Source: Gammaproteobacteria bacterium (GTDB taxonomy: Bacteria; Pseudomonadota; Gammaproteobacteria; GRL18). From it: a stretch of 62,255 nt of DNA. Each line of letters opens with the position of its first letter. Positions within the stretch are counted from its first letter, which is position 1. The notes under the pieces were generated by a model. The model was not told the DNA's origin, did no database searches, and worked only from the letters and a program-made list of their open reading frames with translations. Positions 1-62,255 of this stretch are shown here, piece by piece. Location: positions 1 through 62,255 of the forward strand of contig JADGEK010000010.1 of NCBI GenBank assembly GCA_016744395.1, in the 5' to 3' direction. Both the position numbers and the translations under genes were made by a program.

Positions 1-70
1 GAGCAATTTCGCCTGTTTCAATAGTTACTGTGTCTTGTCCAAACTGAAATGTTTTTTTGATTGGTGTCAC
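1..70 (-). CDS. pnp: Polynucleotide phosphorylase, N-terminal fragment (runs off the left edge)
   Basis: Only the first 23 codons are in the window. The minus strand reads GTG then T-P-I-K-K-T-F-Q-F-G-Q-D-T-V-T-I-E-T-G-E-I-A, which matches the usual start of PNPase (KKFQYGQ..V.LETGEIA). A GGAG ribosome binding site lies about 10 bases before the GTG. PNPase is the phosphorolytic 3'-5' exoribonuclease of the RNA degradosome. It follows rpsO on the same strand, the standard rpsO-pnp order. The rest of the gene is outside the window, so integrity cannot be judged. Confidence 0.85.
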   Translation of the reverse strand, partial: MTPIKKTFQFGQDTVTIETGEIA

Positions 71-213
71 GCTATTTTTACTCCGTTCATTCGGCTGAAG
101 TCGTCCCTGAACTGAAACATATTCTGCTTATTTGTTATTCAGGAACATTGTGAAGAGTTTGTTGTTTTAACTTGTATCTTTATAAGATTGTATTTACAAA
201 GATAGGAGTTGTT

Positions 214-480
214 TTACTTACGTAAACCTAACTTAGAAATCAGCGCACGGTAACGTTCGCTGTCTTTGTTCTTAAGGTAGTCAAGCATTTTTCTACGCTT
301 ACTTACCATTTTTAATAAGCCACGACGTGAGTGGTGATCGTGTATATGAACTTTAAAGTGCTCAGTCAGATCGATGATTTTGGCCGTTAATATAGCCACT
401 TGAACTTCTGGAGAACCAGTGTCATCAGTGCCACGGCCGTGTTCTTTGATTAGTTCACTTTTTTGTTGTACAGAAATCAT
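214..480 (-). CDS. rpsO: 30S ribosomal protein S15
   Basis: 88 residues, one short of the common 89-residue S15, and complete from [11 protein letters not shown] to the C-terminal GLRK. Conserved S15 stretches are visible: [11 protein letters not shown], the H[11 protein letters not shown] segment and the KRRK-LDYL helix, which contacts 16S rRNA helices 20 and 22 and organises the platform of the small subunit. AGGAG sits 6 bases before the ATG. It is separated from truB by about 210 bases that contain its own promoter, and pnp follows 144 bases downstream. In E. coli S15 represses its own mRNA through a leader pseudoknot; I could not confirm such a fold here. Confidence 0.97.
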
Positions 481-614
481 TTTTTACTCCTAAAACATTT
501 AAGGATCAGAAAAAACAGTCATTTGTTTTAACCAATATGCTCAACTAAAGGGTTAAGGCTGTGTAACAAATGAAAAAAATTTACGTCATTGTCACAGTCT
601 TAAACAAGGCGTGT

Positions 615-643
615 ATTTTACCTTCTCAAATTGTTTATAACAA
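615..643 (-). promoter_or_regulatory. Sigma-70-type promoter for rpsO-pnp
   Basis: On the minus strand TTGTTA (638-643), a 17-base spacer and TAAAAT (615-620) form a near-consensus promoter in the truB-rpsO gap. Transcription would start near 608 and give a leader of about 125 bases before rpsO, a length compatible with leader-based autoregulation. This is pattern recognition only. Confidence 0.55.
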
Positions 644-692
644 GCAATTAATTACTAGGATTCAATTGTTTCCATTAACAGAATAAGTATTT

Positions 693-1667
693 CTACAAAA
701 ACAATAATCTTTTCGGTTTTAACCTTTGGTTTTCATCAAGAATTGCAAGACAAATCAATTGTTTATCATAGTATAATCGATAGTCATTTGACTTGATGTC
801 AGGCTGTATATCGATGGTCATACCATGCTGAATGCGAGAATACTGCTGTTCATTGATTTCAATGGCAGGAATTTGTTGAATGGCAGTATCGGTGGATAAT
901 AATAAACGATCCATACTTTCATAAAGAGAAGGATCAATGGACTGATCATCAGAAGTATCAAGTATCCCTTCGAGACTGTACTTTTCAAATAATTCGTCCA
1001 TTGTGATGGCTTGTGATAATAAAAATGGACCAGAATCAATGCGTCTTAAAGAACCAATATGCGCACCACAACCAATTTTTTCTCCAATATCTTCACATAA
1101 GGTACGAATATAGGTCCCTTTTGAGCATTGAACTTCAATCTCTATAAAGCAGTCTTTATTGACTTGAGTCTCTAAGCAATAGTTTATTAATTTGATACTA
1201 AAAATGGTAATAGAGCGAGATTTACGCTCGATTTCAATTCCTTGCCTTGCGTATTCATACAAGGGGCGACCATTATGTTTTAGTGCAGAATACATGGGTG
1301 GCGTCTGCTCTTGAAGGCCTTCAAATGAAGCGAGCAAATCCAATAATGTCTGATGATTGATTTCTGGTACAGTTTTCTCACCAATAAAATCCCCATCAGA
1401 GTCACCACTGGTGGTCACCGTTCCTAATATGCATTTAGCACGATAGCTTTTATTGGCATCCAATAAATAATGAGAGACCTTGGTAGCCTCACCTAAACAG
1501 ATTGGTAAAACACCTGTGGCTAAGGGATCAAGGCTGCCAGTATGGCCTGCTTTTTGAGCATTAAACAAACGTTTAACTTTTTGAAGTGCTTTATTAGAAG
1601 TGATTCCAGTGGGTTTATCAAGCACTAGAATGCCATTAACAAGACGGCCTTTTTTTTTACGTGCCAT
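693..1667 (-). CDS. truB: tRNA pseudouridine(55) synthase TruB
   Basis: 324 residues, close to the usual 305-320. TruB converts U55 of the T-loop of tRNAs to pseudouridine. The family signature GHTGSLDPLATGVLP is present with the catalytic aspartate at about residue 47, preceded by the KPTGITSN motif near residues 18-25. The substrate-binding segments QTPPMYSALKHNG and GTYIRTLCEDIG follow, and the C-terminal third looks like the usual PUA-like tail. The gene starts 3 bases after the rbfA stop, so it is the last gene of the rimP-nusA-infB-rbfA-truB operon. Nothing unusual is seen. Confidence 0.96.
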   Translation of the reverse strand: MARKKKGRLVNGILVLDKPTGITSNKALQKVKRLFNAQKAGHTGSLDPLATGVLPICLGEATKVSHYLLDANKSYRAKCILGTVTTSGDSDGDFIGEKTVPEINHQTLLDLLASFEGLQEQTPPMYSALKHNGRPLYEYARQGIEIERKSRSITIFSIKLINYCLETQVNKDCFIEIEVQCSKGTYIRTLCEDIGEKIGCGAHIGSLRRIDSGPFLLSQAITMDELFEKYSLEGILDTSDDQSIDPSLYESMDRLLLSTDTAIQQIPAIEINEQQYSRIQHGMTIDIQPDIKSNDYRLYYDKQLICLAILDENQRLKPKRLLFL

Positions 1668-1670
1668 TGA

Positions 1671-2126
1671 TTAGCTTTGTTTGGATGGATTGTTTTTTGA
1701 GTCACTGTTTGCTAACGAATCATCCGATTCTTCTTCAACAAATCGATCATTGTCATCTGCTATGGCATTATCAATCAATTGAGTTAATTGAGCACCACGA
1801 AGAATAGATTCATCATAACGAAACTCCAGACGTGGTACGACTCTAAGTTTTACTCGTTGTCCTAATTCATAACGAAGAAATCCAGAAGCTTTATCCAAAC
1901 CTTCACGAACTTTTTGTTTATTTTCAATTTGTTTTTTTTCGTCAGTATCAATATTTGCATTGATAATCGTATAAAAAACTTTTGCTAAACCTAAATCACG
2001 AGTCACATCCACAGCAGTAATCGAAACAAAGGCAAGACGAGGATCTTTGACCTCCCTCGTCAGCATTGTCGCTAACTCACGTTGTATCAGTTCACCAACA
2101 CGGCGACTGCGACTGAAATCAGCCAT
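1671..2126 (-). CDS. rbfA: Ribosome-binding factor A
   Basis: 151 residues. RbfA binds the free 30S subunit and helps late 16S rRNA 5'-end maturation and cold adaptation. The N-terminus FSRSRRVGELIQRELATML, the central VKDPRL..VSIT.V and the C-terminal RLEFRYDESILRG are typical of the KH-like RbfA fold. Residues after about 125 form an acidic, serine-rich tail (EEESDDSLANSDSKNN) that is often present and variable. It lies between infB (2 bases upstream) and truB (3 bases downstream), as in most Gammaproteobacteria, so the three are surely cotranscribed. Confidence 0.96.
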   Translation of the reverse strand: MADFSRSRRVGELIQRELATMLTREVKDPRLAFVSITAVDVTRDLGLAKVFYTIINANIDTDEKKQIENKQKVREGLDKASGFLRYELGQRVKLRVVPRLEFRYDESILRGAQLTQLIDNAIADDNDRFVEEESDDSLANSDSKNNPSKQS

Positions 2127-2128
2127 GC

Positions 2129-4720
2129 TTATAGTGTCCTTTTAACCTGAACACGCTCATAAACTTCAATCTGATCACCTGCTTTAACATCGTTATAATT
2201 TTTAACACCGATTCCACATTCCATACCAGATTTCACTTCCTGAACATCATCTTTAAAGCGTCTGAGTGACTCAAGTTCACCTTCATAAATCACCACATTT
2301 TCACGTAAAACACGAATTGGGCTATTACGCTTAAGTGTACCTTCAACAACCATACAACCCGCAATGGCTCCGAGTTTTGGTGAGCGGAAAACATCTCTTA
2401 CTTCAGCCAGTCCCATAATGACATCTTTAAACTCAGGTGCAAGCATGCCTGTCATGGCAGTTTTGATTTCATCTAAAATATCATAAATGACACTATAGTA
2501 ATGTAAATCGACACTTTCTGACTCAATAATCTTTTTCGCAGAAGCATCGGCACGAACATTAAAACCAATGATAACGGCATTTGAAGCAACGGCTAGTTGA
2601 GCATCAGATTCATTGATACCACCAACACCATCAGAAACAATTTTGACTTGAATTTCGTCGGTTGACAGTTTTTTTAATGAATCTGAAATGGCTTCAACTG
2701 AACCCTGTACATCAGCTTTTAATACGATATTGAGGGTTTGTACACTTCCATTTTCCATTTTGTTAAACATATTTTCGAGCTTGGCAGCCTGTTGTCTTGC
2801 CAGCTTAACATCACGATATTTGCCTTGTCGAAATAGAGCCACTTCACGTGCTTTACGCTCATTTTTAACCACAAGGACTTCAGAACCAGCGGTGGGAGTG
2901 CCTGACAATCCAAGAACTTCAACTGGAATAGAAGGGCCAGCAGATTTGATTGTCTTGCCATCTTCATCCATCATGGCGCGAATACGACCATAGTCCTGAC
3001 CAGCAATAACCATATCACCTTTACTAAGCTTGCCACTTTGAATTAGGATTGTAGCAACCGTTCCTCGGCCTTTATCAAGACGTGATTCAATCACGATACC
3101 TTTTGCTGGTCCATCTGGTATTGCTTGAAGTTCCATGACTTCTGCTGTCACAGAAATGGCATCCAATAAGTCATCAACACCTTGGCCTGTTTTAGCTGAA
3201 ACGGGCATGAACATTACATCACCACCCCAATCTTCAGGAATGACATCAAGAGCGGATAATTCATTTTTGACACGCTCAGGATCGGCAGCTTCTTTATCAA
3301 TTTTATTGACCGCGACAATAATGGGTACATTGGCCGCTTTGGCATGTTGCACTGCTTCTTTTGTTTGCGGCATGACACCATCATCAGCAGCCACAACCAC
3401 AATGACAATATCTGTAGCATTAGCACCACGAGAACGCATAGATGTGAACGCCGCATGTCCTGGAGTATCCAGAAAGCTTATCATGCCCTTATTAGTATCA
3501 ACATGATAGGCACCAATATGCTGAGTGATACCCCCTGCTTCGCCATCCGCTACTTTTGATTCACGAATGAAATCAAGTAATGAGGTTTTACCATGGTCAA
3601 CGTGACCCATAATAGTAACAACAGGTGCACGAGACACTTTTTCACCTTCAATGTGCTCTTCCATGAGATTTTCTTCAATTTCTTGTTCTTTCATAAGAAC
3701 AGGATTATGACCCATTTCTTCAATGACGATAGAAGCGGTTTCCTGGTCAAGCATTTGGTTAATGGTCACCATGCTGCCCATATTCATCATAATTTTGATG
3801 ACTTCACCCGCTTTAACAGACATTTTTTGAGCTAAATCACCCACTTTAATGGTTTCAGGCACTGGAACATCAATCACCTTAACTTCGGTTGGCATTTCAA
3901 AAGCATGCTGTGTTTCAATTTCAGGCGTATTGAATTTCTTTTTCTTGTTGCGAGAAGAATTTGCAAATCGTCCTGAACCTTTACGTTGTTTATTACCCGC
4001 AGCGCCTTTTTTTGGTGCATCTTTTGAAGCATTAAATTTAGCTTTGTCAGGGTGTCTCTTTTTAACTGCAGATAGCTTCTTTTCTTCAGAAACGACTTTA
4101 GTGGGTGCGACCTTTGGAGTATTTCTTGGCGCTTCTTTTAAAATCGGTTTAGTCTGCTTTCTTGCTAAATGCTCAATTTCACGTGTCTCTGCAATTTTAT
4201 CTTTTTGAACTTTAACCGCTTTTTCTTTTTCAAGACGTTCATCTTCCAGTTTTTGTGCTGCGGCTTTTTTCGCTTGCTCTACTGCTTGTTGAGAATCTAA
4301 ATCAGCTTTTTCTTTTGCAAGTACCTCTGATTCCTCTATTGCTTTAGCTTCTTGAGAAACGCGACGAGCTTCTAATAATTCAGCATCAGCTGATGACGTA
4401 TTTTCATCAACCGCACTTCTTTTAACATAAGTGCGCTTTTTTCTAACTTCTACTTTTACTTTACTGCTGGATTTATTCGTACTTGAAGCGGATGTAAGTT
4501 CACTTGTTGTTTTACGCTTTAAAGTGATTTTGTTCGGTGAATTTTTAGTTACTGAACCGTGTTTATCACGTAAATAAGTGAGTAATTGTTGCTTTTGATC
4601 ATCACTAATGGATGAATCAGCATTATCAACTTTTATACCTGCACTGTGCATCTGTTCAATAAGACGTTCGACGGGCGTGCCAATGGTATTGGCAAATTGT
4701 GCAACTTTTGTTTCTGACAT
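2129..4720 (-). CDS. infB: Translation initiation factor IF-2
   Basis: 863 residues, in the normal range. IF-2 is the GTPase that places initiator fMet-tRNA on the 30S subunit and promotes subunit joining. Domains in order: an IF2-N domain (residues 1-50), a long Lys/Glu/Ala-rich linker (about 60-260), a second IF2-N-type segment (about 285-335), then the G domain with GHVDHGKT (about 372-379), [12 protein letters not shown] and SAKTG, and C-terminal beta-barrel and fMet-tRNA binding domains ending in VKRTL. All GTPase motifs look intact. It follows nusA by 23 bases. Several antisense open frames overlap it but are side effects of its codon bias. Confidence 0.97.
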
Positions 4721-4743
4721 TATATAAATCTCCTCGCCCTATG

Positions 4744-6315
4744 TTACTTCTTGTCTTCAGTGTCTGTTTTATCAGTTGTACCTGATTCAACATTTGTTTC
4801 AGTAGCACCTTCTTCAGCAGGACTTTCGTCTGCAAACCAAGGAGCACGTGCTGTCATAATTAACTCACCTGCTTGTTTTTCATCCATTTCCTGGATTTCA
4901 AGCAAATCATCAATGGCTTGTTCAGCCAAGTCTTCCATTGAAATAATGCCTCTGGAAGCCAATTGATGAGCCAACTGCTCAGTCATACCATCCATTTCTA
5001 GTAAATCCGTTGCCGGTTCAGAATCACCTAACTGTTCTTCATCAGAAATTGCCTTGGTAAGAAGCACATCTTTTGCACGTTCTCGTAAAGCCATAACAAT
5101 TTCTTCGTCAAGGTCTTCAATTTCAAGCATTTCCTGAAGAGGAACATATGCGACCTCTTCAAGGGATGTGAAGCCTTCGTTTAAAAGAATGATGGCTAAA
5201 TCTTCATCAATCATTAAATCTTCAATTAATTGATTGAGCAAATTCTGAGTTTCTTCATCACTCTTGTTTTCGGCATCTTCAACCGTCATTACATTCAAGT
5301 CCCAACCTGTCAGTTGTGACGCTAATTTAATATTTTGACCATTTCGACCAATAGCCTGTGACAATTGAGATTCATCAACGGCAATATCCATTGAATTTTT
5401 TTCTTCATCAACGACAATCGATTTTACTTCTGCTGGAGACATGGCATTAATAACAAATTGAGCGGCATTTTCATCCCAAAGAATGATATCTACTCGCTCT
5501 CCCGCCAGTTCGTTTGAAACCACTTGAACACGTGAACCGCGCATGCCAACACAAGCACCAACAGGATCGATTCTGTCATCATGCGCCTCAACAGCAATTT
5601 TAGCACGTAAGCCAGGGTCACGTGCTGCTTTATGTATCTGGATTAAACCTTCCCCAATTTCAGGCACTTCAATTTTGAACAGTTCAATCAAATAGTCCGA
5701 TGAAACACGGCTTAAGCTTAACTGAGGACCTCTTGACTGACTGGCTGCTTCATAGAGATAACCTCTGATACGGTCACCGTTTCGAACTGGCTCTCTTGGG
5801 ATCATGTCTTCTCTTTTAATGACCGCATCGATGTTGTTACCAATATCGACAATAACGTTACCACGCTCTATGCGTTTAACAATACCTGAAAGTAATTCTC
5901 CAATGCGTTCCTGGTATTCATCAGCTACTTTCTTGCGCTCTGCTTCACGTACTTTTTGTACAATAACTTGTTTGGCTGTTTGAGCTGCAATACGACCGAA
6001 TTCAACTGAATCAATAGGTTCTTCAATATAATCACCAAAGGCGATTCCAGGATTATCATCCACAACACGAGTAAATAATACTTGTTTATCGTAGTGTTCA
6101 AAAGGTTCCGTTTCATCATCAAGGACTAACCAACGGCGGAATGTTTCATAGTCACCAGTTTCACGGTCAATTGAGACTCGGACATCAATCTCTTTACCAC
6201 TTTTTTTCTTAGTAGCAGAGGCTAATGCAGTTTCAAGGGCATCAAAAATAATCTCTTTTTCGATACCACGTTCATGTGATACAGCATCAACGACCAGAAG
6301 GATTTCTTTGCTCAT
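4744..6315 (-). CDS. nusA: Transcription termination/antitermination protein NusA
   Basis: 523 residues. NusA binds RNA polymerase and RNA and controls pausing, intrinsic termination and antitermination. The N-terminal polymerase-binding domain (about 1-125), an S1 domain (about 135-200, [16 protein letters not shown]), two KH domains ([13 protein letters not shown] and [15 protein letters not shown]) and two acidic helical repeats (about 355-500) are all visible. The tail is acidic and unconserved. The gene lies between rimP (59 bases upstream) and infB. NusA autoregulates its operon in E. coli; the promoter-terminator module upstream of rimP would suit similar control, which is inference. 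Confidence 0.97.
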
Positions 6316-6374
6316 ATTTTTACCTTAACAATTCCTGTAAGATTCAGTTATATATTAAAATTCAGTAGCCTAAA

Positions 6375-6836
6375 TTAAAATTTAGCGACAATATTTGCTT
6401 TATCGATATCAGAAAATGGTATCGATATGGATTCATTTTCAACATCAAATATGATGTTGTTATTTTCAATAGCAGTGATTACACCTTTAAATTTTCTTTG
6501 ACCATTTTCAAGTTGAGGACGTATGGTTTTAAACTTGACTTCTTCGCCAATAAACTGCTCATATTGTGACAATTTAAACAGCGGTCTATTTAAGCCTGGA
6601 GAAGATATTTCAAGTGAATACTCACTGGCAATTGGATCTTCGACATCTAATACAGCACTAAGCTGACGGCTCACATCAGCACAATCATCAACTCCAACAC
6701 CATTCTCTGTGTCAATAAAAACTCGTAATATTGAGTGGCGCCCTTGCGAGATAAACTCAAGCCCAACAAATTCATAATCCATCGAAGTGACAACAGGCTC
6801 TAGCAGGTTTTCTAATTGTTGTGTCTTAATTGCCAT
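6375..6836 (-). CDS. rimP: Ribosome maturation factor RimP
   Basis: 153 residues, standard length. RimP acts in early maturation of the 30S subunit. Family segments visible are LLEPVVTSMDYEFVGLEF, LRVFIDTENGVGVDDCADVSRQLSAVLDVEDPI and LEISSPGLNRPL, followed by the small SH3-like C-terminal domain. It is the first gene of the nusA-infB operon, as in E. coli, but the tRNA gene that precedes it in E. coli is absent. A hairpin terminator lies 107 bases upstream of its start, so its leader may be subject to readthrough control. Confidence 0.95.
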   Translation of the reverse strand: MAIKTQQLENLLEPVVTSMDYEFVGLEFISQGRHSILRVFIDTENGVGVDDCADVSRQLSAVLDVEDPIASEYSLEISSPGLNRPLFKLSQYEQFIGEEVKFKTIRPQLENGQRKFKGVITAIENNNIIFDVENESISIPFSDIDKANIVAKF

Positions 6837-6891
6837 TCTTGCTGTCTCTGGTCTTATTCATGGTATTTTGAAAACAATTTAATAACTATTG

Positions 6892-6919
6892 TAAGGTGTA
6901 AACTAATTAAGGTGTAAAC
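6892..6919. repeat. 12-base direct repeat, 16-base period, upstream of rimP
   Basis: TAAGGTGTAAAC occurs at 6892-6903 and again, exact, at 6908-6919, separated by 4 bases. On the minus strand each copy contains TTTACA, which resembles a -35 element; with TACAAT (minus, at about 6887-6892) the upstream copy gives a promoter-like pair with a 19-base spacer. It could therefore be a tandem operator or part of the rimP promoter. Confidence 0.5.
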
Positions 6920-6941
6920 GTTAAAAATAATCTTACACAAA

Positions 6942-6963
6942 TAAAAAATGGGCCAAAGGCCCA
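6942..6963 (-). terminator. Intrinsic terminator upstream of rimP
   Basis: On the minus strand TGGGCC-TTT-GGCCCA (6949-6963) is followed directly by six T. The stem is all G-C/C-G except the closing pair and the loop is three bases, so it is a strong Rho-independent terminator in that direction. It ends either an independent small RNA started at about 7116, or a leader transcript of rimP-nusA-infB, or the transcript of the HPP-CBS gene. Confidence 0.75.
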
Positions 6964-7116
6964 CTCTAAAATATCCATTCATCCCATTAAAACGAAATAG
7001 GAATGAATGGAATGGAAGATAATGTTGTTATCTTCCAATGAATACGATAAATAAATAGAAATATAAAGAAATAAGCAATAAAAAGTCACTTCTTTTATAT
7101 GGCCTGTTATTTATTT
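6943..7116 (-). ncRNA. Candidate small RNA or attenuated leader of the rimP-nusA operon
   Basis: The interval runs from the start site predicted by a near-consensus promoter to an intrinsic terminator, about 174 bases. From its 5' end it has an A/U-rich single-stranded part, a hairpin with a 9-base perfect stem GGAAGATAA/TTATCTTCC (7014-7036), a hairpin with an 11-base stem containing one mismatch (6975-6985 with 7000-7010), then the terminator. No coding frame with a proper ribosome binding site is present. I do not recognise a known RNA family. A GGCCA near the 5' end (7100-7104) could pair with the UGGCC of the terminator arm, which would allow an antiterminated form; that is speculation. 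Confidence 0.4.
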
Positions 7117-7122
7117 GGCTAG

Positions 7123-7151
7123 ATTATAGGGGCATATTACATGCATAGCAA
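7123..7151 (-). promoter_or_regulatory. Strong sigma-70-type promoter, orphan, upstream of rimP
   Basis: The minus strand reads TTGCTA (7146-7151), a 17-base spacer, then a perfect TATAAT (7123-7128). The predicted start is near 7116. It points at rimP, 280 bases away, with an intrinsic terminator in between. Confidence 0.6.
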
Positions 7152-7281
7152 GCTCTTTATGACTAAAGTACCGACTCACTTTATAAGGCAACAGCTCAGA
7201 GAGTAAAGAATAAACATTAATCCATAAAAATTGCCTATAAATCAATTATGGCAAGGAGTTTATTATCGTTTAACAATACAG

Positions 7282-8463
7282 CTAAACAGTGACATTTTGA
7301 AAAGCCAACAATAGGTTTTTAGGGGTTATAATGCCACAAATCTTATCTTCAGCATTCACCACAGGAATATGATGAATATGGTGTGTATAAAAAATTTCAA
7401 AGAGTTCAAGAATATGGGCATTCTCATCAATTGTGACTGCAGGCTTAGCCATTAAATGACCAGCATATTCAGGTTTATGAGTATGACTACTATTTGTTTT
7501 TAAAACAAATTCAGACAGTTGTGCAATAATATTTGAGTTTGAGTTTGAATTAACTGAAATCTGATTCAAAAAATCATCCATACTAATAACGCCCAGCACA
7601 TAGCCCGCTTTATCTGTCACTGGAAAGGCATGCACACGATTTTCAATAAGAAGTTTCCATACCTGTTCAATATCCGTATCATAATCAACGCTAATGACAT
7701 TTTCAGTCATAATGTCACGACATAAGATTTCACCCATTTTTTTCTTATGGGTATGCATGAGAGAGAGATTAAATATTTTATTTAAATCATCCTCTGACAC
7801 ATCCACAAATACATCCAAATCAGTTAATGCGTCATGTAAATCTGAGCGATGTATGAGGTTAGGACGGTTAATTGATTCACTATTACTGGCTTTTGGCCCA
7901 CTTAGAGGGGAATCCTTTTGCTTTAACACATCTCGAATACCATTCGGATAGCAACGATTAGGAATCAAATTATTAATAATCAAAGCCCAGATCAGCATAA
8001 CAATGATATTTAAAACAATTGGAGTGAGCATATACATATAACCCAGCTCAGTTATTGCACTTCCTCCCACAACAGCGGTGAGTGCTGTGGCACCGCCTGG
8101 TGGATGCAGGCAACGAGTAATATACATAATAAAAATAGCTAAGGATACAGCGATAGCAGAGGCCATAACAGGATCAGAAATTAATTTAGCCACACTGATG
8201 CCCACAAAGGCTGAAAACAGGTGGCCTGCGGCAAAAGACCAGGGCTGAGACAGTGGCCCCTTAGGTACAGCAAATAGTAAAACTGCTGAAGCACCCATTG
8301 ATGCCACAACCCAGGGTAAAGATTCCTGGTCTAAAAAAAACTGACTAATGGCCATAATAAGACCAATACCAACCAATCCAGCAATCGCTGAAATAGCCTT
8401 TTCTTGCACAGAAACCGTCGAAGAGCCAGGTCCAAAGAGCCTTAAAATATTTCGTAAAATCAT
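7282..8463 (-). CDS. HPP family membrane protein with a CBS domain pair
   Basis: 393 residues. The first about 165 residues form the HPP integral membrane domain: several hydrophobic helices and the family signature around residues 118-135 (TRCLHPPGGATALTAVVGG). Residues about 245-390 are two CBS motifs (CRDIMTENVISVDYDTDI... and HLMAKPAVTIDENAH...), a module that usually binds adenine nucleotides. HPP proteins have been linked to nitrite transport in plastids, but the bacterial substrate here is unknown. It is a single gene, divergent from the HDOD gene. A TTGACT/TAAAAT pair at 8539-8565 with a short 15-base spacer may be its promoter. Confidence 0.85.
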   Translation of the reverse strand: MILRNILRLFGPGSSTVSVQEKAISAIAGLVGIGLIMAISQFFLDQESLPWVVASMGASAVLLFAVPKGPLSQPWSFAAGHLFSAFVGISVAKLISDPVMASAIAVSLAIFIMYITRCLHPPGGATALTAVVGGSAITELGYMYMLTPIVLNIIVMLIWALIINNLIPNRCYPNGIRDVLKQKDSPLSGPKASNSESINRPNLIHRSDLHDALTDLDVFVDVSEDDLNKIFNLSLMHTHKKKMGEILCRDIMTENVISVDYDTDIEQVWKLLIENRVHAFPVTDKAGYVLGVISMDDFLNQISVNSNSNSNIIAQLSEFVLKTNSSHTHKPEYAGHLMAKPAVTIDENAHILELFEIFYTHHIHHIPVVNAEDKICGIITPKNLLLAFQNVTV

Positions 8464-8581
8464 AATATACTTCTATTTAACTTTAAATTTCCCCCCACAT
8501 AATTTGGAATTTTATGTTGCCAAAACGATGGGTGCTAAATTTTAGTTAATCTGTTATTTAGTCAAACAAAAAAAAAATAAG

Positions 8582-8590
8582 TGCTATAGT
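8582..8590 (+). promoter_or_regulatory. Extended -10 promoter candidate for the HDOD gene
   Basis: TGCTATAGT is an extended -10 element about 78 bases upstream of the HDOD start. No good -35 is seen at 17 bases; a run of ten A lies just upstream. It overlaps the region that must also serve the divergent HPP-CBS gene. Confidence 0.35.
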
Positions 8591-8668
8591 CAAGTAAGAC
8601 AATACAAAATTACTCAATAGCGATGCTGAGTATACGTTTCATTTCATAAAATTAAGCAGTGAATATAA

Positions 8669-9604
8669 ATGACCGAAATTGACCTTATCATTAACCAGTT
8701 TATTCTTGAAGAAGGTAAATTATACACTTTACCCGAACTCTATCACCAATTAGAGAAAAAAATTCTTTCTAATACGGCGACTATTGATGAGATTGGAGAA
8801 ATTATTAGTACTGATGCCACACTCAGTGCAAAAATACTAAAAATTGCCAATAGTCCTTTGTATGGTTTTCGGGCTGAAGTAGCCACATTAAATCGAGCGC
8901 TTAATCTTGTCGGAGTGCAAGAAGTTAAAAATCTCATTTTATTGGATTCGCTGGCAGGTAAATTTAACGATGCCAGTCAATGTAAAGTGGTTAAAATGGA
9001 AGAGTTCTGGCGTAGGTCTGTTTATCTCGCACTTATTTCTAAACGATTATCAAAAAGATTAAAGCACCCTGATACTGATCGACTGTTCATTTCTGCTATT
9101 ATGAGTCGTCTGGGACAACTGGTTTGTTGTTCTATTCGATCTGACGAAGTCTCTCAGGTGGCCAAAGAGTACTCAAAAAATCCTGATAAAATTGAATTTG
9201 ACATCGAAAATAAGCATTTGGGTTTTACTTACAACGAAGTAAGTGCAAAAATACTGGAACATTGGAAAGTACCTAAAGAGATCATTATTAGTCTTCGATA
9301 CCTTCATGCACCGCACTCTGCACCAGCAGAGGTTAATAATACATATTTGACTGATATCGCTATTTTAAATATAGCGACTATTTATAGTGGCATTTTAGAA
9401 CAAGATGATTTAAGTAGCGAATTAAATGAACAGGGCGAGCCTGCCGTTATATCAGCTGATGTATACTTAGCTAAAGTGAAACCTGAAATCAATAACTTGC
9501 TTAAGGTTGACCAAACAACTATTGAAGATATTTTATTTGAAATAGAAATAGATGCACTTGAAATTTTAGGAATTATATTCCCAAACTCTAATCTCATCTA
9601 TTAA
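8669..9604 (+). CDS. HDOD domain protein
   Basis: 311 residues. HDOD is a catalytically dead relative of HD phosphohydrolases used in signalling and chemotaxis regulators. Residues about 15-215 match the domain: ISTDATLSAKILKIANSPLYG, then LNRALNLVGVQEVKNLIL, and a region where HD proteins carry metal ligands but this one does not. Residues 215-311 are helical and acidic with no recognised motif. There is no receiver or output domain, so it is a stand-alone HDOD protein. The large unknown protein follows 126 bases downstream on the same strand; a link between the two is possible but not shown. Confidence 0.85.
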   Translation: MTEIDLIINQFILEEGKLYTLPELYHQLEKKILSNTATIDEIGEIISTDATLSAKILKIANSPLYGFRAEVATLNRALNLVGVQEVKNLILLDSLAGKFNDASQCKVVKMEEFWRRSVYLALISKRLSKRLKHPDTDRLFISAIMSRLGQLVCCSIRSDEVSQVAKEYSKNPDKIEFDIENKHLGFTYNEVSAKILEHWKVPKEIIISLRYLHAPHSAPAEVNNTYLTDIAILNIATIYSGILEQDDLSSELNEQGEPAVISADVYLAKVKPEINNLLKVDQTTIEDILFEIEIDALEILGIIFPNSNLIY

Positions 9605-9730
9605 ACGGTTGATAAAAGGATGACACCCCTGCCCTTTTAATCTTCTCTGTTCTTATAGAGGTGACATACCCCATATCGATACTGGGTTCTCAGTCATTAT
9701 TAAAAAAGAAGTAATTCCCTAGAATAAATT

Positions 9731-12700
9731 ATGGCCAGCAAAAAAGTATTCAAAGTTTCTTTTAAAGGCGTTATTTTACCTGGTTTTGATAAAAATCAGG
9801 TAATCGAAAATGTTCACGATATTACCAGAATCCCAAAGCAAACTATCACCAGAAAGTTTTTTTCAGGTAAAACTGTGGTCATTCGCCATGCGGATTCTCA
9901 AGACTATGCCAGCCGTTTACAAAAAACATTTGCTCAAGCTGGAATAGAAACTTATATCGATGAATTTACTGAAACCGTTTCGGATGATGAGTCAATTGAT
10001 ACAGGCGTTGTCACACAAAATTCTGAAGCTGTGCCCGTTCATGATCCAAACACAGTAGAATCACCTTCTAACACACATAAATCAAACCACTTAAAAATAA
10101 TTACTGTTATTGCTGCAATGTTTATCCTTGCTCTGATTACGCTCTTTTTTATGAATAGCGAAAATCAATCTGATACTGATGTGACGCATCAGGCAACTCA
10201 ACAACTTTCATCTCCAAAACAACAACAAAAGACTGTCACTTCAACGACAAAAAAAGAAAAAACATCTGAAGATATTAATAAAAAGCAAGTACTAGTTACC
10301 CCGCCTACTCAAATACCATTAGCAAGCAAGGAATCAACTTTAGCAACAGATGAGTCCGTTCACTTAATCAATAAAGATGAGATAAGTGGCCTGATTAAAA
10401 TCACAGACAAATCAGAACTAAAACAACTCCAACAGTTTTCACCATTACTAGGTATCAAATCAAACTTATTTGGCATTATTAACGGCAACCTTAATTCTTC
10501 CATGATTATTTCTGAGCAAACACCACTGTATCTCTTTAACAAAAGGGATAAAACAGAGTTTCAATTTAGTCTTTTGATCACAATAGATAAGAGCATACCC
10601 AAAGCTCTAGTCAATAAATTAAATACAGAGCTCAATAATACTGAATGGAATCAAAATAAATTAAACTTGTCATGCACACCGAACCAAGTAATTAAAGCTT
10701 TAATTGTCAATGATTATTTATTAGTCACAACTATTGATGATAAGCAATTAGCAGATTTTGAACGGGTACTAAAAGATAATAAAATCGCCTCTAGTTTACA
10801 AAAATTGGACTCTCTGTTTGTGCAGTCAAAAGAACCAGTGGATGAGAAAACTAAAACAACTTTTAATTTATATTATCAAAATAATGCTAAACAGACTTTT
10901 TTTCAACTATCTTCTAATAATGAAAACTATTGGTTGTCACTGGATAAAGACAGTCTTAAACAAATACAAGGATTACTTAAACAGCTTAACATTGATACAG
11001 AAAAATCAAATAATCACTCAACCATCAAAACCATTAATTTATATAACCAAAGCCTTTTATTAATAGCCCATCAACGTAAAATATTTAATAATAGACAATT
11101 ATTAACAAGACCATCAGATGGAAATCCATTTCAAACTGAACAGATTGTCAAAATTGTTAAATCCTACTCCGATAATGACATTCAGAATTATAAAGACCAA
11201 TTGGATATAGAATTGTCAGCGCAATGGCAATCAGGTCCATTTGCAATAACCACTAATCAATTTAAGTTTAATAAGAATTTGAGTATTGAACTTTTGGCTA
11301 AAGGCCAGAACATAAAAAATTTAATGGAATATTCACAATCAGCTTTTTTGCAAATTGATTCCGTGTTAAATCAAAAGAATATCAATATTCTGAGACCTGA
11401 CTGCGCCCCACATAAAGCTTACTTCAAAGACATTGATGGAGAGCAGGAAGCCTATATTGACGATGATTTTATAAGCTACCAAACCATTACAGCAAAACAA
11501 GCAGTCAATATAGTGCCAGGTTTCAACAACTTTGACATTGATCTTATTGAAGGAGAAGTCGCTTTAACACTGCCCACAAAAATACAGCAAGAGGCAATAA
11601 AACTTCAAAAGACTCATTTACATACTCAAATCCATGATTTCTCTCTAATGGTAAAACACACTCCAAAAACAAACACTCTGAACTTTGGGGTGATCGGTAA
11701 TACAGACCAATTTATTACAATTAGAGCTTACAACTATTCTGGAGATGTCATTGAAACACTTTTTATGACACAAAAAGCCTATTTTAACGATAAAGTAATA
11801 AGCTATAGACAGACATTCGCTGAACCGATTGAAGTGATAAAAGCATTTTATACAAAAGAGAATAAAACCATTAAATACCCTTTCAAATTTAAACCTGAAA
11901 TTTTACCTGTCAAGAACCAAACTGAAAGCTTTGAAGAGAATGAAATATCTTCAACTGACAACGAACTCATCCCTTATATACCTGGAAAGCTGGACCTTAT
12001 TCCCTTAAAGAAAAAAATACAAGAAGACAACCCCGAATGGCTAGGTACAAAATGGTCCAGTGAAAAAATAACTCAGAAAGTCACTTCTCCTTTTTATATT
12101 AATCTGTTCATGCATAAAAGTGACGGCACAAAAATTGATTCAGTACTGAATATTAAATCAAGCCTTTCAGCATTTATCTCCCAAAATATTACAGCTGTCA
12201 AATTAACACTACTGGATGATACAAAAATACTGATTGATAATTTTATTTCTTTCAATATCAGTGAACATTTTGACGGTGAAAGCGAAGGTGAACTGGAAGT
12301 TGATGGTGAAGGACAGATCATACCACCACAAATGACACTGTATCTCAATTCTAGCTCAGCATTTGAAATCAATAATCAATTACCCGCTAAAAGTAAAAAC
12401 ACTCAATCACAAATGCATGGGCATTTAACTTTAAGCCTACCAACTGCTTTTAAAACACATTCCAAAAAATATACCGCGCTGGGTCAGATAATCAAGCTTG
12501 ATGGTTTATTTATTAAAACCGTACAATTAAACAAACATCAAATTCAATTTGAAATCCGAGGAAACATTAAAGATCTAGTCCAGTTAAAACTGTATAGCAA
12601 GAAAAACAAATTAATTTCCCAACCCTTTGAATTCAGCCACTTAGAAAAAAATAAAGCACTGATCACTCTGCTTTATAATGATGAAATTGATACTGTAAAA

Positions 12701-12757
12701 CTGGTTTTATCACAAAATACCACCTTTGAAGAATATCCATTTTCTTTCTCTAAATAA
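9731..12757 (+). CDS. Large membrane-anchored protein of unknown function with a duplicated small N-terminal domain
   Basis: 1008 residues, function not recognised. Residues about 5-80 form a compact domain with the pattern F-K-V-x-F-x-G-x-I-x-x-GF-x-K-x-QV-x-x-N-x-x-x-ITR, then KFF-x-G, VVI and AG. This domain is closely matched by the stand-alone protein at 45049-45321. A single membrane helix lies at about residues 118-140 (HLKIITVIAAMFILALITLF), followed by a Gln/Thr/Lys-rich linker and about 800 residues that should be periplasmic. That part is rich in Lys, Asn and beta-prone segments; I see no enzyme motif, and the only cysteines are a few scattered ones. The N-terminus should stay in the cytoplasm. 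No strong ribosome binding site is seen before the ATG. It converges on dnaQ. Confidence 0.7.
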   Translation: MASKKVFKVSFKGVILPGFDKNQVIENVHDITRIPKQTITRKFFSGKTVVIRHADSQDYASRLQKTFAQAGIETYIDEFTETVSDDESIDTGVVTQNSEAVPVHDPNTVESPSNTHKSNHLKIITVIAAMFILALITLFFMNSENQSDTDVTHQATQQLSSPKQQQKTVTSTTKKEKTSEDINKKQVLVTPPTQIPLASKESTLATDESVHLINKDEISGLIKITDKSELKQLQQFSPLLGIKSNLFGIINGNLNSSMIISEQTPLYLFNKRDKTEFQFSLLITIDKSIPKALVNKLNTELNNTEWNQNKLNLSCTPNQVIKALIVNDYLLVTTIDDKQLADFERVLKDNKIASSLQKLDSLFVQSKEPVDEKTKTTFNLYYQNNAKQTFFQLSSNNENYWLSLDKDSLKQIQGLLKQLNIDTEKSNNHSTIKTINLYNQSLLLIAHQRKIFNNRQLLTRPSDGNPFQTEQIVKIVKSYSDNDIQNYKDQLDIELSAQWQSGPFAITTNQFKFNKNLSIELLAKGQNIKNLMEYSQSAFLQIDSVLNQKNINILRPDCAPHKAYFKDIDGEQEAYIDDDFISYQTITAKQAVNIVPGFNNFDIDLIEGEVALTLPTKIQQEAIKLQKTHLHTQIHDFSLMVKHTPKTNTLNFGVIGNTDQFITIRAYNYSGDVIETLFMTQKAYFNDKVISYRQTFAEPIEVIKAFYTKENKTIKYPFKFKPEILPVKNQTESFEENEISSTDNELIPYIPGKLDLIPLKKKIQEDNPEWLGTKWSSEKITQKVTSPFYINLFMHKSDGTKIDSVLNIKSSLSAFISQNITAVKLTLLDDTKILIDNFISFNISEHFDGESEGELEVDGEGQIIPPQMTLYLNSSSAFEINNQLPAKSKNTQSQMHGHLTLSLPTAFKTHSKKYTALGQIIKLDGLFIKTVQLNKHQIQFEIRGNIKDLVQLKLYSKKNKLISQPFEFSHLEKNKALITLLYNDEIDTVKLVLSQNTTFEEYPFSFSK

Positions 12758-12826
12758 ACTTTACAAGTACCTGAGCTTATCACATATTAATAAACCAGCC
12801 AGTAGAGACATAGCTTGGTATTAGCT

Positions 12827-13537
12827 CTACCAGGAAATCGTATTCCCTGATTTTTTTTCTAATAATGACAAATATTCTTCATGAGAATTTATTTCTTCAG
12901 CCGATGCCAATTTAACCTGTAATTGAGTCTGCCCTGGCTCAAATCGGCGAATTGATTCTACACCGCCAGATGTACCAGAAGCATCATCCAATGTCAAACT
13001 TGTTTGACCACCCGTCATGGCCAGGTAGACATCAGCCAGAATTTCAGAGTCAAGCAAGGCACCGTGAAGTTGTCGATTACTATTATCAATAAAATAGCGA
13101 CGACATAATGCATCAAGGTTATTTTTCTGTCCAGGATGATTATCTCGTGCGAGCTTCAATGAATCGAGGATACTACAGCTGACATCAATTTTTTCAATGG
13201 ATTGATGGAGCTTTGTTTCTAATAAAACAATTTCATGATTAATAAAACCAACATCGAAGGGAGCATTATGAATAATAAGCTCACCACCTTTGACAAATTC
13301 CAGAAATTCATCAAAGATATCGCCGAAAAAAGGCTTGTCCGATAAAAATTCATCAGTAATGCCATGAACCTCTAAAGCTCCTTGATCAACTTTTTTATTC
13401 TCGGGATTGATATACTTATGAAATGTATTACCTGTAAGCTTTCTCTCAACCATTTCCACACAACCAATCTCAATAATTCTGTGTCCATGGGAAGGCTCCA
13501 AACCCGTAGTTTCAGTATCAAGAAAAATTTGTCTCAT
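12827..13537 (-). CDS. dnaQ: DNA polymerase III epsilon subunit (3'-5' proofreading exonuclease)
   Basis: 236 residues (E. coli 243). The DEDDh exonuclease motifs are intact: LDTETTGL near the start, HNAPFDVGF at about residues 90-98, and the final [14 protein letters not shown] with its catalytic His and Asp. A linker and a short C-terminal segment for binding the alpha subunit follow. Its ATG overlaps the rnhA stop by four bases (ATGA), so the two are translationally coupled on the same strand; in E. coli these neighbours are divergent. Confidence 0.96.
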
Positions 13538-13989
13538 AATGATTCAATTCCTTTATTGGCAAGTTCATCTGCTTTTTCATTTTCTGGGTGTCCTGAATGC
13601 CCTTTTACCCATTCCCAGGTGATATCATGATTTTGCACCAATTCATCGAGTTGTTTCCACAAATCCATATTTTTAACTGGTTTCTTACTGGCCGTTTTCC
13701 AGCCTCTTTTCTTCCAGTTAGTGATCCACTCTGTGATCCCTTTACGTAAATATTGAGAATCAGTGGTTAAAATAACATCACAAGAACGTGTCAGTTGTGC
13801 CAGTCCCTTAATCGCAGCCGTCATTTCCATACGATTATTGGTCGTTTCTTTTTCACCTCCAAAGAACTCTTTCTCAGTCTCTTTATAAATCATCAGTACG
13901 CCCCAACCTCCTCGGCCAGGATTGCCTTTACAGGCACCATCGGTATAAATGTAAATTTTATTTTTTTCCATTAGATCAGTTGATTCCAT
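13534..13989 (-). CDS. rnhA: Ribonuclease HI
   Basis: 151 residues. RNase HI cleaves the RNA strand of RNA-DNA hybrids. The catalytic residues are all visible: Asp in [12 protein letters not shown], Glu in NNRMEMTA, Asp in TTDSQYL, and the His/Asp of [17 protein letters not shown]. The handle region with basic WKKRGWKT is present. An internal Met at residue 6 is an alternative start. The gene sits between the methyltransferase and dnaQ, the usual setting. Confidence 0.96.
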
Positions 13990-14027
13990 AATTGAAGTTG
14001 GAGCGATTAAAGTCAGAAGATGTGTCG

Positions 14028-14930
14028 TTATTTGGGCTTTATATTAGAATGTATGTCTGATTTTATACCAGCAGTCTCTGGAGATAAAAGGTTATTAGAA
14101 AATTTCCACCCCTGTCGAATGGGTGTCAGTGTGGAAACTCGTTTAGTTGCAACCATTAAATAGCCACCTGCAGGTAGTAATTTTGAAAATTGACCTGCTT
14201 GCTCCATGAATTCTAATTTATTTAATAAACCTGAATTTCGTACAGGTGGGCGATAAAAATATTCACTGACTAATTTAATATCAAATCCTAAAAGCTTTAA
14301 CCAATCACTTAAACGTTTCTGACTAATGAGATGTCCACAGGATGGTAAAGGTACCTTGCACATTATTCCATTTTTATCTCGAGTATTGGAAGAAATTCTT
14401 TTTTTTACTTCCCAATATTTATGCCATAAACCCCAAGGGCTAAAAGGGTTAAAACCAAGAAAAATAGCCTTACCTTCGGCAACAAGAATTCTATCAACTT
14501 CTCTGAGAATTTGGTGGGGATTCTGTTCGAACTCTAAGGTATGCGGTAAAACAACCGCATCCACTGAGTGCGTTTGAAGTGGTAATTGTTCGAAACTGGA
14601 TACTAAATGCGTACAATGAAAAGCTTGGGCAGCACTAGATAAAGACTCAATGCTGTATTGATAAGACGTTCTTGAATCCGCAGTAAACCTGCCATTACCT
14701 CTATTATTTTCATCATCTTCTAAACAGCCTAATTGTACCAGATTAAAGCCAAAGATTTGTTCCAGTATAACAGAAAGTGATTCTCTTTCTTTAGATAGAA
14801 GAGCTTGCCCCAAATCCGTTGAATACCACTCCCGTACCATGAGCCATGGATTTTCAAAATCCAGAGTATTTGATTCTTTTTTAACAGTGCTCCCGCCCAA
14901 TGGGGAAAATATATTCTTTCTTTTATTCAT
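14028..14930 (-). CDS. Class I SAM-dependent methyltransferase, YafS type
   Basis: 300 residues. The methyltransferase core includes a diverged motif I around [16 protein letters not shown] (about residues 57-72), an acidic-loop region, [20 protein letters not shown] (about 117-136) and [22 protein letters not shown], the motif III-type strand. The position beside rnhA and dnaQ, with mltD on the other side, is that of yafS in E. coli; its substrate is unknown. The glyoxalase II gene gloB that usually lies in this cluster is absent. The C-terminal 40 residues are unconserved. Divergent from mltD. Confidence 0.8.
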
Positions 14931-15276
14931 TTAAAGTTGTCAAATTTTATCAATATATCCCCAAACAAACTGGGAATGGTTAAAGCTGAGCTTTCAGGTT
15001 GTATGATATAATGCTTAATTTTAGGTAAAAACTCTTAAAATACAACCCAATGAAAATGTGAAATGTAATTTTTGAAAGCTTAACAGTGTATTTTAGAGAA
15101 CAATATCAAAAAATCACCTTAAATATCTGTTTAAGTCACACTATAGGGGTTATTATATATTACAGACGCATTATTTATACACATTATCATGACCAAAAAC
15201 ATAAAAAACTGGCTTTCCATAAACAAAATGCAAATTCCAATCTTTTTTCTAAGCATCAAGATATAACTGAGACAAC
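14931..15276. other. Gene-free 346-base divergent region between the methyltransferase and mltD
   Basis: The region is very AT-rich and holds one promoter-like element for the plus strand (15004-15012), about 265 bases before mltD. An open frame of 64 codons starting with GTG at 15086 ends in an ATGA overlap with the mltD start. Its composition (His, Tyr, Ile, Lys) looks like untranslated AT-rich DNA, so I do not call it a gene. I see no hairpin with a T run. Confidence 0.5.
15004..15012 (+). promoter_or_regulatory. Extended -10 promoter candidate upstream of mltD
   Basis: TGATATAAT is a perfect extended -10 element (TGn plus TATAAT). The -35 region at 17 bases is poor, which is tolerated when TGn is present. 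It would give an mltD leader of about 258 bases, long enough to hold regulation. Confidence 0.4.
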
Positions 15277-16959
15277 ATGAACATAAAGTTTTACATTTTA
15301 ATCTACTTAAGTCTTTTTGTTATTCATGGGTGTTCATCTCTTAATGATGAAGTGCTGATAAAATCATCAGATAACTCCTCTTCTAGCGATTATTTAACCG
15401 ATATTGATGATCAAAAGCCAGAAAAAAATGACGATATTGATCCGATTTTAAAATCAACACATGATATTCTTGAATCTGCTTCAAAGAATCAGGAGAATCT
15501 TGATGACTCGTTTGAGATAGATACAGAGCAAAACAATGCTCCTTCGTCCTCATTAAAACAACAATACGAAGATGTCTGGTTGCGTTTACCTGATCTTTAT
15601 CAAATGTCTCACATTGATAATAAACGAATACAACAACAGCAAAAATGGTTTTTAAAACATAAAAAATACTTTGAAGGTGTCTCTAAACGCGCTTCTCCTT
15701 TTTTGTATTTTATCACTGAAGAAATCAATCGACGTAATATGCCTGGAGAAATCGCTTTACTCCCAATCATTGAAAGTGGTTTTAAAACACACGCCTATTC
15801 AAGAATGAAAGCATCAGGCTTATGGCAATTTGTACCTGCAACAGGTAAATATTTTGGTTTAAAACAAAACTGGTGGTATGACGGTCGCAGGGATGTTTAT
15901 CAATCAACCCTGGCTGCTTTAACCTATCTTGAACAGCTTAATAAGTATTATAAGGGCGATTGGTTATTAGCATTAGCGGCTTACAATGCAGGTGCTGGCA
16001 ATGTGAATAAAGCCATAAAAAAGAACCTTAAACGAGGAAAACCGATTGATTACTGGTCTCTGCCTCTGCCCAAAGAGACCCGTAAATATGTACCGAAGTT
16101 ACTTGCTGTTTCTAAAATAGTTCAAGAGCAAAAAAAACATAGTATCACTTTAGTTCCGATTGAAAACAGTCCGAGCTTGATGCTGGTTGATACAAAATCT
16201 CAAATTGATTTATCACTTGTGGCTAAAATGGTCGATATCAGCTTAAAAGAAATGCAAACCTATAATCCTGCCTTTAAACAATGGGCTACCGATCCTGAAG
16301 GGCCACACCATTTATTGATCCCTATTGATAAGGTTGAACGATTTGAAATTAAACTCGCTGCATTAGATGATAAAGATCGAGTTCAGTGGTACCGTCATAA
16401 GATACGTTCAGGAGAAAGTTTGAGTGTTATTGCTCAAAAATATAATCTCTCTATCGCTGTATTAAAATCATCCAATCATCTTAAAAGCAATCGAATTCGT
16501 GCTGGAAAATACCTGATGGTGCCTTCAAATGGTCAAAACTTAGCAGTTCGAACATCGACCAATCGTTCGAAAAAGAATGCCCCACAAAAAATACCATCAA
16601 ATTCACAAATCTATAAAGTTCGTAAAGGCGACTCTTTTTGGACTATTGCTCGTCGATTTAAAATGTCCCATAAAAAACTGGCCTCATTGAATGGATTATC
16701 TTCTGGAGACACACTGTCCATTGGACAAACATTAGTCATTTCAAAAAATAACACTCAGAATAATCCTATAACGTCTGAACGGAATACGAATATTATTAGT
16801 TATAAAGTCAAATCAGGCGATTCACTGTATACCATTTCAAAACAATTTAAAGTGAGTGTAAACGATTTGAAGCGCTGGAATCGATTAAATTTAAAAAAAT
16901 ACCTTAAACCAGGTCAAGAACTTAAAGTGCTTATTATTAGTTCAGTTCAGCCCATCTGA
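15277..16959 (+). CDS. mltD: Membrane-bound lytic murein transglycosylase D
   Basis: 560 residues. A lipoprotein that cleaves the glycan strands of peptidoglycan with formation of 1,6-anhydro ends, acting at the outer membrane. The signal peptide ends in a lipobox (VIHGC, Cys at about 19). The SLT domain (about 125-290) has the catalytic Glu in PIIESGF (about residue 166), SGLWQFVPATG and ALAAYNAGAGNVNKA. Three LysM repeats follow at about 374-418, 446-490 and 510-555, each starting with Y/H-K-(I/V)-R/K-x-G-(E/D)-S, which bind peptidoglycan. Acidic, Ser/Asp-rich linker at 22-90. Its stop overlaps the ferredoxin start by one base (TGATG). Confidence 0.95.
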   Translation: MNIKFYILIYLSLFVIHGCSSLNDEVLIKSSDNSSSSDYLTDIDDQKPEKNDDIDPILKSTHDILESASKNQENLDDSFEIDTEQNNAPSSSLKQQYEDVWLRLPDLYQMSHIDNKRIQQQQKWFLKHKKYFEGVSKRASPFLYFITEEINRRNMPGEIALLPIIESGFKTHAYSRMKASGLWQFVPATGKYFGLKQNWWYDGRRDVYQSTLAALTYLEQLNKYYKGDWLLALAAYNAGAGNVNKAIKKNLKRGKPIDYWSLPLPKETRKYVPKLLAVSKIVQEQKKHSITLVPIENSPSLMLVDTKSQIDLSLVAKMVDISLKEMQTYNPAFKQWATDPEGPHHLLIPIDKVERFEIKLAALDDKDRVQWYRHKIRSGESLSVIAQKYNLSIAVLKSSNHLKSNRIRAGKYLMVPSNGQNLAVRTSTNRSKKNAPQKIPSNSQIYKVRKGDSFWTIARRFKMSHKKLASLNGLSSGDTLSIGQTLVISKNNTQNNPITSERNTNIISYKVKSGDSLYTISKQFKVSVNDLKRWNRLNLKKYLKPGQELKVLIISSVQPI

Positions 16960-17288
16960 TGAAGTCATCCAGTGCGCTAATTTCACTCACAATTGTTGAT
17001 AAAAATCATTGTGCTATTGATACCGATTATCCGCTTGAAAAAGGTCAAAATTTACTCAAAAATTTATTGATAAATGGTATTAAAACACATTCAAAATGTG
17101 GTGGTAAAGCAATTTGCAGCCATTGTAAAATCCAGGTTATTTCAGGTCATCAATATTGCAATAATCCCGTTGCTGAAGAAAAAATTCATTTAACCAAACA
17201 GCAGCTGGATCAAGGTTGGCGACTTGCATGCCAAGTATTTTGCCTGAAAAATATCAGCATATATCTACCCAGCCATGATGAAATTTAA
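16959..17288 (+). CDS. 2Fe-2S ferredoxin-like protein
   Basis: 109 residues. Plant-type [2Fe-2S] fold: C47-x5-C53-x2-C56 in KCGGKAICSHC, with the fourth ligand in the later LACQ segment (about C92). It is therefore an electron carrier in the cytoplasm, without any fused reductase domain. The single-base overlap with mltD shows translational coupling to an unrelated gene, and the TRAP operon begins 72 bases downstream from its own promoter. Its partner is unknown; similar small ferredoxins serve oxygenases, so the name is only a family call. Confidence 0.85.
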   Translation: MKSSSALISLTIVDKNHCAIDTDYPLEKGQNLLKNLLINGIKTHSKCGGKAICSHCKIQVISGHQYCNNPVAEEKIHLTKQQLDQGWRLACQVFCLKNISIYLPSHDEI

Positions 17289-17325
17289 AATTTCAGTTAT
17301 GACTTAATACATAATACAATTACAT

Positions 17326-17354
17326 TTGAATTTTATTCTTCCTTTGCCTATACT
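17326..17354 (+). promoter_or_regulatory. Sigma-70-type promoter for the TRAP operon, predicted leaderless
   Basis: TTGAAT (17326-17331), a 17-base spacer and TATACT (17349-17354) form a near-consensus promoter. The predicted start site, about 7 bases past the -10, falls on or next to the A of the ATG at 17361, and no ribosome binding site precedes that ATG. Confidence 0.6.
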
Positions 17355-17360
17355 TTCATT

Positions 17361-18233
17361 ATGATAAAAACCCTTGAAAAACATGTCTCTACTTTGACTC
17401 TTATCAGCATTATTCTTTTATTTCTTACTGCTTGCTCATCAATTGTTTCTTCTACCACAGGTAAAATGGCCAATAATTTATCTTATACCATTTTAAATTC
17501 TGACGATCCTAAAACAGTGGCTGATGGTGCGCCTGCCTATCTTCTTTTAATGGATAGTTTTTTAATTGACTCCGATAATGAGCCAAAACTATTACAATCC
17601 GGAGCTATATTATACGGTGCCTATTCGAGTATTTTTGTATCTGATCCTATACGTGAAAAAAAGATGGCTAATAAAGCAAAGACTTATGCACTACAAGCTT
17701 TATGTCTGACAGATGAAAGTTTTTGTGATCTCGAAAATTTAGATTTTCAATCTTTTTCTAAACTGATAAAAGACATTAATAAAAACAATATGTCTTCATG
17801 GTACATATTAGGCACAACCTGGGCAGGTTGGATTAAAGCCAATAGTGGCAGTATGGCAGCAGTTGCTGATTTGCCCAGAGTCACACTGATTATGAATCGT
17901 ATTGTTAAACTCGATGATGACTGGCAAAATGGTCAGGCACACCTTTACCTAGGTGTTCTAAATACTTTATTACCACCTGCATTAGGAGGTAAGCCTGAAA
18001 AAGGTCAATACCATTTCAAACACGCAATCCAATTGACCAAAGGCAAGGACTTAACGGCAAAAGTACTTTATGCTGAAAAATATGCTCGACTTATGTTTGA
18101 ACAGGAATTACATGATGAACTTCTTCAAGAAGTCATTGAAGCCGATCCCTACTTCAAAAACCTGACACTGATGAATATTTTAGCTCAAGAAAAAGCCAAA
18201 GAGTTACTTGCAACTTCGCCAGATTATTTTTAA
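17361..18233 (+). CDS. TRAP transporter TatT component family lipoprotein
   Basis: 290 residues. TatT (TRAP-associated protein T) is a helical, TPR-like lipoprotein that trimerises and is thought to pass ligand to or from the periplasmic binding protein. The signal peptide runs MIKTLEKHV... to the lipobox LTAC (Cys at about 25). The body is alpha-helical with the family segments DGAPAYLLLMDSFL, WAGWI, and LGVLNTLLPPALGGKPEKG, the last being a strong TatT hallmark. It is followed 14 bases later by the DctP-type gene. The signal peptide fixes the start at 17361 although no Shine-Dalgarno sequence is present. Confidence 0.88.
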   Translation: MIKTLEKHVSTLTLISIILLFLTACSSIVSSTTGKMANNLSYTILNSDDPKTVADGAPAYLLLMDSFLIDSDNEPKLLQSGAILYGAYSSIFVSDPIREKKMANKAKTYALQALCLTDESFCDLENLDFQSFSKLIKDINKNNMSSWYILGTTWAGWIKANSGSMAAVADLPRVTLIMNRIVKLDDDWQNGQAHLYLGVLNTLLPPALGGKPEKGQYHFKHAIQLTKGKDLTAKVLYAEKYARLMFEQELHDELLQEVIEADPYFKNLTLMNILAQEKAKELLATSPDYF

Positions 18234-18247
18234 ACATTGGAAAAAAA

Positions 18248-19258
18248 ATGATTAAACCTTTTTCTCAGCTAATACACGTATTTCTATTTCTATTTCTATT
18301 AGTTGGCTCAAGTTCTGTTTATAGTAAAACATTTAAATTTGCATCTCTTTCACCCGAAGGTTCTGATTGGATGCAAAAAATGCGAGCAGGTGCAAAAGAA
18401 ATTAAAGAAAGAACAAAAGGTCGAGTAAAATTCAAATTTTACCCTGGTGGTGTGATGGGAGATGACCAGGCTGTTTTACGTAAAATTCGAATCGGACAAT
18501 TACATGGCGGTGCGCTTGCAGGTGGTAGCATTATGAAGGCAAACCCTGATTATCGCATTTATAGTTTATTACTGACCTATAAAAACCAGGGTGAAATTGA
18601 TTACATACGTCAACACATAGATGTAGATATAAAGCAAGGTTTCGAAGAAGGTGGTTTCATTATTTTAGGTATGGCAGAGTCAGGATTTGCTTATTCTATG
18701 TCGTCAAAAGTACCTATTAGTAATATTAAACAATTAAAACATCAAAAAGTCTGGTCTCCCAGCAACGATAAATTGTCTCAAGAAACTTTGCAATCATTTG
18801 GTGTCACCCCAATTCCACTACCCTATGGTGATGTTCTGGCGGGGCTCCAGACTGGCCTGATTGATACTGTTGCCATGTCTCCCATCGGCGCAATTGCATT
18901 GCAATGGTATACACAAATAAAATATTTAACTGATATGCCGCTACTGTATTCTCTTGGCATACTTACGATTAACAAAAAGTCTTTTAAAAAAATTAAATCT
19001 TCCGATCAAAAAATTGTTCGCGAAGTGATGAACAAAGCATTTGCAGCAATCGATAAAACCAATAGAAAAAATAATATCGAAGCACTCGAAGTGCTTAAAA
19101 AATCAGGGATTCAATTCATCAAACCATCTAAAAAAGAATATCAAGAATGGTCTGACTTTGCTAAAAATGCTAATAAAAATTTAGTGAATTCAGGCAACCT
19201 GGATGTAAAATTGGTTAACAAAGTTAAGCAACTTTTAAAAGATTATCGTAAACAATAA
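18248..19258 (+). CDS. TRAP transporter substrate-binding protein, DctP family
   Basis: 336 residues. Periplasmic binding protein of a TRAP transporter: an N-terminal signal peptide (about 1-26), then KFASLSPEGSDWMQKMRAGAKEI and RVKFKFYPGGVMGDDQAVLRKIRIGQLHGG. The segment KVWSPSNDKLSQETLQSFG lies where the family's conserved ligand-binding arginine is usually placed; that residue is not obvious here. LPYGDVLAGLQTGLIDTV is the usual helix contacting the ligand. The association with TatT defines a subgroup whose ligands are probably hydrophobic or organic acids, but the substrate cannot be read from the sequence. A GGA-containing ribosome binding site precedes the ATG. Confidence 0.92.
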   Translation: MIKPFSQLIHVFLFLFLLVGSSSVYSKTFKFASLSPEGSDWMQKMRAGAKEIKERTKGRVKFKFYPGGVMGDDQAVLRKIRIGQLHGGALAGGSIMKANPDYRIYSLLLTYKNQGEIDYIRQHIDVDIKQGFEEGGFIILGMAESGFAYSMSSKVPISNIKQLKHQKVWSPSNDKLSQETLQSFGVTPIPLPYGDVLAGLQTGLIDTVAMSPIGAIALQWYTQIKYLTDMPLLYSLGILTINKKSFKKIKSSDQKIVREVMNKAFAAIDKTNRKNNIEALEVLKKSGIQFIKPSKKEYQEWSDFAKNANKNLVNSGNLDVKLVNKVKQLLKDYRKQ

Positions 19259-19270
19259 GAATCCACTAAA

Positions 19271-19783
19271 ATGGTACAATTTTTTAATGCATTACAGATT
19301 AAATTGATAAAAATAGAATCCATATTGCTGGTATCTACTTTTATCATTGTATTATTGATCGCTGTCACCCAGATTGTATTAAGAAATTTTTTTGATATGG
19401 GTATTTTATGGGCTGATACTTTTCTACGTATCACTGTATTATGGTTAGGCATGATGGGTGCATTGATAGCAAGCCGAAATAATAATCACATTAATATGAA
19501 TTTAGGCTTGAAGTATCTAACGGGTAACGCCCTTCGATACATCAAAGCCATTGTGCACTTATTTACAGCAATTATCTGTTTTATTGTTTCATGGTATGGA
19601 ATTAACTTCGTCACTATGGAGTATGAAGAAGCAGGAATTGCATTTTCAATAATACCTATTTGGTTAACTGTCAGCATAATTCCATTTGGCTTTGCAGTTA
19701 TGGGCTTACGTTATTTGAGTTTAATGGTATTATTGATTGCCAAACATCCAATTGAAGAAATACCTTCTAATGCCAAAGTTTAA
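19271..19783 (+). CDS. TRAP transporter small permease, DctQ family
   Basis: 170 residues. Four membrane helices are predicted by eye (about 14-36, 47-68, 87-110 and 125-150), the standard DctQ topology. ITVLWLGMMGALIASRNNNHINMN is the characteristic conserved segment after helix 2. It forms the membrane complex with the large DctM subunit, and sits 12 bases after the binding protein gene. It is followed by a short hairpin with a T run (19795-19814) before dctM. Confidence 0.9.
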   Translation: MVQFFNALQIKLIKIESILLVSTFIIVLLIAVTQIVLRNFFDMGILWADTFLRITVLWLGMMGALIASRNNNHINMNLGLKYLTGNALRYIKAIVHLFTAIICFIVSWYGINFVTMEYEEAGIAFSIIPIWLTVSIIPFGFAVMGLRYLSLMVLLIAKHPIEEIPSNAKV

Positions 19784-19794
19784 CTATCATTCTG

Positions 19795-19814
19795 GCGATT
19801 CAATCGCTATTTTT
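19795..19814 (+). terminator. Weak intra-operon terminator-like hairpin
   Basis: GCGAT-TCA-ATCGC (19795-19807) followed by TATTTTT lies in the 51-base gap between the small and large TRAP permease genes. Five base pairs is short for a full terminator; it could reduce transcription or protect the upstream mRNA. Confidence 0.3.
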
Positions 19815-19834
19815 AACTTGGGCAAGCTAAATTA

Positions 19835-21118
19835 ATGCTTTTTATAATCATTACAATTTTACTACTTCTAGCCTGGTTTGGTGCTCCCCTGTTTACTTTG
19901 ATCTTATCTGTGTCCATTATAGGCTTTACCTATCAGGAAATTGATCTGACCGTCATTCCCATTGAACTTTACCGTATAACCAACACTCCTCTATTACTAG
20001 CTCTTCCCTTGTTTACTTTTTCAGGTTTTTTGATGGGTGAAAGTAATACCTCACAACGACTGGTTAGACTTTCGAGTGCACTCCTGGGTTGGTTACCATC
20101 TCAATTAGTTTTAGTTACGTTGTTATCAAGCGCTCTTTTTACAGCTTTTACCGGGGCCACTGGTGTTACTATTGTTGCCTTAGGCGCTCTTCTTTATCCC
20201 GCCTTAAAACAATCTGGGTATACAGAAAAGTTTTCTCTGGGATTAATTACAACATCAGGGAGTCTTGGCCTTTTATTACCCCCTTCATTACCATTGATTT
20301 TATATGTCGTTATTGTTCAGCAGCTCGATTTAGATCAAAGTATCAGTATAGAAGAAGTCTTTCTTGCAGGTATTTTACCCACTTTATTAATGATTTCTAC
20401 TTTATTCTTTTGGAGCATTTGGTTGACACGAAAACAACCTGTGGCAAGAAAAGAATTCAATACAGGAGAGTTATTTTCTGCTTTTAAAGAATCAATATGG
20501 GAGTTGCCATTACCCTTTATTGTATTAGGTGGAATTTTTTCTGGTGTTTTTGCAGTATCTGAAGCGGCAGCAGTGATTGCTCTCTATATTATCATTGTTG
20601 AAGTCTTTATTTATAAGGAAGTCAGTCTCTCTCAGTTGCCAAAAATCATTGAGAACTCAATGACCATGATAGGTGGTATTTTACTTATTCTAGCCTGTGC
20701 ACTCGCAATGACCAATTATCTCATTGATGCTGAAATCCCTATATTATTGTTTGAGTGGATAAAAAATCATATTGATAGTCAAATTACATTTTTATTATTA
20801 CTTAATCTGTTTTTATTAATTTTAGGTGCAATTCTTGATATCTTTTCTGCAATTGTCATCATTTCCCCTTTGATTGTGCCTGTCGCAATCAGCTTTGGAG
20901 TTCACCCTGTTCATCTAGGAATCATTTTTCTAGCCAATATGCAGCTGGGTTATCTGACTCCACCTGTGGGAATGAATTTATTCATTGCCAGCTATCGATT
21001 TAAAAAGTCCATTTTTGATATCTACCGTTCTACTATTGTCATGATGTTACTTCTTTTGGGCTGTGTTCTTATTATCACTTACGTTCCTTCACTCAGTTTA
21101 GTTTTTTTAGAGAAATAA
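19835..21118 (+). CDS. TRAP transporter large permease, DctM family
   Basis: 427 residues, standard length, with about 12 hydrophobic segments. It carries out sodium-coupled import of the ligand delivered by the binding protein. Family signatures include LALPLFTFSGFLMGES (about 53-68), FTAFTGATGVTIVALG (about 103-118, the first helical hairpin tip region), SLGLLLPPSLPLILYV and, near the end, HLGIIFLANMQLGYLTPPVGMNLF. Together with the preceding three genes it makes a complete TatT-DctPQM system. The diguanylate cyclase gene follows after 48 bases without a visible terminator. Confidence 0.93.
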   Translation: MLFIIITILLLLAWFGAPLFTLILSVSIIGFTYQEIDLTVIPIELYRITNTPLLLALPLFTFSGFLMGESNTSQRLVRLSSALLGWLPSQLVLVTLLSSALFTAFTGATGVTIVALGALLYPALKQSGYTEKFSLGLITTSGSLGLLLPPSLPLILYVVIVQQLDLDQSISIEEVFLAGILPTLLMISTLFFWSIWLTRKQPVARKEFNTGELFSAFKESIWELPLPFIVLGGIFSGVFAVSEAAAVIALYIIIVEVFIYKEVSLSQLPKIIENSMTMIGGILLILACALAMTNYLIDAEIPILLFEWIKNHIDSQITFLLLLNLFLLILGAILDIFSAIVIISPLIVPVAISFGVHPVHLGIIFLANMQLGYLTPPVGMNLFIASYRFKKSIFDIYRSTIVMMLLLLGCVLIITYVPSLSLVFLEK

Positions 21119-21166
21119 TTTCATTTTAATCTCAAGTTACAGTATCGATATAAAGGTTTTTTAAGC

Positions 21167-22456
21167 ATGAAAGTTTTAATCGTTGAACGTTCAAGACTTC
21201 AACAAACAGTATTATCACGTATTTTTTCTGGTGAAGGCGTTATTGTTTCTCTTGCGCATAACATTTCAAATGCATTAGAAAGGCTCCATGAAGAAGATAT
21301 CGATATCGTCTGTACAGGCTATCAACTGGAGTATGAAAAAAATGGAATTGATCTAACAAAAGAAATTCGATTAATTACAAAATATAAAGAGATCCCCATT
21401 ATGTTAATGGCCTCTTTAGATAAAAACTTATCCACTCATGATGCCTATAATGCAGGCGTAACTGAAATCTTCAGCCGTACTAACTCTGAAGAATTATCAG
21501 AAAAAATACAGTCTCTGTTAAATCGACGCAATTGCACAATTAATGCTCATATATTATATGTCGAAGACAGTAAAACAGCTGCAATAATTACTATGAGGGA
21601 TCTTAACGGTACTAATGTTACTTTTGATCATTTCTTTAGTGCCGATGAGGCTATTTTAACCTATAAAGAGAAACATCATCTCTATGACATGGTAATCACA
21701 GATGTTGTGCTGGAAGGTAAACTTGATGGTCTTGCTTTTGTTAGAGCGTTGAGAGAAATTACACCTGAAAATTACAAAATGCCTATATTAGCGGTGTCTG
21801 GACTTGATGATACTTCAAGACGAGTTGAATTGCTGCGTTCGGGGGCCAATGATTATATTGTTAAACCTTACGTTAAAGAAGAGTTATTAGTTCGTGTCAA
21901 AAACCTTATTATGACCAAACACCTCTTTGATCAAGTGGAAACACAACAAGAACAACTCTATAAACAAGCAATGCAGGATCATTTGACTGGCCTACACAAT
22001 CGACATGCTATGGAAACGCTATTACCTAAATATTGCAGTGCTGCAATTCGTCATAATAAACCAATTGGCATATTGTTTTTTGATATTGATCATTTCAAAC
22101 AAGTGAACGATGTACATGGCCATGTAGTTGGTGATGACGTACTGGCATTAATGGGAGAAATCATTCTACATAATTTTCGGGCAGAGGATTTTAGTGCACG
22201 TTATGGTGGTGAAGAATTTATTGTTATCTTATACAACATAAATCATGAACAAACTCAGACTATTGCAGAAAAATTCAGACAGAAAGTTGAGAAATATGAC
22301 TTTTCAAGTTTGAATATTACTATCAGCATTGGTGCACTGACGACTTATATTCACAGTGATACTGACATTCAACAATTGTTAGTAGAATCAGATGAACTAC
22401 TCTATAAAGCAAAAGAATCTGGAAGAAATAGAGTTTGTTCTAACAATTTAACCTAG
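21167..22456 (+). CDS. Tandem receiver-domain diguanylate cyclase (REC-REC-GGDEF)
   Basis: 429 residues. The first receiver domain (1-118) lacks phosphorylation residues: LIVERS replaces LIVDDS, Gly51 stands in the position of the phospho-acceptor Asp, and RTN replaces the KP. The second (about 125-245) looks active, with YVEDS, Asp in MVITDVVLEG, LAVSG and VKPY. The GGDEF domain (about 265-428) has DHLTGLHNRHAM, FFDIDHFKQVND, GGEEF and an RxxD inhibitory site (RAED) five residues before GGEEF. It should thus make c-di-GMP under control of phosphorylation and product feedback. It is 48 bases after the TRAP permease and may be cotranscribed. No kinase gene is adjacent. Confidence 0.92.
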   Translation: MKVLIVERSRLQQTVLSRIFSGEGVIVSLAHNISNALERLHEEDIDIVCTGYQLEYEKNGIDLTKEIRLITKYKEIPIMLMASLDKNLSTHDAYNAGVTEIFSRTNSEELSEKIQSLLNRRNCTINAHILYVEDSKTAAIITMRDLNGTNVTFDHFFSADEAILTYKEKHHLYDMVITDVVLEGKLDGLAFVRALREITPENYKMPILAVSGLDDTSRRVELLRSGANDYIVKPYVKEELLVRVKNLIMTKHLFDQVETQQEQLYKQAMQDHLTGLHNRHAMETLLPKYCSAAIRHNKPIGILFFDIDHFKQVNDVHGHVVGDDVLALMGEIILHNFRAEDFSARYGGEEFIVILYNINHEQTQTIAEKFRQKVEKYDFSSLNITISIGALTTYIHSDTDIQQLLVESDELLYKAKESGRNRVCSNNLT

Positions 22457-22515
22457 TGAATTATCACTGAACACGTTAGTGATGACCCATTTTATTTATG
22501 TAATAAACTCAACTA

Positions 22516-23247
22516 TTAGATATTTTGGCACTCAATAATTATATCTTTTAAAGCTTTTATAGGGCTTGTATTTGCAGTAATGGGACGACCAATCACCAGA
22601 TAATCAGAGCCTGCAATTAATGCTTCAGATGGTGTCATAACTCTTTGTTGATCGCCGATATCTGTCCCTGCTGGGCGAACTCCTGGCGTTACCAGAGAAA
22701 AATCAGGGCCAATTTCTTGTTTTAAAACACTGACCTCTTGAGGTGAACAGACAACACCATCTAAACCAGAGTCATAGGCTAGTTTAGCCAACTTTAAAAC
22801 CTGAGCAGCAGGTTCAATATCAAGACCCACTTCTGAGATATCATAACGAGATAAACTGGTTAGAATCGTCACACCAATCAATAATGGTTTATGTGTACTT
22901 TTTTCAATGGCTTCGCGTGCAAACTGCATCATTTTACGACCACCTGAGGCATGTACATTCACCATCCAGACCCCCATATCAGCCGCCGCATGACAGGCAG
23001 CCGCAACCGTATTAGGTATATCATGAAATTTTAAATCTAAAAAAACATCAAATCCCATATTTATTAATTTATCGACTAATGAAGGACCACAACGTACAAA
23101 TAATTCTTTACCTACTTTTAAACGACACAGTGTAGGCTCTAATTGATTAACTAATAACATAGTGGAAGCTTCATCTTTAAAATCTAAAGCAATAATGATC
23201 CTGGGTTCTTTTGTGGATGATTGAGTGGATGTGATGGTTGATGTCAT
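22516..23247 (-). CDS. pyrF: Orotidine 5'-phosphate decarboxylase
   Basis: 243 residues. It catalyses the last step of UMP synthesis. The catalytic motif [14 protein letters not shown] (about residues 67-80, Asp-Lys-Asp network) and the phosphate-binding VTPGVRP and VIGRPIT are intact. An internal Met is absent, and the N-terminal 12 residues (Ser/Thr-rich) are extra relative to E. coli. It follows lapB by 65 bases, as in E. coli (lapA-lapB-pyrF). Confidence 0.96.
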
Positions 23248-23312
23248 CTGGATTCCTACAATTTAAAAATAAGTCGATGCTTATTTAACTAATAATTTTG
23301 GCTGCTTATTGA

Positions 23313-24494
23313 TTACTCGCCTTCAATACCCTGGATTGGCTTTGTGGAGCTCCAAGACTTACAACTTGGGCACTGCCAATGCATTGATTTGCCATTAAAA
23401 CCACATTGAGTACACTGATAGACAGGTTTGTTTTCAAGTAACTTATCAGTGATTTCTTGTAAAATCAAAAGATTATCGTGAGCTGTTCCTTTGGTAAAGT
23501 CCAGACTGATATCAATGAGTGAGCTTAAGCCACGTATCGAAGGTTTTTTTCTTAAAGTACTTACAATAAAAAGTGCTGCAGCTTTATCATCCTGAGTCTT
23601 CTGAATTTGCTGGGCACAGAGTAAAATAGAAGTGATGCCGCCGTATTTATTTAATACATGTTCTAAGTAAGTTTTAATTTCTTTCGTGTTATTAAGCTCT
23701 TTATAACATTGCAGCAAAGCGCCCAGTACTTCAGAAATTAAAAGTGGATCCTGTTGCTCAACACGTCGATAGGCTCGTGTAGCTGCCTTACAATTTCCCA
23801 ATTTTTTATTGATTTCACCTTCAAGTATACTGGCACGTACAGATAATTTATCAGTACCCAGTGCTTTTTTGACTTGTTTTAATGCCGCTTGAGAGTGACC
23901 TGCATTATGGTTAATTAAAGCCAATTCACAATAAAAATGGGCGACTTGCTGTGAGTAAGGTTCATTGGTGGCAGATTCAAGCTTTTTAGCAATTAAAATT
24001 GCTTGTTCCCAATCATGTTCTTGCTGATAAATGGATAATAAATAGCCGAGAGCAGAAGGCACATTAGATTGCTTTTGTATCAATTCATGAAACAGATTTT
24101 CAGCCCTATCCAACAAGCCCGCATTCATAAAATCTTTTGCCAGTTCATATAAAGCATCATTTCTTTTAGCAAGGCTCAAGGAAGGTTTGGCAATTACATT
24201 TTGATGAATTTTAATGGCTTGTTCAACTTCACCACGTTGACGATAAAGGTTGCCTAAAGAAATATGAGTATCAACGGTTTCTTCACCCACTTCTAACATA
24301 CCAACAAAAACATCAATGGCTTTATCTGTTTGTTCGTTAAGAAGGAAGTTAAGCCCTTTGAAATAATCTGAACTGAGGGTGTAAGAGTGTAGGGATGGTT
24401 TTTTTTCAGGCTTTCTGCGACCCAGAAAAACACCCAGCATAAAAGCAATAATAATAAAAGGTAAAACAATAAATAAGGGAGTATTGTCTATCAT
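23313..24494 (-). CDS. lapB: Lipopolysaccharide assembly protein LapB (YciM)
   Basis: 393 residues. LapB is anchored in the inner membrane and, with FtsH and YejM, controls degradation of LpxC and so lipid A synthesis. An N-terminal membrane helix (about 5-24, then GRRKPEKKPS), a series of TPR repeats (about 45-330) and a C-terminal rubredoxin-like zinc knuckle with two CxxC pairs (CTQC and CPSC, about 362-380) are seen, the complete family layout. An 8-base perfect hairpin (24513-24520 with 24533-24540) lies in the lapA-lapB gap, about 18 bases before the start, and might modulate translation. The ribosome binding site is AAGG. Confidence 0.95.
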   Translation of the reverse strand: MIDNTPLFIVLPFIIIAFMLGVFLGRRKPEKKPSLHSYTLSSDYFKGLNFLLNEQTDKAIDVFVGMLEVGEETVDTHISLGNLYRQRGEVEQAIKIHQNVIAKPSLSLAKRNDALYELAKDFMNAGLLDRAENLFHELIQKQSNVPSALGYLLSIYQQEHDWEQAILIAKKLESATNEPYSQQVAHFYCELALINHNAGHSQAALKQVKKALGTDKLSVRASILEGEINKKLGNCKAATRAYRRVEQQDPLLISEVLGALLQCYKELNNTKEIKTYLEHVLNKYGGITSILLCAQQIQKTQDDKAAALFIVSTLRKKPSIRGLSSLIDISLDFTKGTAHDNLLILQEITDKLLENKPVYQCTQCGFNGKSMHWQCPSCKSWSSTKPIQGIEGE

Positions 24495-24620
24495 AAAACC
24501 TTAAAGCCCACTTTTATCAGTCAAAATTACGGCTGATAAATCAGGGTTTATTTATTTGATGGCTACTGTCTGCCTGGTCGTTATACTGTAACAATCTAAG
24601 TAGGCACTGAGTAAATAAAT

Positions 24621-24923
24621 TCAAATAGTTTTTTCAGGTGATTCAATCAATGTGACTGAATTATCATCTGCTTTTTCTTCAATTTTTTTCAATTGTCTTT
24701 GTGCACGACGAACCTGATGCCTAAGACTTAAAATGACCAGACTATTAATCATCGTTGCCAGTAAAGCCCCGACAATAACAGCGCCAACCAATAAAATAGA
24801 CAGTGGTTGTGTAATGCTTCCATAGTAAAAATTAAATACGACTTCATTCGCATTTACAATGGCAATTGCAACACCAAAAGCCATAAAAATAAGTAACATT
24901 AAAATACTAAACAATCGTTTCAT
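24621..24923 (-). CDS. lapA: Lipopolysaccharide assembly protein LapA (YciS)
   Basis: 100 residues. A small inner membrane protein with two helices (about 1-22 and 42-64) and a charged C-terminal coiled segment (RRAQRQLKKIEEKADD). NANEVVFNFYYGSITQPLSILL is the conserved periplasmic loop of the family. It lies between ihfB and lapB, as in most Gammaproteobacteria, and is implicated in lipopolysaccharide assembly with LapB. Confidence 0.93.
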   Translation of the reverse strand: MKRLFSILMLLIFMAFGVAIAIVNANEVVFNFYYGSITQPLSILLVGAVIVGALLATMINSLVILSLRHQVRRAQRQLKKIEEKADDNSVTLIESPEKTI

Positions 24924-24997
24924 AAGTTTTCCGAATCGTTTATTTACACATTTTGTGAGATATTCTAAGTATAGAACATCATGAGCAGAAGCGTTTG

Positions 24998-25297
24998 TTA
25001 CAAAATTTCTTTACTGCGTGTTTTATTCACTCGTTCTCTTAGCTCTTTACCTGGCTTAAAATGTGGAACGTATTTAGATGCCAGTGTGACTGCATCACCC
25101 GTTTTTGGGTTTCTGCCTGTTCTAGGTGGACGGTAATGCAAAGAAAAACTACCAAAACCACGAATTTCGATACGCTCGCCTGAAGCGAGAGTTTGTGCCA
25201 TAAGATCAAGCATCGATTTAACAGCTAACTCGACATCTTTGTAGGCTAATTGAGATTGTTTTTGAGCAAGTGCTTCAATCAACTCAGATTTGGTCAT
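24998..25297 (-). CDS. ihfB: Integration host factor, beta subunit
   Basis: 99 residues. With IhfA it forms the heterodimer that bends DNA sharply. [12 protein letters not shown], the helical dimer core and the arm region [22 protein letters not shown] (with the intercalating Pro in RNPKTG) are conserved, and [11 protein letters not shown] closes the protein. A TAAGGA ribosome binding site precedes the ATG. The gene expected upstream, rpsA, is missing; instead there are 256 noncoding bases and then cmk. Confidence 0.96.
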
Positions 25298-25553
25298 TTT
25301 TTATATTATCCTTAGGTCGATATTGGCGTAAGTATCTAGTCTATTTTGATGGAATTCACTTTGACTGCGTGAAAACTCAACCCTCTCCCCCAAAAATGGG
25401 GCATAAATCAAAGTAGTATAGCTTTAGGCCATAATATAATTCAACACAATAATAAAATTTGAGATATCACTCGCAAATTTTATTAGGACCCAGAAAATAA
25501 AAGCATTTAAAGGGTCTGATTATTATTCTTTTTAGAACAGTCTCTAAAAAGCT
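25298..25553. other. Noncoding gap between cmk and ihfB where rpsA is normally found
   Basis: No reading frame resembling ribosomal protein S1 or a fragment of it is seen. The gap holds inverted repeats: CTTTTTAGA/TCTAAAAAG (25529-25552) next to the cmk stop, GACCC/GGGTC, and an 11-base perfect repeat AATAAAATTTG/CAAATTTTATT (25451-25461 with 25474-25484), plus CCCC-A5T-GGGG near 25384-25398. None is followed by a clear T run in the minus direction. Confidence 0.6.
25451..25484. repeat. 11-base perfect inverted repeat in the cmk-ihfB gap
   Basis: AATAAAATTTG and CAAATTTTATT are separated by 12 bases. In RNA they would make a stable though A-U-rich hairpin. It may act as an mRNA end structure for cmk or as a leader element of ihfB. 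Confidence 0.45.
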
Positions 25554-26219
25554 TTATTTTTTATATAAGCGCATCACTTCATCAAATACTTCATTAATGG
25601 TGAGCTCAGAAGTATCAATGATATGCGCATCTTGGGCTGCTTTTAAAGGGGATGCACTGCGATTCATATCACGTTCATCACGCTCTTTAATTTCACCGAT
25701 AAGGTCAGCGAGCTTAACATTATTTCCTTTTTCTATCAACTGCTTATAGCGTCTTTTTGCTCTTTCTTCAGCTGAAGCAGTTAAAAAAACTTTTAATGAT
25801 GCATCAGGAAATAGAGTTGTTCCCATATCTCGTCCATCGGCAACCAGACCTGGTAATTTCAGAAAAGCTTTTTGACGCTTAAAAAGTGCATCACGTACTT
25901 GAGGAATTGCTGCAACAATTGAGGCATTATTACCTGCAATTTCAGTTCTTATCAATGCTTCGACATCGACTTTATCTAACAAAATACCACCCGAAGGTAA
26001 AAATATTACCTTCAGGTTTTCCGCCAGTAAGGTGACGTCATTAATCGAATCAAATGAAATGCCTTTTTGAATACAAGCGAGTCCAGTTAATCGATAGAGT
26101 GCACCACTATCAAGGTAATGCCAATTCAGTTTTTCAGCAAGAAGTGCTGAGATGGTCCCCTTTCCTACCCCACCAGGGCCATCAATTGCAATTACAGGTA
26201 TAGTATTACTATCAGACAT
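25554..26219 (-). CDS. cmk: Cytidylate kinase
   Basis: About 221 residues from the chosen ATG at 26219. It phosphorylates CMP and dCMP. VIAIDGPGGVGKGT is the P-loop, followed by YLDSGALYR, ADGRDMGTTLFPDA and the lid EERAKRRYKQL, RDERDMNRSASPLKAAQDA, all normal. An in-frame ATG at 26243 would add 8 residues and overlap aroA by 17 bases. I prefer 26219 because the AGGAGG ribosome binding site lies inside that extension, although its 13-base spacing is long, and because the shorter N-terminus matches the family. It follows aroA, but rpsA does not follow it. Confidence 0.93.
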   Translation of the reverse strand: MSDSNTIPVIAIDGPGGVGKGTISALLAEKLNWHYLDSGALYRLTGLACIQKGISFDSINDVTLLAENLKVIFLPSGGILLDKVDVEALIRTEIAGNNASIVAAIPQVRDALFKRQKAFLKLPGLVADGRDMGTTLFPDASLKVFLTASAEERAKRRYKQLIEKGNNVKLADLIGEIKERDERDMNRSASPLKAAQDAHIIDTSELTINEVFDEVMRLYKK

Positions 26220-26226
26220 CTTAAGA

Positions 26227-27585
26227 CTATGCCTCCTGTTCATTTGAAGAGGTGACGTTTAAGCCGCAAGAATGTGCTAGTCCAATAAAGTCAGGAAAAG
26301 AAGTATTCACATTGGCACAATCTTTAATGGTAATGGCCCCTTTAGCACACAGTGAAGCCATAGCAAAAGACATTGCGATTCGGTGATCACCCAGGCTGTC
26401 AACAGTACCCGAAGTAAATTCACTACCACCATTAATAATCATACCGTCAGTAGTTCCTTCACAATCAATTCCCAGAATTTGCATACCATCGACCATAGCT
26501 TGAATACGATCGCTTTCCTTAACACGTAACTCTTCAGCACCTGTGAGAATTGTTTGCCCCTGAGCACATGCTGCCGCAATAGAAATGGCTGGAAACTCAT
26601 CAATGGCTAATGGCACTTGTTCTTCAGGAATATGAATACCTTTTAAAGGTGCATATCGAATACGAATATCAGCTACTGGTTCACCACCAACCTCTTTTTC
26701 ATTAGACAAAGTAATATCAGCCCCCATGAGTTTGAGGATATTGATAATACCAATACGAGTGGGGTTGATACCCACATGATTCAGAGTGAGATCTGAGCCT
26801 TTTGAGATGCTTGCACCAACCATAAAAAAAGCAGCTGATGAAATATCCGAAGGTACATCAATATCACAGGCAGTCAGTTTGCCACCGCCTTGAAGACAAA
26901 TTTTACTTTTTTGACTATCCAGTTTCTGGATGTCCAATTGATAACCAAAACCTTGAAGCATACGTTCAGTATGGTCACGAGTCGGTGCAGGCTCAGTAAC
27001 GCATGTTTGACCTTCTGCATACAAGCCGGCTAATAAAATACAAGACTTTACCTGAGCACTTGCCATGGGCAGTGTGTAATCAATCCCTTTAAGTTGAGTA
27101 TTATCATTACTACAAATTTTTAATGGCGCTGTGCCCTTCTCCTGGGATTCAATTTGGGCCCCCATTTGTACCACTGGATCCGTGACACGTTTCATTGGCC
27201 TTGATGATAATGAATGATCACCTGCTAAAGTCAAATCAAAACCTTGAGAGGAAAGTAAACCTGTTAACAGTCTCATGGATGTTCCTGAATTACCAAGGTC
27301 TAAAGAGCCATGAGGTGCTCTAAGACCATGCATACCGACACCATTGATCACGACCTTACCTTCTTCATCAGGTCCGGAAATCTGAACGCCCATTGCTCTA
27401 AATGCTTTTAGAGTAGCTAAGGAGTCCTCACCCTGTAAAAATCCAGAAATGGTGATAGTGCCTTCACTCAAAGAACCCAACATGATTGAGCGGTGAGAAA
27501 TGGATTTATCACCAGGAACACGAAATTCGCCTGATAATTGACCACCAGGCTGAGCAATGTAGGTAATTGATTGTTCTTTTGACAT
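26227..27585 (-). CDS. aroA: 3-phosphoshikimate 1-carboxyvinyltransferase (EPSP synthase)
   Basis: 452 residues. It joins PEP to shikimate 3-phosphate in the shikimate pathway. LSGEFRVPGDKSISHRSIM, LDLGNSGTSMRLLTGLL, SSRPMKRV and the C-terminal LRVKESDRIQAM and GDHRIAMSFA are all present. The PEP-site loop here is GNSGTSMRLLTG, as in class II-type (glyphosate-tolerant, Pseudomonas-like) enzymes, rather than GNAGTAMRPL; this is a sequence impression only. It is separate from tyrA, unlike the tyrA-aroA fusion of Pseudomonas. A GGAGAAGG ribosome binding site lies 10 bases upstream. Confidence 0.96.
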   Translation of the reverse strand: MSKEQSITYIAQPGGQLSGEFRVPGDKSISHRSIMLGSLSEGTITISGFLQGEDSLATLKAFRAMGVQISGPDEEGKVVINGVGMHGLRAPHGSLDLGNSGTSMRLLTGLLSSQGFDLTLAGDHSLSSRPMKRVTDPVVQMGAQIESQEKGTAPLKICSNDNTQLKGIDYTLPMASAQVKSCILLAGLYAEGQTCVTEPAPTRDHTERMLQGFGYQLDIQKLDSQKSKICLQGGGKLTACDIDVPSDISSAAFFMVGASISKGSDLTLNHVGINPTRIGIINILKLMGADITLSNEKEVGGEPVADIRIRYAPLKGIHIPEEQVPLAIDEFPAISIAAACAQGQTILTGAEELRVKESDRIQAMVDGMQILGIDCEGTTDGMIINGGSEFTSGTVDSLGDHRIAMSFAMASLCAKGAITIKDCANVNTSFPDFIGLAHSCGLNVTSSNEQEA

Positions 27586-27788
27586 TTCGGTTGACCCTTC
27601 TCCTGAAATTTGGCTTTTATGATAGAATTTACAAAAAACTAATTTTACGTCATGATAAAAAAGCTATAGTTTACGAAAAAAAAGGCTATGTGCAAGTTTT
27701 ATATGATCATTTATTAATAATAATTGCACTTCTCGAGAGTAAGCCACTTATACTTTTAAGTAAATATCACAACTATAGAGATAAAGCA

Positions 27789-28571
27789 TTAACTTAAACA
27801 CTTAATCCATTGTTTATGAAGAGATAAATTAATACTCCCAATAACTTCCCTGGCTTGCAGGGACTCCTGGAAGACGGGCTCACCTGTTAAGGTGCATGAA
27901 ACACAGCCAGACTCTTCAGCAATCAATAAGCCTGCGGCATAATCCCATAACATTTGTTTTCCATGAAGATAAATATGCCCTCTTCCCATGGCCAGCCAAC
28001 ACCAATCCAAAGCAACCGAACCAAAACTGCGTTGAGAACGGTAAGGGGGGGTTGAAACCAATTGAATGGCTAATTCAGTTGATAAGCGTTTGAAATCGAC
28101 AATTGCTAAACATTCTTTAAGGTGTTGTGGTGCCTCTATGCGATGAATTAGTTGACCATTCATCGTGGCTCCCTCCCCTTTAACAGCAGTAAAACACTCA
28201 TCTCTAACTGGATCATAGACCAGCCCCATAACCGTTTGCCCTTCAATAATTAAGGCCAAAGAAATAGAAAAGTAGGGTATGGTCGATGCAAAATTACTGG
28301 TACCATCAATTGGATCAAGACACCAGTAACCTGCATATTGTTGATCAAAAAATGAGTTCAATTCGGCTTCTGACAACTCTTCTGAAAAAAATTGGTATTC
28401 AGGAAAAGAATCAAAAAGTCTGGACTTAATTTCGTCCTGAACATCCATATCTGCCTGGGTAATTAATGAACCATCAGCTTTCTTTTGCACTTGTACATTT
28501 TTATAACAAGGCATTAAAACACTATTAGAAACCTGTTTAACTATATTCTCTATCTGATTGATTTCTATCAT
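27789..28571 (-). CDS. Inositol monophosphatase family phosphatase
   Basis: 260 residues. The metal-binding motifs are present: FFSEE (about 63-67), WCLDPIDGTSNFAS (about 82-95) and the C-terminal WDYAAGLLIAEESG (about 208-221). The family contains inositol-1-phosphatase, the CysQ nucleotidase and HisN-type histidinol-phosphate phosphatases. Because it lies among hisC, tyrA and aroA, a HisN-like role is possible, but nothing in the sequence settles this. It follows the unknown 178-residue gene by 26 bases and is separated from aroA by 203 AT-rich bases without a gene. Confidence 0.82.
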   Translation of the reverse strand: MIEINQIENIVKQVSNSVLMPCYKNVQVQKKADGSLITQADMDVQDEIKSRLFDSFPEYQFFSEELSEAELNSFFDQQYAGYWCLDPIDGTSNFASTIPYFSISLALIIEGQTVMGLVYDPVRDECFTAVKGEGATMNGQLIHRIEAPQHLKECLAIVDFKRLSTELAIQLVSTPPYRSQRSFGSVALDWCWLAMGRGHIYLHGKQMLWDYAAGLLIAEESGCVSCTLTGEPVFQESLQAREVIGSINLSLHKQWIKCLS

Positions 28572-28597
28572 TTATTTATCTTGAATATTAATATTTG

Positions 28598-29134
28598 TTA
28601 TTTGTAGGTATGATTAAAAAAATAGGCAATATCAGTCATACTCTGATAGTGCTCTATATCAATATCAGCTTTTTTAAAATCCAAAGCATCGGGATAACCA
28701 CTGGCCTTTTCTGCTTTTAATTTGGCTTCATTAGCCCAAACAATGACCCATTGAGCAATATCTGAAATATTAGAACGATCTATTTGCTCACAAGCACTTG
28801 TTAATATCTGATAAAAACCATTCCTGGATAATGATCCATAAACATCTGCTAATAATTGTCTCTCATGTGTTAATAGGCCCTTAATGACATGCTGTGTTTT
28901 TTCCTGCATCAATTTATCACGCGTTTTTGATGAGTGGGATTTCAGGATTTCCTGAATATGCTTATAATTATCGGCACCTTGGGAGTCACTTGAAAAAGCA
29001 GAGACAAACGCTTCAAGAACCACTAACGCTTCATGTATATTTGAGGTGTTTCGAGAACGAGCGATAATTTTTTTACAAAAAGAGTCCAACTGTTTTGGAT
29101 TCACTTGCATTGATAGAAGAAACTCTTCATTCAT
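28598..29134 (-). CDS. Conserved-context protein of unknown function, all-helical
   Basis: 178 residues, family not recognised. The sequence looks entirely helical with few glycines and prolines, no signal peptide, no membrane segment and a single cysteine pair (Cys19 and a second near residue 115) with no metal-binding spacing. It ends in a Tyr/Phe-rich tail (YFFNHTYK). It sits between tyrA (upstream, 143 bases) and the inositol-monophosphatase-type gene (26 bases downstream), so it is likely cotranscribed with the latter. Its codon use resembles its neighbours. It is a real gene judged by length, spacing and direction, but the function is open. Confidence 0.6.
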   Translation of the reverse strand: MNEEFLLSMQVNPKQLDSFCKKIIARSRNTSNIHEALVVLEAFVSAFSSDSQGADNYKHIQEILKSHSSKTRDKLMQEKTQHVIKGLLTHERQLLADVYGSLSRNGFYQILTSACEQIDRSNISDIAQWVIVWANEAKLKAEKASGYPDALDFKKADIDIEHYQSMTDIAYFFNHTYK

Positions 29135-29277
29135 AATAATACATCACACATTTAAAATTCATTGTTATTACAAAGTGGGCAAGGCTAAAGTCTCACATCC
29201 AAAAATTGTTTCTAGCTGGAAGAGAAGATTTAACTTTGTCTATTAGAAAAAATAACAGTAGAAATGACATTCATTTT

Positions 29278-30156
29278 TTAGCAAAAATCATCACGGCTCT
29301 GCTTTGCACGAGTAAAAACTTGCTTTAAATAATCACCATTATCTTCATCAAGTGCAGTTCGCAACTGTTGAAGATCTTGAGTAAAGTGATCCAAGTGTTC
29401 AATTAATGCTTTTTTGTTAGCTAGGCAAATGTCCTGCCACATTGACGGGTCACTGGAAGCTATTCGGGTAAAATCTCGAAATCCACCCGCTGCGTTTTCA
29501 AATATTTCTTGTTTTTCGTCCAAAGTCGTTAAAGTATCCACCAAAGAGAAGGCCAGTAAGTGTGGTAAATGACTGGTCGCTGCTAAAACAAGATCATGAT
29601 GCCCAGCTTCCATTAAGACAACTTGTGCACCTGCCGATTTCCATAAATCAGAAACCAGTTCAATAGCAGAGGAATTAGTTTTCTCTAGGGGCGTTAAAAT
29701 AACTCGATGATTCTGATAAAGTTCTACAAAAGAAGCTTCTACACCACTATTTTCAGTACCAGCAATAGGATGACCAGGAACAAAATTGGCGGGTACTTCA
29801 TCAAACACAGTTTTTGCAGCTTCAATAACGCTGGATTTTGTACTGCCCGCATCCGTAATAACCGCATCCACTTTCATTGAATTTTTTACCTGAGAAAGAA
29901 TGCTCTTAAAACTGCCCACAGGTGTGGCAATGAAAATAATATCTGCATTTTCAACAGCCTGGTTTATATCAAGAAAAAAGTCATCAATGACCCCTAACTC
30001 GATAGCTTTAATCAGATTTTTGGCATTACGACCACAGCCTGTAATATGTCCAACTAGACCTGAAGCACGAACAGCTCTGGCAAAGGAGCCACCAATAAGA
30101 CCTACACCAATAATTGTAAGGCGCTTAATTTTGGGCTGTTTAAGTTGAGAATTCAT
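29278..30156 (-). CDS. tyrA: Prephenate dehydrogenase (TyrA)
   Basis: 292 residues. It oxidatively decarboxylates prephenate (or arogenate) on the way to tyrosine. The NAD-binding motif ITIIGVGLIGGSFARA is here LTIIGVGLIGGSF (about 14-26). TDAGSTKSSV, PGHPIAGTENSGVEA and HLPHLLAFSLV, with the conserved His residues, are present, and FRDFTRIASSDPSMWQDI closes the dimer domain. No chorismate mutase domain is fused; that activity is on PheA. It starts 39 bases after the hisC stop on the same strand. Confidence 0.94.
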   Translation of the reverse strand: MNSQLKQPKIKRLTIIGVGLIGGSFARAVRASGLVGHITGCGRNAKNLIKAIELGVIDDFFLDINQAVENADIIFIATPVGSFKSILSQVKNSMKVDAVITDAGSTKSSVIEAAKTVFDEVPANFVPGHPIAGTENSGVEASFVELYQNHRVILTPLEKTNSSAIELVSDLWKSAGAQVVLMEAGHHDLVLAATSHLPHLLAFSLVDTLTTLDEKQEIFENAAGGFRDFTRIASSDPSMWQDICLANKKALIEHLDHFTQDLQQLRTALDEDNGDYLKQVFTRAKQSRDDFC

Positions 30157-30195
30157 AAATGAATGACTTTTATTATAATGAAATGAGTCAGCAAT

Positions 30196-31329
30196 TTAAG
30201 CCATTATTTTTTTTAGTGCAGCAAATACACGTTTATTTTCAGCCATCGTACCCACTGAAATTCTTAAATAATCTGGCATGTTATAATTTGCAACAGGACG
30301 TGTAATGACACCCTCATACAGTAGTTTATCATAGACCTCAGCTGCATTTGCCCCAATTTGGACACAAACAAAATTGCCCGCAGACGGAATATAGTTTAAG
30401 CCAACAGACTCAAAACCTTCAACTAAATAAGACATACCTTGTGTATTAAGTGACACACTCTGGCGAATATGTTCTTGATCATCCAAAGCAATGGCAGCAG
30501 ATTCCAGGGCAAAGGTATTATTGTTAAACGGTTGTCTGACACGATTCAATAAATCAGCAATGGCTGCTGATGAAATGCCATATCCCACTCTAAAACTGGC
30601 TAGGCCATAAGCTTTTGAAAAAGTACGGGTAATGATGAGATTTGCAAAGTCGCCTAAAGCAGGCAACATAGAGTGATAACCATCAATATTGCCTGAAGCG
30701 TATTCTTCATAAGCCTCATCAATCACAACAACGACATTTTCAGGTACCTTTTGTAAAAAAATCAGTAAGTCAGCAGAAGGTAAACAAGTCCCCGTGGGAT
30801 TATTCGGATTGGCAATAAAAATGAGTTTTGTATTCTCCGTAATGGCCTCAAGCATGGCATTCAGATCATTGCCCCAGTTTAAAGCAGGAGTGATGACCGC
30901 GGTAGCACCAACTGCTTGAGTGGCAATGGGATAAACAGCAAATGCATATTGAGAAAAAATAACTTCATCATGAGTGCTGGCAAAAGTTCTCGCAATGATA
31001 TCCAAAACTTCATTTGAGCCATTACCTAAGGTAATTTGTTCAATTCTGAAATTCTGATGCACATCAGATAGTTTCTCAACCAGTTTATGCTTTAAAACAA
31101 AGCCATTACCATCAGGGTATCGGGAGAGTTCCAATGGGTTATCTAATGAATCTTGTAGATAGGAAACCACTTTTGGGCTAGGTCCCAATGGATTTTCATT
31201 AGAAGCCAATTTGACAGCATTTTTAACTCCGTAATCACGCTCTAACTCATCAATTGGCTTACCTGGAATGTATGGCTGTAATTGAGAAACACAATCCAGC
31301 GCATTAATCTGATTATTATTTAAACTCAT
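30196..31329 (-). CDS. hisC: Histidinol-phosphate aminotransferase
   Basis: 377 residues, aspartate aminotransferase fold type I. KLASNENPLGPSP, NPNNPTGT, VVIDEAYEEY and the PLP lysine in TRTFSKAYGLASFRVGYG are intact. In this cluster, between pheA and tyrA, the enzyme may also transaminate aromatic keto acids, as HisC homologues in this position do in Pseudomonas; this is knowledge of the family rather than seen here. Its start overlaps the pheA stop by one base (TAATG), so translation is coupled. Confidence 0.94.
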   Translation of the reverse strand: MSLNNNQINALDCVSQLQPYIPGKPIDELERDYGVKNAVKLASNENPLGPSPKVVSYLQDSLDNPLELSRYPDGNGFVLKHKLVEKLSDVHQNFRIEQITLGNGSNEVLDIIARTFASTHDEVIFSQYAFAVYPIATQAVGATAVITPALNWGNDLNAMLEAITENTKLIFIANPNNPTGTCLPSADLLIFLQKVPENVVVVIDEAYEEYASGNIDGYHSMLPALGDFANLIITRTFSKAYGLASFRVGYGISSAAIADLLNRVRQPFNNNTFALESAAIALDDQEHIRQSVSLNTQGMSYLVEGFESVGLNYIPSAGNFVCVQIGANAAEVYDKLLYEGVITRPVANYNMPDYLRISVGTMAENKRVFAALKKIMA

Positions 31330-32453
31330 TACAAGACGGCCTTTGGATAGGAGCCTAAAATTTTTAACAAACTGGATTGTTTTTTGATTTCAAGCAAAGC
31401 GTTAGCAACAGATGGATCTGAAGAATGACCATCAATATCAATGAAAAATAAATATTGCCATAAGCCGCTTTTTGATGGCCGGGACTCAATTCGAGTCATT
31501 GATAAGCCATTTTCTGATATGGGCTTGAGCAAATCAAACAAAGCACCTGACTCATTAGCGGAAGTTACCATAATGGATGTTTTATCAGTTGATGGTTTAT
31601 CGGTGACAGGACTACTGGCATCCACATCTTGTTTACCTAAAATGATAAATCGAGTGGTATTATCAGGCTCATCTTCAATTTTTTCTGCGAGCAGATTAAG
31701 ATCGTATATTTCAGCTGCTGCATTACTAGCAATTGCTGTTGCCCCTTGTTCCTGAGAAGCTAATCGTGCAGCTTCAGCATTACTATTAACAGGTATGCGC
31801 TCGACACCTGGCAAACTACTATCCAGCCACTCACGGCATTGTGCCAGTGATTGTTGGTGTGAATAGATCCTGGTAATTTGTGATTTACTTTGTTGGAAAT
31901 CAGCTTCTTGAGTACCCATTAAATAATGATGAATTCTTAATGATACTTCACCACAAATCTTCAAGGGCGACTCAATTAACATATCTAAAGTATGACTAAT
32001 GACACCTTCAGTAGAATTTTCAACGGGTACGACACCATAATAACAAGAGCCCGCATCAACTTCTCGAAATACCTCATCAATACTAGCAAAAGGGATTGTT
32101 TTAACAGAGTGACCAAAATGTTTCAGGGCTGCGGCTTGTGTAAAAGTACCTTCAGGACCTAAAAAAGCAATTTTCATGGTCTGTTCAAGTGCCAAACAAG
32201 CAGACATGACTTCCCGAAACAAACGAGCCATTTCTTCATTGCTGATAGGCCCCTTATTACGTTCCATCACTTTGCGTAAAACAGATGCTTCACGCTCAGG
32301 ACGGTAAAATGTCACACTCTCGTCCTCAAATAACTCTGCTATTTTAGCATGAGCTACTTTCTGAGCACAGGTGGCACGTTGATTCAATAATAACTGAATC
32401 TGTTGATCCAGACTATCAATTTGATCACGTATTAGATTGAGATCTTCACTCAA
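31329..32453 (-). CDS. pheA: Bifunctional chorismate mutase / prephenate dehydratase
   Basis: 374 residues. An AroQ-type chorismate mutase (about 1-90, with LNLIRDQIDSLDQQIQLLLNQRA), a prephenate dehydratase domain (about 93-275, IAFLGPEGTFTQAAA, VPVENSTEGVISHTLD, and DNTTRFIILG) and a C-terminal ACT domain (about 290-370) with SGALFDLL and ESRPSK, which binds phenylalanine for feedback inhibition. All parts are present. It lies 48 bases after serA. Confidence 0.96.
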   Translation of the reverse strand: MSEDLNLIRDQIDSLDQQIQLLLNQRATCAQKVAHAKIAELFEDESVTFYRPEREASVLRKVMERNKGPISNEEMARLFREVMSACLALEQTMKIAFLGPEGTFTQAAALKHFGHSVKTIPFASIDEVFREVDAGSCYYGVVPVENSTEGVISHTLDMLIESPLKICGEVSLRIHHYLMGTQEADFQQSKSQITRIYSHQQSLAQCREWLDSSLPGVERIPVNSNAEAARLASQEQGATAIASNAAAEIYDLNLLAEKIEDEPDNTTRFIILGKQDVDASSPVTDKPSTDKTSIMVTSANESGALFDLLKPISENGLSMTRIESRPSKSGLWQYLFFIDIDGHSSDPSVANALLEIKKQSSLLKILGSYPKAVL

Positions 32454-32501
32454 GCTGCATTCCCTTTAAAGAGTTAATAATAAAGAGCTTTAAAATAAAA
32501 G

Positions 32502-33671
32502 CTAAGATAATACTCGAACAGAGAGTACACCTTCAATAGCTTTTAATGTATCTACAATTTCAGATGCAACCACATCATTGACATCGACAATAGTATAAGC
32601 CAAATCACCTTTGGATTTGTTCACCATATCAATAATATTTAATTGAGCATCCGCAAGAATTGAAGATATCTGACCTAACATATTGGGTACATTACTATTG
32701 GCAATAGTAATCCTATGGCAACCGCCAGCTTTGGGCATATTAATTTCTGGAAAATTAACGGATAGTTTGATATTACCATTTTCTAAATAATCACGGAGAT
32801 TTTGAGAAACAATAATCGCACAATTATCTTCTGCATCCTGAGTTGAAGCACCGAGATGCGGCAAAGTCACGACATTTGGAACATCTATAAGTGCATTATT
32901 TGCAAAATCATTGACATATCCATACACATGACCAGACTTTAACCCTTCTGCCATTGCTTCATCATCAATAATGCCACCACGGGCGAAGTTGAGAATTGTA
33001 GCGCCCTTTTTCAATAGTTTAATACGTTCAGCATTAAGCATATTACGTGTCACATCGATTAATGGTACATGGAAAGTAAGAAAATCTACTTTTGATAACA
33101 TAGCATCAAAACTTGGTGCTTGTTCAACACTGGAAGATATCATCCAGGCGCCTTCGACAGTCAAACCAGGATCAAAGCCAATGACATTCATGCCTAAATC
33201 TTCAGCAACCTTAGCCACAGCACGACCAATGGCCCCTAAACCAACAACACCCAGAGTTTTTCCTGGCAGTTCAAAGCCACCAAAAGTTTTCTTACCCGCT
33301 TCAACGGCTTTACTGATTTCTTCATCAGTGCCTTCCTGTTTTTTTGCAAACTCCCAGGCAGGACCAATATGACGTGCAGACATGAGCATGCCAGCAACGA
33401 CAAGTTCTTTAACGGCATTAGCATTAGCGCCTGGTGCATTAAAGACAGGAATACCATTTGCACTCATTTTGTCAACGGGTATATTATTAACACCTGTACC
33501 AGCACGCCCAACTGCTTTTAAGCTTTCGGGTATTTCCATATTATGCATTTTAAAAGAACGCAGCAAAATACCATCTGGATGTTGAATTTCAGATGCAATT
33601 TCATAACTTTCTCTTGGGAAATTTTCAAGACCTGCCACAGAGATATTATTTAAAGTCAGTATTTTATTCAT
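32502..33671 (-). CDS. serA: D-3-phosphoglycerate dehydrogenase, short form with ACT domain
   Basis: 389 residues. First step of serine synthesis. The D-2-hydroxyacid dehydrogenase motifs are visible: GRAGTGVNNI, GKTLGVVGLGAIGRAVA (NAD binding), FHVPL, INFARGGIIDDEA in the form LNFARGGIIDD and the catalytic His in LPHLGASTQDAE. The C-terminus (about 315-389) is an ACT domain (NVPNMLGQISSILADAQLNI) that may bind serine. It stands between serC and pheA, replacing the pdxB/serA position of related clusters. Confidence 0.93.
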   Translation of the reverse strand: MNKILTLNNISVAGLENFPRESYEIASEIQHPDGILLRSFKMHNMEIPESLKAVGRAGTGVNNIPVDKMSANGIPVFNAPGANANAVKELVVAGMLMSARHIGPAWEFAKKQEGTDEEISKAVEAGKKTFGGFELPGKTLGVVGLGAIGRAVAKVAEDLGMNVIGFDPGLTVEGAWMISSSVEQAPSFDAMLSKVDFLTFHVPLIDVTRNMLNAERIKLLKKGATILNFARGGIIDDEAMAEGLKSGHVYGYVNDFANNALIDVPNVVTLPHLGASTQDAEDNCAIIVSQNLRDYLENGNIKLSVNFPEINMPKAGGCHRITIANSNVPNMLGQISSILADAQLNIIDMVNKSKGDLAYTIVDVNDVVASEIVDTLKAIEGVLSVRVLS

Positions 33672-33791
33672 AAACGCCTCGCAAATTTAATTATTAATTT
33701 ACTTTGCAATTAATTCCCCCTTGATTCTTAATAAGAACAGGAAGAAGCAAAGAAACAACTATTTATGGATGAGCACTAGTTAAAGAAAAAC

Positions 33792-34874
33792 TTAAGAATT
33801 TTCTTTAGCGAACTCATTCATAAAGTCAACGAGGGTATCAATACCTTCTTCAGGCATAGCATTATAAATACTGGCACGCATACCACCAACAGAGCGATGT
33901 CCTTTTAGTGTTGCCAGTCCTTGTTTAGCTGCACCTTCTAAAAAGGCTGCATCCAGATCAGCACTTTTTAAAGTAAAAGGCACATTCATCCAGGAGCGAT
34001 AACGAACATCCACTGGGTTGGCATAAAAGTCACTACCATCAATTGCAGCGTATAATTTATCAGACTTTGCTTTATTTATTGCACCTATACCTTCTAAACC
34101 ACCTTTTCCTAAGACCCACTCGAAAACAAGTCCAGCAAGGTACCAACTATAAGTCGGTGGAGTGTTATACATGGAATCATTATCAGCGTGTGTTTTGTAG
34201 TTCAACATGGCTGGAGTGTTTTCAGTCGCATTTCCAATAAGATCTTCACGAATAATAACGAGTGTCAGACCTGCGGGACCAACATTCTTTTGTGCTCCAG
34301 CATAAATCATTCCAAATTTTGAAACATCAATGGGGCGTGACAAAATAGTAGATGACATATCAGCAATCAAGGGGACATTACCAGTCTCTGGAATATAATC
34401 AAACTCAACACCACCAATGGTTTCATTAGGCGTATAGTGTACATAAGCTGCATCCGGGTTTAATTTCCAGGATGAAAATTCTGGAATGGTGGTAAAACCA
34501 GAGTCTTCTGAAGTCGCAATCACATTCACATCACAATAACGCTTTGCTTCTGCAATGGCTTTTTTAGACCACATACCAGTATTCACATAATCAGCCGTTG
34601 TTTTATCTCCCAACAGATTGAGAGGAATAGCAGCAAACTGTTGACTAGCACCACCTTGCAAGAAAAGTACCTTGTAGTTATCTGGAATAGACATCAAAGT
34701 TCTTAAATCAGCTTCTGCTTTGCTCGCAATAGACATAAAAGCCTTGCCACGATGTGACATTTCCATGACAGACATGCCTTCATCATTCCACTCAAGCATT
34801 TCTTCACTGGCTTTTTTAATTACAGCTTCAGGTAACATTGCGGGTCCCGCACTAAAATTGAAAACTCTAGACAT
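33792..34874 (-). CDS. serC: Phosphoserine aminotransferase
   Basis: 360 residues. It uses PLP to convert 3-phosphohydroxypyruvate to phosphoserine and also serves pyridoxal phosphate synthesis. FNFSAGPAMLPE, LFLQGGASQQFA, YVHYTPNETIGGVEF, the PLP lysine in YAGAQKNVGPAGL and GHRSVGGMRASIYNAM are intact. AAAAGGA provides a ribosome binding site 6 bases before the ATG. It is followed by serA at 120 bases and preceded by gyrA. Confidence 0.96.
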   Translation of the reverse strand: MSRVFNFSAGPAMLPEAVIKKASEEMLEWNDEGMSVMEMSHRGKAFMSIASKAEADLRTLMSIPDNYKVLFLQGGASQQFAAIPLNLLGDKTTADYVNTGMWSKKAIAEAKRYCDVNVIATSEDSGFTTIPEFSSWKLNPDAAYVHYTPNETIGGVEFDYIPETGNVPLIADMSSTILSRPIDVSKFGMIYAGAQKNVGPAGLTLVIIREDLIGNATENTPAMLNYKTHADNDSMYNTPPTYSWYLAGLVFEWVLGKGGLEGIGAINKAKSDKLYAAIDGSDFYANPVDVRYRSWMNVPFTLKSADLDAAFLEGAAKQGLATLKGHRSVGGMRASIYNAMPEEGIDTLVDFMNEFAKENS

Positions 34875-35055
34875 CTTTTATCCTTTTGAATTTAAAAATA
34901 TAAAAAATAGGGTGTTATAATTTATGGTAACCACACTGGCGTATGGTAGCCAAAAAAACGGAATATCATTGTCTCCCTTTGGAACAGGGGTTTAGGCCTA
35001 ACTACTTCCCTCCCCTCCGTTAAGAGGGAACAAGGAATTAACTGACAACGATAGA

Positions 35056-37725
35056 TTAATCTTCAGGAGGCAAATCGTCTTCTGCTGATGGCTCTTGATC
35101 CGCTAATGGCTCATGATTCGCTGAAGGCACTTCAGCGTCAGAATTAGTTTTCAAAGAACCAGATTCACCATCTTCAAGTTCTTCATCATCATCAACAGAT
35201 TCACAAACACGCTCAATTTGTACCAGTTTTTCACTCTTAGTTAAGCGAATCAGGCGAACACCTTGCGTATTACGGCCCACGACCGAGATTTCTGTGGAGC
35301 GTGTACGAACGATGGTGCCACCATCAGTAATAAGCATTATTTCACTGCTATCATCAAGCAGACAAGCGCCTACCATTTTACCATTACGTTCAGATGTTTT
35401 TATGGCAAGCACACCCATTCCACCACGTCCTTTAACAGGATATTCAGAAATTTTAGTGCGCTTACCATAGCCATTTTCAGTCGCTGTTAAGACAAAACGA
35501 TCTTCACATTCGGGGGGGACAACAATCAGTGAAACTACTTTTTGTTCGCTTGTCAATTTAATACCACGGACACCCGTTGCAACACGGCCCATAGAACGTA
35601 CATGAGACTCATTAAATCGAATTGCTTTACCTTCTGTGCTGAACAACATGATATCTTGTTGACCATCCGTTAATTGCACATCAATCAGTTTATCACCTTC
35701 ACGGAGTTCAATAGCACGAATACCATTGGCTCTAGGACGAGAATAATCCAGCAATGGGGTTTTTTTGACGGTGCCATTAGCAGTTGATTGTAAAATAAAC
35801 TGACCATCAACAAATTCTTTAATGGGTAGAATGGCATTGACTTTTTCACCTTCTGACAGAGGTAGAAGGTTAATGATTGGACGTCCACGGGAACCACGGC
35901 TTGCAAGTGGCAGCTCATAAACTTTCTTCCAATACACTTGTCCAGCATTGGTAAAACATAATATTGTATCGTGACTTGAAGCAACAAAAAGCTTATCAAT
36001 AAAATCTTCATCTTTCATTGATGTTGCAGATTTACCGCGTCCACCACGTCGCTGAGCTGTATAGTCAGCTAAAGGTTGAGTCTTGACATAACCTTCATGA
36101 GATAAAGTGACCACACGATCTTCTTCGGCAATCATATCTTCCATACAGAGATCATCTTCAGATTCTCTGATTTCAGTACGACGCTCATCACCATATTGAC
36201 TTAAAATGGCTTCCAATTCTTCACGTATTACACCCATCAGAACGTCATGACTGCCTAGAATAGTAAGATACCATTTAATTTGCTCAATAATCTCTTTGTA
36301 TTCAACAACAATTTTTTCAATTTCAAGACCTGTTAAGCGATGCAGTTTCAGATCCAAAATAGCTTGAGCCTGGACAGGAGAAAGATGGTAGCCGTCATCA
36401 AATAAACCAAACTGTTCTTCTAAGCCGTCAGGACGTGATTGCTCACCACCACCTGATAAAAGCTCTTTAACCAAACCTGGTTCCCAGGATTTGGCAATTA
36501 ATTTTACTTTGGCTTCTTGTGGGTTGGCTGATTCTTTAATTTCTTTAATTAAAGGGTCAATGTTCGCGAGTGCAACCGCTTGTCCTTCAAGAATATGGGC
36601 GCGTTCACGTGCCTTTCTTAATTGATAAACCGTACGACGATTAACCACTTCACGACGATGACGGATAAACTGTTCAATCAGTTCTTTAAGGTTAAATAAC
36701 TTAGGCTGACCATCAACCAATGCCACCATGTTAATGCCAAAGACATTTTGCATGGCTGTGTGTTTGTACAAGGTATTGACTAATACATCGGTAGACTCAC
36801 CGCGTTTCACTTCAATCACCATACGCATGCCGTCTTTATCAGACTCATCACGTAATTCTGAAATACCTTCGATTTTCTTTTCTTTAACCAGTTCAGCAAT
36901 GCGCTCAATTAGGCGTGCTTTATTCACCTGATAAGGTAATTCAGTGACCACGATACGCTCGCGGCTATTAGGCATTTCCTCTATTTCAACTCGAGCTCTG
37001 ACTCGAATACGTCCCCGACCTGTATGATAGGCTTCATGAATACCACGAGATCCGTTAATGATACCCGAAGTTGGGAAATCAGGTCCTGGTATGAGTTTTA
37101 TTAAGTCAGGTATTGTAATATCAGGGTTTTCAATAAAGGCAAGACAGGCAGTGACCACTTCAGACATATTATGAGGTGGAATATTGGTCGCCATACCAAC
37201 AGCAATACCAGATGAACCGTTTATTAATAGATTCGGGATTTTAGTGGGTAAAACAACGGGTTCGTGTTCAGATTCATCGTAGTTTGCGGTGAAATCAACA
37301 GTTTCCTTATCGATATCAGCTAACAATTCGTGTGAAATCTTAGCCATGCGTACTTCGGTATAACGCATTGCAGCAGGAGAATCACCATCAACTGAACCAA
37401 AGTTGCCTTGCCCATCGACCAACATATAGCGCAGAGAAAAATTCTGTGCCATACGTACAATGGTGTCATAAACAGCAGTATCACCATGAGGGTGATACTT
37501 ACCAAGAACTTCACCGACAATACGTGCCGATTTTTTATAGGGTTTATTGAAATCCATGCCCGCTTCGTGCATGGCATAAATGACTCGTCGGTGAACAGGC
37601 TTTAAGCCATCACGAACATCTGGGAGTGCTCGTCCTACAATTACGCTCATCGCATAATCCATATAGGACTGCTTCATCTCCTCCTCAATATTTATGTGAA
37701 GGAGTTCTTTTGCAAAATCTGACAT
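35056..37725 (-). CDS. gyrA: DNA gyrase subunit A
   Basis: 889 residues. The breakage-reunion domain (1 to about 525) has [28 protein letters not shown] and the catalytic tyrosine in [10 protein letters not shown] (about residue 122). In the quinolone-resistance region [11 protein letters not shown], a Thr/Ala pattern with Asp-Thr follows His-Gly; Ser83 of E. coli corresponds to Thr here, which is a common natural variant in low-susceptibility species. The beta-pinwheel C-terminal domain (about 540-840) contains the GyrA box QRRGGRGK. The acidic tail (EDGESG... EDDLPPED) is extended. The 181-base gap to serC holds G/C-rich inverted repeats but no T run. Confidence 0.96.
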
Positions 37726-37912
37726 TGAGTGGGTATGTATCCGTTTTTTTTGATTTTTCTCAACAGACTAGAGTGCCTGACTTGTTTAAAAAGTCGTCAT
37801 TCAAAGAATCGAACTATTTTAGTAACAGGTGCTCTAAAAACTGAAATATCATAGCACATTTGATCGGCCTTTGTGCTCTTTATTATCATTAAAAAATAGA
37901 ATTTTTTACCAT

Positions 37913-39016
37913 TTATCCAACATTTGTCATTAATGTTTTCATTTTTTCAAGATTAGGGTTCAGTACAACCCCTTTTTCAGTCACAATTGCGTCAACCAAT
38001 TCTGCTGGTGTGACATCAAAAGCAGGGTTTCGGGCTTCTGCTCCTTTTGCAGCCACTTCTTTACCACTGAATCCTAGTACTTCCAGGGTTGAGCGCTCTT
38101 CAATAGGAATATCATCACCATCTGCTATATTCATATCAATTGTCGTGGTTGGTGCCGCTACCATGAATTTAATGCCATGGTGTCGTGCTAAAACGGCTAA
38201 AGCATAAGTACCAATTTTATTTGCAACATCACCATTAGAAGCAATTCTATCCGAACCGACAATGATCCATTTAATTGGGTTGTCAGTGGCTTGCGATGTT
38301 TTAATCATATGCGCTGCAGCGCCTTCAACTAATAAAGAAACAGGGATATCATCATGAACCATTTCCCAGGCAGTTAAGCGCGCGCCCTGGAGCCAGGGCC
38401 GTGTTTCATCAGCATAGACACAGCTGATTTTATCATGTCCATAAGCACTTCTTATTACCCCTAGAGCGGTGCCATAACCACCTGTTGCCAAAGCACCCGC
38501 ATTACAATGTGTCAACACAGCACACTTTTCTTCAATTAACTGGGCACCGAACTCCCCCATTTTGATGTTAGCCGCAATATCATCAGCATGTATTTGTTTA
38601 GCCAAGGACAATAAAGTGGCTATGGGATCATCAACCGCCAGCCCTTTAATGACTTCACGCATTAAATCAATTGCCCAAAATAAATTCACGGCCGTAGGAC
38701 GGGATTGTGCCAAGATTTGCAAATCTTCTTCAATGGCCTGTTTCCAAGTACCAGGATTCTCAGCAAAACGTTGTCTGGCAGCAATAACAATACCAAATGC
38801 CGCTGTAATACCAATTGCTGGTGCACCACGAACCACCATATCAGTAATGGCCTGAGCAACAGATTTCGCATTGTTCAGGCTAATATAGGTATATTCTGAA
38901 GGTAATAAGCGTTGATCCAACAATTGCAGAGTGTCATCTTGCCAAATAATGGGTTTTATTGAGTCATAATCTTTGTTGGTCATTAATATTGCCTTATTGT
39001 TAGATTGGATGGACAC
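37913..39016 (-). CDS. mtnA: S-methyl-5-thioribose-1-phosphate isomerase
   Basis: 367 residues. It isomerises methylthioribose 1-phosphate in the methionine salvage pathway. MVVRGAPAIGITAAFG, LTHCNAGALATGGYGTALG (with the catalytic Cys) and WIIVGSDRIASNGDVANKIGTY with the catalytic Asp are present. It is divergent from the methylthioadenosine deaminase gene across 90 bases, and gyrA follows 187 bases downstream. The rest of the salvage pathway is not in the window. Confidence 0.94.
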   Translation of the reverse strand: MSIQSNNKAILMTNKDYDSIKPIIWQDDTLQLLDQRLLPSEYTYISLNNAKSVAQAITDMVVRGAPAIGITAAFGIVIAARQRFAENPGTWKQAIEEDLQILAQSRPTAVNLFWAIDLMREVIKGLAVDDPIATLLSLAKQIHADDIAANIKMGEFGAQLIEEKCAVLTHCNAGALATGGYGTALGVIRSAYGHDKISCVYADETRPWLQGARLTAWEMVHDDIPVSLLVEGAAAHMIKTSQATDNPIKWIIVGSDRIASNGDVANKIGTYALAVLARHHGIKFMVAAPTTTIDMNIADGDDIPIEERSTLEVLGFSGKEVAAKGAEARNPAFDVTPAELVDAIVTEKGVVLNPNLEKMKTLMTNVG

Positions 39017-39106
39017 GAATTATCTTAAAATTGGTACTATTTTATAATCATTTTAATTAAAGAGGTATACTGAACAAAATTTATTTCAAAATACGAGGGT
39101 TTTCAT

Positions 39107-40414
39107 TTGTCATCTACCAGCATTCAACAAGTCGATTCAATCATTCATGCACATTGGATTATTCCTGTTGAACCCGATGAAACCGTTTATGAACATCATT
39201 CTCTTGTTATACAACAGGGGAAAATTCTTGACCTCTTACCGACCGAACGTTGTCTTAAAAAATATCAAAGTCAGACCATTCATGACTTAAAGTCACATGC
39301 TCTCATTCCAGGACTCATTAATACACACACCCATGCGGCCATGAGCATGATGCGCGGAATGGCCGATGATTTACCCCTAATGGAATGGCTTTCCGAACAT
39401 ATCTGGCCAGCAGAAGTAAAATGTGTAAATTATCAATATGTTAAAGACGGTACTGATCTGGCCATTGCCGAAATGCTTCGCGGTGGTACAACCACCTTCA
39501 ACGATATGTATTTTTTCCCTGATGCCGCTGCAAAATCAGCTGAGGAAGCCGGTATTCGAGTGTCATTAGGTCTGATAGTCATAGACTTTCCCTCAGCCTG
39601 GGCCAAGGACAGTGAAGAATACCTACACAAAGGTCTGCAACTTCACGAACAATACCGTCATCACCCACTTATCAGCACTGCCTTTGCTCCACATGCGCCT
39701 TATACTGTATCAGATGGTCCTCTTGAACAAGTAAAAATCTACGCTGAGAAACTAGACATTCCTATACATATCCACCTTCATGAAACCAAGGATGAAGTCA
39801 ATGATGCTGTAGCAAATACAGGCATGCGCCCAATCGAGCGGTTTAAAAAACTGGGTCTGTTATCCCCCTTATTAGTAACAGTCCACATGACGCAACTTGA
39901 AGATGATGAGATCAAGCAACTAAAAAGCCATGGAGTACATGTCGTCCATTGCCCTGAATCCAACATGAAATTAGCCAGTGGTTTTTGCCAAGTCGCAAAA
40001 TTAGACCAGAATAAAATTAATGTCGCCATCGGTACTGACGGTGCTGCCAGTAATAATGACCTGGACATGATCAGCGAAATGCGAAGTGCTGCTCTGCTTG
40101 CAAAGGCCGTCTCAGGTGACGCCTCAGCTATCCCTGCCCACACTGCATTAAAAATGGCCACTCTTAATGGGGCAAAAGCACTGGGGCTCGATGCAATCAC
40201 AGGATCACTGAGCAAAGGCAAAGCCGCAGACATCACAGCCATAGACCTCAATAGAATAGAAACCCAACCTGTCTACCACCCCATTTCACAGATTGTCTAT
40301 TCATCCAGTCGAGATCAAGTCACCGACGTATGGGTACAAGGCAAACACCTATTAAATAACCGCCAACTGACTACACTGGATGAGAAGAAGATAATTTTAA
40401 ATGTTGAATTATGA
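39107..40414 (+). CDS. mtaD: 5-methylthioadenosine / S-adenosylhomocysteine deaminase
   Basis: 435 residues, amidohydrolase superfamily (TRZ/ATZ group). NTHTHAAMSMMRGMADDLPLMEWL carries the first metal His pair, IHLHET the third His and GTDGAASNNDLDM the metal Asp. With mtnA next door, deamination of methylthioadenosine to methylthioinosine is the most likely reaction. The start is TTG: GAGGG lies 7 bases upstream and no ATG or GTG fits between it and the conserved N-terminus. The last codons (NVEL, stop) lie within an inverted-repeat element that begins at 40400. Confidence 0.9.
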   Translation: MSSTSIQQVDSIIHAHWIIPVEPDETVYEHHSLVIQQGKILDLLPTERCLKKYQSQTIHDLKSHALIPGLINTHTHAAMSMMRGMADDLPLMEWLSEHIWPAEVKCVNYQYVKDGTDLAIAEMLRGGTTTFNDMYFFPDAAAKSAEEAGIRVSLGLIVIDFPSAWAKDSEEYLHKGLQLHEQYRHHPLISTAFAPHAPYTVSDGPLEQVKIYAEKLDIPIHIHLHETKDEVNDAVANTGMRPIERFKKLGLLSPLLVTVHMTQLEDDEIKQLKSHGVHVVHCPESNMKLASGFCQVAKLDQNKINVAIGTDGAASNNDLDMISEMRSAALLAKAVSGDASAIPAHTALKMATLNGAKALGLDAITGSLSKGKAADITAIDLNRIETQPVYHPISQIVYSSSRDQVTDVWVQGKHLLNNRQLTTLDEKKIILNVEL

Positions 40415-40544
40415 TTTTATAATTCAATATTCAATATTCAAAGGAAAAATAAAACAAGCTCACTTTTAATTCCACAGTTCAATAGATATAATAATCTAAC
40501 AAAACCAATAACAGGCTTATCTTTTTTACCGTTAATTCAACATT
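40400..40544. repeat. Inverted-repeat element, copy A (MITE-like or RNA hairpin module)
   Basis: AATGTTGAATT (40400-40410) and its exact inverse AATTCAACATT (40534-40544) bound 145 bases that include the end of mtaD. The same 11-mer pair bounds 55019-55135. A 21-base stretch at the right end here (TTTTACCGTTAATTCAACAT plus T) matches the inverted left end of copy B at 20 of 21 positions. A further shared piece AATTCAATATTCAATATTC (40421-40439) is found in copy B with one change, at its outer left edge. Confidence 0.45.
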
Positions 40545-40558
40545 AAAAAAACAGGTGT

Positions 40559-41302
40559 ATGATGACAGCAGCTCAACAGACCAATGAATCGCAAGAGCAA
40601 TTTTCTAATGTTGATCCCCAGGAAGTCGCTAAATTTGAGGCGATGTCCACTCGTTGGTGGGATAAGGACGGTGAATTTAAACCATTACATGATTTGAATC
40701 CAGCTCGACTGTCATACATTAAACAGCGTGCAAATGGTTTAGAAGGCAAACAGGTGCTCGATGTTGGTTGTGGGGGTGGTATTTTATCTGAAAGCATGGC
40801 CAATGCAGGTGCCAATGTTACAGGTATTGATATGGGTGATGCTAATCTGACTATTGCACGGATGCACTTGTATGAGTCAGGTGAAAAAGTCACTTATAAA
40901 AAAATAACCGTAGAAGAGCTGGCGGAAGTAGAATCTGGTCAATACGATGTAGTCACTTGTCTTGAAATGCTTGAACATGTACCCGATCCTGGCTCTATCA
41001 TTAATGCCTGTCGAAAACTGGCTAAACCTGAAGGCCATGTCTTTTTCTCAACTGTCAATCGAAATGCCAAATCTTATGCCATGGCAATCATAGGGGCGGA
41101 ATATATTATGAAATTGTTGCCCAAAGGAACACATGATTTTAAGAAATTCATACGCCCAGCAGAAATGGATCAATGGATACGTGCAGCCGAACTTAAAACC
41201 CAGCACATTTCAGGCATGACCTACAATCCATTAACAGGGCATTGTGCACTCAGTAATAATGTTGATATTAACTATCTTATCCATGCCTGCCACATCGACT
41301 GA
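40559..41302 (+). CDS. ubiG: Bifunctional ubiquinone biosynthesis O-methyltransferase UbiG
   Basis: 247 residues. It performs both O-methylations of ubiquinone synthesis. [34 protein letters not shown] is the diagnostic N-terminus; [15 protein letters not shown] (SAM motif I), MLEHVPDP and the membrane-binding region after about 165 follow. Two adjacent ATG codons start the frame (40559 and 40562); AGGTG precedes them and either could be used. The HAD phosphatase follows after 8 bases, as in Pseudomonas. Confidence 0.96.
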
Positions 41303-41310
41303 AAACACCT

Positions 41311-41958
41311 ATGATAAAAGCTGTTCTTTTTGATCTAGATGGCACCTTTGCCGACACTGCACCTGATTTGGCTGCAGCACTGAATCAGGTGTTATCAGAA
41401 GAAGGTAAACCCACACTCCCCTTTGAAATAATACGTCCAGTCGTCTCACATGGCGGCATTGCACTTATTAAACTTGGCTTTAAGTTTAGCGAGCAACATA
41501 TTGAATTTGAACGACTAAGATTGAGATTGCTTGAGATATACGAAAATAATATCAATACCTTAACCACTGTTTTTGATGGTATAGAGACACTATTAGAGAC
41601 ACTTGAAGCAAAGCAGATTGCCTGGGGAATTGTGACCAATAAGCCAGGATGGTTAACCGATCCCTTAATGGAGCAAATGGGCTATTCCAGTCGCGCTGCG
41701 ACCATTGTCAGCGGTGATACCACTGAAGAAAGAAAACCACACCCTGAACCACTATTTTATGCTTGTCGAGAAATCGATATTTTACCCGCAGAGTGTCTGT
41801 ATGTCGGTGATGCAGAGCGAGATATTATTGCAGGCAATGCAGCAGGAATGGTCACTTTAACGGCACTATTTGGTTACATTGAACCCAATGATACACCCGA
41901 AAACTGGGGAGCCAATGCCATGATCAACCACCCCAAAGACATTGAAAAATACCTATAG
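41311..41958 (+). CDS. HAD family phosphatase, phosphoglycolate / MurNAc-6-phosphate phosphatase type
   Basis: 215 residues. HAD motifs: FDLDGTFADTAPDL (nucleophile Asp8 and acid Asp10), IVTNKP, RKPHPEPL and YVGDAERDI, with a helical cap. It is close to phosphoglycolate phosphatase. In Pseudomonas the gene in this position after ubiG encodes MupP, which dephosphorylates MurNAc 6-phosphate in peptidoglycan recycling; by gene order that is the best guess, but substrate cannot be read from motifs. The second aspartate and Thr9/Phe10 spacing look normal. Confidence 0.85.
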   Translation: MIKAVLFDLDGTFADTAPDLAAALNQVLSEEGKPTLPFEIIRPVVSHGGIALIKLGFKFSEQHIEFERLRLRLLEIYENNINTLTTVFDGIETLLETLEAKQIAWGIVTNKPGWLTDPLMEQMGYSSRAATIVSGDTTEERKPHPEPLFYACREIDILPAECLYVGDAERDIIAGNAAGMVTLTALFGYIEPNDTPENWGANAMINHPKDIEKYL

Positions 41959-41987
41959 AGAGATAATTTTAAATCTGGTATCTTTCG

Positions 41988-42209
41988 TTACTCAAACGTT
42001 TCATTCACCGTTTTCTTTGAATCTTCGTATATTTTCTTACTCTTTTTACTCACATCATCCTGAAATTCTTCAAACCTTTTATTAAAATCAGTCATACTGG
42101 TTTTTTCAGCGAAAGGATTGCTCAAAATGGGTTTGTCTTTGCCTAAATTGACACCAGCGCCTAAGCCGATGATTCCGCCAATTAGTAAGCCTAATATTAA
42201 ATCTTTCAT
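41988..42209 (-). CDS. Small membrane-associated protein, YtxH-like
   Basis: 73 residues, on the strand opposite to its neighbours. An N-terminal glycine-rich membrane helix (DLILGLLIGGIIGLGAGVNLG, first 22 residues) is followed by a charged helical tail (FNKRFEEFQDDVSKKSKKIYEDSKKTVN) of the type seen in YtxH-like stress proteins. A ribosome binding site AGAGTTTAA-like stretch is weak. Similarity is only general, so the name is provisional. It separates the ubiG-HAD pair from the squalene genes. Confidence 0.55.
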   Translation of the reverse strand: MKDLILGLLIGGIIGLGAGVNLGKDKPILSNPFAEKTSMTDFNKRFEEFQDDVSKKSKKIYEDSKKTVNETFE

Positions 42210-42385
42210 TTAAACTCTACCTCAGTAATACCGCAAACAAATTAAATCTGATGATTAATGGAGAAACAGTCAGATAATTGTATAGAACATCAATATTATA
42301 GTTATTTTAAGAAGATTGAAGTATATTACACATTAGTTAAAGAAGTGTACCTAATTCTTTATTTATTAACTCTATTTACCCTTTT

Positions 42386-43285
42386 ATGTTAACTTCTGAT
42401 CAAAAAACCACAAATGCTTATAAATATTGCTTAACAATTGCTAAAGGGCATTATGAAAATTTTCCTGTGGCATCTCACCTATTAGCTAAAAAACTGCGTT
42501 ACCCCATCAGTGCTGTTTATACCTTTGCCCGAACTGCAGATGATTTTGCAGATGAAGGAAATATAAGTCAACAGGATCGCTTCATAGCACTTGATGACTA
42601 CACATCAGAACTCAATAATATAAAAAACTCATTAGAGCGATATCAACAGAATAAAGAATCCCGTTTTTTTCATCACAGTGATAATTTACTCTTTATCGCT
42701 TTAGCCGATACCATACACCAATTTAAAATCCCCATAGAGCTGTTCCATGATTTGCTTACAGCATTCAAAAAAGACATTATCACCAGTCGCTATCAGACCT
42801 TTAATGAAGTCTTAGCCTATTGCCGTTTAAGTGCCAACCCAGTGGGCAGGATTATGCTTTATTTAAACAAAAGTGCCACACAAGCAAACCTGCTCAATTC
42901 AGATGCCATTTGTACAGGCCTACAACTAATCAATTTTTATCAAGACATTGCCCAAGATATCGATGAAAATGATCGTCTGTACCTACCCCTTGAAGAACTA
43001 GCACAATATAACCTCTCAGTGAGCGATATTAGAAATCACATTAATAATCATAATACCAAGGCATTTTTCACATTCCAATTACAGCGAACAATCAAACTAT
43101 ACGAATCAGGCCAACCCTTATTTGCTCAATTGACAGGACGGTTCGCCATTGAAATACGAATGATTTATAGAGGTGGACAGTTAGTCTTAGAAAAACTTGC
43201 CCAAAACAACACGTCCATCTATCAACGCCCCCGTCTGAATCGTATAGATAAACTTAAAATAATATGGCATAGCTTCTTTTCTTAA
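42386..43285 (+). CDS. hpnC: Hydroxysqualene synthase HpnC
   Basis: 299 residues, trans-isoprenyl diphosphate synthase fold (squalene/phytoene synthase family). The first aspartate motif is TADDFADE (about 51-58), the second NFYQDIAQDIDENDRLYLP (about 186-204); RLSANPVGRIML matches the family signature. In the HpnCDE route HpnC converts presqualene diphosphate to hydroxysqualene. Two other members, hpnD and hpnE, lie 2.3 kb downstream on the same strand, so the trio is split by two foreign genes. No squalene-hopene cyclase gene is in the window. Confidence 0.88.
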   Translation: MLTSDQKTTNAYKYCLTIAKGHYENFPVASHLLAKKLRYPISAVYTFARTADDFADEGNISQQDRFIALDDYTSELNNIKNSLERYQQNKESRFFHHSDNLLFIALADTIHQFKIPIELFHDLLTAFKKDIITSRYQTFNEVLAYCRLSANPVGRIMLYLNKSATQANLLNSDAICTGLQLINFYQDIAQDIDENDRLYLPLEELAQYNLSVSDIRNHINNHNTKAFFTFQLQRTIKLYESGQPLFAQLTGRFAIEIRMIYRGGQLVLEKLAQNNTSIYQRPRLNRIDKLKIIWHSFFS

Positions 43286-43388
43286 ACATATACTTGCCTT
43301 TAACCTCACAAATGCAGACAATACATACACTATCCAAAGCCTTAATTCTCATTTTTTTAATTTTCATTCAGAATTTAAAATTATCTAT

Positions 43389-45014
43389 ATGACACTGATA
43401 AAAAATTTTATAAATTCAACCACAACAGTCCGTAATAGACTGACTCGTGATATTACACTACTGGTATTACTTTTAATTTCTTTGTTTGTTGTTCTTTCCT
43501 ATCTTTATTCAAAACAAGTACAGGATGATATCACTCAAGCCATTATTTCAGCAGCTGAAGAGATGGTAATTGATAAAAATCATCAGATATTCAATCCCAT
43601 CAGTAATAATTTAACCTTGTCTAGAAAATGGGCACAACTTGAACAGCTCAATACAACAAAACAAAATGTTTTTAACAAACGTTTCATTCCAATATTAGAA
43701 ACATTGCCACAAATATCATCGGTTATTTTGGCATCATCCGAAGGCAATGAGTACTTTTTTACTCGTCAAGATGAAAACTGGCTTTCAAGGCACACTAACC
43801 CTGAACAATACGGTGACGGCATCGTTCATTGGCAGCTTTGGAGCAGTAATAACAGTCTCATCAAAGAGTGGGAAGAAGACACTGATTATCAACCGCATGA
43901 ACGCCCATGGTATCAACTGGGCCTAAAAACAAATGAAGAAAACCCTATTCTTTGGACAACACCTTACAGTTTCTATACGCAGCAAATCCCGGGAGTAACG
44001 GGAGTAACCAGCTGGAAAGACGAGATAAAAACGACTTATGTACTGGCTTTTGACGTATCACTTGCAGACATTGCACAGTCACTATCAAATAATAGCATTG
44101 GCAAAAAAGATATTTCCTATTTAATCAGCCCAAGTGGTGAAGTCATTTTACCCCCTGGACATAAACACATTGTTAAAGGCGCAGGCAATAAAGGCAGTTT
44201 ATATGTACCTGGAGATGCTAATAGTAACTATGTCATCTTTGATTCGGTCAACAATTGGTTAAAGAATAAGAGCCTTCTGGATAAGCCCAGTAGCTTTTCA
44301 CGAAATGGAATCCTCTGGTGGTATAAAATATTTCCACTCGATACCTATCAAAACTCAATCTACGCAGGTGTCATTGTTCCAGAAAAAGAACTTTTTGATA
44401 TTATCAATGAAAATATTACCTTTATCCTCACTGGAATTGCTTTTCTGATCATTATTGCTGTTGGTATGGCTAATATTTTAGTTAAAAAATATGCACATCA
44501 GCTTAAGGATGTCCCAAAAACCAGTATTCTTGCTCAAGATTTTACCAATGAAATTTATGAACTACTTCGTCTAGGTGAGAGTGAAACTCTTGAATTTAAA
44601 TCAACAATGAGGAAAAACCTTAAAACAGGAAAAAATGGCAAGGAAATCGAAATTGCCTGGCTCAAGGGACTGGTCGGTTTTATGAATACCCATGGAGGCA
44701 TTCTTTTAATCGGCGTTGATGATGATGCCAATATTCTTGGCATTGAAGAAGATGAGTTTGATAATGAAGACAAAATTCTTCTGCACTTCAAAAATTTGTT
44801 GAGCCAACATATTGGCCTGGAGTTCTCAAACTCTATCAATTTAATCATTAATCAAATTGAAGGTAAAACCATACTCGTTATTGAATGTGAACGAGCTGAA
44901 CGCCCGACCTTTTTATACAACAAAAATAATGAAGATTTTTACATCAGAAGTGGCCCTGCAAGTGTCAAGCTCAGTGTCAGCAAAGTGCTAAAATACGTTC
45001 GAAATCGATACTAA
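43389..45014 (+). CDS. Membrane sensor with a periplasmic Cache domain and a cytoplasmic AlbA_2 (Schlafen-type) domain
   Basis: 541 residues. Membrane helix 1 at about 22-40 (ITLLVLLLISLFVVLSYLYS), a periplasmic part of about 295 residues, membrane helix 2 at about 340-362 (FILTGIAFLIIIAVGMANIL), then a cytoplasmic domain. The periplasmic part carries dCache-like features: ERPWYQLGL, WTTPYSFYTQQIPGVTGV, YVLAFDVSLADI. The cytoplasmic part starts with ESETLEFKSTMRKNL and has GFMNTHGGILLIGVDDDANILGI, the AlbA_2 (formerly AAA_4) nucleic-acid-binding domain. It ends with FYIRSGPASVKLS. I see no kinase, GGDEF or methyl-accepting domain, so the AlbA_2 domain is the only visible output. It lies between hpnC and hpnD. 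Confidence 0.8.
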   Translation: MTLIKNFINSTTTVRNRLTRDITLLVLLLISLFVVLSYLYSKQVQDDITQAIISAAEEMVIDKNHQIFNPISNNLTLSRKWAQLEQLNTTKQNVFNKRFIPILETLPQISSVILASSEGNEYFFTRQDENWLSRHTNPEQYGDGIVHWQLWSSNNSLIKEWEEDTDYQPHERPWYQLGLKTNEENPILWTTPYSFYTQQIPGVTGVTSWKDEIKTTYVLAFDVSLADIAQSLSNNSIGKKDISYLISPSGEVILPPGHKHIVKGAGNKGSLYVPGDANSNYVIFDSVNNWLKNKSLLDKPSSFSRNGILWWYKIFPLDTYQNSIYAGVIVPEKELFDIINENITFILTGIAFLIIIAVGMANILVKKYAHQLKDVPKTSILAQDFTNEIYELLRLGESETLEFKSTMRKNLKTGKNGKEIEIAWLKGLVGFMNTHGGILLIGVDDDANILGIEEDEFDNEDKILLHFKNLLSQHIGLEFSNSINLIINQIEGKTILVIECERAERPTFLYNKNNEDFYIRSGPASVKLSVSKVLKYVRNRY

Positions 45015-45048
45015 AATAATCCATTGAGACAAGGCTAGCATTGTCTCA

Positions 45049-45321
45049 CTATTCATCAATTTCTTCAAAATCCATCTGTATGCCTACTGCCATACCTGCT
45101 CTAGAAAATTTACCATGGTATTTACGTGCCTTTTCAAGATCATTGGTTTTTTTGATGACCACACGGCCTGAGGAACCCTTAAAGAATTTGTTCTCAATTT
45201 CATCAATTTTAAGACGAGTAATATTCACCAGATTTGACATAACCTGATGTTTTTCAAATCCAGTGATAATTTCACCCATAAAAACAACTGAGTAATTGAC
45301 CTCTTTATCAACTGCTGACAT
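45049..45321 (-). CDS. Small cytoplasmic protein, stand-alone copy of the domain in the 1008-residue protein
   Basis: 90 residues. Residues about 9-85 align over almost their whole length with residues 6-78 of the protein at 9731: Y-S-V-V-F-x-G-E-I-x-x-GFEKHQV, NITR, NKFFKG, VVI, A, and RAGM. About a third of the positions are identical. No membrane segment, no cysteine. AAGGG before the start gives a good ribosome binding site. It is convergent with the Cache-AlbA_2 gene and divergent from hpnD. The function of the domain is not known to me; similar short segments occur at the N-termini of assorted membrane proteins in Proteobacteria. Confidence 0.75.
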   Translation of the reverse strand: MSAVDKEVNYSVVFMGEIITGFEKHQVMSNLVNITRLKIDEIENKFFKGSSGRVVIKKTNDLEKARKYHGKFSRAGMAVGIQMDFEEIDE

Positions 45322-45600
45322 GATTTGTACCCTTATAATTGACGAAAATAATCTAGAATCTGTTGTCTATTACTATTCATAAAAAAAGTAAAATACGCAT
45401 TAACTGTAATAAATCACTTTTGATTTTTAGCTTTAGACTAATGATCATAGCTCCAAGAATACTGACTGTCTTTTCTCTATAGTAAACAGCCATTACTCAC
45501 TTTATAATAGTACAATAAATTATTAATTAATGTGAAAATATCGTAATTTTTCATAATTTATCTTTTTTATTGACAGTTTAGAGCAAAGATTGAAACAGAT

Positions 45601-46473
45601 ATGACTCCAGATGAATATTGTCAGGGAAAAACACAACAAAGTGGATCAAGTTTTTACTACAGTTTTTTATTTTTAAACAACACTCAAAGACAAGCAATGA
45701 CAGCATTGTATGCTTATTGCCGTGAAGTCGATGATATTGCTGATGAATGTACAGACGCGTCTATAGCAGCCAGTAAATTAAATTGGTGGCGCAATGAAAT
45801 TCATAATTTATTCAATGGCAATCCCACTCATCCTGTCACTCTGGCTTTACAAACAGCCCTTGAACATTATCCCCTGCAAAAAGAATATTTACTAGAACTC
45901 ATTTCAGGTATGGAAATGGATCTTCATACCGTAAGTTATCATTCTTTCAATGAACTCTCTTTATATTGTTACCGTGCTGCTGGCGTAGTTGGACTGCTTA
46001 CTATCGAAGTTTTAGGATACGAAACAAATAGTGCTAAAGAAAGCGGCACTATTGAATACGCTAAAAACCTTGGCATCGCTTTACAATTGATTAATATATT
46101 AAGAGATATCAAAGAAGATGCTGGACGTGGTCGTTTTTATATACCACAAGATGAATTAAAACAATTTGGTGTCACAACAGCCATGCTCCTCAATGGACAG
46201 AACAGCAAAGAAACACAAGCTCTATTTTCACACCAGGCCAACAGGGCCAAACACTATTATGAAAAAGCCTTCAAGGCCATTGAACCCAATGATCGTTATA
46301 ATCAAAGAACGGGCATTATCATGGCTGAGATCTATTTAGCCTTATTAAAAAAAATAGAGTCTGAGAACTATCCTGTATTAGAGAAACGCGTCAGTATTGC
46401 CAAGTTAAAAAAACTCTGGATAGCCTGGACAACCGCACGTCGTGAATTTAAACTGTCACAAAAAAAGAACTAG
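45601..46473 (+). CDS. hpnD: Presqualene diphosphate synthase HpnD
   Basis: 290 residues, squalene/phytoene synthase family. SFYYSFLFLNNTQRQAMTALYAYCREVDDIADE contains the first aspartate motif (REVDDIADE), and LRDIKEDAGRGRFYIPQDEL the second; the YRAAGVVGLL segment is typical. HpnD condenses two farnesyl diphosphate molecules to presqualene diphosphate. It is 48 bases before hpnE. The 279-base upstream gap, AT-rich, contains a TATAAT near 45510 and no gene. Confidence 0.9.
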   Translation: MTPDEYCQGKTQQSGSSFYYSFLFLNNTQRQAMTALYAYCREVDDIADECTDASIAASKLNWWRNEIHNLFNGNPTHPVTLALQTALEHYPLQKEYLLELISGMEMDLHTVSYHSFNELSLYCYRAAGVVGLLTIEVLGYETNSAKESGTIEYAKNLGIALQLINILRDIKEDAGRGRFYIPQDELKQFGVTTAMLLNGQNSKETQALFSHQANRAKHYYEKAFKAIEPNDRYNQRTGIIMAEIYLALLKKIESENYPVLEKRVSIAKLKKLWIAWTTARREFKLSQKKN

Positions 46474-46521
46474 CATCCTTTTAGAAAGCAAGGCTAAAGA
46501 GAGGGGGCTAAGCACTTAAAA

Positions 46522-47913
46522 ATGAAGCTGACTCAAACACAAAATAGTGAAGTCATTATAATTGGTGCAGGCTGGAGTGGTCTTGCCTGTGCAATTACAT
46601 TGGTAAAACAGGGTTTCACAGTACGCTTGCTGGAGTCAGCTCAACAAACAGGTGGCCGTGCAAGACAAGTTCAATTCAAACATTTCCTAAGCTCTGAAAC
46701 TATTGATAATGGACAACATATCATGTTGGGTGCCTATCACTCAACGCTCTCATTGTTCAAAGAAATTGGTCTTTCTGAAAAAGATATCTTAGAACGACAA
46801 CCATTAGAACTGAATTTATTTTCAACCAAGCAGCCCTTCATTCAATTAAAAACCAAAAACTACCCTGCCCCTTTACACTTACTCTTTGGTTTTATGAGCA
46901 TGCAGGGCTTAACACTTAACGAGCGATTTAAAATCATATCAATGGCTCTTCATCTTGAAATAACATGTTATAAACTCAAAAATGATATCAGCGTTAAACA
47001 ATTATTAAACAAGCATTCACAATCCACAAAAATTATTAACGCCCTCTGGGAACCACTTTGTCTGGCGACACTGAATACTCCAATTGAATATGCCTCTGCG
47101 CAAGTATTTCTTAAAGTATTAAAAGACAGTTTTAGTAAAAAAAATCATGATTCTGATCTGTTATTTTTTCGTCAGGATTTATCACAACTGTTCTGTTTAC
47201 CTGCTGGTGATTTTATCAACAGAAATGGAAGCAGCATACACTGCGAAGAAAAAGTGATTGCTGTACAAACTGATCCTGTAGAGTCTAATCAATTTATTAT
47301 ACAAACCCGCAAGCAGTCAAAAAAGCATTCCTATAAAAGTAAACAGGTGGTAATTGCAACCCCTGCGTATATCACTAAAACATTGATTAGGACTTTTAGC
47401 AGCCACAAACATACTGTGAATGAATCACTATTAAAACCAGCAAACGCTTCTTTAAATTATCAATATGAACCTATTTGTACGGTCTACCTTCAATACCCTT
47501 CAACTTTTAGCTTAGCTCATCGAATGATGGGCTTTTATAATACCACTGCACAGTGGGTAATTGATCGCTCTCTCACCAACCAACCAGGTTTGATTGCAGT
47601 TGTCATTAGCGGTCCAGGGCTGCATTCCAGACTGTCACACCAACAGCTCAGTGAAAATATTCATCAGGAACTCAGCACATGCATATCGAACTTACCTGAC
47701 TTACTCAGCTATCAAATAATCATTGAAAAAAGAGCCACATTCAGTTGCCGTGTTAATATTGATCAGCAGCGCCCGCAGAACAAAACTCAAATTCCTGGTT
47801 TATACCTGGCTGGCGACTATACAAACACCCATTATCCGTCAACATTAGAAGGAGCAATAAGAAGTGGTCAATCCGCTGCAAGGCAAATAATGGAAAAAAG
47901 AAGTCATGAGTAA
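46522..47913 (+). CDS. hpnE: Hydroxysqualene dehydroxylase HpnE (FAD-dependent)
   Basis: 463 residues. The N-terminal FAD motif is VIIIGAGWSGLACAITLV (about 10-27), followed by GGRARQ; the C-terminus has PGLYLAGDYTNTHYPSTLEGAIRSGQSAA (about 425-453), the usual FAD-closing motif of amine oxidase and phytoene desaturase relatives. HpnE reduces hydroxysqualene to squalene. Following hpnD directly, it completes the HpnCDE pathway; the products would be hopanoids or other triterpenes if a cyclase is encoded elsewhere. Confidence 0.9.
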   Translation: MKLTQTQNSEVIIIGAGWSGLACAITLVKQGFTVRLLESAQQTGGRARQVQFKHFLSSETIDNGQHIMLGAYHSTLSLFKEIGLSEKDILERQPLELNLFSTKQPFIQLKTKNYPAPLHLLFGFMSMQGLTLNERFKIISMALHLEITCYKLKNDISVKQLLNKHSQSTKIINALWEPLCLATLNTPIEYASAQVFLKVLKDSFSKKNHDSDLLFFRQDLSQLFCLPAGDFINRNGSSIHCEEKVIAVQTDPVESNQFIIQTRKQSKKHSYKSKQVVIATPAYITKTLIRTFSSHKHTVNESLLKPANASLNYQYEPICTVYLQYPSTFSLAHRMMGFYNTTAQWVIDRSLTNQPGLIAVVISGPGLHSRLSHQQLSENIHQELSTCISNLPDLLSYQIIIEKRATFSCRVNIDQQRPQNKTQIPGLYLAGDYTNTHYPSTLEGAIRSGQSAARQIMEKRSHE

Positions 47914-48081
47914 TACTGACCATCACACATTAATAATAACCAGTTTATTTTATTCATTAAAAAGGCAAGGATAAACACTACAAAATCACTTTACCCTGTA
48001 GATATTTATAGCTAAAATATTTAATTAGACTTATCTGACAAACTCTTTAACCATCATGGCTCAACCCCGAGGATCTGCTCA

Positions 48082-48837
48082 ATGTATAATTATTCTGCCC
48101 CTGCCCATTTATTAAAAGATCAAATTATTTTAGTAACAGGGGCTGGTGATGGCATTGGTAAAATTGCAGCTAAAACCTATGCAAAATTTGGTGCAACTGT
48201 TATCTTGTTAGGCAAGACACTTGATAAACTAGAAGTCGTCTATGATGAAATAGAACAAGACAATGGTGCTCAACCTGCTATTTACCCAATGAATCTGGAA
48301 AGTGCCACAGGTAAAGATTATGAAGACATGCAAACCACACTGGATAAAGAATTTGGCCGTCTTGATGGCATATTACACAATGCCGCACTACTTGGTACAT
48401 TGATGCCCATCGCTCAATACGATATGGAACATTGGGGAAAAGTCATGCAAGTCAACCTTAATGCACCCTATATGCTCACCAGAATGAGTCTTCCACTATT
48501 AGAAAAATCTGAAAATGCATCGGTCATTTTCACCAGTGATGATGTCGGTATTAATGGTAAAGCCTATTGGGGAGCCTATGGTATCAGCAAGTCAGCCAGT
48601 GATAACCTGATGCAGATCTTAGCAGATGAAATGGAAATAAACACAAACATACGTTTTAATAGCATCAATCCAGGTAAAGTGGCCACTACTATGCGCTCTA
48701 AAGCTTTCCCAGGTGAAAACCCAAACACCATAGCCATGCCTGAAGATATTATGAACAGTTACCTGTATCTAATGGGAGCTGACAGCAAAGCCGTCAATGG
48801 ACAAATCATCAACGCACAAACTAAAGACAGACTTTAG
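48082..48837 (+). CDS. YciK-type short-chain dehydrogenase/reductase
   Basis: 251 residues. The NAD(P)-binding motif VTGAGDGIGKIAAKTYAKFG (about 17-36), NAALLG, and catalytic Ser (VIFTSDDVG), Tyr-x-x-x-Lys (YGISKSA, about 170-176) are present. YciK-like genes lie downstream of ubiG and mupP in Pseudomonas; here the squalene genes have been placed in between. The substrate is unknown. GAGGA lies 9 bases before the ATG. It converges on the PilZ-DUF1631-GGDEF-EAL gene. Confidence 0.9.
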   Translation: MYNYSAPAHLLKDQIILVTGAGDGIGKIAAKTYAKFGATVILLGKTLDKLEVVYDEIEQDNGAQPAIYPMNLESATGKDYEDMQTTLDKEFGRLDGILHNAALLGTLMPIAQYDMEHWGKVMQVNLNAPYMLTRMSLPLLEKSENASVIFTSDDVGINGKAYWGAYGISKSASDNLMQILADEMEINTNIRFNSINPGKVATTMRSKAFPGENPNTIAMPEDIMNSYLYLMGADSKAVNGQIINAQTKDRL

Positions 48838-48871
48838 TTACCGACTTGACAGAAGGGGAAGTAAAAAGCCA

Positions 48872-51800
48872 TTAGACTTTTTGTGCTTCTCTGGATTTAA
48901 TGACGTCCATATATTGAGTCATTAATATGGGCTTTTCAATGCCATAGCCTTGAGCATAATCGACTCCTATTTCTTTCAGTATATCGATAATTTCATCATT
49001 TTCGACGTATTCTGCCACAGTCTTCATTCCAAGAAAGTGCCCTATTTCATTAATGGATTTTACCATGGCTTTATCAGCTGGGTTGCTGGCAATGTCTTTA
49101 ATGAACACACCATCAATTTTAAGATAGTCAACGGGTAGGTTTTTTAAGTAGGCATAAGATGACTGGCCTGTACCAAAATCATCTAATGAAAATTCGCAGC
49201 CCAGTTCTTTAATCGTGTGAATGATATTATTGGCATGATTGATATTGGTAATCGCCATGGTTTCTGTGATTTCAAAACAAATTCGATTATGTGGAATGTT
49301 AGGGTACTGTTCAAAAACATCCATGATAAAGGCATAAAAATCCACATCATTGAGACTTTGACCTGACAGGTTGATGGCAATACCACCCATAACTTCCAGT
49401 TGCTCTGGATAACGGCTAAACCAATCAAAAACATAGCGAATAACCCAGCGGTCTACATCGGTCATTTTATTGTATAATTCTGCTGCTTCAATAAATTCAG
49501 CGGGTGGTATATAGGCATCATTTTCATCTTTCACTAATAACAGCATTTCATAATGCTGCAATGTTGCTTCATCCAAGATTGGGTGCAGGCGCTGACAACG
49601 AATATCCAGCTTATTGTTTTGCACCATGTGTTCAACCCGAGTAGCCCAAACTTGCAAATCCTGTCGGTAACTCAGCTCTAAATCATCATACTGAATTAAA
49701 TGAACTCGATTTCGTCCTGTTTCTTTTGCGATGGTTGTTGCAGTGACTACCGCCTTAATGAACACTCCGACTTCTTTGAACTCAGCTATCACTATTTGAC
49801 CAATACTAGCGGACAGGGTGAACTCTTTATCTTCCCACCTAAATTGATAGCTATTAATGATTTTTCTTAGATTTTCACTAATCTTAGATGCCTGAACTTC
49901 TGAATAACCTGACATAAACATGATGAACTCATCTGCAGCATAACGAGCACAGATAATGTCTGAAGGTAAATTGCTTTTTATGAGGTGTGCTATCTCAGAG
50001 ATGTACTGATCCCCCGCGTCATAACCACAGGTATCATTGATCAAACTGAATTGGTCAATATCAAGCAGGCAAAGTGAACACTCGGGGGTGTCATGTTGTC
50101 TCTTGTACAGCTTTTCATTTAACAGACGAAGGAATTCTTTTTGATCAATTAAACCTGTCAATTTGTCCAGTGCACTATCTTTGGCCATATGGTCATGGAC
50201 ATCACCCAGAATAGCGTACAGGCTTCTTTCCAAGAGCGGCAGGTCATAATCTTTGGTTTGTGTCAGTTGACCATTATCCAGCATGGACACTACTTCAGAA
50301 AGGTTAAAGACCGCTTGTTGTTGACCTGTTCTGCCTGAAAAAACAAAAACATTTTGTGCATCACTGCCCCAAATGTATTGTAAGCGTGTGAATTTAACAG
50401 ACTTTTTAGATTGTTGTTTTTTGGATTGCTTAAAAAGAATATAATCATTGATTTTTAAGCGTTTGGCAATGGACTTATTTGCTAGAGCCATTGCATCTGT
50501 AGCCCCCTGATTTATCTTTGCAATGGCGACTTTATCTGTCAATCCATAGCCATTAATAAGGAGTTTAACAATGCTTTCATAATCCAAAAGGATACCATTG
50601 CCAGTTTCACCGTCTGTTAAAAAAGCTTCAATATCATCAATGATTTTTTTGTTGTATTGTTCATTTTCCTGAAGGCCTTGTTTTATGATAAATAAGATGA
50701 CGTCTTTATCAATAAATTCTTCACTAACATCACCACTCATACTTAAAATCAACATATCAAGGGCTTGCAAATACTGTTGCCACTGATTGCTTTCACGACT
50801 GTGTTTAAGGTAGGTTGACACCAGGATGGGTAGCCATTGGTAACTGATAAAATCGGCAATTACCAATGGGGTCGTCTTGCCCGCAAGACGACCCGCCAGT
50901 TCATTGGTGACATGTTGCTGAGCATCCCAGCGAGTAACTACAAGGTTAACATTTTTCTTGTAATGCTTCGATTGAATCTCAAGTAATTCTGTCAGAATTT
51001 CTTGAACTTTGGTAAAAACATCTAAGTCTTTTTTATAATTTTTTAATACGAAAAGAACAAATGAGTGTGCTTTAAGGTAAAAGTTATTTTTCTCGTCATC
51101 AAAATCCACCATGGCCAATTTATTAATTAATATCCTCGCTGGATTTGACCAGGACTCGAAGAAATCTTTATGCAGTAAAGAGACTTTTAATAGTGGCACT
51201 TGCAATACAGATAATAGCTTTTTAACAGGAGTTCCTAACCAGGAGTCGCCCTGAATGGATTCAAATAAACGTTTTATAATGTCCAGTGTATATTCAAATT
51301 CATTTTTGATTTCAATGGAATAAGCGTTTTGTTTGATGCAGTCACTAAGCAACACTTCAATGCTGAATGCTTGAATGCCATTTTTAGTCACCTCTTTGGC
51401 CTGTTGCAATTGGATCAAAGTTAAACTATTAATCAACAAATTCAGTTGTAGCTTATATTCTTCAGAAGCAAAGAAATCATCAGAAGGTTTATCAAATTCC
51501 TGGCCATTTTGAAAAGATAACAATTCTTTGAGAGTTTGATACGTTGGTACTAAATTAACATTGTTTTGAATGGTATTTATTTCACTCAAATGTGCATTCG
51601 AAGCCAATAAATTGGGATTAATCTGGCTGTTGTGGATGTGGTCAGGATTTGACGGATCCATTTTTTGTTGGGGTACTACAGGTTGGCGTATATCCAGTTT
51701 GTTTTCGGCATGGGATGATACTATTTTATTGTCCAGTGACGGCCTATTAGCTGAAGACTGTTTTACAATTTTTAATTTTTTCTGTTCAATAATTGGTAGT

Positions 51801-52780
51801 ATATTGTGATCTATAAATATTTTATTAATATTTTTATAGGCTTCAAACAAATTGTTATCAACCACTTTTTCAAACTGATGGTAGAGAATTAGCAGAATAT
51901 CATTATTCAAAAAGTGATTATGTAAGGCTTCACTGAAACTGTTAAAAATTATTTCGGGTGAAAAAGGATTTTTTTCAATATCTTTAACTTCAATACCCAA
52001 CAGTTTAGCAATTCTTAACTCAATCTCAACAAGTTCCTGTTTATAATGAGGTGAAATATGAATGATCAATTGGTTAACTGCTAACCAATTTTCAAACTCA
52101 CTTTGATCAATAAGTTCCAGTTCATCTAATTGATGGCTTTCTTTGGTCTGTTTTTTTCCAAGGTCACAACTGCGCAAATATTCTTCCATCAATTTCAGGA
52201 ACTGTTGCTTTAAACTGTCCTTAGACTTATTGAGAGAATTAATGGCATCAAAATAAAGTGACTGTTCAGCGTTATTTTTTGAATGCCCGGCCTGTTGAAA
52301 TATGGCATCGTGAGCAATAGGAAGAAAGATTTCGGTCATATGAGACAAGTTGTTCATAAAACAGTGTCGAACCGAATCGAGAATATTAAGCGACCGCTTG
52401 TCTAAGGAATGTGCCAGCGTTGAGTTATCATATAAACCTTGTTGATGTTGTTTCTTACTTAGATTAGCAATTGCATCAAGGGCGGGATTGAATAAAGTAA
52501 CCGCCAACCCATCATCTAGAACCCGAGTCACTTTGACTTCAAGATGATACCCAACAGACTCCTTTTTATGCTCTGAATCAGGATTTTGTGTAATTGAGAA
52601 TTTAACATCCAATAAATCATTAATGCCAATACTATCAGGCATAGAGGTTTTATTTTTCCATGCCAGACGCAAGCCATCATAGCCAAAATCCATAATGACA
52701 AATTCCCATGAACGATACATTCGATCATGAACAACAGCATCGAGTCTCACTAGTGAGCGATTGTGGCTTCTACGTTCCAA
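48872..52780 (-). CDS. PilZ - DUF1631 - GGDEF - EAL protein
   Basis: 1302 residues. A short PilZ-like domain (about 1-100) has RxxxR pairs (R4/R8, R8/R12) and D31-F-G-Y-D-G36 in place of DxSxxG. The long middle (about 120-830) is the helical DUF1631 region. The GGDEF domain (about 855-1010) is degenerate: AADEF at about 948 replaces GGDEF, so it should not make c-di-GMP. The EAL domain (about 1050-1295) keeps most catalytic residues: EML, NLSGQS, FEITET, FSLDDFGTG (about 1200), LKIDG, AEYVEN and YAQGYG, so phosphodiesterase activity is plausible. It is a single gene with its own leader, downstream of purF on the same strand. Confidence 0.88.
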   Translation of the reverse strand: MERRSHNRSLVRLDAVVHDRMYRSWEFVIMDFGYDGLRLAWKNKTSMPDSIGINDLLDVKFSITQNPDSEHKKESVGYHLEVKVTRVLDDGLAVTLFNPALDAIANLSKKQHQQGLYDNSTLAHSLDKRSLNILDSVRHCFMNNLSHMTEIFLPIAHDAIFQQAGHSKNNAEQSLYFDAINSLNKSKDSLKQQFLKLMEEYLRSCDLGKKQTKESHQLDELELIDQSEFENWLAVNQLIIHISPHYKQELVEIELRIAKLLGIEVKDIEKNPFSPEIIFNSFSEALHNHFLNNDILLILYHQFEKVVDNNLFEAYKNINKIFIDHNILPIIEQKKLKIVKQSSANRPSLDNKIVSSHAENKLDIRQPVVPQQKMDPSNPDHIHNSQINPNLLASNAHLSEINTIQNNVNLVPTYQTLKELLSFQNGQEFDKPSDDFFASEEYKLQLNLLINSLTLIQLQQAKEVTKNGIQAFSIEVLLSDCIKQNAYSIEIKNEFEYTLDIIKRLFESIQGDSWLGTPVKKLLSVLQVPLLKVSLLHKDFFESWSNPARILINKLAMVDFDDEKNNFYLKAHSFVLFVLKNYKKDLDVFTKVQEILTELLEIQSKHYKKNVNLVVTRWDAQQHVTNELAGRLAGKTTPLVIADFISYQWLPILVSTYLKHSRESNQWQQYLQALDMLILSMSGDVSEEFIDKDVILFIIKQGLQENEQYNKKIIDDIEAFLTDGETGNGILLDYESIVKLLINGYGLTDKVAIAKINQGATDAMALANKSIAKRLKINDYILFKQSKKQQSKKSVKFTRLQYIWGSDAQNVFVFSGRTGQQQAVFNLSEVVSMLDNGQLTQTKDYDLPLLERSLYAILGDVHDHMAKDSALDKLTGLIDQKEFLRLLNEKLYKRQHDTPECSLCLLDIDQFSLINDTCGYDAGDQYISEIAHLIKSNLPSDIICARYAADEFIMFMSGYSEVQASKISENLRKIINSYQFRWEDKEFTLSASIGQIVIAEFKEVGVFIKAVVTATTIAKETGRNRVHLIQYDDLELSYRQDLQVWATRVEHMVQNNKLDIRCQRLHPILDEATLQHYEMLLLVKDENDAYIPPAEFIEAAELYNKMTDVDRWVIRYVFDWFSRYPEQLEVMGGIAINLSGQSLNDVDFYAFIMDVFEQYPNIPHNRICFEITETMAITNINHANNIIHTIKELGCEFSLDDFGTGQSSYAYLKNLPVDYLKIDGVFIKDIASNPADKAMVKSINEIGHFLGMKTVAEYVENDEIIDILKEIGVDYAQGYGIEKPILMTQYMDVIKSREAQKV

Positions 52781-52878
52781 TAAAAAAGACCTTTATTCAT
52801 CAGCTTATTATTTTAATAATAGGATACTAAAAGAATAAATCAAGCAGAGGGACAGATAATGCTGAATGTTAAATTTAA

Positions 52879-54390
52879 TCAGTCAGAGTTATGTATGTCT
52901 AGTATTTCGTTTTCTCGTTCCAGTTTGTTTTGTTTGGCATTGTCATTTCGGCGTTGATTGATTTCATTGAGGTAGTTATCATCAATGTCACCTGTTACAT
53001 AGTCACCGCTGAAGACTGAGCAGTCAAATTCTGTGATGTATTTATTGCCTCGTTGACAGGCCTGGATCAAGTCTTCTAAATCTTGGTAGATGAGCCAGTC
53101 AGCACCGATTTCTTTCGCTATTTCATCATTACTTCGGTTATGAGCAACAAATTCTTCTGGTGAAGGCATGTCAATGCCATAGACATTTGGGTATTTGACT
53201 GCAGGTGACGCAGATGCAAAATAGACTTTTTTAGCCCCTGCTTCACGAGCCATTTTTACAATTTGGCTGGATGTCGTGCCACGTACAATTGAATCATCGA
53301 CTAAAAGGACATTTCTACCTTTGAATTCTAGCTCCATGGCGTTGAGTTTTTGTTTAACTGAGCTTTTTCTTTGCTTTTGACCTGGCATAATGAAAGTGCG
53401 GCCAATGTAACGGTTTTTCATAAAGCCTTCACGATAACGAACACCTAATGAATTGGCCAGTTCAAGTGCAGAGGAGCGACTGGTATCCGGGATTGGCATA
53501 ACCACATCGATGTCATGGTCGGGATAAGTATTTAATATTTTTTTCGCGAGTTTCTCACCCATTCGAAGGCGTGCTTTGTATACAGAGATTCTATCGATAA
53601 TAGAGTCAGGTCTGGCAAAGTAAACGTGTTCAAAAATACAGGGTGTGTATTTTGGTGCTTCAGCACATTGTTCAACATGAACATCACCCTCGGCAGTAAT
53701 TATGACGGCCTCGCCTGGTTTAATGTCATTAATTAATTCAAAGCCCTGAACATCCAAGGCCACACTTTCTGATGCAATACAGTATTCAATACCCTTTAAA
53801 GTGTCACGCTTGCCATAGACCACAGGACGAATGCCGTTTGGATCTCTAAAACCAACAATGCCATAGCCTGTAATCATCGCAACACTGGCATAGGCACCAC
53901 GACAACGTTTGTGAACAGCTCTTATGGCATTAAAAACATCGACTTCGTTAATGCGTAATTTGTGGGAGGTTTGAATTTCATGGGCAAAGACATTTAATAA
54001 AACTTCTGAGTCAGAATCAGTATTCAGATGTCGGAGATCTTGTTTATAAATTTCTTCTTTCAATTCATAAGCATTAGTCAAATTACCATTATGAGCCAGA
54101 GCAATGCCATAGGGTGAGTTAACGTAAAGTGGTTGTGCTTCTGCAGATGATGAACTGCCTGCCGTTGGATAACGTACATGCCCTATTCCCATATTACCTT
54201 GCAGACGCATCATGTCATTGGTTGAAAAAACATCCTTTACCAGGCCATTTCCTTTACGTAAATGAAGACGTTTATCATCATAAGTCACGATTCCAGCAGC
54301 ATCCTGTCCTCGGTGCTGAAGGACGGTTAAACCATCATAGAGATCCTGATTTACATTGTTCTTTGCAACAATACCAATAATGCCACACAT
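52879..54390 (-). CDS. purF: Amidophosphoribosyltransferase
   Basis: 503 residues. First committed step of purine synthesis: PRPP plus glutamine to phosphoribosylamine. MCGIIGIV exposes the N-terminal catalytic Cys after Met removal. The glutaminase domain ([24 protein letters not shown]) and phosphoribosyltransferase domain with [13 protein letters not shown] (PRPP loop) are intact. It follows cvpA by 16 bases, the universal cvpA-purF pair. The last 25 residues are hydrophilic and unconserved. Confidence 0.97.
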
Positions 54391-54406
54391 AAGTTACTTA
54401 CCTAAA

Positions 54407-54904
54407 CTAATAATGAAGTTTTGCAGCGATATGAGGAGGTAAAAACTCTTTCATCATAACTGCAAGCTCTTGAAAATGAGGAATTAAGACAGACTCTTTC
54501 CACCAGGGATCTTGTGGAACTAAAGTAAACCCAGCCAATAATATTAAAATACCGACAATTATAATGCCACGCGCAATACCAAAAAGCATACCAATGGCTC
54601 TATCGGTTCCCGACAGACCTGTTTTCTCTACTAATGTACCAATAAGATTACTGACCAATGCAGCAATAATCAAGGTTAAAATAAACAATATTGAAAATGA
54701 AACCAGAGATAAAATTGATGGTGGCAGATTCAAATAAGGACTGATGAATAATGCCATGGGATGCATATAAAGCATACTCACCCAGACAGCCAATATCCAA
54801 CCCGCAAGAGCAAGCGATTCACGGACAAAACCGCGAAGTAAACTAATCACTGTCGAAACAGCAATTATGGTAATAATGATATAATCAGGCCATATCAGTG
54901 ACAC
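54407..54904 (-). CDS. cvpA: CvpA family membrane protein
   Basis: 165 residues, GTG start with GAGA 7 bases upstream. Four hydrophobic segments: about 6-24, 30-50, 65-90 and 105-128. LIWPDYIIITIIAVSTVISLLRGFVRESLALAGWI is the family's N-terminal hallmark and GLSGTDRAIGMLFGIARG the conserved central loop. CvpA is needed for colicin V production and envelope stress tolerance; its biochemical role is unclear. It precedes purF by 16 bases. A 17-base palindrome (54926-54942) lies 22 bases upstream of the start. Confidence 0.93.
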   Translation of the reverse strand: MSLIWPDYIIITIIAVSTVISLLRGFVRESLALAGWILAVWVSMLYMHPMALFISPYLNLPPSILSLVSFSILFILTLIIAALVSNLIGTLVEKTGLSGTDRAIGMLFGIARGIIIVGILILLAGFTLVPQDPWWKESVLIPHFQELAVMMKEFLPPHIAAKLHY

Positions 54905-54925
54905 TTATCATTCTCAACTGTATGA

Positions 54926-54942
54926 AATGTTAAATTAACATT
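54926..54942. promoter_or_regulatory. 17-base palindrome upstream of cvpA-purF
   Basis: AATGTTAA-A-TTAACATT is a perfect 8-base inverted repeat with a one-base centre, lying 22 bases upstream of the cvpA start. It could be an operator for the purF operon. It does not match the E. coli PurR box (ACGCAAACGTTTGCGT). Its half-site AATGTTAAATT also resembles the AATGTTGAATT of the inverted-repeat element just upstream. Confidence 0.35.
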
Positions 54943-55018
54943 CAAAAGGTAATCTAAATTAAGCTGTGCATTTTATCCCAACCAAGGGGGGAAAAGCAAT
55001 TTTGATTGTCGAATATTG

Positions 55019-55135
55019 AATGTTGAATTAAGGGTAAAATCAACATCAAAAGTAGCTCAAGGAGACTCTCTTAGTTATGTCTCAGTTATGAGTAAAGCAG
55101 GCTTTGTAGTTGCTTTATATTTAAAATTCAACATT
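55019..55135. repeat. Inverted-repeat element, copy B
   Basis: AATGTTGAATT (55019-55029) and AATTCAACATT (55125-55135) bound 117 bases between the SPOR-domain gene and cvpA, its right end reaching the SPOR gene's stop codon. The outer and inner bases at the left end are shared with copy A (40400-40544), as described there. The inner 60-95 bases are unlike copy A, so the relationship is in the ends. I saw no third exact copy in the window. Confidence 0.45.
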
Positions 55136-55754
55136 AGTATTTTATTATGATTGTATTTTTAAGTTTAAATTGTTTTTCAATTTTTATTTTTATTGATGTT
55201 ATTTGATCAAACTTAAGATATGGACCCACTCTTAGGCGGTAGATTCTGCCTTTTGAGGTTAATATTGATTCAGTGTAGGCTTTATAATTCTTTTTTCTTA
55301 GCTTTTTTTGTAATGCTTCTGCATTGGCTTTCTGTGAAAAACTGGCGATTTGCAGAGTGTAGGCTGTATTAATTTTTGTTGATGTTGGTTTAGTAGCTTT
55401 TTTGTAGTTAGATTTATCAACTATCGGTTTAGATTTTGATTTTGGTTTAGCTGCTACCTGCTTTTTTACTGATGAATTTTTTGGCATTGCATCTTTTGGT
55501 TTTACAATAGTGCCTTGTTTTCTATCTGGGTATGCTGTCACTGTTTTGCGGGCAGGCATAACCATTGGTTGTGGTACATTAGGTAGTACTGCTTTGAACT
55601 TTTTTGGTTGTTCTGGAATGTTATTTCCTGAGATAGAATGTTTTGAGGTGGCACCACCATTGAGTAACATCGGTATAATAATAATACCTAATGAAACCAG
55701 GACTAATGCACCAATGATACGTTGTTTTATATTTATGTTTTGTTCTTCATTCAT
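55134..55754 (-). CDS. dedD: SPOR domain protein, DedD-like
   Basis: 206 residues. One membrane helix near the N-terminus (IIGALVLVSLGIIIIPMLL, about 12-30), a Pro/Lys-rich periplasmic linker (about 45-125) and a C-terminal SPOR domain (about 128-205, YTLQIASFSQKANAEALQKKL... GRIYRLRVGPY). SPOR domains bind denuded glycan strands at the septum. The place between folC and cvpA is that of dedD in E. coli. It overlaps folC by 8 bases. Confidence 0.88.
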   Translation of the reverse strand: MNEEQNINIKQRIIGALVLVSLGIIIIPMLLNGGATSKHSISGNNIPEQPKKFKAVLPNVPQPMVMPARKTVTAYPDRKQGTIVKPKDAMPKNSSVKKQVAAKPKSKSKPIVDKSNYKKATKPTSTKINTAYTLQIASFSQKANAEALQKKLRKKNYKAYTESILTSKGRIYRLRVGPYLKFDQITSIKIKIEKQFKLKNTIIIKY

Positions 55755-57126
55755 GTGTCATTATTGTATCTGAAGATTGAAAGAAATTGAGGGCATCAGT
55801 CACAGTAAAAAATGATCCAAAGACAAGTAATGTGTCAATGCTATTTAGCGTCAGTTGATTGCTGATAAAATCCTGATATGCTTGTTCAAAATTGCTAAAA
55901 CACTGTATCTTGGGATTGAGCCCGTCAATTAATTGTTTATTGTTTAATAGTAATTCTATCTTTTTTGCTGGCATGGCCCTGGGGGTGTCGAGTTCAATAA
56001 TTCGCCAACTGTTTACAAAAGGCGCTAGTACTGCCAGCACATCAGAAACATCTTTATCACTGAGCATACCCACAATAACGTTCAGTTTTCCTGGTGCTTG
56101 CTTTTTCAAAGATGCAAGTGAATCTCTGAGTACTTTTACTGCTTGTACATTATGAGCCACATCCAGTATCACAAATGGCTGTGTAGATACGACCTGAAAT
56201 CGGCCTGCAAGTTCAACATTGTACAAGCCACGCTTAATTTCTGCCTGAGTCACAGGGTATGATTTTTTGATTAAGTCAAGAGCCATAAGTACATTAGAGG
56301 CATTTTTGAGCTGGGCAGAGCCCATTAAATTAGGGATGGGTAGATTATAACGTGGCAAAAGTGATCTTGTGTTATCATGTATTAACTCAGGAATTACCCA
56401 ATCCCATTGTTGTTCTGTTGAATGTTGATCTCTAGGAGCATCCTGATAATCAACTGAATATTGATAAAAAGTTAAATTTTGCTTATCAACTATCGCACGA
56501 ATACTTTTAGGTAAATCACTATCACCGTATATTGCAGGCTTATCTTTTCGATAGATTCCTGCTTTTTCAATGGCAATGGCTTCTCGATCGGAGCCCAGCC
56601 AATCTTGATGATCAATGTCAACAGTTGTTACCAGGGCGACATCGGCATCAATGATATTTACTGCATCGAGTCGCCCGCCCAAACCCACTTCAAGAATAGC
56701 AATGTCACACGATTGTTTGTAAAAAATATCAATAGCAGCCAGAGCACTAAACTCAAAATAAGTGATAGAAAGTTCTGCTCTTGCTTGATCGATGCGTTGA
56801 AATGAATCACATAAGCTTTGCTCAGATACTGGCTCTCGGTTGATTTTAATCCGTTCATTATAATGGCATAAGTGAGGTGAGGTAAAACTGCCCACTTTAT
56901 AGCCTGCCTCAGTGAGAATTGCTTCCAGCATGGCCACAGTAGAACCTTTACCATTCGTACCTGCAATGGTAATAACGGTATAGGGTTGTTTAAATTGTTG
57001 AAATTCTGTGATGCATTCAGGTATTAAACGATGAAGCACTTCAGAGACTCGTTGCAGCCCCAAATCAATTTCTGAAGGGTGCAAGGTTTCCTGCCAAGCC
57101 AACCAGTCTCGAAGATTTTTAGACAT
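55747..57126 (-). CDS. folC: Bifunctional folylpolyglutamate synthase / dihydrofolate synthase
   Basis: 459 residues (E. coli 422). ATP-dependent ligase of the Mur family that adds glutamate to dihydropteroate or folate. VITIAGTNGKGSTVAMLEAIL is the P-loop, FTSPHLCHYNERI the following loop, LEVGLGGRLDAVN and the C-terminal VILDVAHNVQAVK (family consensus DxAHN) are all there. About 20 extra residues lie at the N-terminus and in the linker (SVDYQDAPRDQHSTEQQW...). It follows accD by 71 bases and is coupled to the SPOR gene. Confidence 0.95.
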   Translation of the reverse strand: MSKNLRDWLAWQETLHPSEIDLGLQRVSEVLHRLIPECITEFQQFKQPYTVITIAGTNGKGSTVAMLEAILTEAGYKVGSFTSPHLCHYNERIKINREPVSEQSLCDSFQRIDQARAELSITYFEFSALAAIDIFYKQSCDIAILEVGLGGRLDAVNIIDADVALVTTVDIDHQDWLGSDREAIAIEKAGIYRKDKPAIYGDSDLPKSIRAIVDKQNLTFYQYSVDYQDAPRDQHSTEQQWDWVIPELIHDNTRSLLPRYNLPIPNLMGSAQLKNASNVLMALDLIKKSYPVTQAEIKRGLYNVELAGRFQVVSTQPFVILDVAHNVQAVKVLRDSLASLKKQAPGKLNVIVGMLSDKDVSDVLAVLAPFVNSWRIIELDTPRAMPAKKIELLLNNKQLIDGLNPKIQCFSNFEQAYQDFISNQLTLNSIDTLLVFGSFFTVTDALNFFQSSDTIMTHE

Positions 57127-57197
57127 ACCGTTATTATAATATTCTATGGAATTTAACAGCGAAGTCTCTTAAAGAGTCTCTTGAATAATCGCTCAAG

Positions 57198-58052
57198 TTA
57201 AGCTCGTTTATTCATCATCATAGAAAGCAAGTTAACGAGTCTATCACCCATTTCAAGGCGTGAAACAATCATATCAATTGCTCCATGTTCCAGCAAGAAT
57301 TCACTGCGTTGAAAACCATCAGGCAGTTTTTCATGCACGGTTTGTTCAATGACACGGGGACCAGCAAAACCGATTAAGGCATTAGGCTCGGCAATGTTGA
57401 TATCACCGAGCGTTGCAAAGCTGGCTGAAACACCCCCCATTGTCGGGTCGGTCATCACTGAAATAAAGGGCAGCCCTCTTTTTCTCATTTTACCCAGTGC
57501 CGCACTGGTTTTTGCCATTTGCATCAGTGAAAATAAGGCTTCCTGCATTCTGGCTCCACCACTGGCAGAAAAACACACAAAGGGTATATCTTTTTCTAAG
57601 CATTGATTGACTGCCCTGACAAATTTTTCACCAACAACGGCACCCATGGATCCACCCATGAAGCGAAAATCAAAAGCAGCAATGACGAGAGGAAAATCAT
57701 TGATTTTACCTTCCATTGTGATCAGGGCATCTTTTTCACCCGTGGCTTTTTGCGCGGCAATGATTCTATCTTTATATTTTTTTGAATCCTTAAACTTGAG
57801 TTCATCAACAGGTTCAAGATTTGTTGACAGTTCAGTGACTGAACCTTCATCAAACATATTTTCCAGACGTTTTCTTGCTCTAATGCGCATATGATGATCA
57901 CATTTAGGACAAACTTCCTGATTGCGTTCCAGTTCTACGCGATATAAAACCGCGCTACAGGCTGGGCATTTATCCCATAGACCTTCAGGTACTGCCTTTT
58001 TTGATGCACCATCTGTACTAATTGATGGTAATAAGCGTGTAAACCAATTCAT
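57198..58052 (-). CDS. accD: Acetyl-CoA carboxylase, carboxyltransferase beta subunit
   Basis: 284 residues. With AccA it carries the carboxyl group from biotin to acetyl-CoA, the first step of fatty acid synthesis. The N-terminal zinc ribbon has two Cys pairs, CPACS (about 28-32) and CPKCD (about 48-52), followed by [24 protein letters not shown] and [12 protein letters not shown] of the crotonase-type core. The place after trpA and before folC is standard. A 54-base gap separates it from trpA. Confidence 0.96.
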
Positions 58053-58106
58053 AATTGTTTCTCAATATTCTTTTGTTGTAACTTCCATATCCCTTAAGGA
58101 TAAGCT

Positions 58107-58928
58107 TTATGCATCCAATGCGGTACGCATTGATAATAATACTTTACTGATTTCTGTGATGATTTTTTTATTGCCTTCAGCATTACTAAGTGCATGTGCA
58201 TTTTGTTCAACTAAATTAACTAATGCACTGCCCACCACAACCGCTTCAGCAACAGCACCAATTGCAGCGGCTGTTTCAGCATTTTTAATACCAAACCCAA
58301 CACCCACTGGTAAATCAGTGACTTGTTTAATAATGTCCAAGCGATTTGCAACTTCAGTAGTGTCCAGAGCAGATGTTCCTGTGACACCTTTAACCGCTAC
58401 ATAATAAATGAAGCCACTGGCATATTTACAAATCAGTGCCATCCGCTCTTTTGTGGTTGTTGGCGATAAAAGGAAAATAGGATCCAGTTCAGCTGCTTTT
58501 AGTACAGGTATATAATCAGCAGCTTCTTCTGGCGGTATATCCACGGTTAGGACACCATCAACGCCCGCTTCATTGGCCGCTTGTGCAAAAGTTTCATATC
58601 CCATAACTTCAATAGGATTTAAATATCCCATTAAAACAACAGGGGTGTCATTATTAGTTTCGCGAAAGCTTTTTATTATGCCTAAAACATCAGTCAATGA
58701 TGTCCCATAAATCAGGGCACGTTCGCTGGCTTTTTGAATCACTGGACCATCGGCCATTGGGTCAGAAAATGGCACACCCAATTCAATAATATCGGCACCT
58801 GACTCAACCATAGAGTGCATCAAATCCAAAGTAATTTCCGGGTTTGGATCACCTGCAGCAACATAGGGGATCAATGCTTTTTTATTTTCTTTTTTAAGCT
58901 GTGCAAAACAACCTTTTATACGACTCAT
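58107..58928 (-). CDS. trpA: Tryptophan synthase alpha subunit
   Basis: 273 residues. It cleaves indole-3-glycerol phosphate to indole and glyceraldehyde 3-phosphate. The catalytic Glu is in [17 protein letters not shown] (about 49-65) with the catalytic Asp in the same stretch, and [22 protein letters not shown] and [10 protein letters not shown] line the phosphate site. It follows trpB by 57 bases. Confidence 0.97.
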
Positions 58929-58985
58929 TTACTTATTTCTCTTTTGCAACTTCTAAAATTTTTGATTAACAACGATTGTTTATCT

Positions 58986-60215
58986 CTAAAACTCAATACC
59001 AGCAATCGTTGCCACGGTATGTATGTCCTTATCACCACGACCCGACAAATTCATTATAATGATTTGATCTTTATCCATAGTTGGCGCAAGTTTGGTGACA
59101 TAGGCAATGGCATGACTGGATTCAAGAGCTGGCATAATGCCTTCAGTGAGTGTTAAATCATGAAATCCTTTGAGTGCTTCTTCATCTGTCACTGCCACGT
59201 AATTAGCTCGACCAATATCTTTTAACCAGGAATGTTCTGGACCTACTCCTGGGTAATCCAGCCCTGCGGAAACAGAATGGGTTGGAATAATTTGACCATG
59301 TCGATCTTCCATCAAATAGGTACGATTACCATGTAAAACTCCAGGTTTACCTGCACATAAAGGTGCTGCATGTTCACCTGTTTCAAGTCCGTGACCTGCA
59401 GCTTCAACACCATAAATGGAAACCTCCATATCATCAACAAAAGGATAAAATAAGCCAATTGCATTTGAACCACCGCCAATACAAGCGACTAAAGCATCTG
59501 GTAAGCGTCCTTCATGGGTCATTATTTGCTCTTTGGCTTCGCGGCCAATAATTGCCTGGAAATCTCTTACCATGGCAGGGTATGGATGAGGGCCTGCAGC
59601 CGTACCAATAATATAGAACGTATTATCAATATTGGTTACCCAATCACGCATGGCTTCATTCAGTGCATCTTTAAGTGTTCGTGAACCTGATTCGACTGAA
59701 ATGACGTGCGCGCCTAATAGCTTCATGCGATAGACATTGAGAGCTTGACGTTGAATGTCTTCAGCGCCCATATAAACCACGCATTCAAGACCAAGTCGAG
59801 CTGCAACGGTTGCAGTCGCAACACCGTGTTGCCCTGCCCCTGTTTCAGCGATGATTCGAGTTTTTCCCATGCGTTTGGCCAATAACATCTGGCCAACTGT
59901 ATTATTAACTTTATGCGCGCCAGTATGATTCAAATCTTCACGTTTCAGGTATATTTTGGCTCCACCCAGTTCACGGCTCCAGCGTTCAGCAAAATATAAA
60001 GGTGAAGGACGTCCAACATAATTAGATAAGTCATTGTCCAGTTCGGCAATAAACTCTGGATCCTGTAAATAATGTATATAGGCTTGTTTTAATTCGTTCA
60101 GAGGTTCCATCAATGTTTCTGGAACAAAAATGCCGCCATATTGACCAAAGTGCCCATGTTCATCAGGCATATCAGATAATCTTTTTTCTGGCTGACTCTG
60201 TGTCTGTGTTGTCAT
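58986..60215 (-). CDS. trpB: Tryptophan synthase beta subunit
   Basis: 409 residues. PLP enzyme that joins indole and serine. [16 protein letters not shown] holds the PLP lysine; [12 protein letters not shown] binds the phosphate; [14 protein letters not shown] and LLDMDR-type monovalent cation region follow. The N-terminal 15 residues ([12 protein letters not shown]) are a variable lead. It follows trpF by 42 bases. The two subunits form the usual alpha-beta complex with channelled indole. Confidence 0.97.
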
Positions 60216-60257
60216 TAATATTACTACCGTTTTTCTCTAAGTTTTTGTATGTATAAT

Positions 60258-60887
60258 TTATTCTCGAACATTGCCCACAAATTGAATGATTTTTTGCGGA
60301 TCTTTTTTACCCTTGGAGGCTTCAACTCCACCACTGACATCAACGGCATAAGGATTGGCAATTTTGATTGCCTGCGCCACATTACCTGCAACTAAACCAC
60401 CAGCCAAAATAATTGGCTTATTTAAATCATGGGGCACTTTATCCCAGTTAAAGGTTTCACCCGTTCCTCCTGGTACTCCTTTTTTATAAGTATCCAGAAG
60501 CAGTCCGCGAGCACTGGTAAATTCTTTTTCCAGCGCATGTAAGTCAAGTCCCTCTTTCATACGAACGGCTTTGATATAGGGGCGTGCAAAAGAGGCACAA
60601 AAGGCTTCAGGTTCATCACCATGGAACTGAATGATGTCAATTGCAACTTGCTCAATGACCTGTTCAACTTCTTCTCGCGTGGCATTAACAAAGAGTCCCA
60701 CACTCATAGTAAATGGGGGTAATGAGTTAACGACGTCTTGAGCTTGCTCTATTGAGACATGTCTGGGACTGGGTGGGTAAAACACCAGTCCAATGGCATT
60801 GGCACCTGAATCACAAGCCATTTTTGCATCTTCGCGCGTTGTGATGCCACAAATTTTAATCAGGGTCATTTTTTTGTTAATCTTCAT
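60258..60887 (-). CDS. trpF: Phosphoribosylanthranilate isomerase
   Basis: 209 residues. TIM barrel enzyme of tryptophan synthesis. IKICGITTREDA with its catalytic Cys near the start, LVFYPPSPRHV, QFHGDEPEAF, LLDTYKKGVPGGTGETFNW with the catalytic Asp, and ILAGGLVAGNVAQA are intact. An in-frame ATG at codon 7 (60869) would begin MTLIKICGIT, nearer the family's usual start; neither has a strong ribosome binding site, so the start is uncertain. It opens the trpF-trpB-trpA-accD-folC run; truA, often upstream, is not there, and soxX is divergent instead. Confidence 0.95.
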   Translation of the reverse strand: MKINKKMTLIKICGITTREDAKMACDSGANAIGLVFYPPSPRHVSIEQAQDVVNSLPPFTMSVGLFVNATREEVEQVIEQVAIDIIQFHGDEPEAFCASFARPYIKAVRMKEGLDLHALEKEFTSARGLLLDTYKKGVPGGTGETFNWDKVPHDLNKPIILAGGLVAGNVAQAIKIANPYAVDVSGGVEASKGKKDPQKIIQFVGNVRE

Positions 60888-61011
60888 TTCTTAAAACTGA
60901 CTTTAAGAACAGGCGCTAAGAATCTTGCTTAAGAGCAGGTATTTAGATCATGTCATGTTTAATCCAAAATTATCCCATATTTTAGTGATTTTTCCTACAT
61001 AATACATAACA

Positions 61012-61035
61012 TTATGAGAAATGATCCCTTATAAT
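61012..61035 (+). promoter_or_regulatory. Promoter candidate for soxXA
   Basis: A perfect TATAAT at 61030-61035 is preceded by ATAACA (four of six matches to TTGACA) with an 18-base spacer. It would start transcription near 61042, about 58 bases before the chosen soxX start. No activator site is recognised. Confidence 0.35.
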
Positions 61036-61099
61036 ATTCACTACGATTATTTTATTAATCAATCCATTGTTCGCTATTTATTATGTAGATGCCCTTTTA

Positions 61100-61594
61100 A
61101 TGCCAATTAAGATATATATTTTCAGAATTCTTGCGTTAATTCATACTCTTATTGTATTTAATTCTTTCATCTCAAGCTCTCTCTATGCGGCCCCCGCCAA
61201 TCACTATATTGTCTCAGGTGATGCCATTGAAAAAGCCTTAAATGGCCTAACGGGTAACCCTGAAAGTGGTCGTGAGTTGGTTCGTAATCAAAATAAAGGC
61301 AATTGTCTGGCCTGTCACCATTTTCCAATTCCTGAAGAGGATTTTCATGGTACTATCGGCCCTTCACTCGCCACAGTTTCATTAAGGTTAACTGAGGCTC
61401 AATTACGTTTAAGAGTGACTGATATGAAGCTCATTAATCCTGTTTCAATTATGCCAGGTTTTTTTAGAGCACCTGAAAAAATGACGCGTCTTTCACCGCT
61501 CTATGAAAATATGACCATACTCACTGCTCAGGATATTGAAGATATCATTTCCTATTTAATCACCCTAAAATCCGATCAGGCAGAGACATTTTGA
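61100..61594 (+). CDS. soxX: Sulfur oxidation c-type cytochrome SoxX
   Basis: 164 residues from the ATG at 61100. SoxX is the monohaem partner of SoxA in the periplasmic SoxXA complex, which attaches thiosulfate to SoxYZ. A signal peptide (about 1-31, MPIKIYIFRILALIHTLI...YAA), the haem-binding CLACH (about 69-73) and IMPGFF, whose Met is the likely axial ligand, are visible. The sequence GTIGPSLATVSLRLTEAQLR is typical of SoxX. The frame continues upstream to a TTG at 61067, but the signal peptide fits the ATG better. Neither has a clear ribosome binding site. SoxA follows after 2 bases. Confidence 0.85.
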   Translation: MPIKIYIFRILALIHTLIVFNSFISSSLYAAPANHYIVSGDAIEKALNGLTGNPESGRELVRNQNKGNCLACHHFPIPEEDFHGTIGPSLATVSLRLTEAQLRLRVTDMKLINPVSIMPGFFRAPEKMTRLSPLYENMTILTAQDIEDIISYLITLKSDQAETF

Positions 61595-61596
61595 CC

Positions 61597-62255
61597 ATGA
61601 CTCATCGTCTTTTACATTCTTTACTATTATGTGCACTATTACTGGTATCTCACACTTTAAAAGCGGAACTCATCTCTGGGTATGAGTTTTTGAGTGAGCA
61701 GGCAAAAGAGATTCAAATGGATGATTTTCAAAACCCCGGCTATTTAATGATTGCCAAAGGATTAGAGATCTATAATCAAGCAGGAGAAAATGGCCAGTAT
61801 TGCATGAATTGTCACGGTGCGGATGGCAACCAGTTTGTGCCCAAAAGTATTGCTCAGTTTCCAAAATACCATGATTCTTTAAAGCACCCGGTCACCCTCA
61901 GAGATCAAATCCAACATTGTTGGGGTACTCGTTTAGATAATTTTCCCCTACTCTATGACGATATTGAATTATTGGCACTGGAAACTCTAGTGCGTAATAA
62001 GGCTTTTGGCGAAACCGTTCAAGTGGATATTAGTGGAAAAATAGCGCCCTACTATGAACTCGGTAAGGCTTTATATTATACTCGTTTTGGTCAAATGGAC
62101 ATGAACTGCTCACAATGCCATGAAATTTACCAGAGAAAAATGCTGCGTGGCCAACAACTCTCACAAGGACACACCAATGGTTTCCCTCTCTTTCGCTTAG
62201 AATCACAAAAAATGGTCAACCTACCTCAACGTCTACGAGAATGTTTTCGCTCTCT
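61597..62255 (+). CDS. soxA: Sulfur oxidation c-type cytochrome SoxA, diheme type (partial, runs off the right edge)
   Basis: 219 codons in the window; the end is missing. After a signal peptide (about 1-23, MTHRLLHSLLLCALLLVSHTLKA) come two haem motifs, CMNCH at about 69-73 and CSQCH at about 171-175, so this is the diheme form of SoxA rather than the single-haem form. The GHTNGFPLFRL segment and a Cys in RECF near the right edge agree with SoxA. The catalytic cysteine ligand motif lies beyond the window. Its start, 2 bases after soxX, indicates coupled expression of the two subunits. Confidence 0.88.
   Translation, partial: MTHRLLHSLLLCALLLVSHTLKAELISGYEFLSEQAKEIQMDDFQNPGYLMIAKGLEIYNQAGENGQYCMNCHGADGNQFVPKSIAQFPKYHDSLKHPVTLRDQIQHCWGTRLDNFPLLYDDIELLALETLVRNKAFGETVQVDISGKIAPYYELGKALYYTRFGQMDMNCSQCHEIYQRKMLRGQQLSQGHTNGFPLFRLESQKMVNLPQRLRECFRS

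Follow-up and report, generated by a model that had tools for sequence, protein, structure and literature searches.

The rimP-leader was described by Naville and Gautheret in 2010 as the most ubiquitous attenuator (PMC2965389). It is defined by a conserved GGGc...gCCC terminator and a T stretch at a distance of 4-130 nt from rimP, with no visible antiterminator, and NusA was regarded as the best candidate for its regulator (PMC2965389). In E. coli, the leader of metY-rimP-nusA-infB carries a tRNA-Met gene, the terminators t1 and t2, and RNase III sites, and transcripts of the rimP-nusA-infB operon increase when termination by NusA is impaired (PMC6511841). According to a 2025 review (PMC12288461), which cites Mondal 2016, NusA of B. 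subtilis controls its own expression by stimulating termination in its leader. A paper on RNA 3' ends in P. aeruginosa mentions neither rimP nor nusA.

The present study examined a 62,255-nt stretch of gammaproteobacterial DNA (the window). An earlier note on this sequence had claimed a minus-strand promoter, two hairpins, and a terminator with no protein or tRNA gene, and had offered two readings, an uncatalogued small RNA or an attenuator in the operon leader. We consider it very likely that the region described there (6943-7151) forms the rimP-nusA-infB leader and contains the known rimP-leader attenuator.

Layout of the locus and comparison with described leaders

On the minus strand, the rimP leader region comprises, in order, the promoter, hairpins HP1 and HP2, the terminator, and the rimP start at 6836. 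rimP (6375..6836, minus strand; Pfam RimP_N, 2e-29, and RimP C-terminal SH3, 4e-16) is the first gene of the operon, and nusA (4744..6315, minus strand; NusA_N, 9e-36, and KH_5, 9e-29) is the presumed source of the feedback. The upstream neighbor, an HPP/CBS gene (7282-8463), lies on the same strand as rimP and ends at 7282. No open reading frame of at least 60 aa was detected on either strand within 6837-7281, no tRNA gene was found in the gap ahead of rimP or anywhere in the window, and no Rfam family reached its gathering score in this gap. Names that appeared in the window at a permissive Rfam threshold (MicF and Bp1_162) were at the chance level. The whole leader folded at -55.9 kcal/mol versus -28.2 +/- 3.7 kcal/mol in shuffled sequences (z = -7.5). 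These searches, together with the sequence itself and its conservation, bore out the composition given in the earlier note, including the absence of a tRNA gene from the leader.

The terminator (6939..6967, minus strand) consists of the stem AGAGTGGGCC-TTT-GGCCCATTTT at 6967-6945, followed by the T run TTTTTTATTT, which ends at 6939. Its core, GGGCC-TTT-GGCCC-A-TTTTTT at 6962-6943, has the GGGc...gCCC stem and T stretch of the rimP-leader. The distance from the stem end (GCCC) to the rimP ATG is 113 nt, within the described range of 4-130 nt, and the gap between the T run and the rimP start is 106 nt. The downstream genes of this rimP-nusA-infB operon were confirmed. The window shows every testable sequence feature of the rimP-leader definition: the stem, the T stretch, the distance, the gene context, and no visible antiterminator. 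The differences from that description are a pair of covarying hairpins downstream of a conserved promoter and the lack of a tRNA gene (PMC2965389).

E. coli carries the same element ahead of rimP, AACTGGGCTTTAGGCCCTTTTTTT, with the hairpin GGGCTTTAGGCCC-T7. The two leaders are alike in having terminators ahead of rimP in an operon that is, probably also in the window, controlled by NusA; however, the window leader lacks the tRNA-Met gene of the metY leader, and the initiator tRNA is not found in it (PMC6511841). The terminator of the window corresponds to the second hairpin and T run of the Rfam model RF01770 (rimP, the Gammaproteobacteria rimP leader in its tandem form), whereas the upstream tandem CCCg...cGGG terminator of that model is absent from the window. 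RF01770 scores 102 bits in E. coli against a cut-off of 47 bits. In the window, it gave no match at the gathering score or at E <= 10, and not one of the 143 class genomes sampled passed the cut-off, even though the core hairpin is widely distributed. RF01770 covers the tandem E. coli-type form alone and misses most gammaproteobacterial rimP-leaders.

Conservation of the promoter, terminator, and hairpins

rimP was located in 54 of the 57 genomes searched, and the upstream stretches of the family and of seven class members were compared, with minus-strand loci turned. The sigma-70-type promoter TTGCTA-17-TATAAT (7123..7151, minus strand), with the conserved string AAAGAACTTGCTATGa...ATAT..cCCTATAATCTAGC, was kept in all 20 relatives having the stretch; the 17-base spacing was invariant and TATAAT was retained. 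Across these 20 genomes, the string CCTATAATCTAGC was almost invariant, and the promoter columns carried 1.2-2.0 bits versus approximately 0.27 bit per column upstream. The shared promoter string CCTATAATCTAG has a single other copy in the genome; no tRNA was found there, and this copy looks like coding DNA.

The terminator GGGCC-nnn-GGCCC-A-T6 was present ahead of rimP, with minor changes, in 22/22 family genomes with sequence, as was the looser core, GGGC-5-GCCC with a T run (22/22). In a scan of the 24 family genomes with a stricter pattern, 20 of the 22 matches were at rimP; the off-site matches were one in G000 and one in G005. A loose pattern matched 81 of 274 class genomes, and all nine matches outside the family with a known rimP position were directly ahead of rimP. 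A reversed-pattern control gave zero matches in both the family scan (24 genomes) and the class scan (274 genomes). The motif is specific for the rimP position, as in the described rimP-leader. The bases that follow the T run, ATTTGTGnAAGATTATTTT (window 6942-6923, minus strand), are conserved in the genus beyond the needs of a terminator.

By consensus alone, neither element exceeds chance in 4 kb: 3 terminator-like sites were found versus 3.1 expected, and 14 promoter-like sites versus 14.8 +/- 3.4 expected in this AT-rich sequence. Despite these counts, conservation indicates that the promoter and terminator are real, because they are kept in relatives (20/20 and 22/22, respectively), whereas the flanks carry approximately 0.25-0.3 bit per column. 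The leader body between them is unconserved in sequence (0.25-0.45 bit per column). Since the body and flanks are this variable, the conservation of the promoter and terminator does not merely reflect close kinship.

HP1 (7013..7037, minus strand) was predicted by folding to have 10 pairs and the loop CAACA, and HP2 (6974..7011, minus strand) to have 15 pairs with one bulge. When the whole leader was aligned with MAFFT, RNAalifold recovered the terminator as the sole structure because the middle of the leader is not alignable by sequence; for this reason, the stems of 15 genomes were aligned by hand to count covariation. On this alignment, which leans towards pairing and omits G010, G016, G018, and the near-identical G017/G021/G022, the HP1 core was paired in 57 of 60 cells with both-sided changes at all four pairs, and the HP2 closing stem (CTGTTC/GAACAG and variants in relatives) was paired in 89 of 90 cells with both-sided changes at five of six pairs. 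Owing to these paired cells and both-sided changes, HP1 and HP2 very probably exist in most members of the lineage. The 85 nt preceding the terminator also folded better than shuffled sequences (mean z = -2.6 in 22 genomes; z = -5.9 in the window), while the more distal 5' part of the leader stood out far less (mean z = -0.8). The earlier note had proposed stem conservation in relatives as a check, and it was found for the terminator and for both hairpins, except in G010, which has no hairpins. In G010 (L013), a natural deletion has left a 69-nt leader in which the promoter and terminator alone are kept; its terminator is weaker (-7.7 versus -13.5 kcal/mol).

Termination, read-through, and alternative explanations

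The gap between the T run and rimP is 29-41 nt in seven family members (G004, G012, G013, G020, G019, G016, and G018) and 18-46 nt in several class members. These gaps (18-46 nt) are too short for a promoter, and, thus, the rimP mRNA must pass the terminator in several genomes. This obligatory read-through points to a leader attenuator rather than a stand-alone small RNA, as does all of the comparative evidence.

We propose that transcription starts near 7116 and that the polymerase would then make a poorly conserved leader of approximately 80 nt and the two hairpins before reaching the terminator at 6967-6939. Some polymerases would stop there and release a short RNA (6939..7116, minus strand, approximately 178 nt, with the start placed from the -10 hexamer), and the remaining polymerases would read through into rimP, nusA, and infB. 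NusA would stimulate termination at this site, such that a high level of NusA lowers the expression of its own operon. This NusA feedback is most likely at the present leader. It is consistent with the literature (PMC2965389; Mondal 2016 as cited in PMC12288461), from which we infer it. The B. subtilis nusA leader similarly has a terminator in the leader of a NusA operon; however, NusA dependence is stated for B. subtilis in the review, whereas for the window it is proposed by analogy. The terminated leader may build up in the cell as a short RNA. Where the gap is longer, as in the window (106 nt), there may be an additional weak promoter that either lies between the terminator and rimP or overlaps the T run, and polymerases arriving from the HPP/CBS gene upstream could also transcribe the operon.

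A classical attenuator, in which HP2 alternates with an antiterminator pairing to the 5' arm of the terminator and is switched by a ligand, a ribosome, or a protein, appears unlikely. Pairing between the 5' arms of HP2 and the terminator is possible in G011, G002, G015, G008, and the window (-9 to -13 kcal/mol), the position of HP1 and HP2 is conserved with covariation, and some Gammaproteobacteria were reported to have a second terminator in tandem, for which an antiterminator was proposed (PMC2965389). However, over 21 genomes, shuffled leaders paired just as well (mean z = -0.14 +/- 0.25), and in G005, G012, G004, G014, and G020, the pairing fell short of the shuffle average. Since no conserved antiterminator pairing was found in this comparison, HP1 and HP2 most likely insulate or stabilize the leader, or aid its processing, rather than switch the terminator. 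We also speculate, with considerable reserve, that the HP1-HP2 pair is a lineage-specific regulatory module that replaces the tRNA in the rimP leader and, in addition to NusA feedback, offers another means of influencing termination or mRNA stability, for example, through cleavage by RNase III or through a protein of the ribosome or of its assembly.

The small-RNA reading of the earlier note, namely, a trans-acting RNA with its own promoter and terminator that is unrelated to the control of rimP, is very unlikely. The unit of approximately 178 nt does run from promoter to terminator with stable hairpins, and the Salmonella rimP leader was named among ProQ-bound small RNAs derived from attenuators (PMC5391140), so the terminated RNA may exist. 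However, the interior is unconserved and offers no conserved sequence able to act in trans, G010 has dropped both hairpins and retains the promoter and terminator alone, and several genomes have no room for another rimP promoter. Furthermore, the terminator stays ahead of rimP class-wide, including at loci where tRNA-Met occupies the leader in place of the hairpins. The element is also not uncatalogued because it was already described as the rimP-leader. Between the two readings of the earlier note, the comparison selects the leader attenuator, on the strength of a terminator tied to rimP across the class, the lack of promoter room, and the unconserved body.

It is highly improbable that the element is just the ordinary terminator of the HPP/CBS gene and that rimP is transcribed independently after it: the gene is on the same strand and the scan gave no other minus-strand terminator between its end at 7282 and rimP, but a conserved promoter lies between the gene and the terminator, the upstream content varies among relatives while the promoter and terminator persist, and several genomes leave no space for a promoter downstream of the terminator.

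The absent tRNA gene and its meaning for the lineage

No tRNA was found in the window or ahead of rimP in any of the 23 family loci examined (L002-L024); tRNA-Met(CAU) was present there in 7/7 class loci examined (L025-L031). In the genome of the window, the tRNA-Met(CAU) gene is located behind nuoN and a DUF2818 gene. In the class member G042, the sequence just before the tRNA is, by eye, the end of a DUF2818-like protein, followed by the tRNA and rimP. It is likely that the tRNA and the rimP operon became separated, which would have left the leader as a promoter, hairpins, and a terminator. The absent tRNA-Met and the hairpin pair are the lineage-specific traits of this leader.

At the tRNA locus of the genome of the window, which lies on another contig (L106:2576-5703, G000 contig C211), tRNA-Met(CAU) behind nuoN-DUF2818 is followed by an insertion of approximately 2.95 kb with integrase-like reading frames. 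The insertion is delimited by 57 nt that nearly duplicate the tRNA 3' end, together with trailing repeats, and resembles a small integrative element located at a tRNA gene of the initiator type.

The mechanism itself has been described before, and the present study adds its probable occurrence in an unstudied gammaproteobacterial lineage. In this lineage, the promoter and terminator core of the rimP-nusA leader is kept without the usual tRNA gene, which fits the terminator being the regulatory part.
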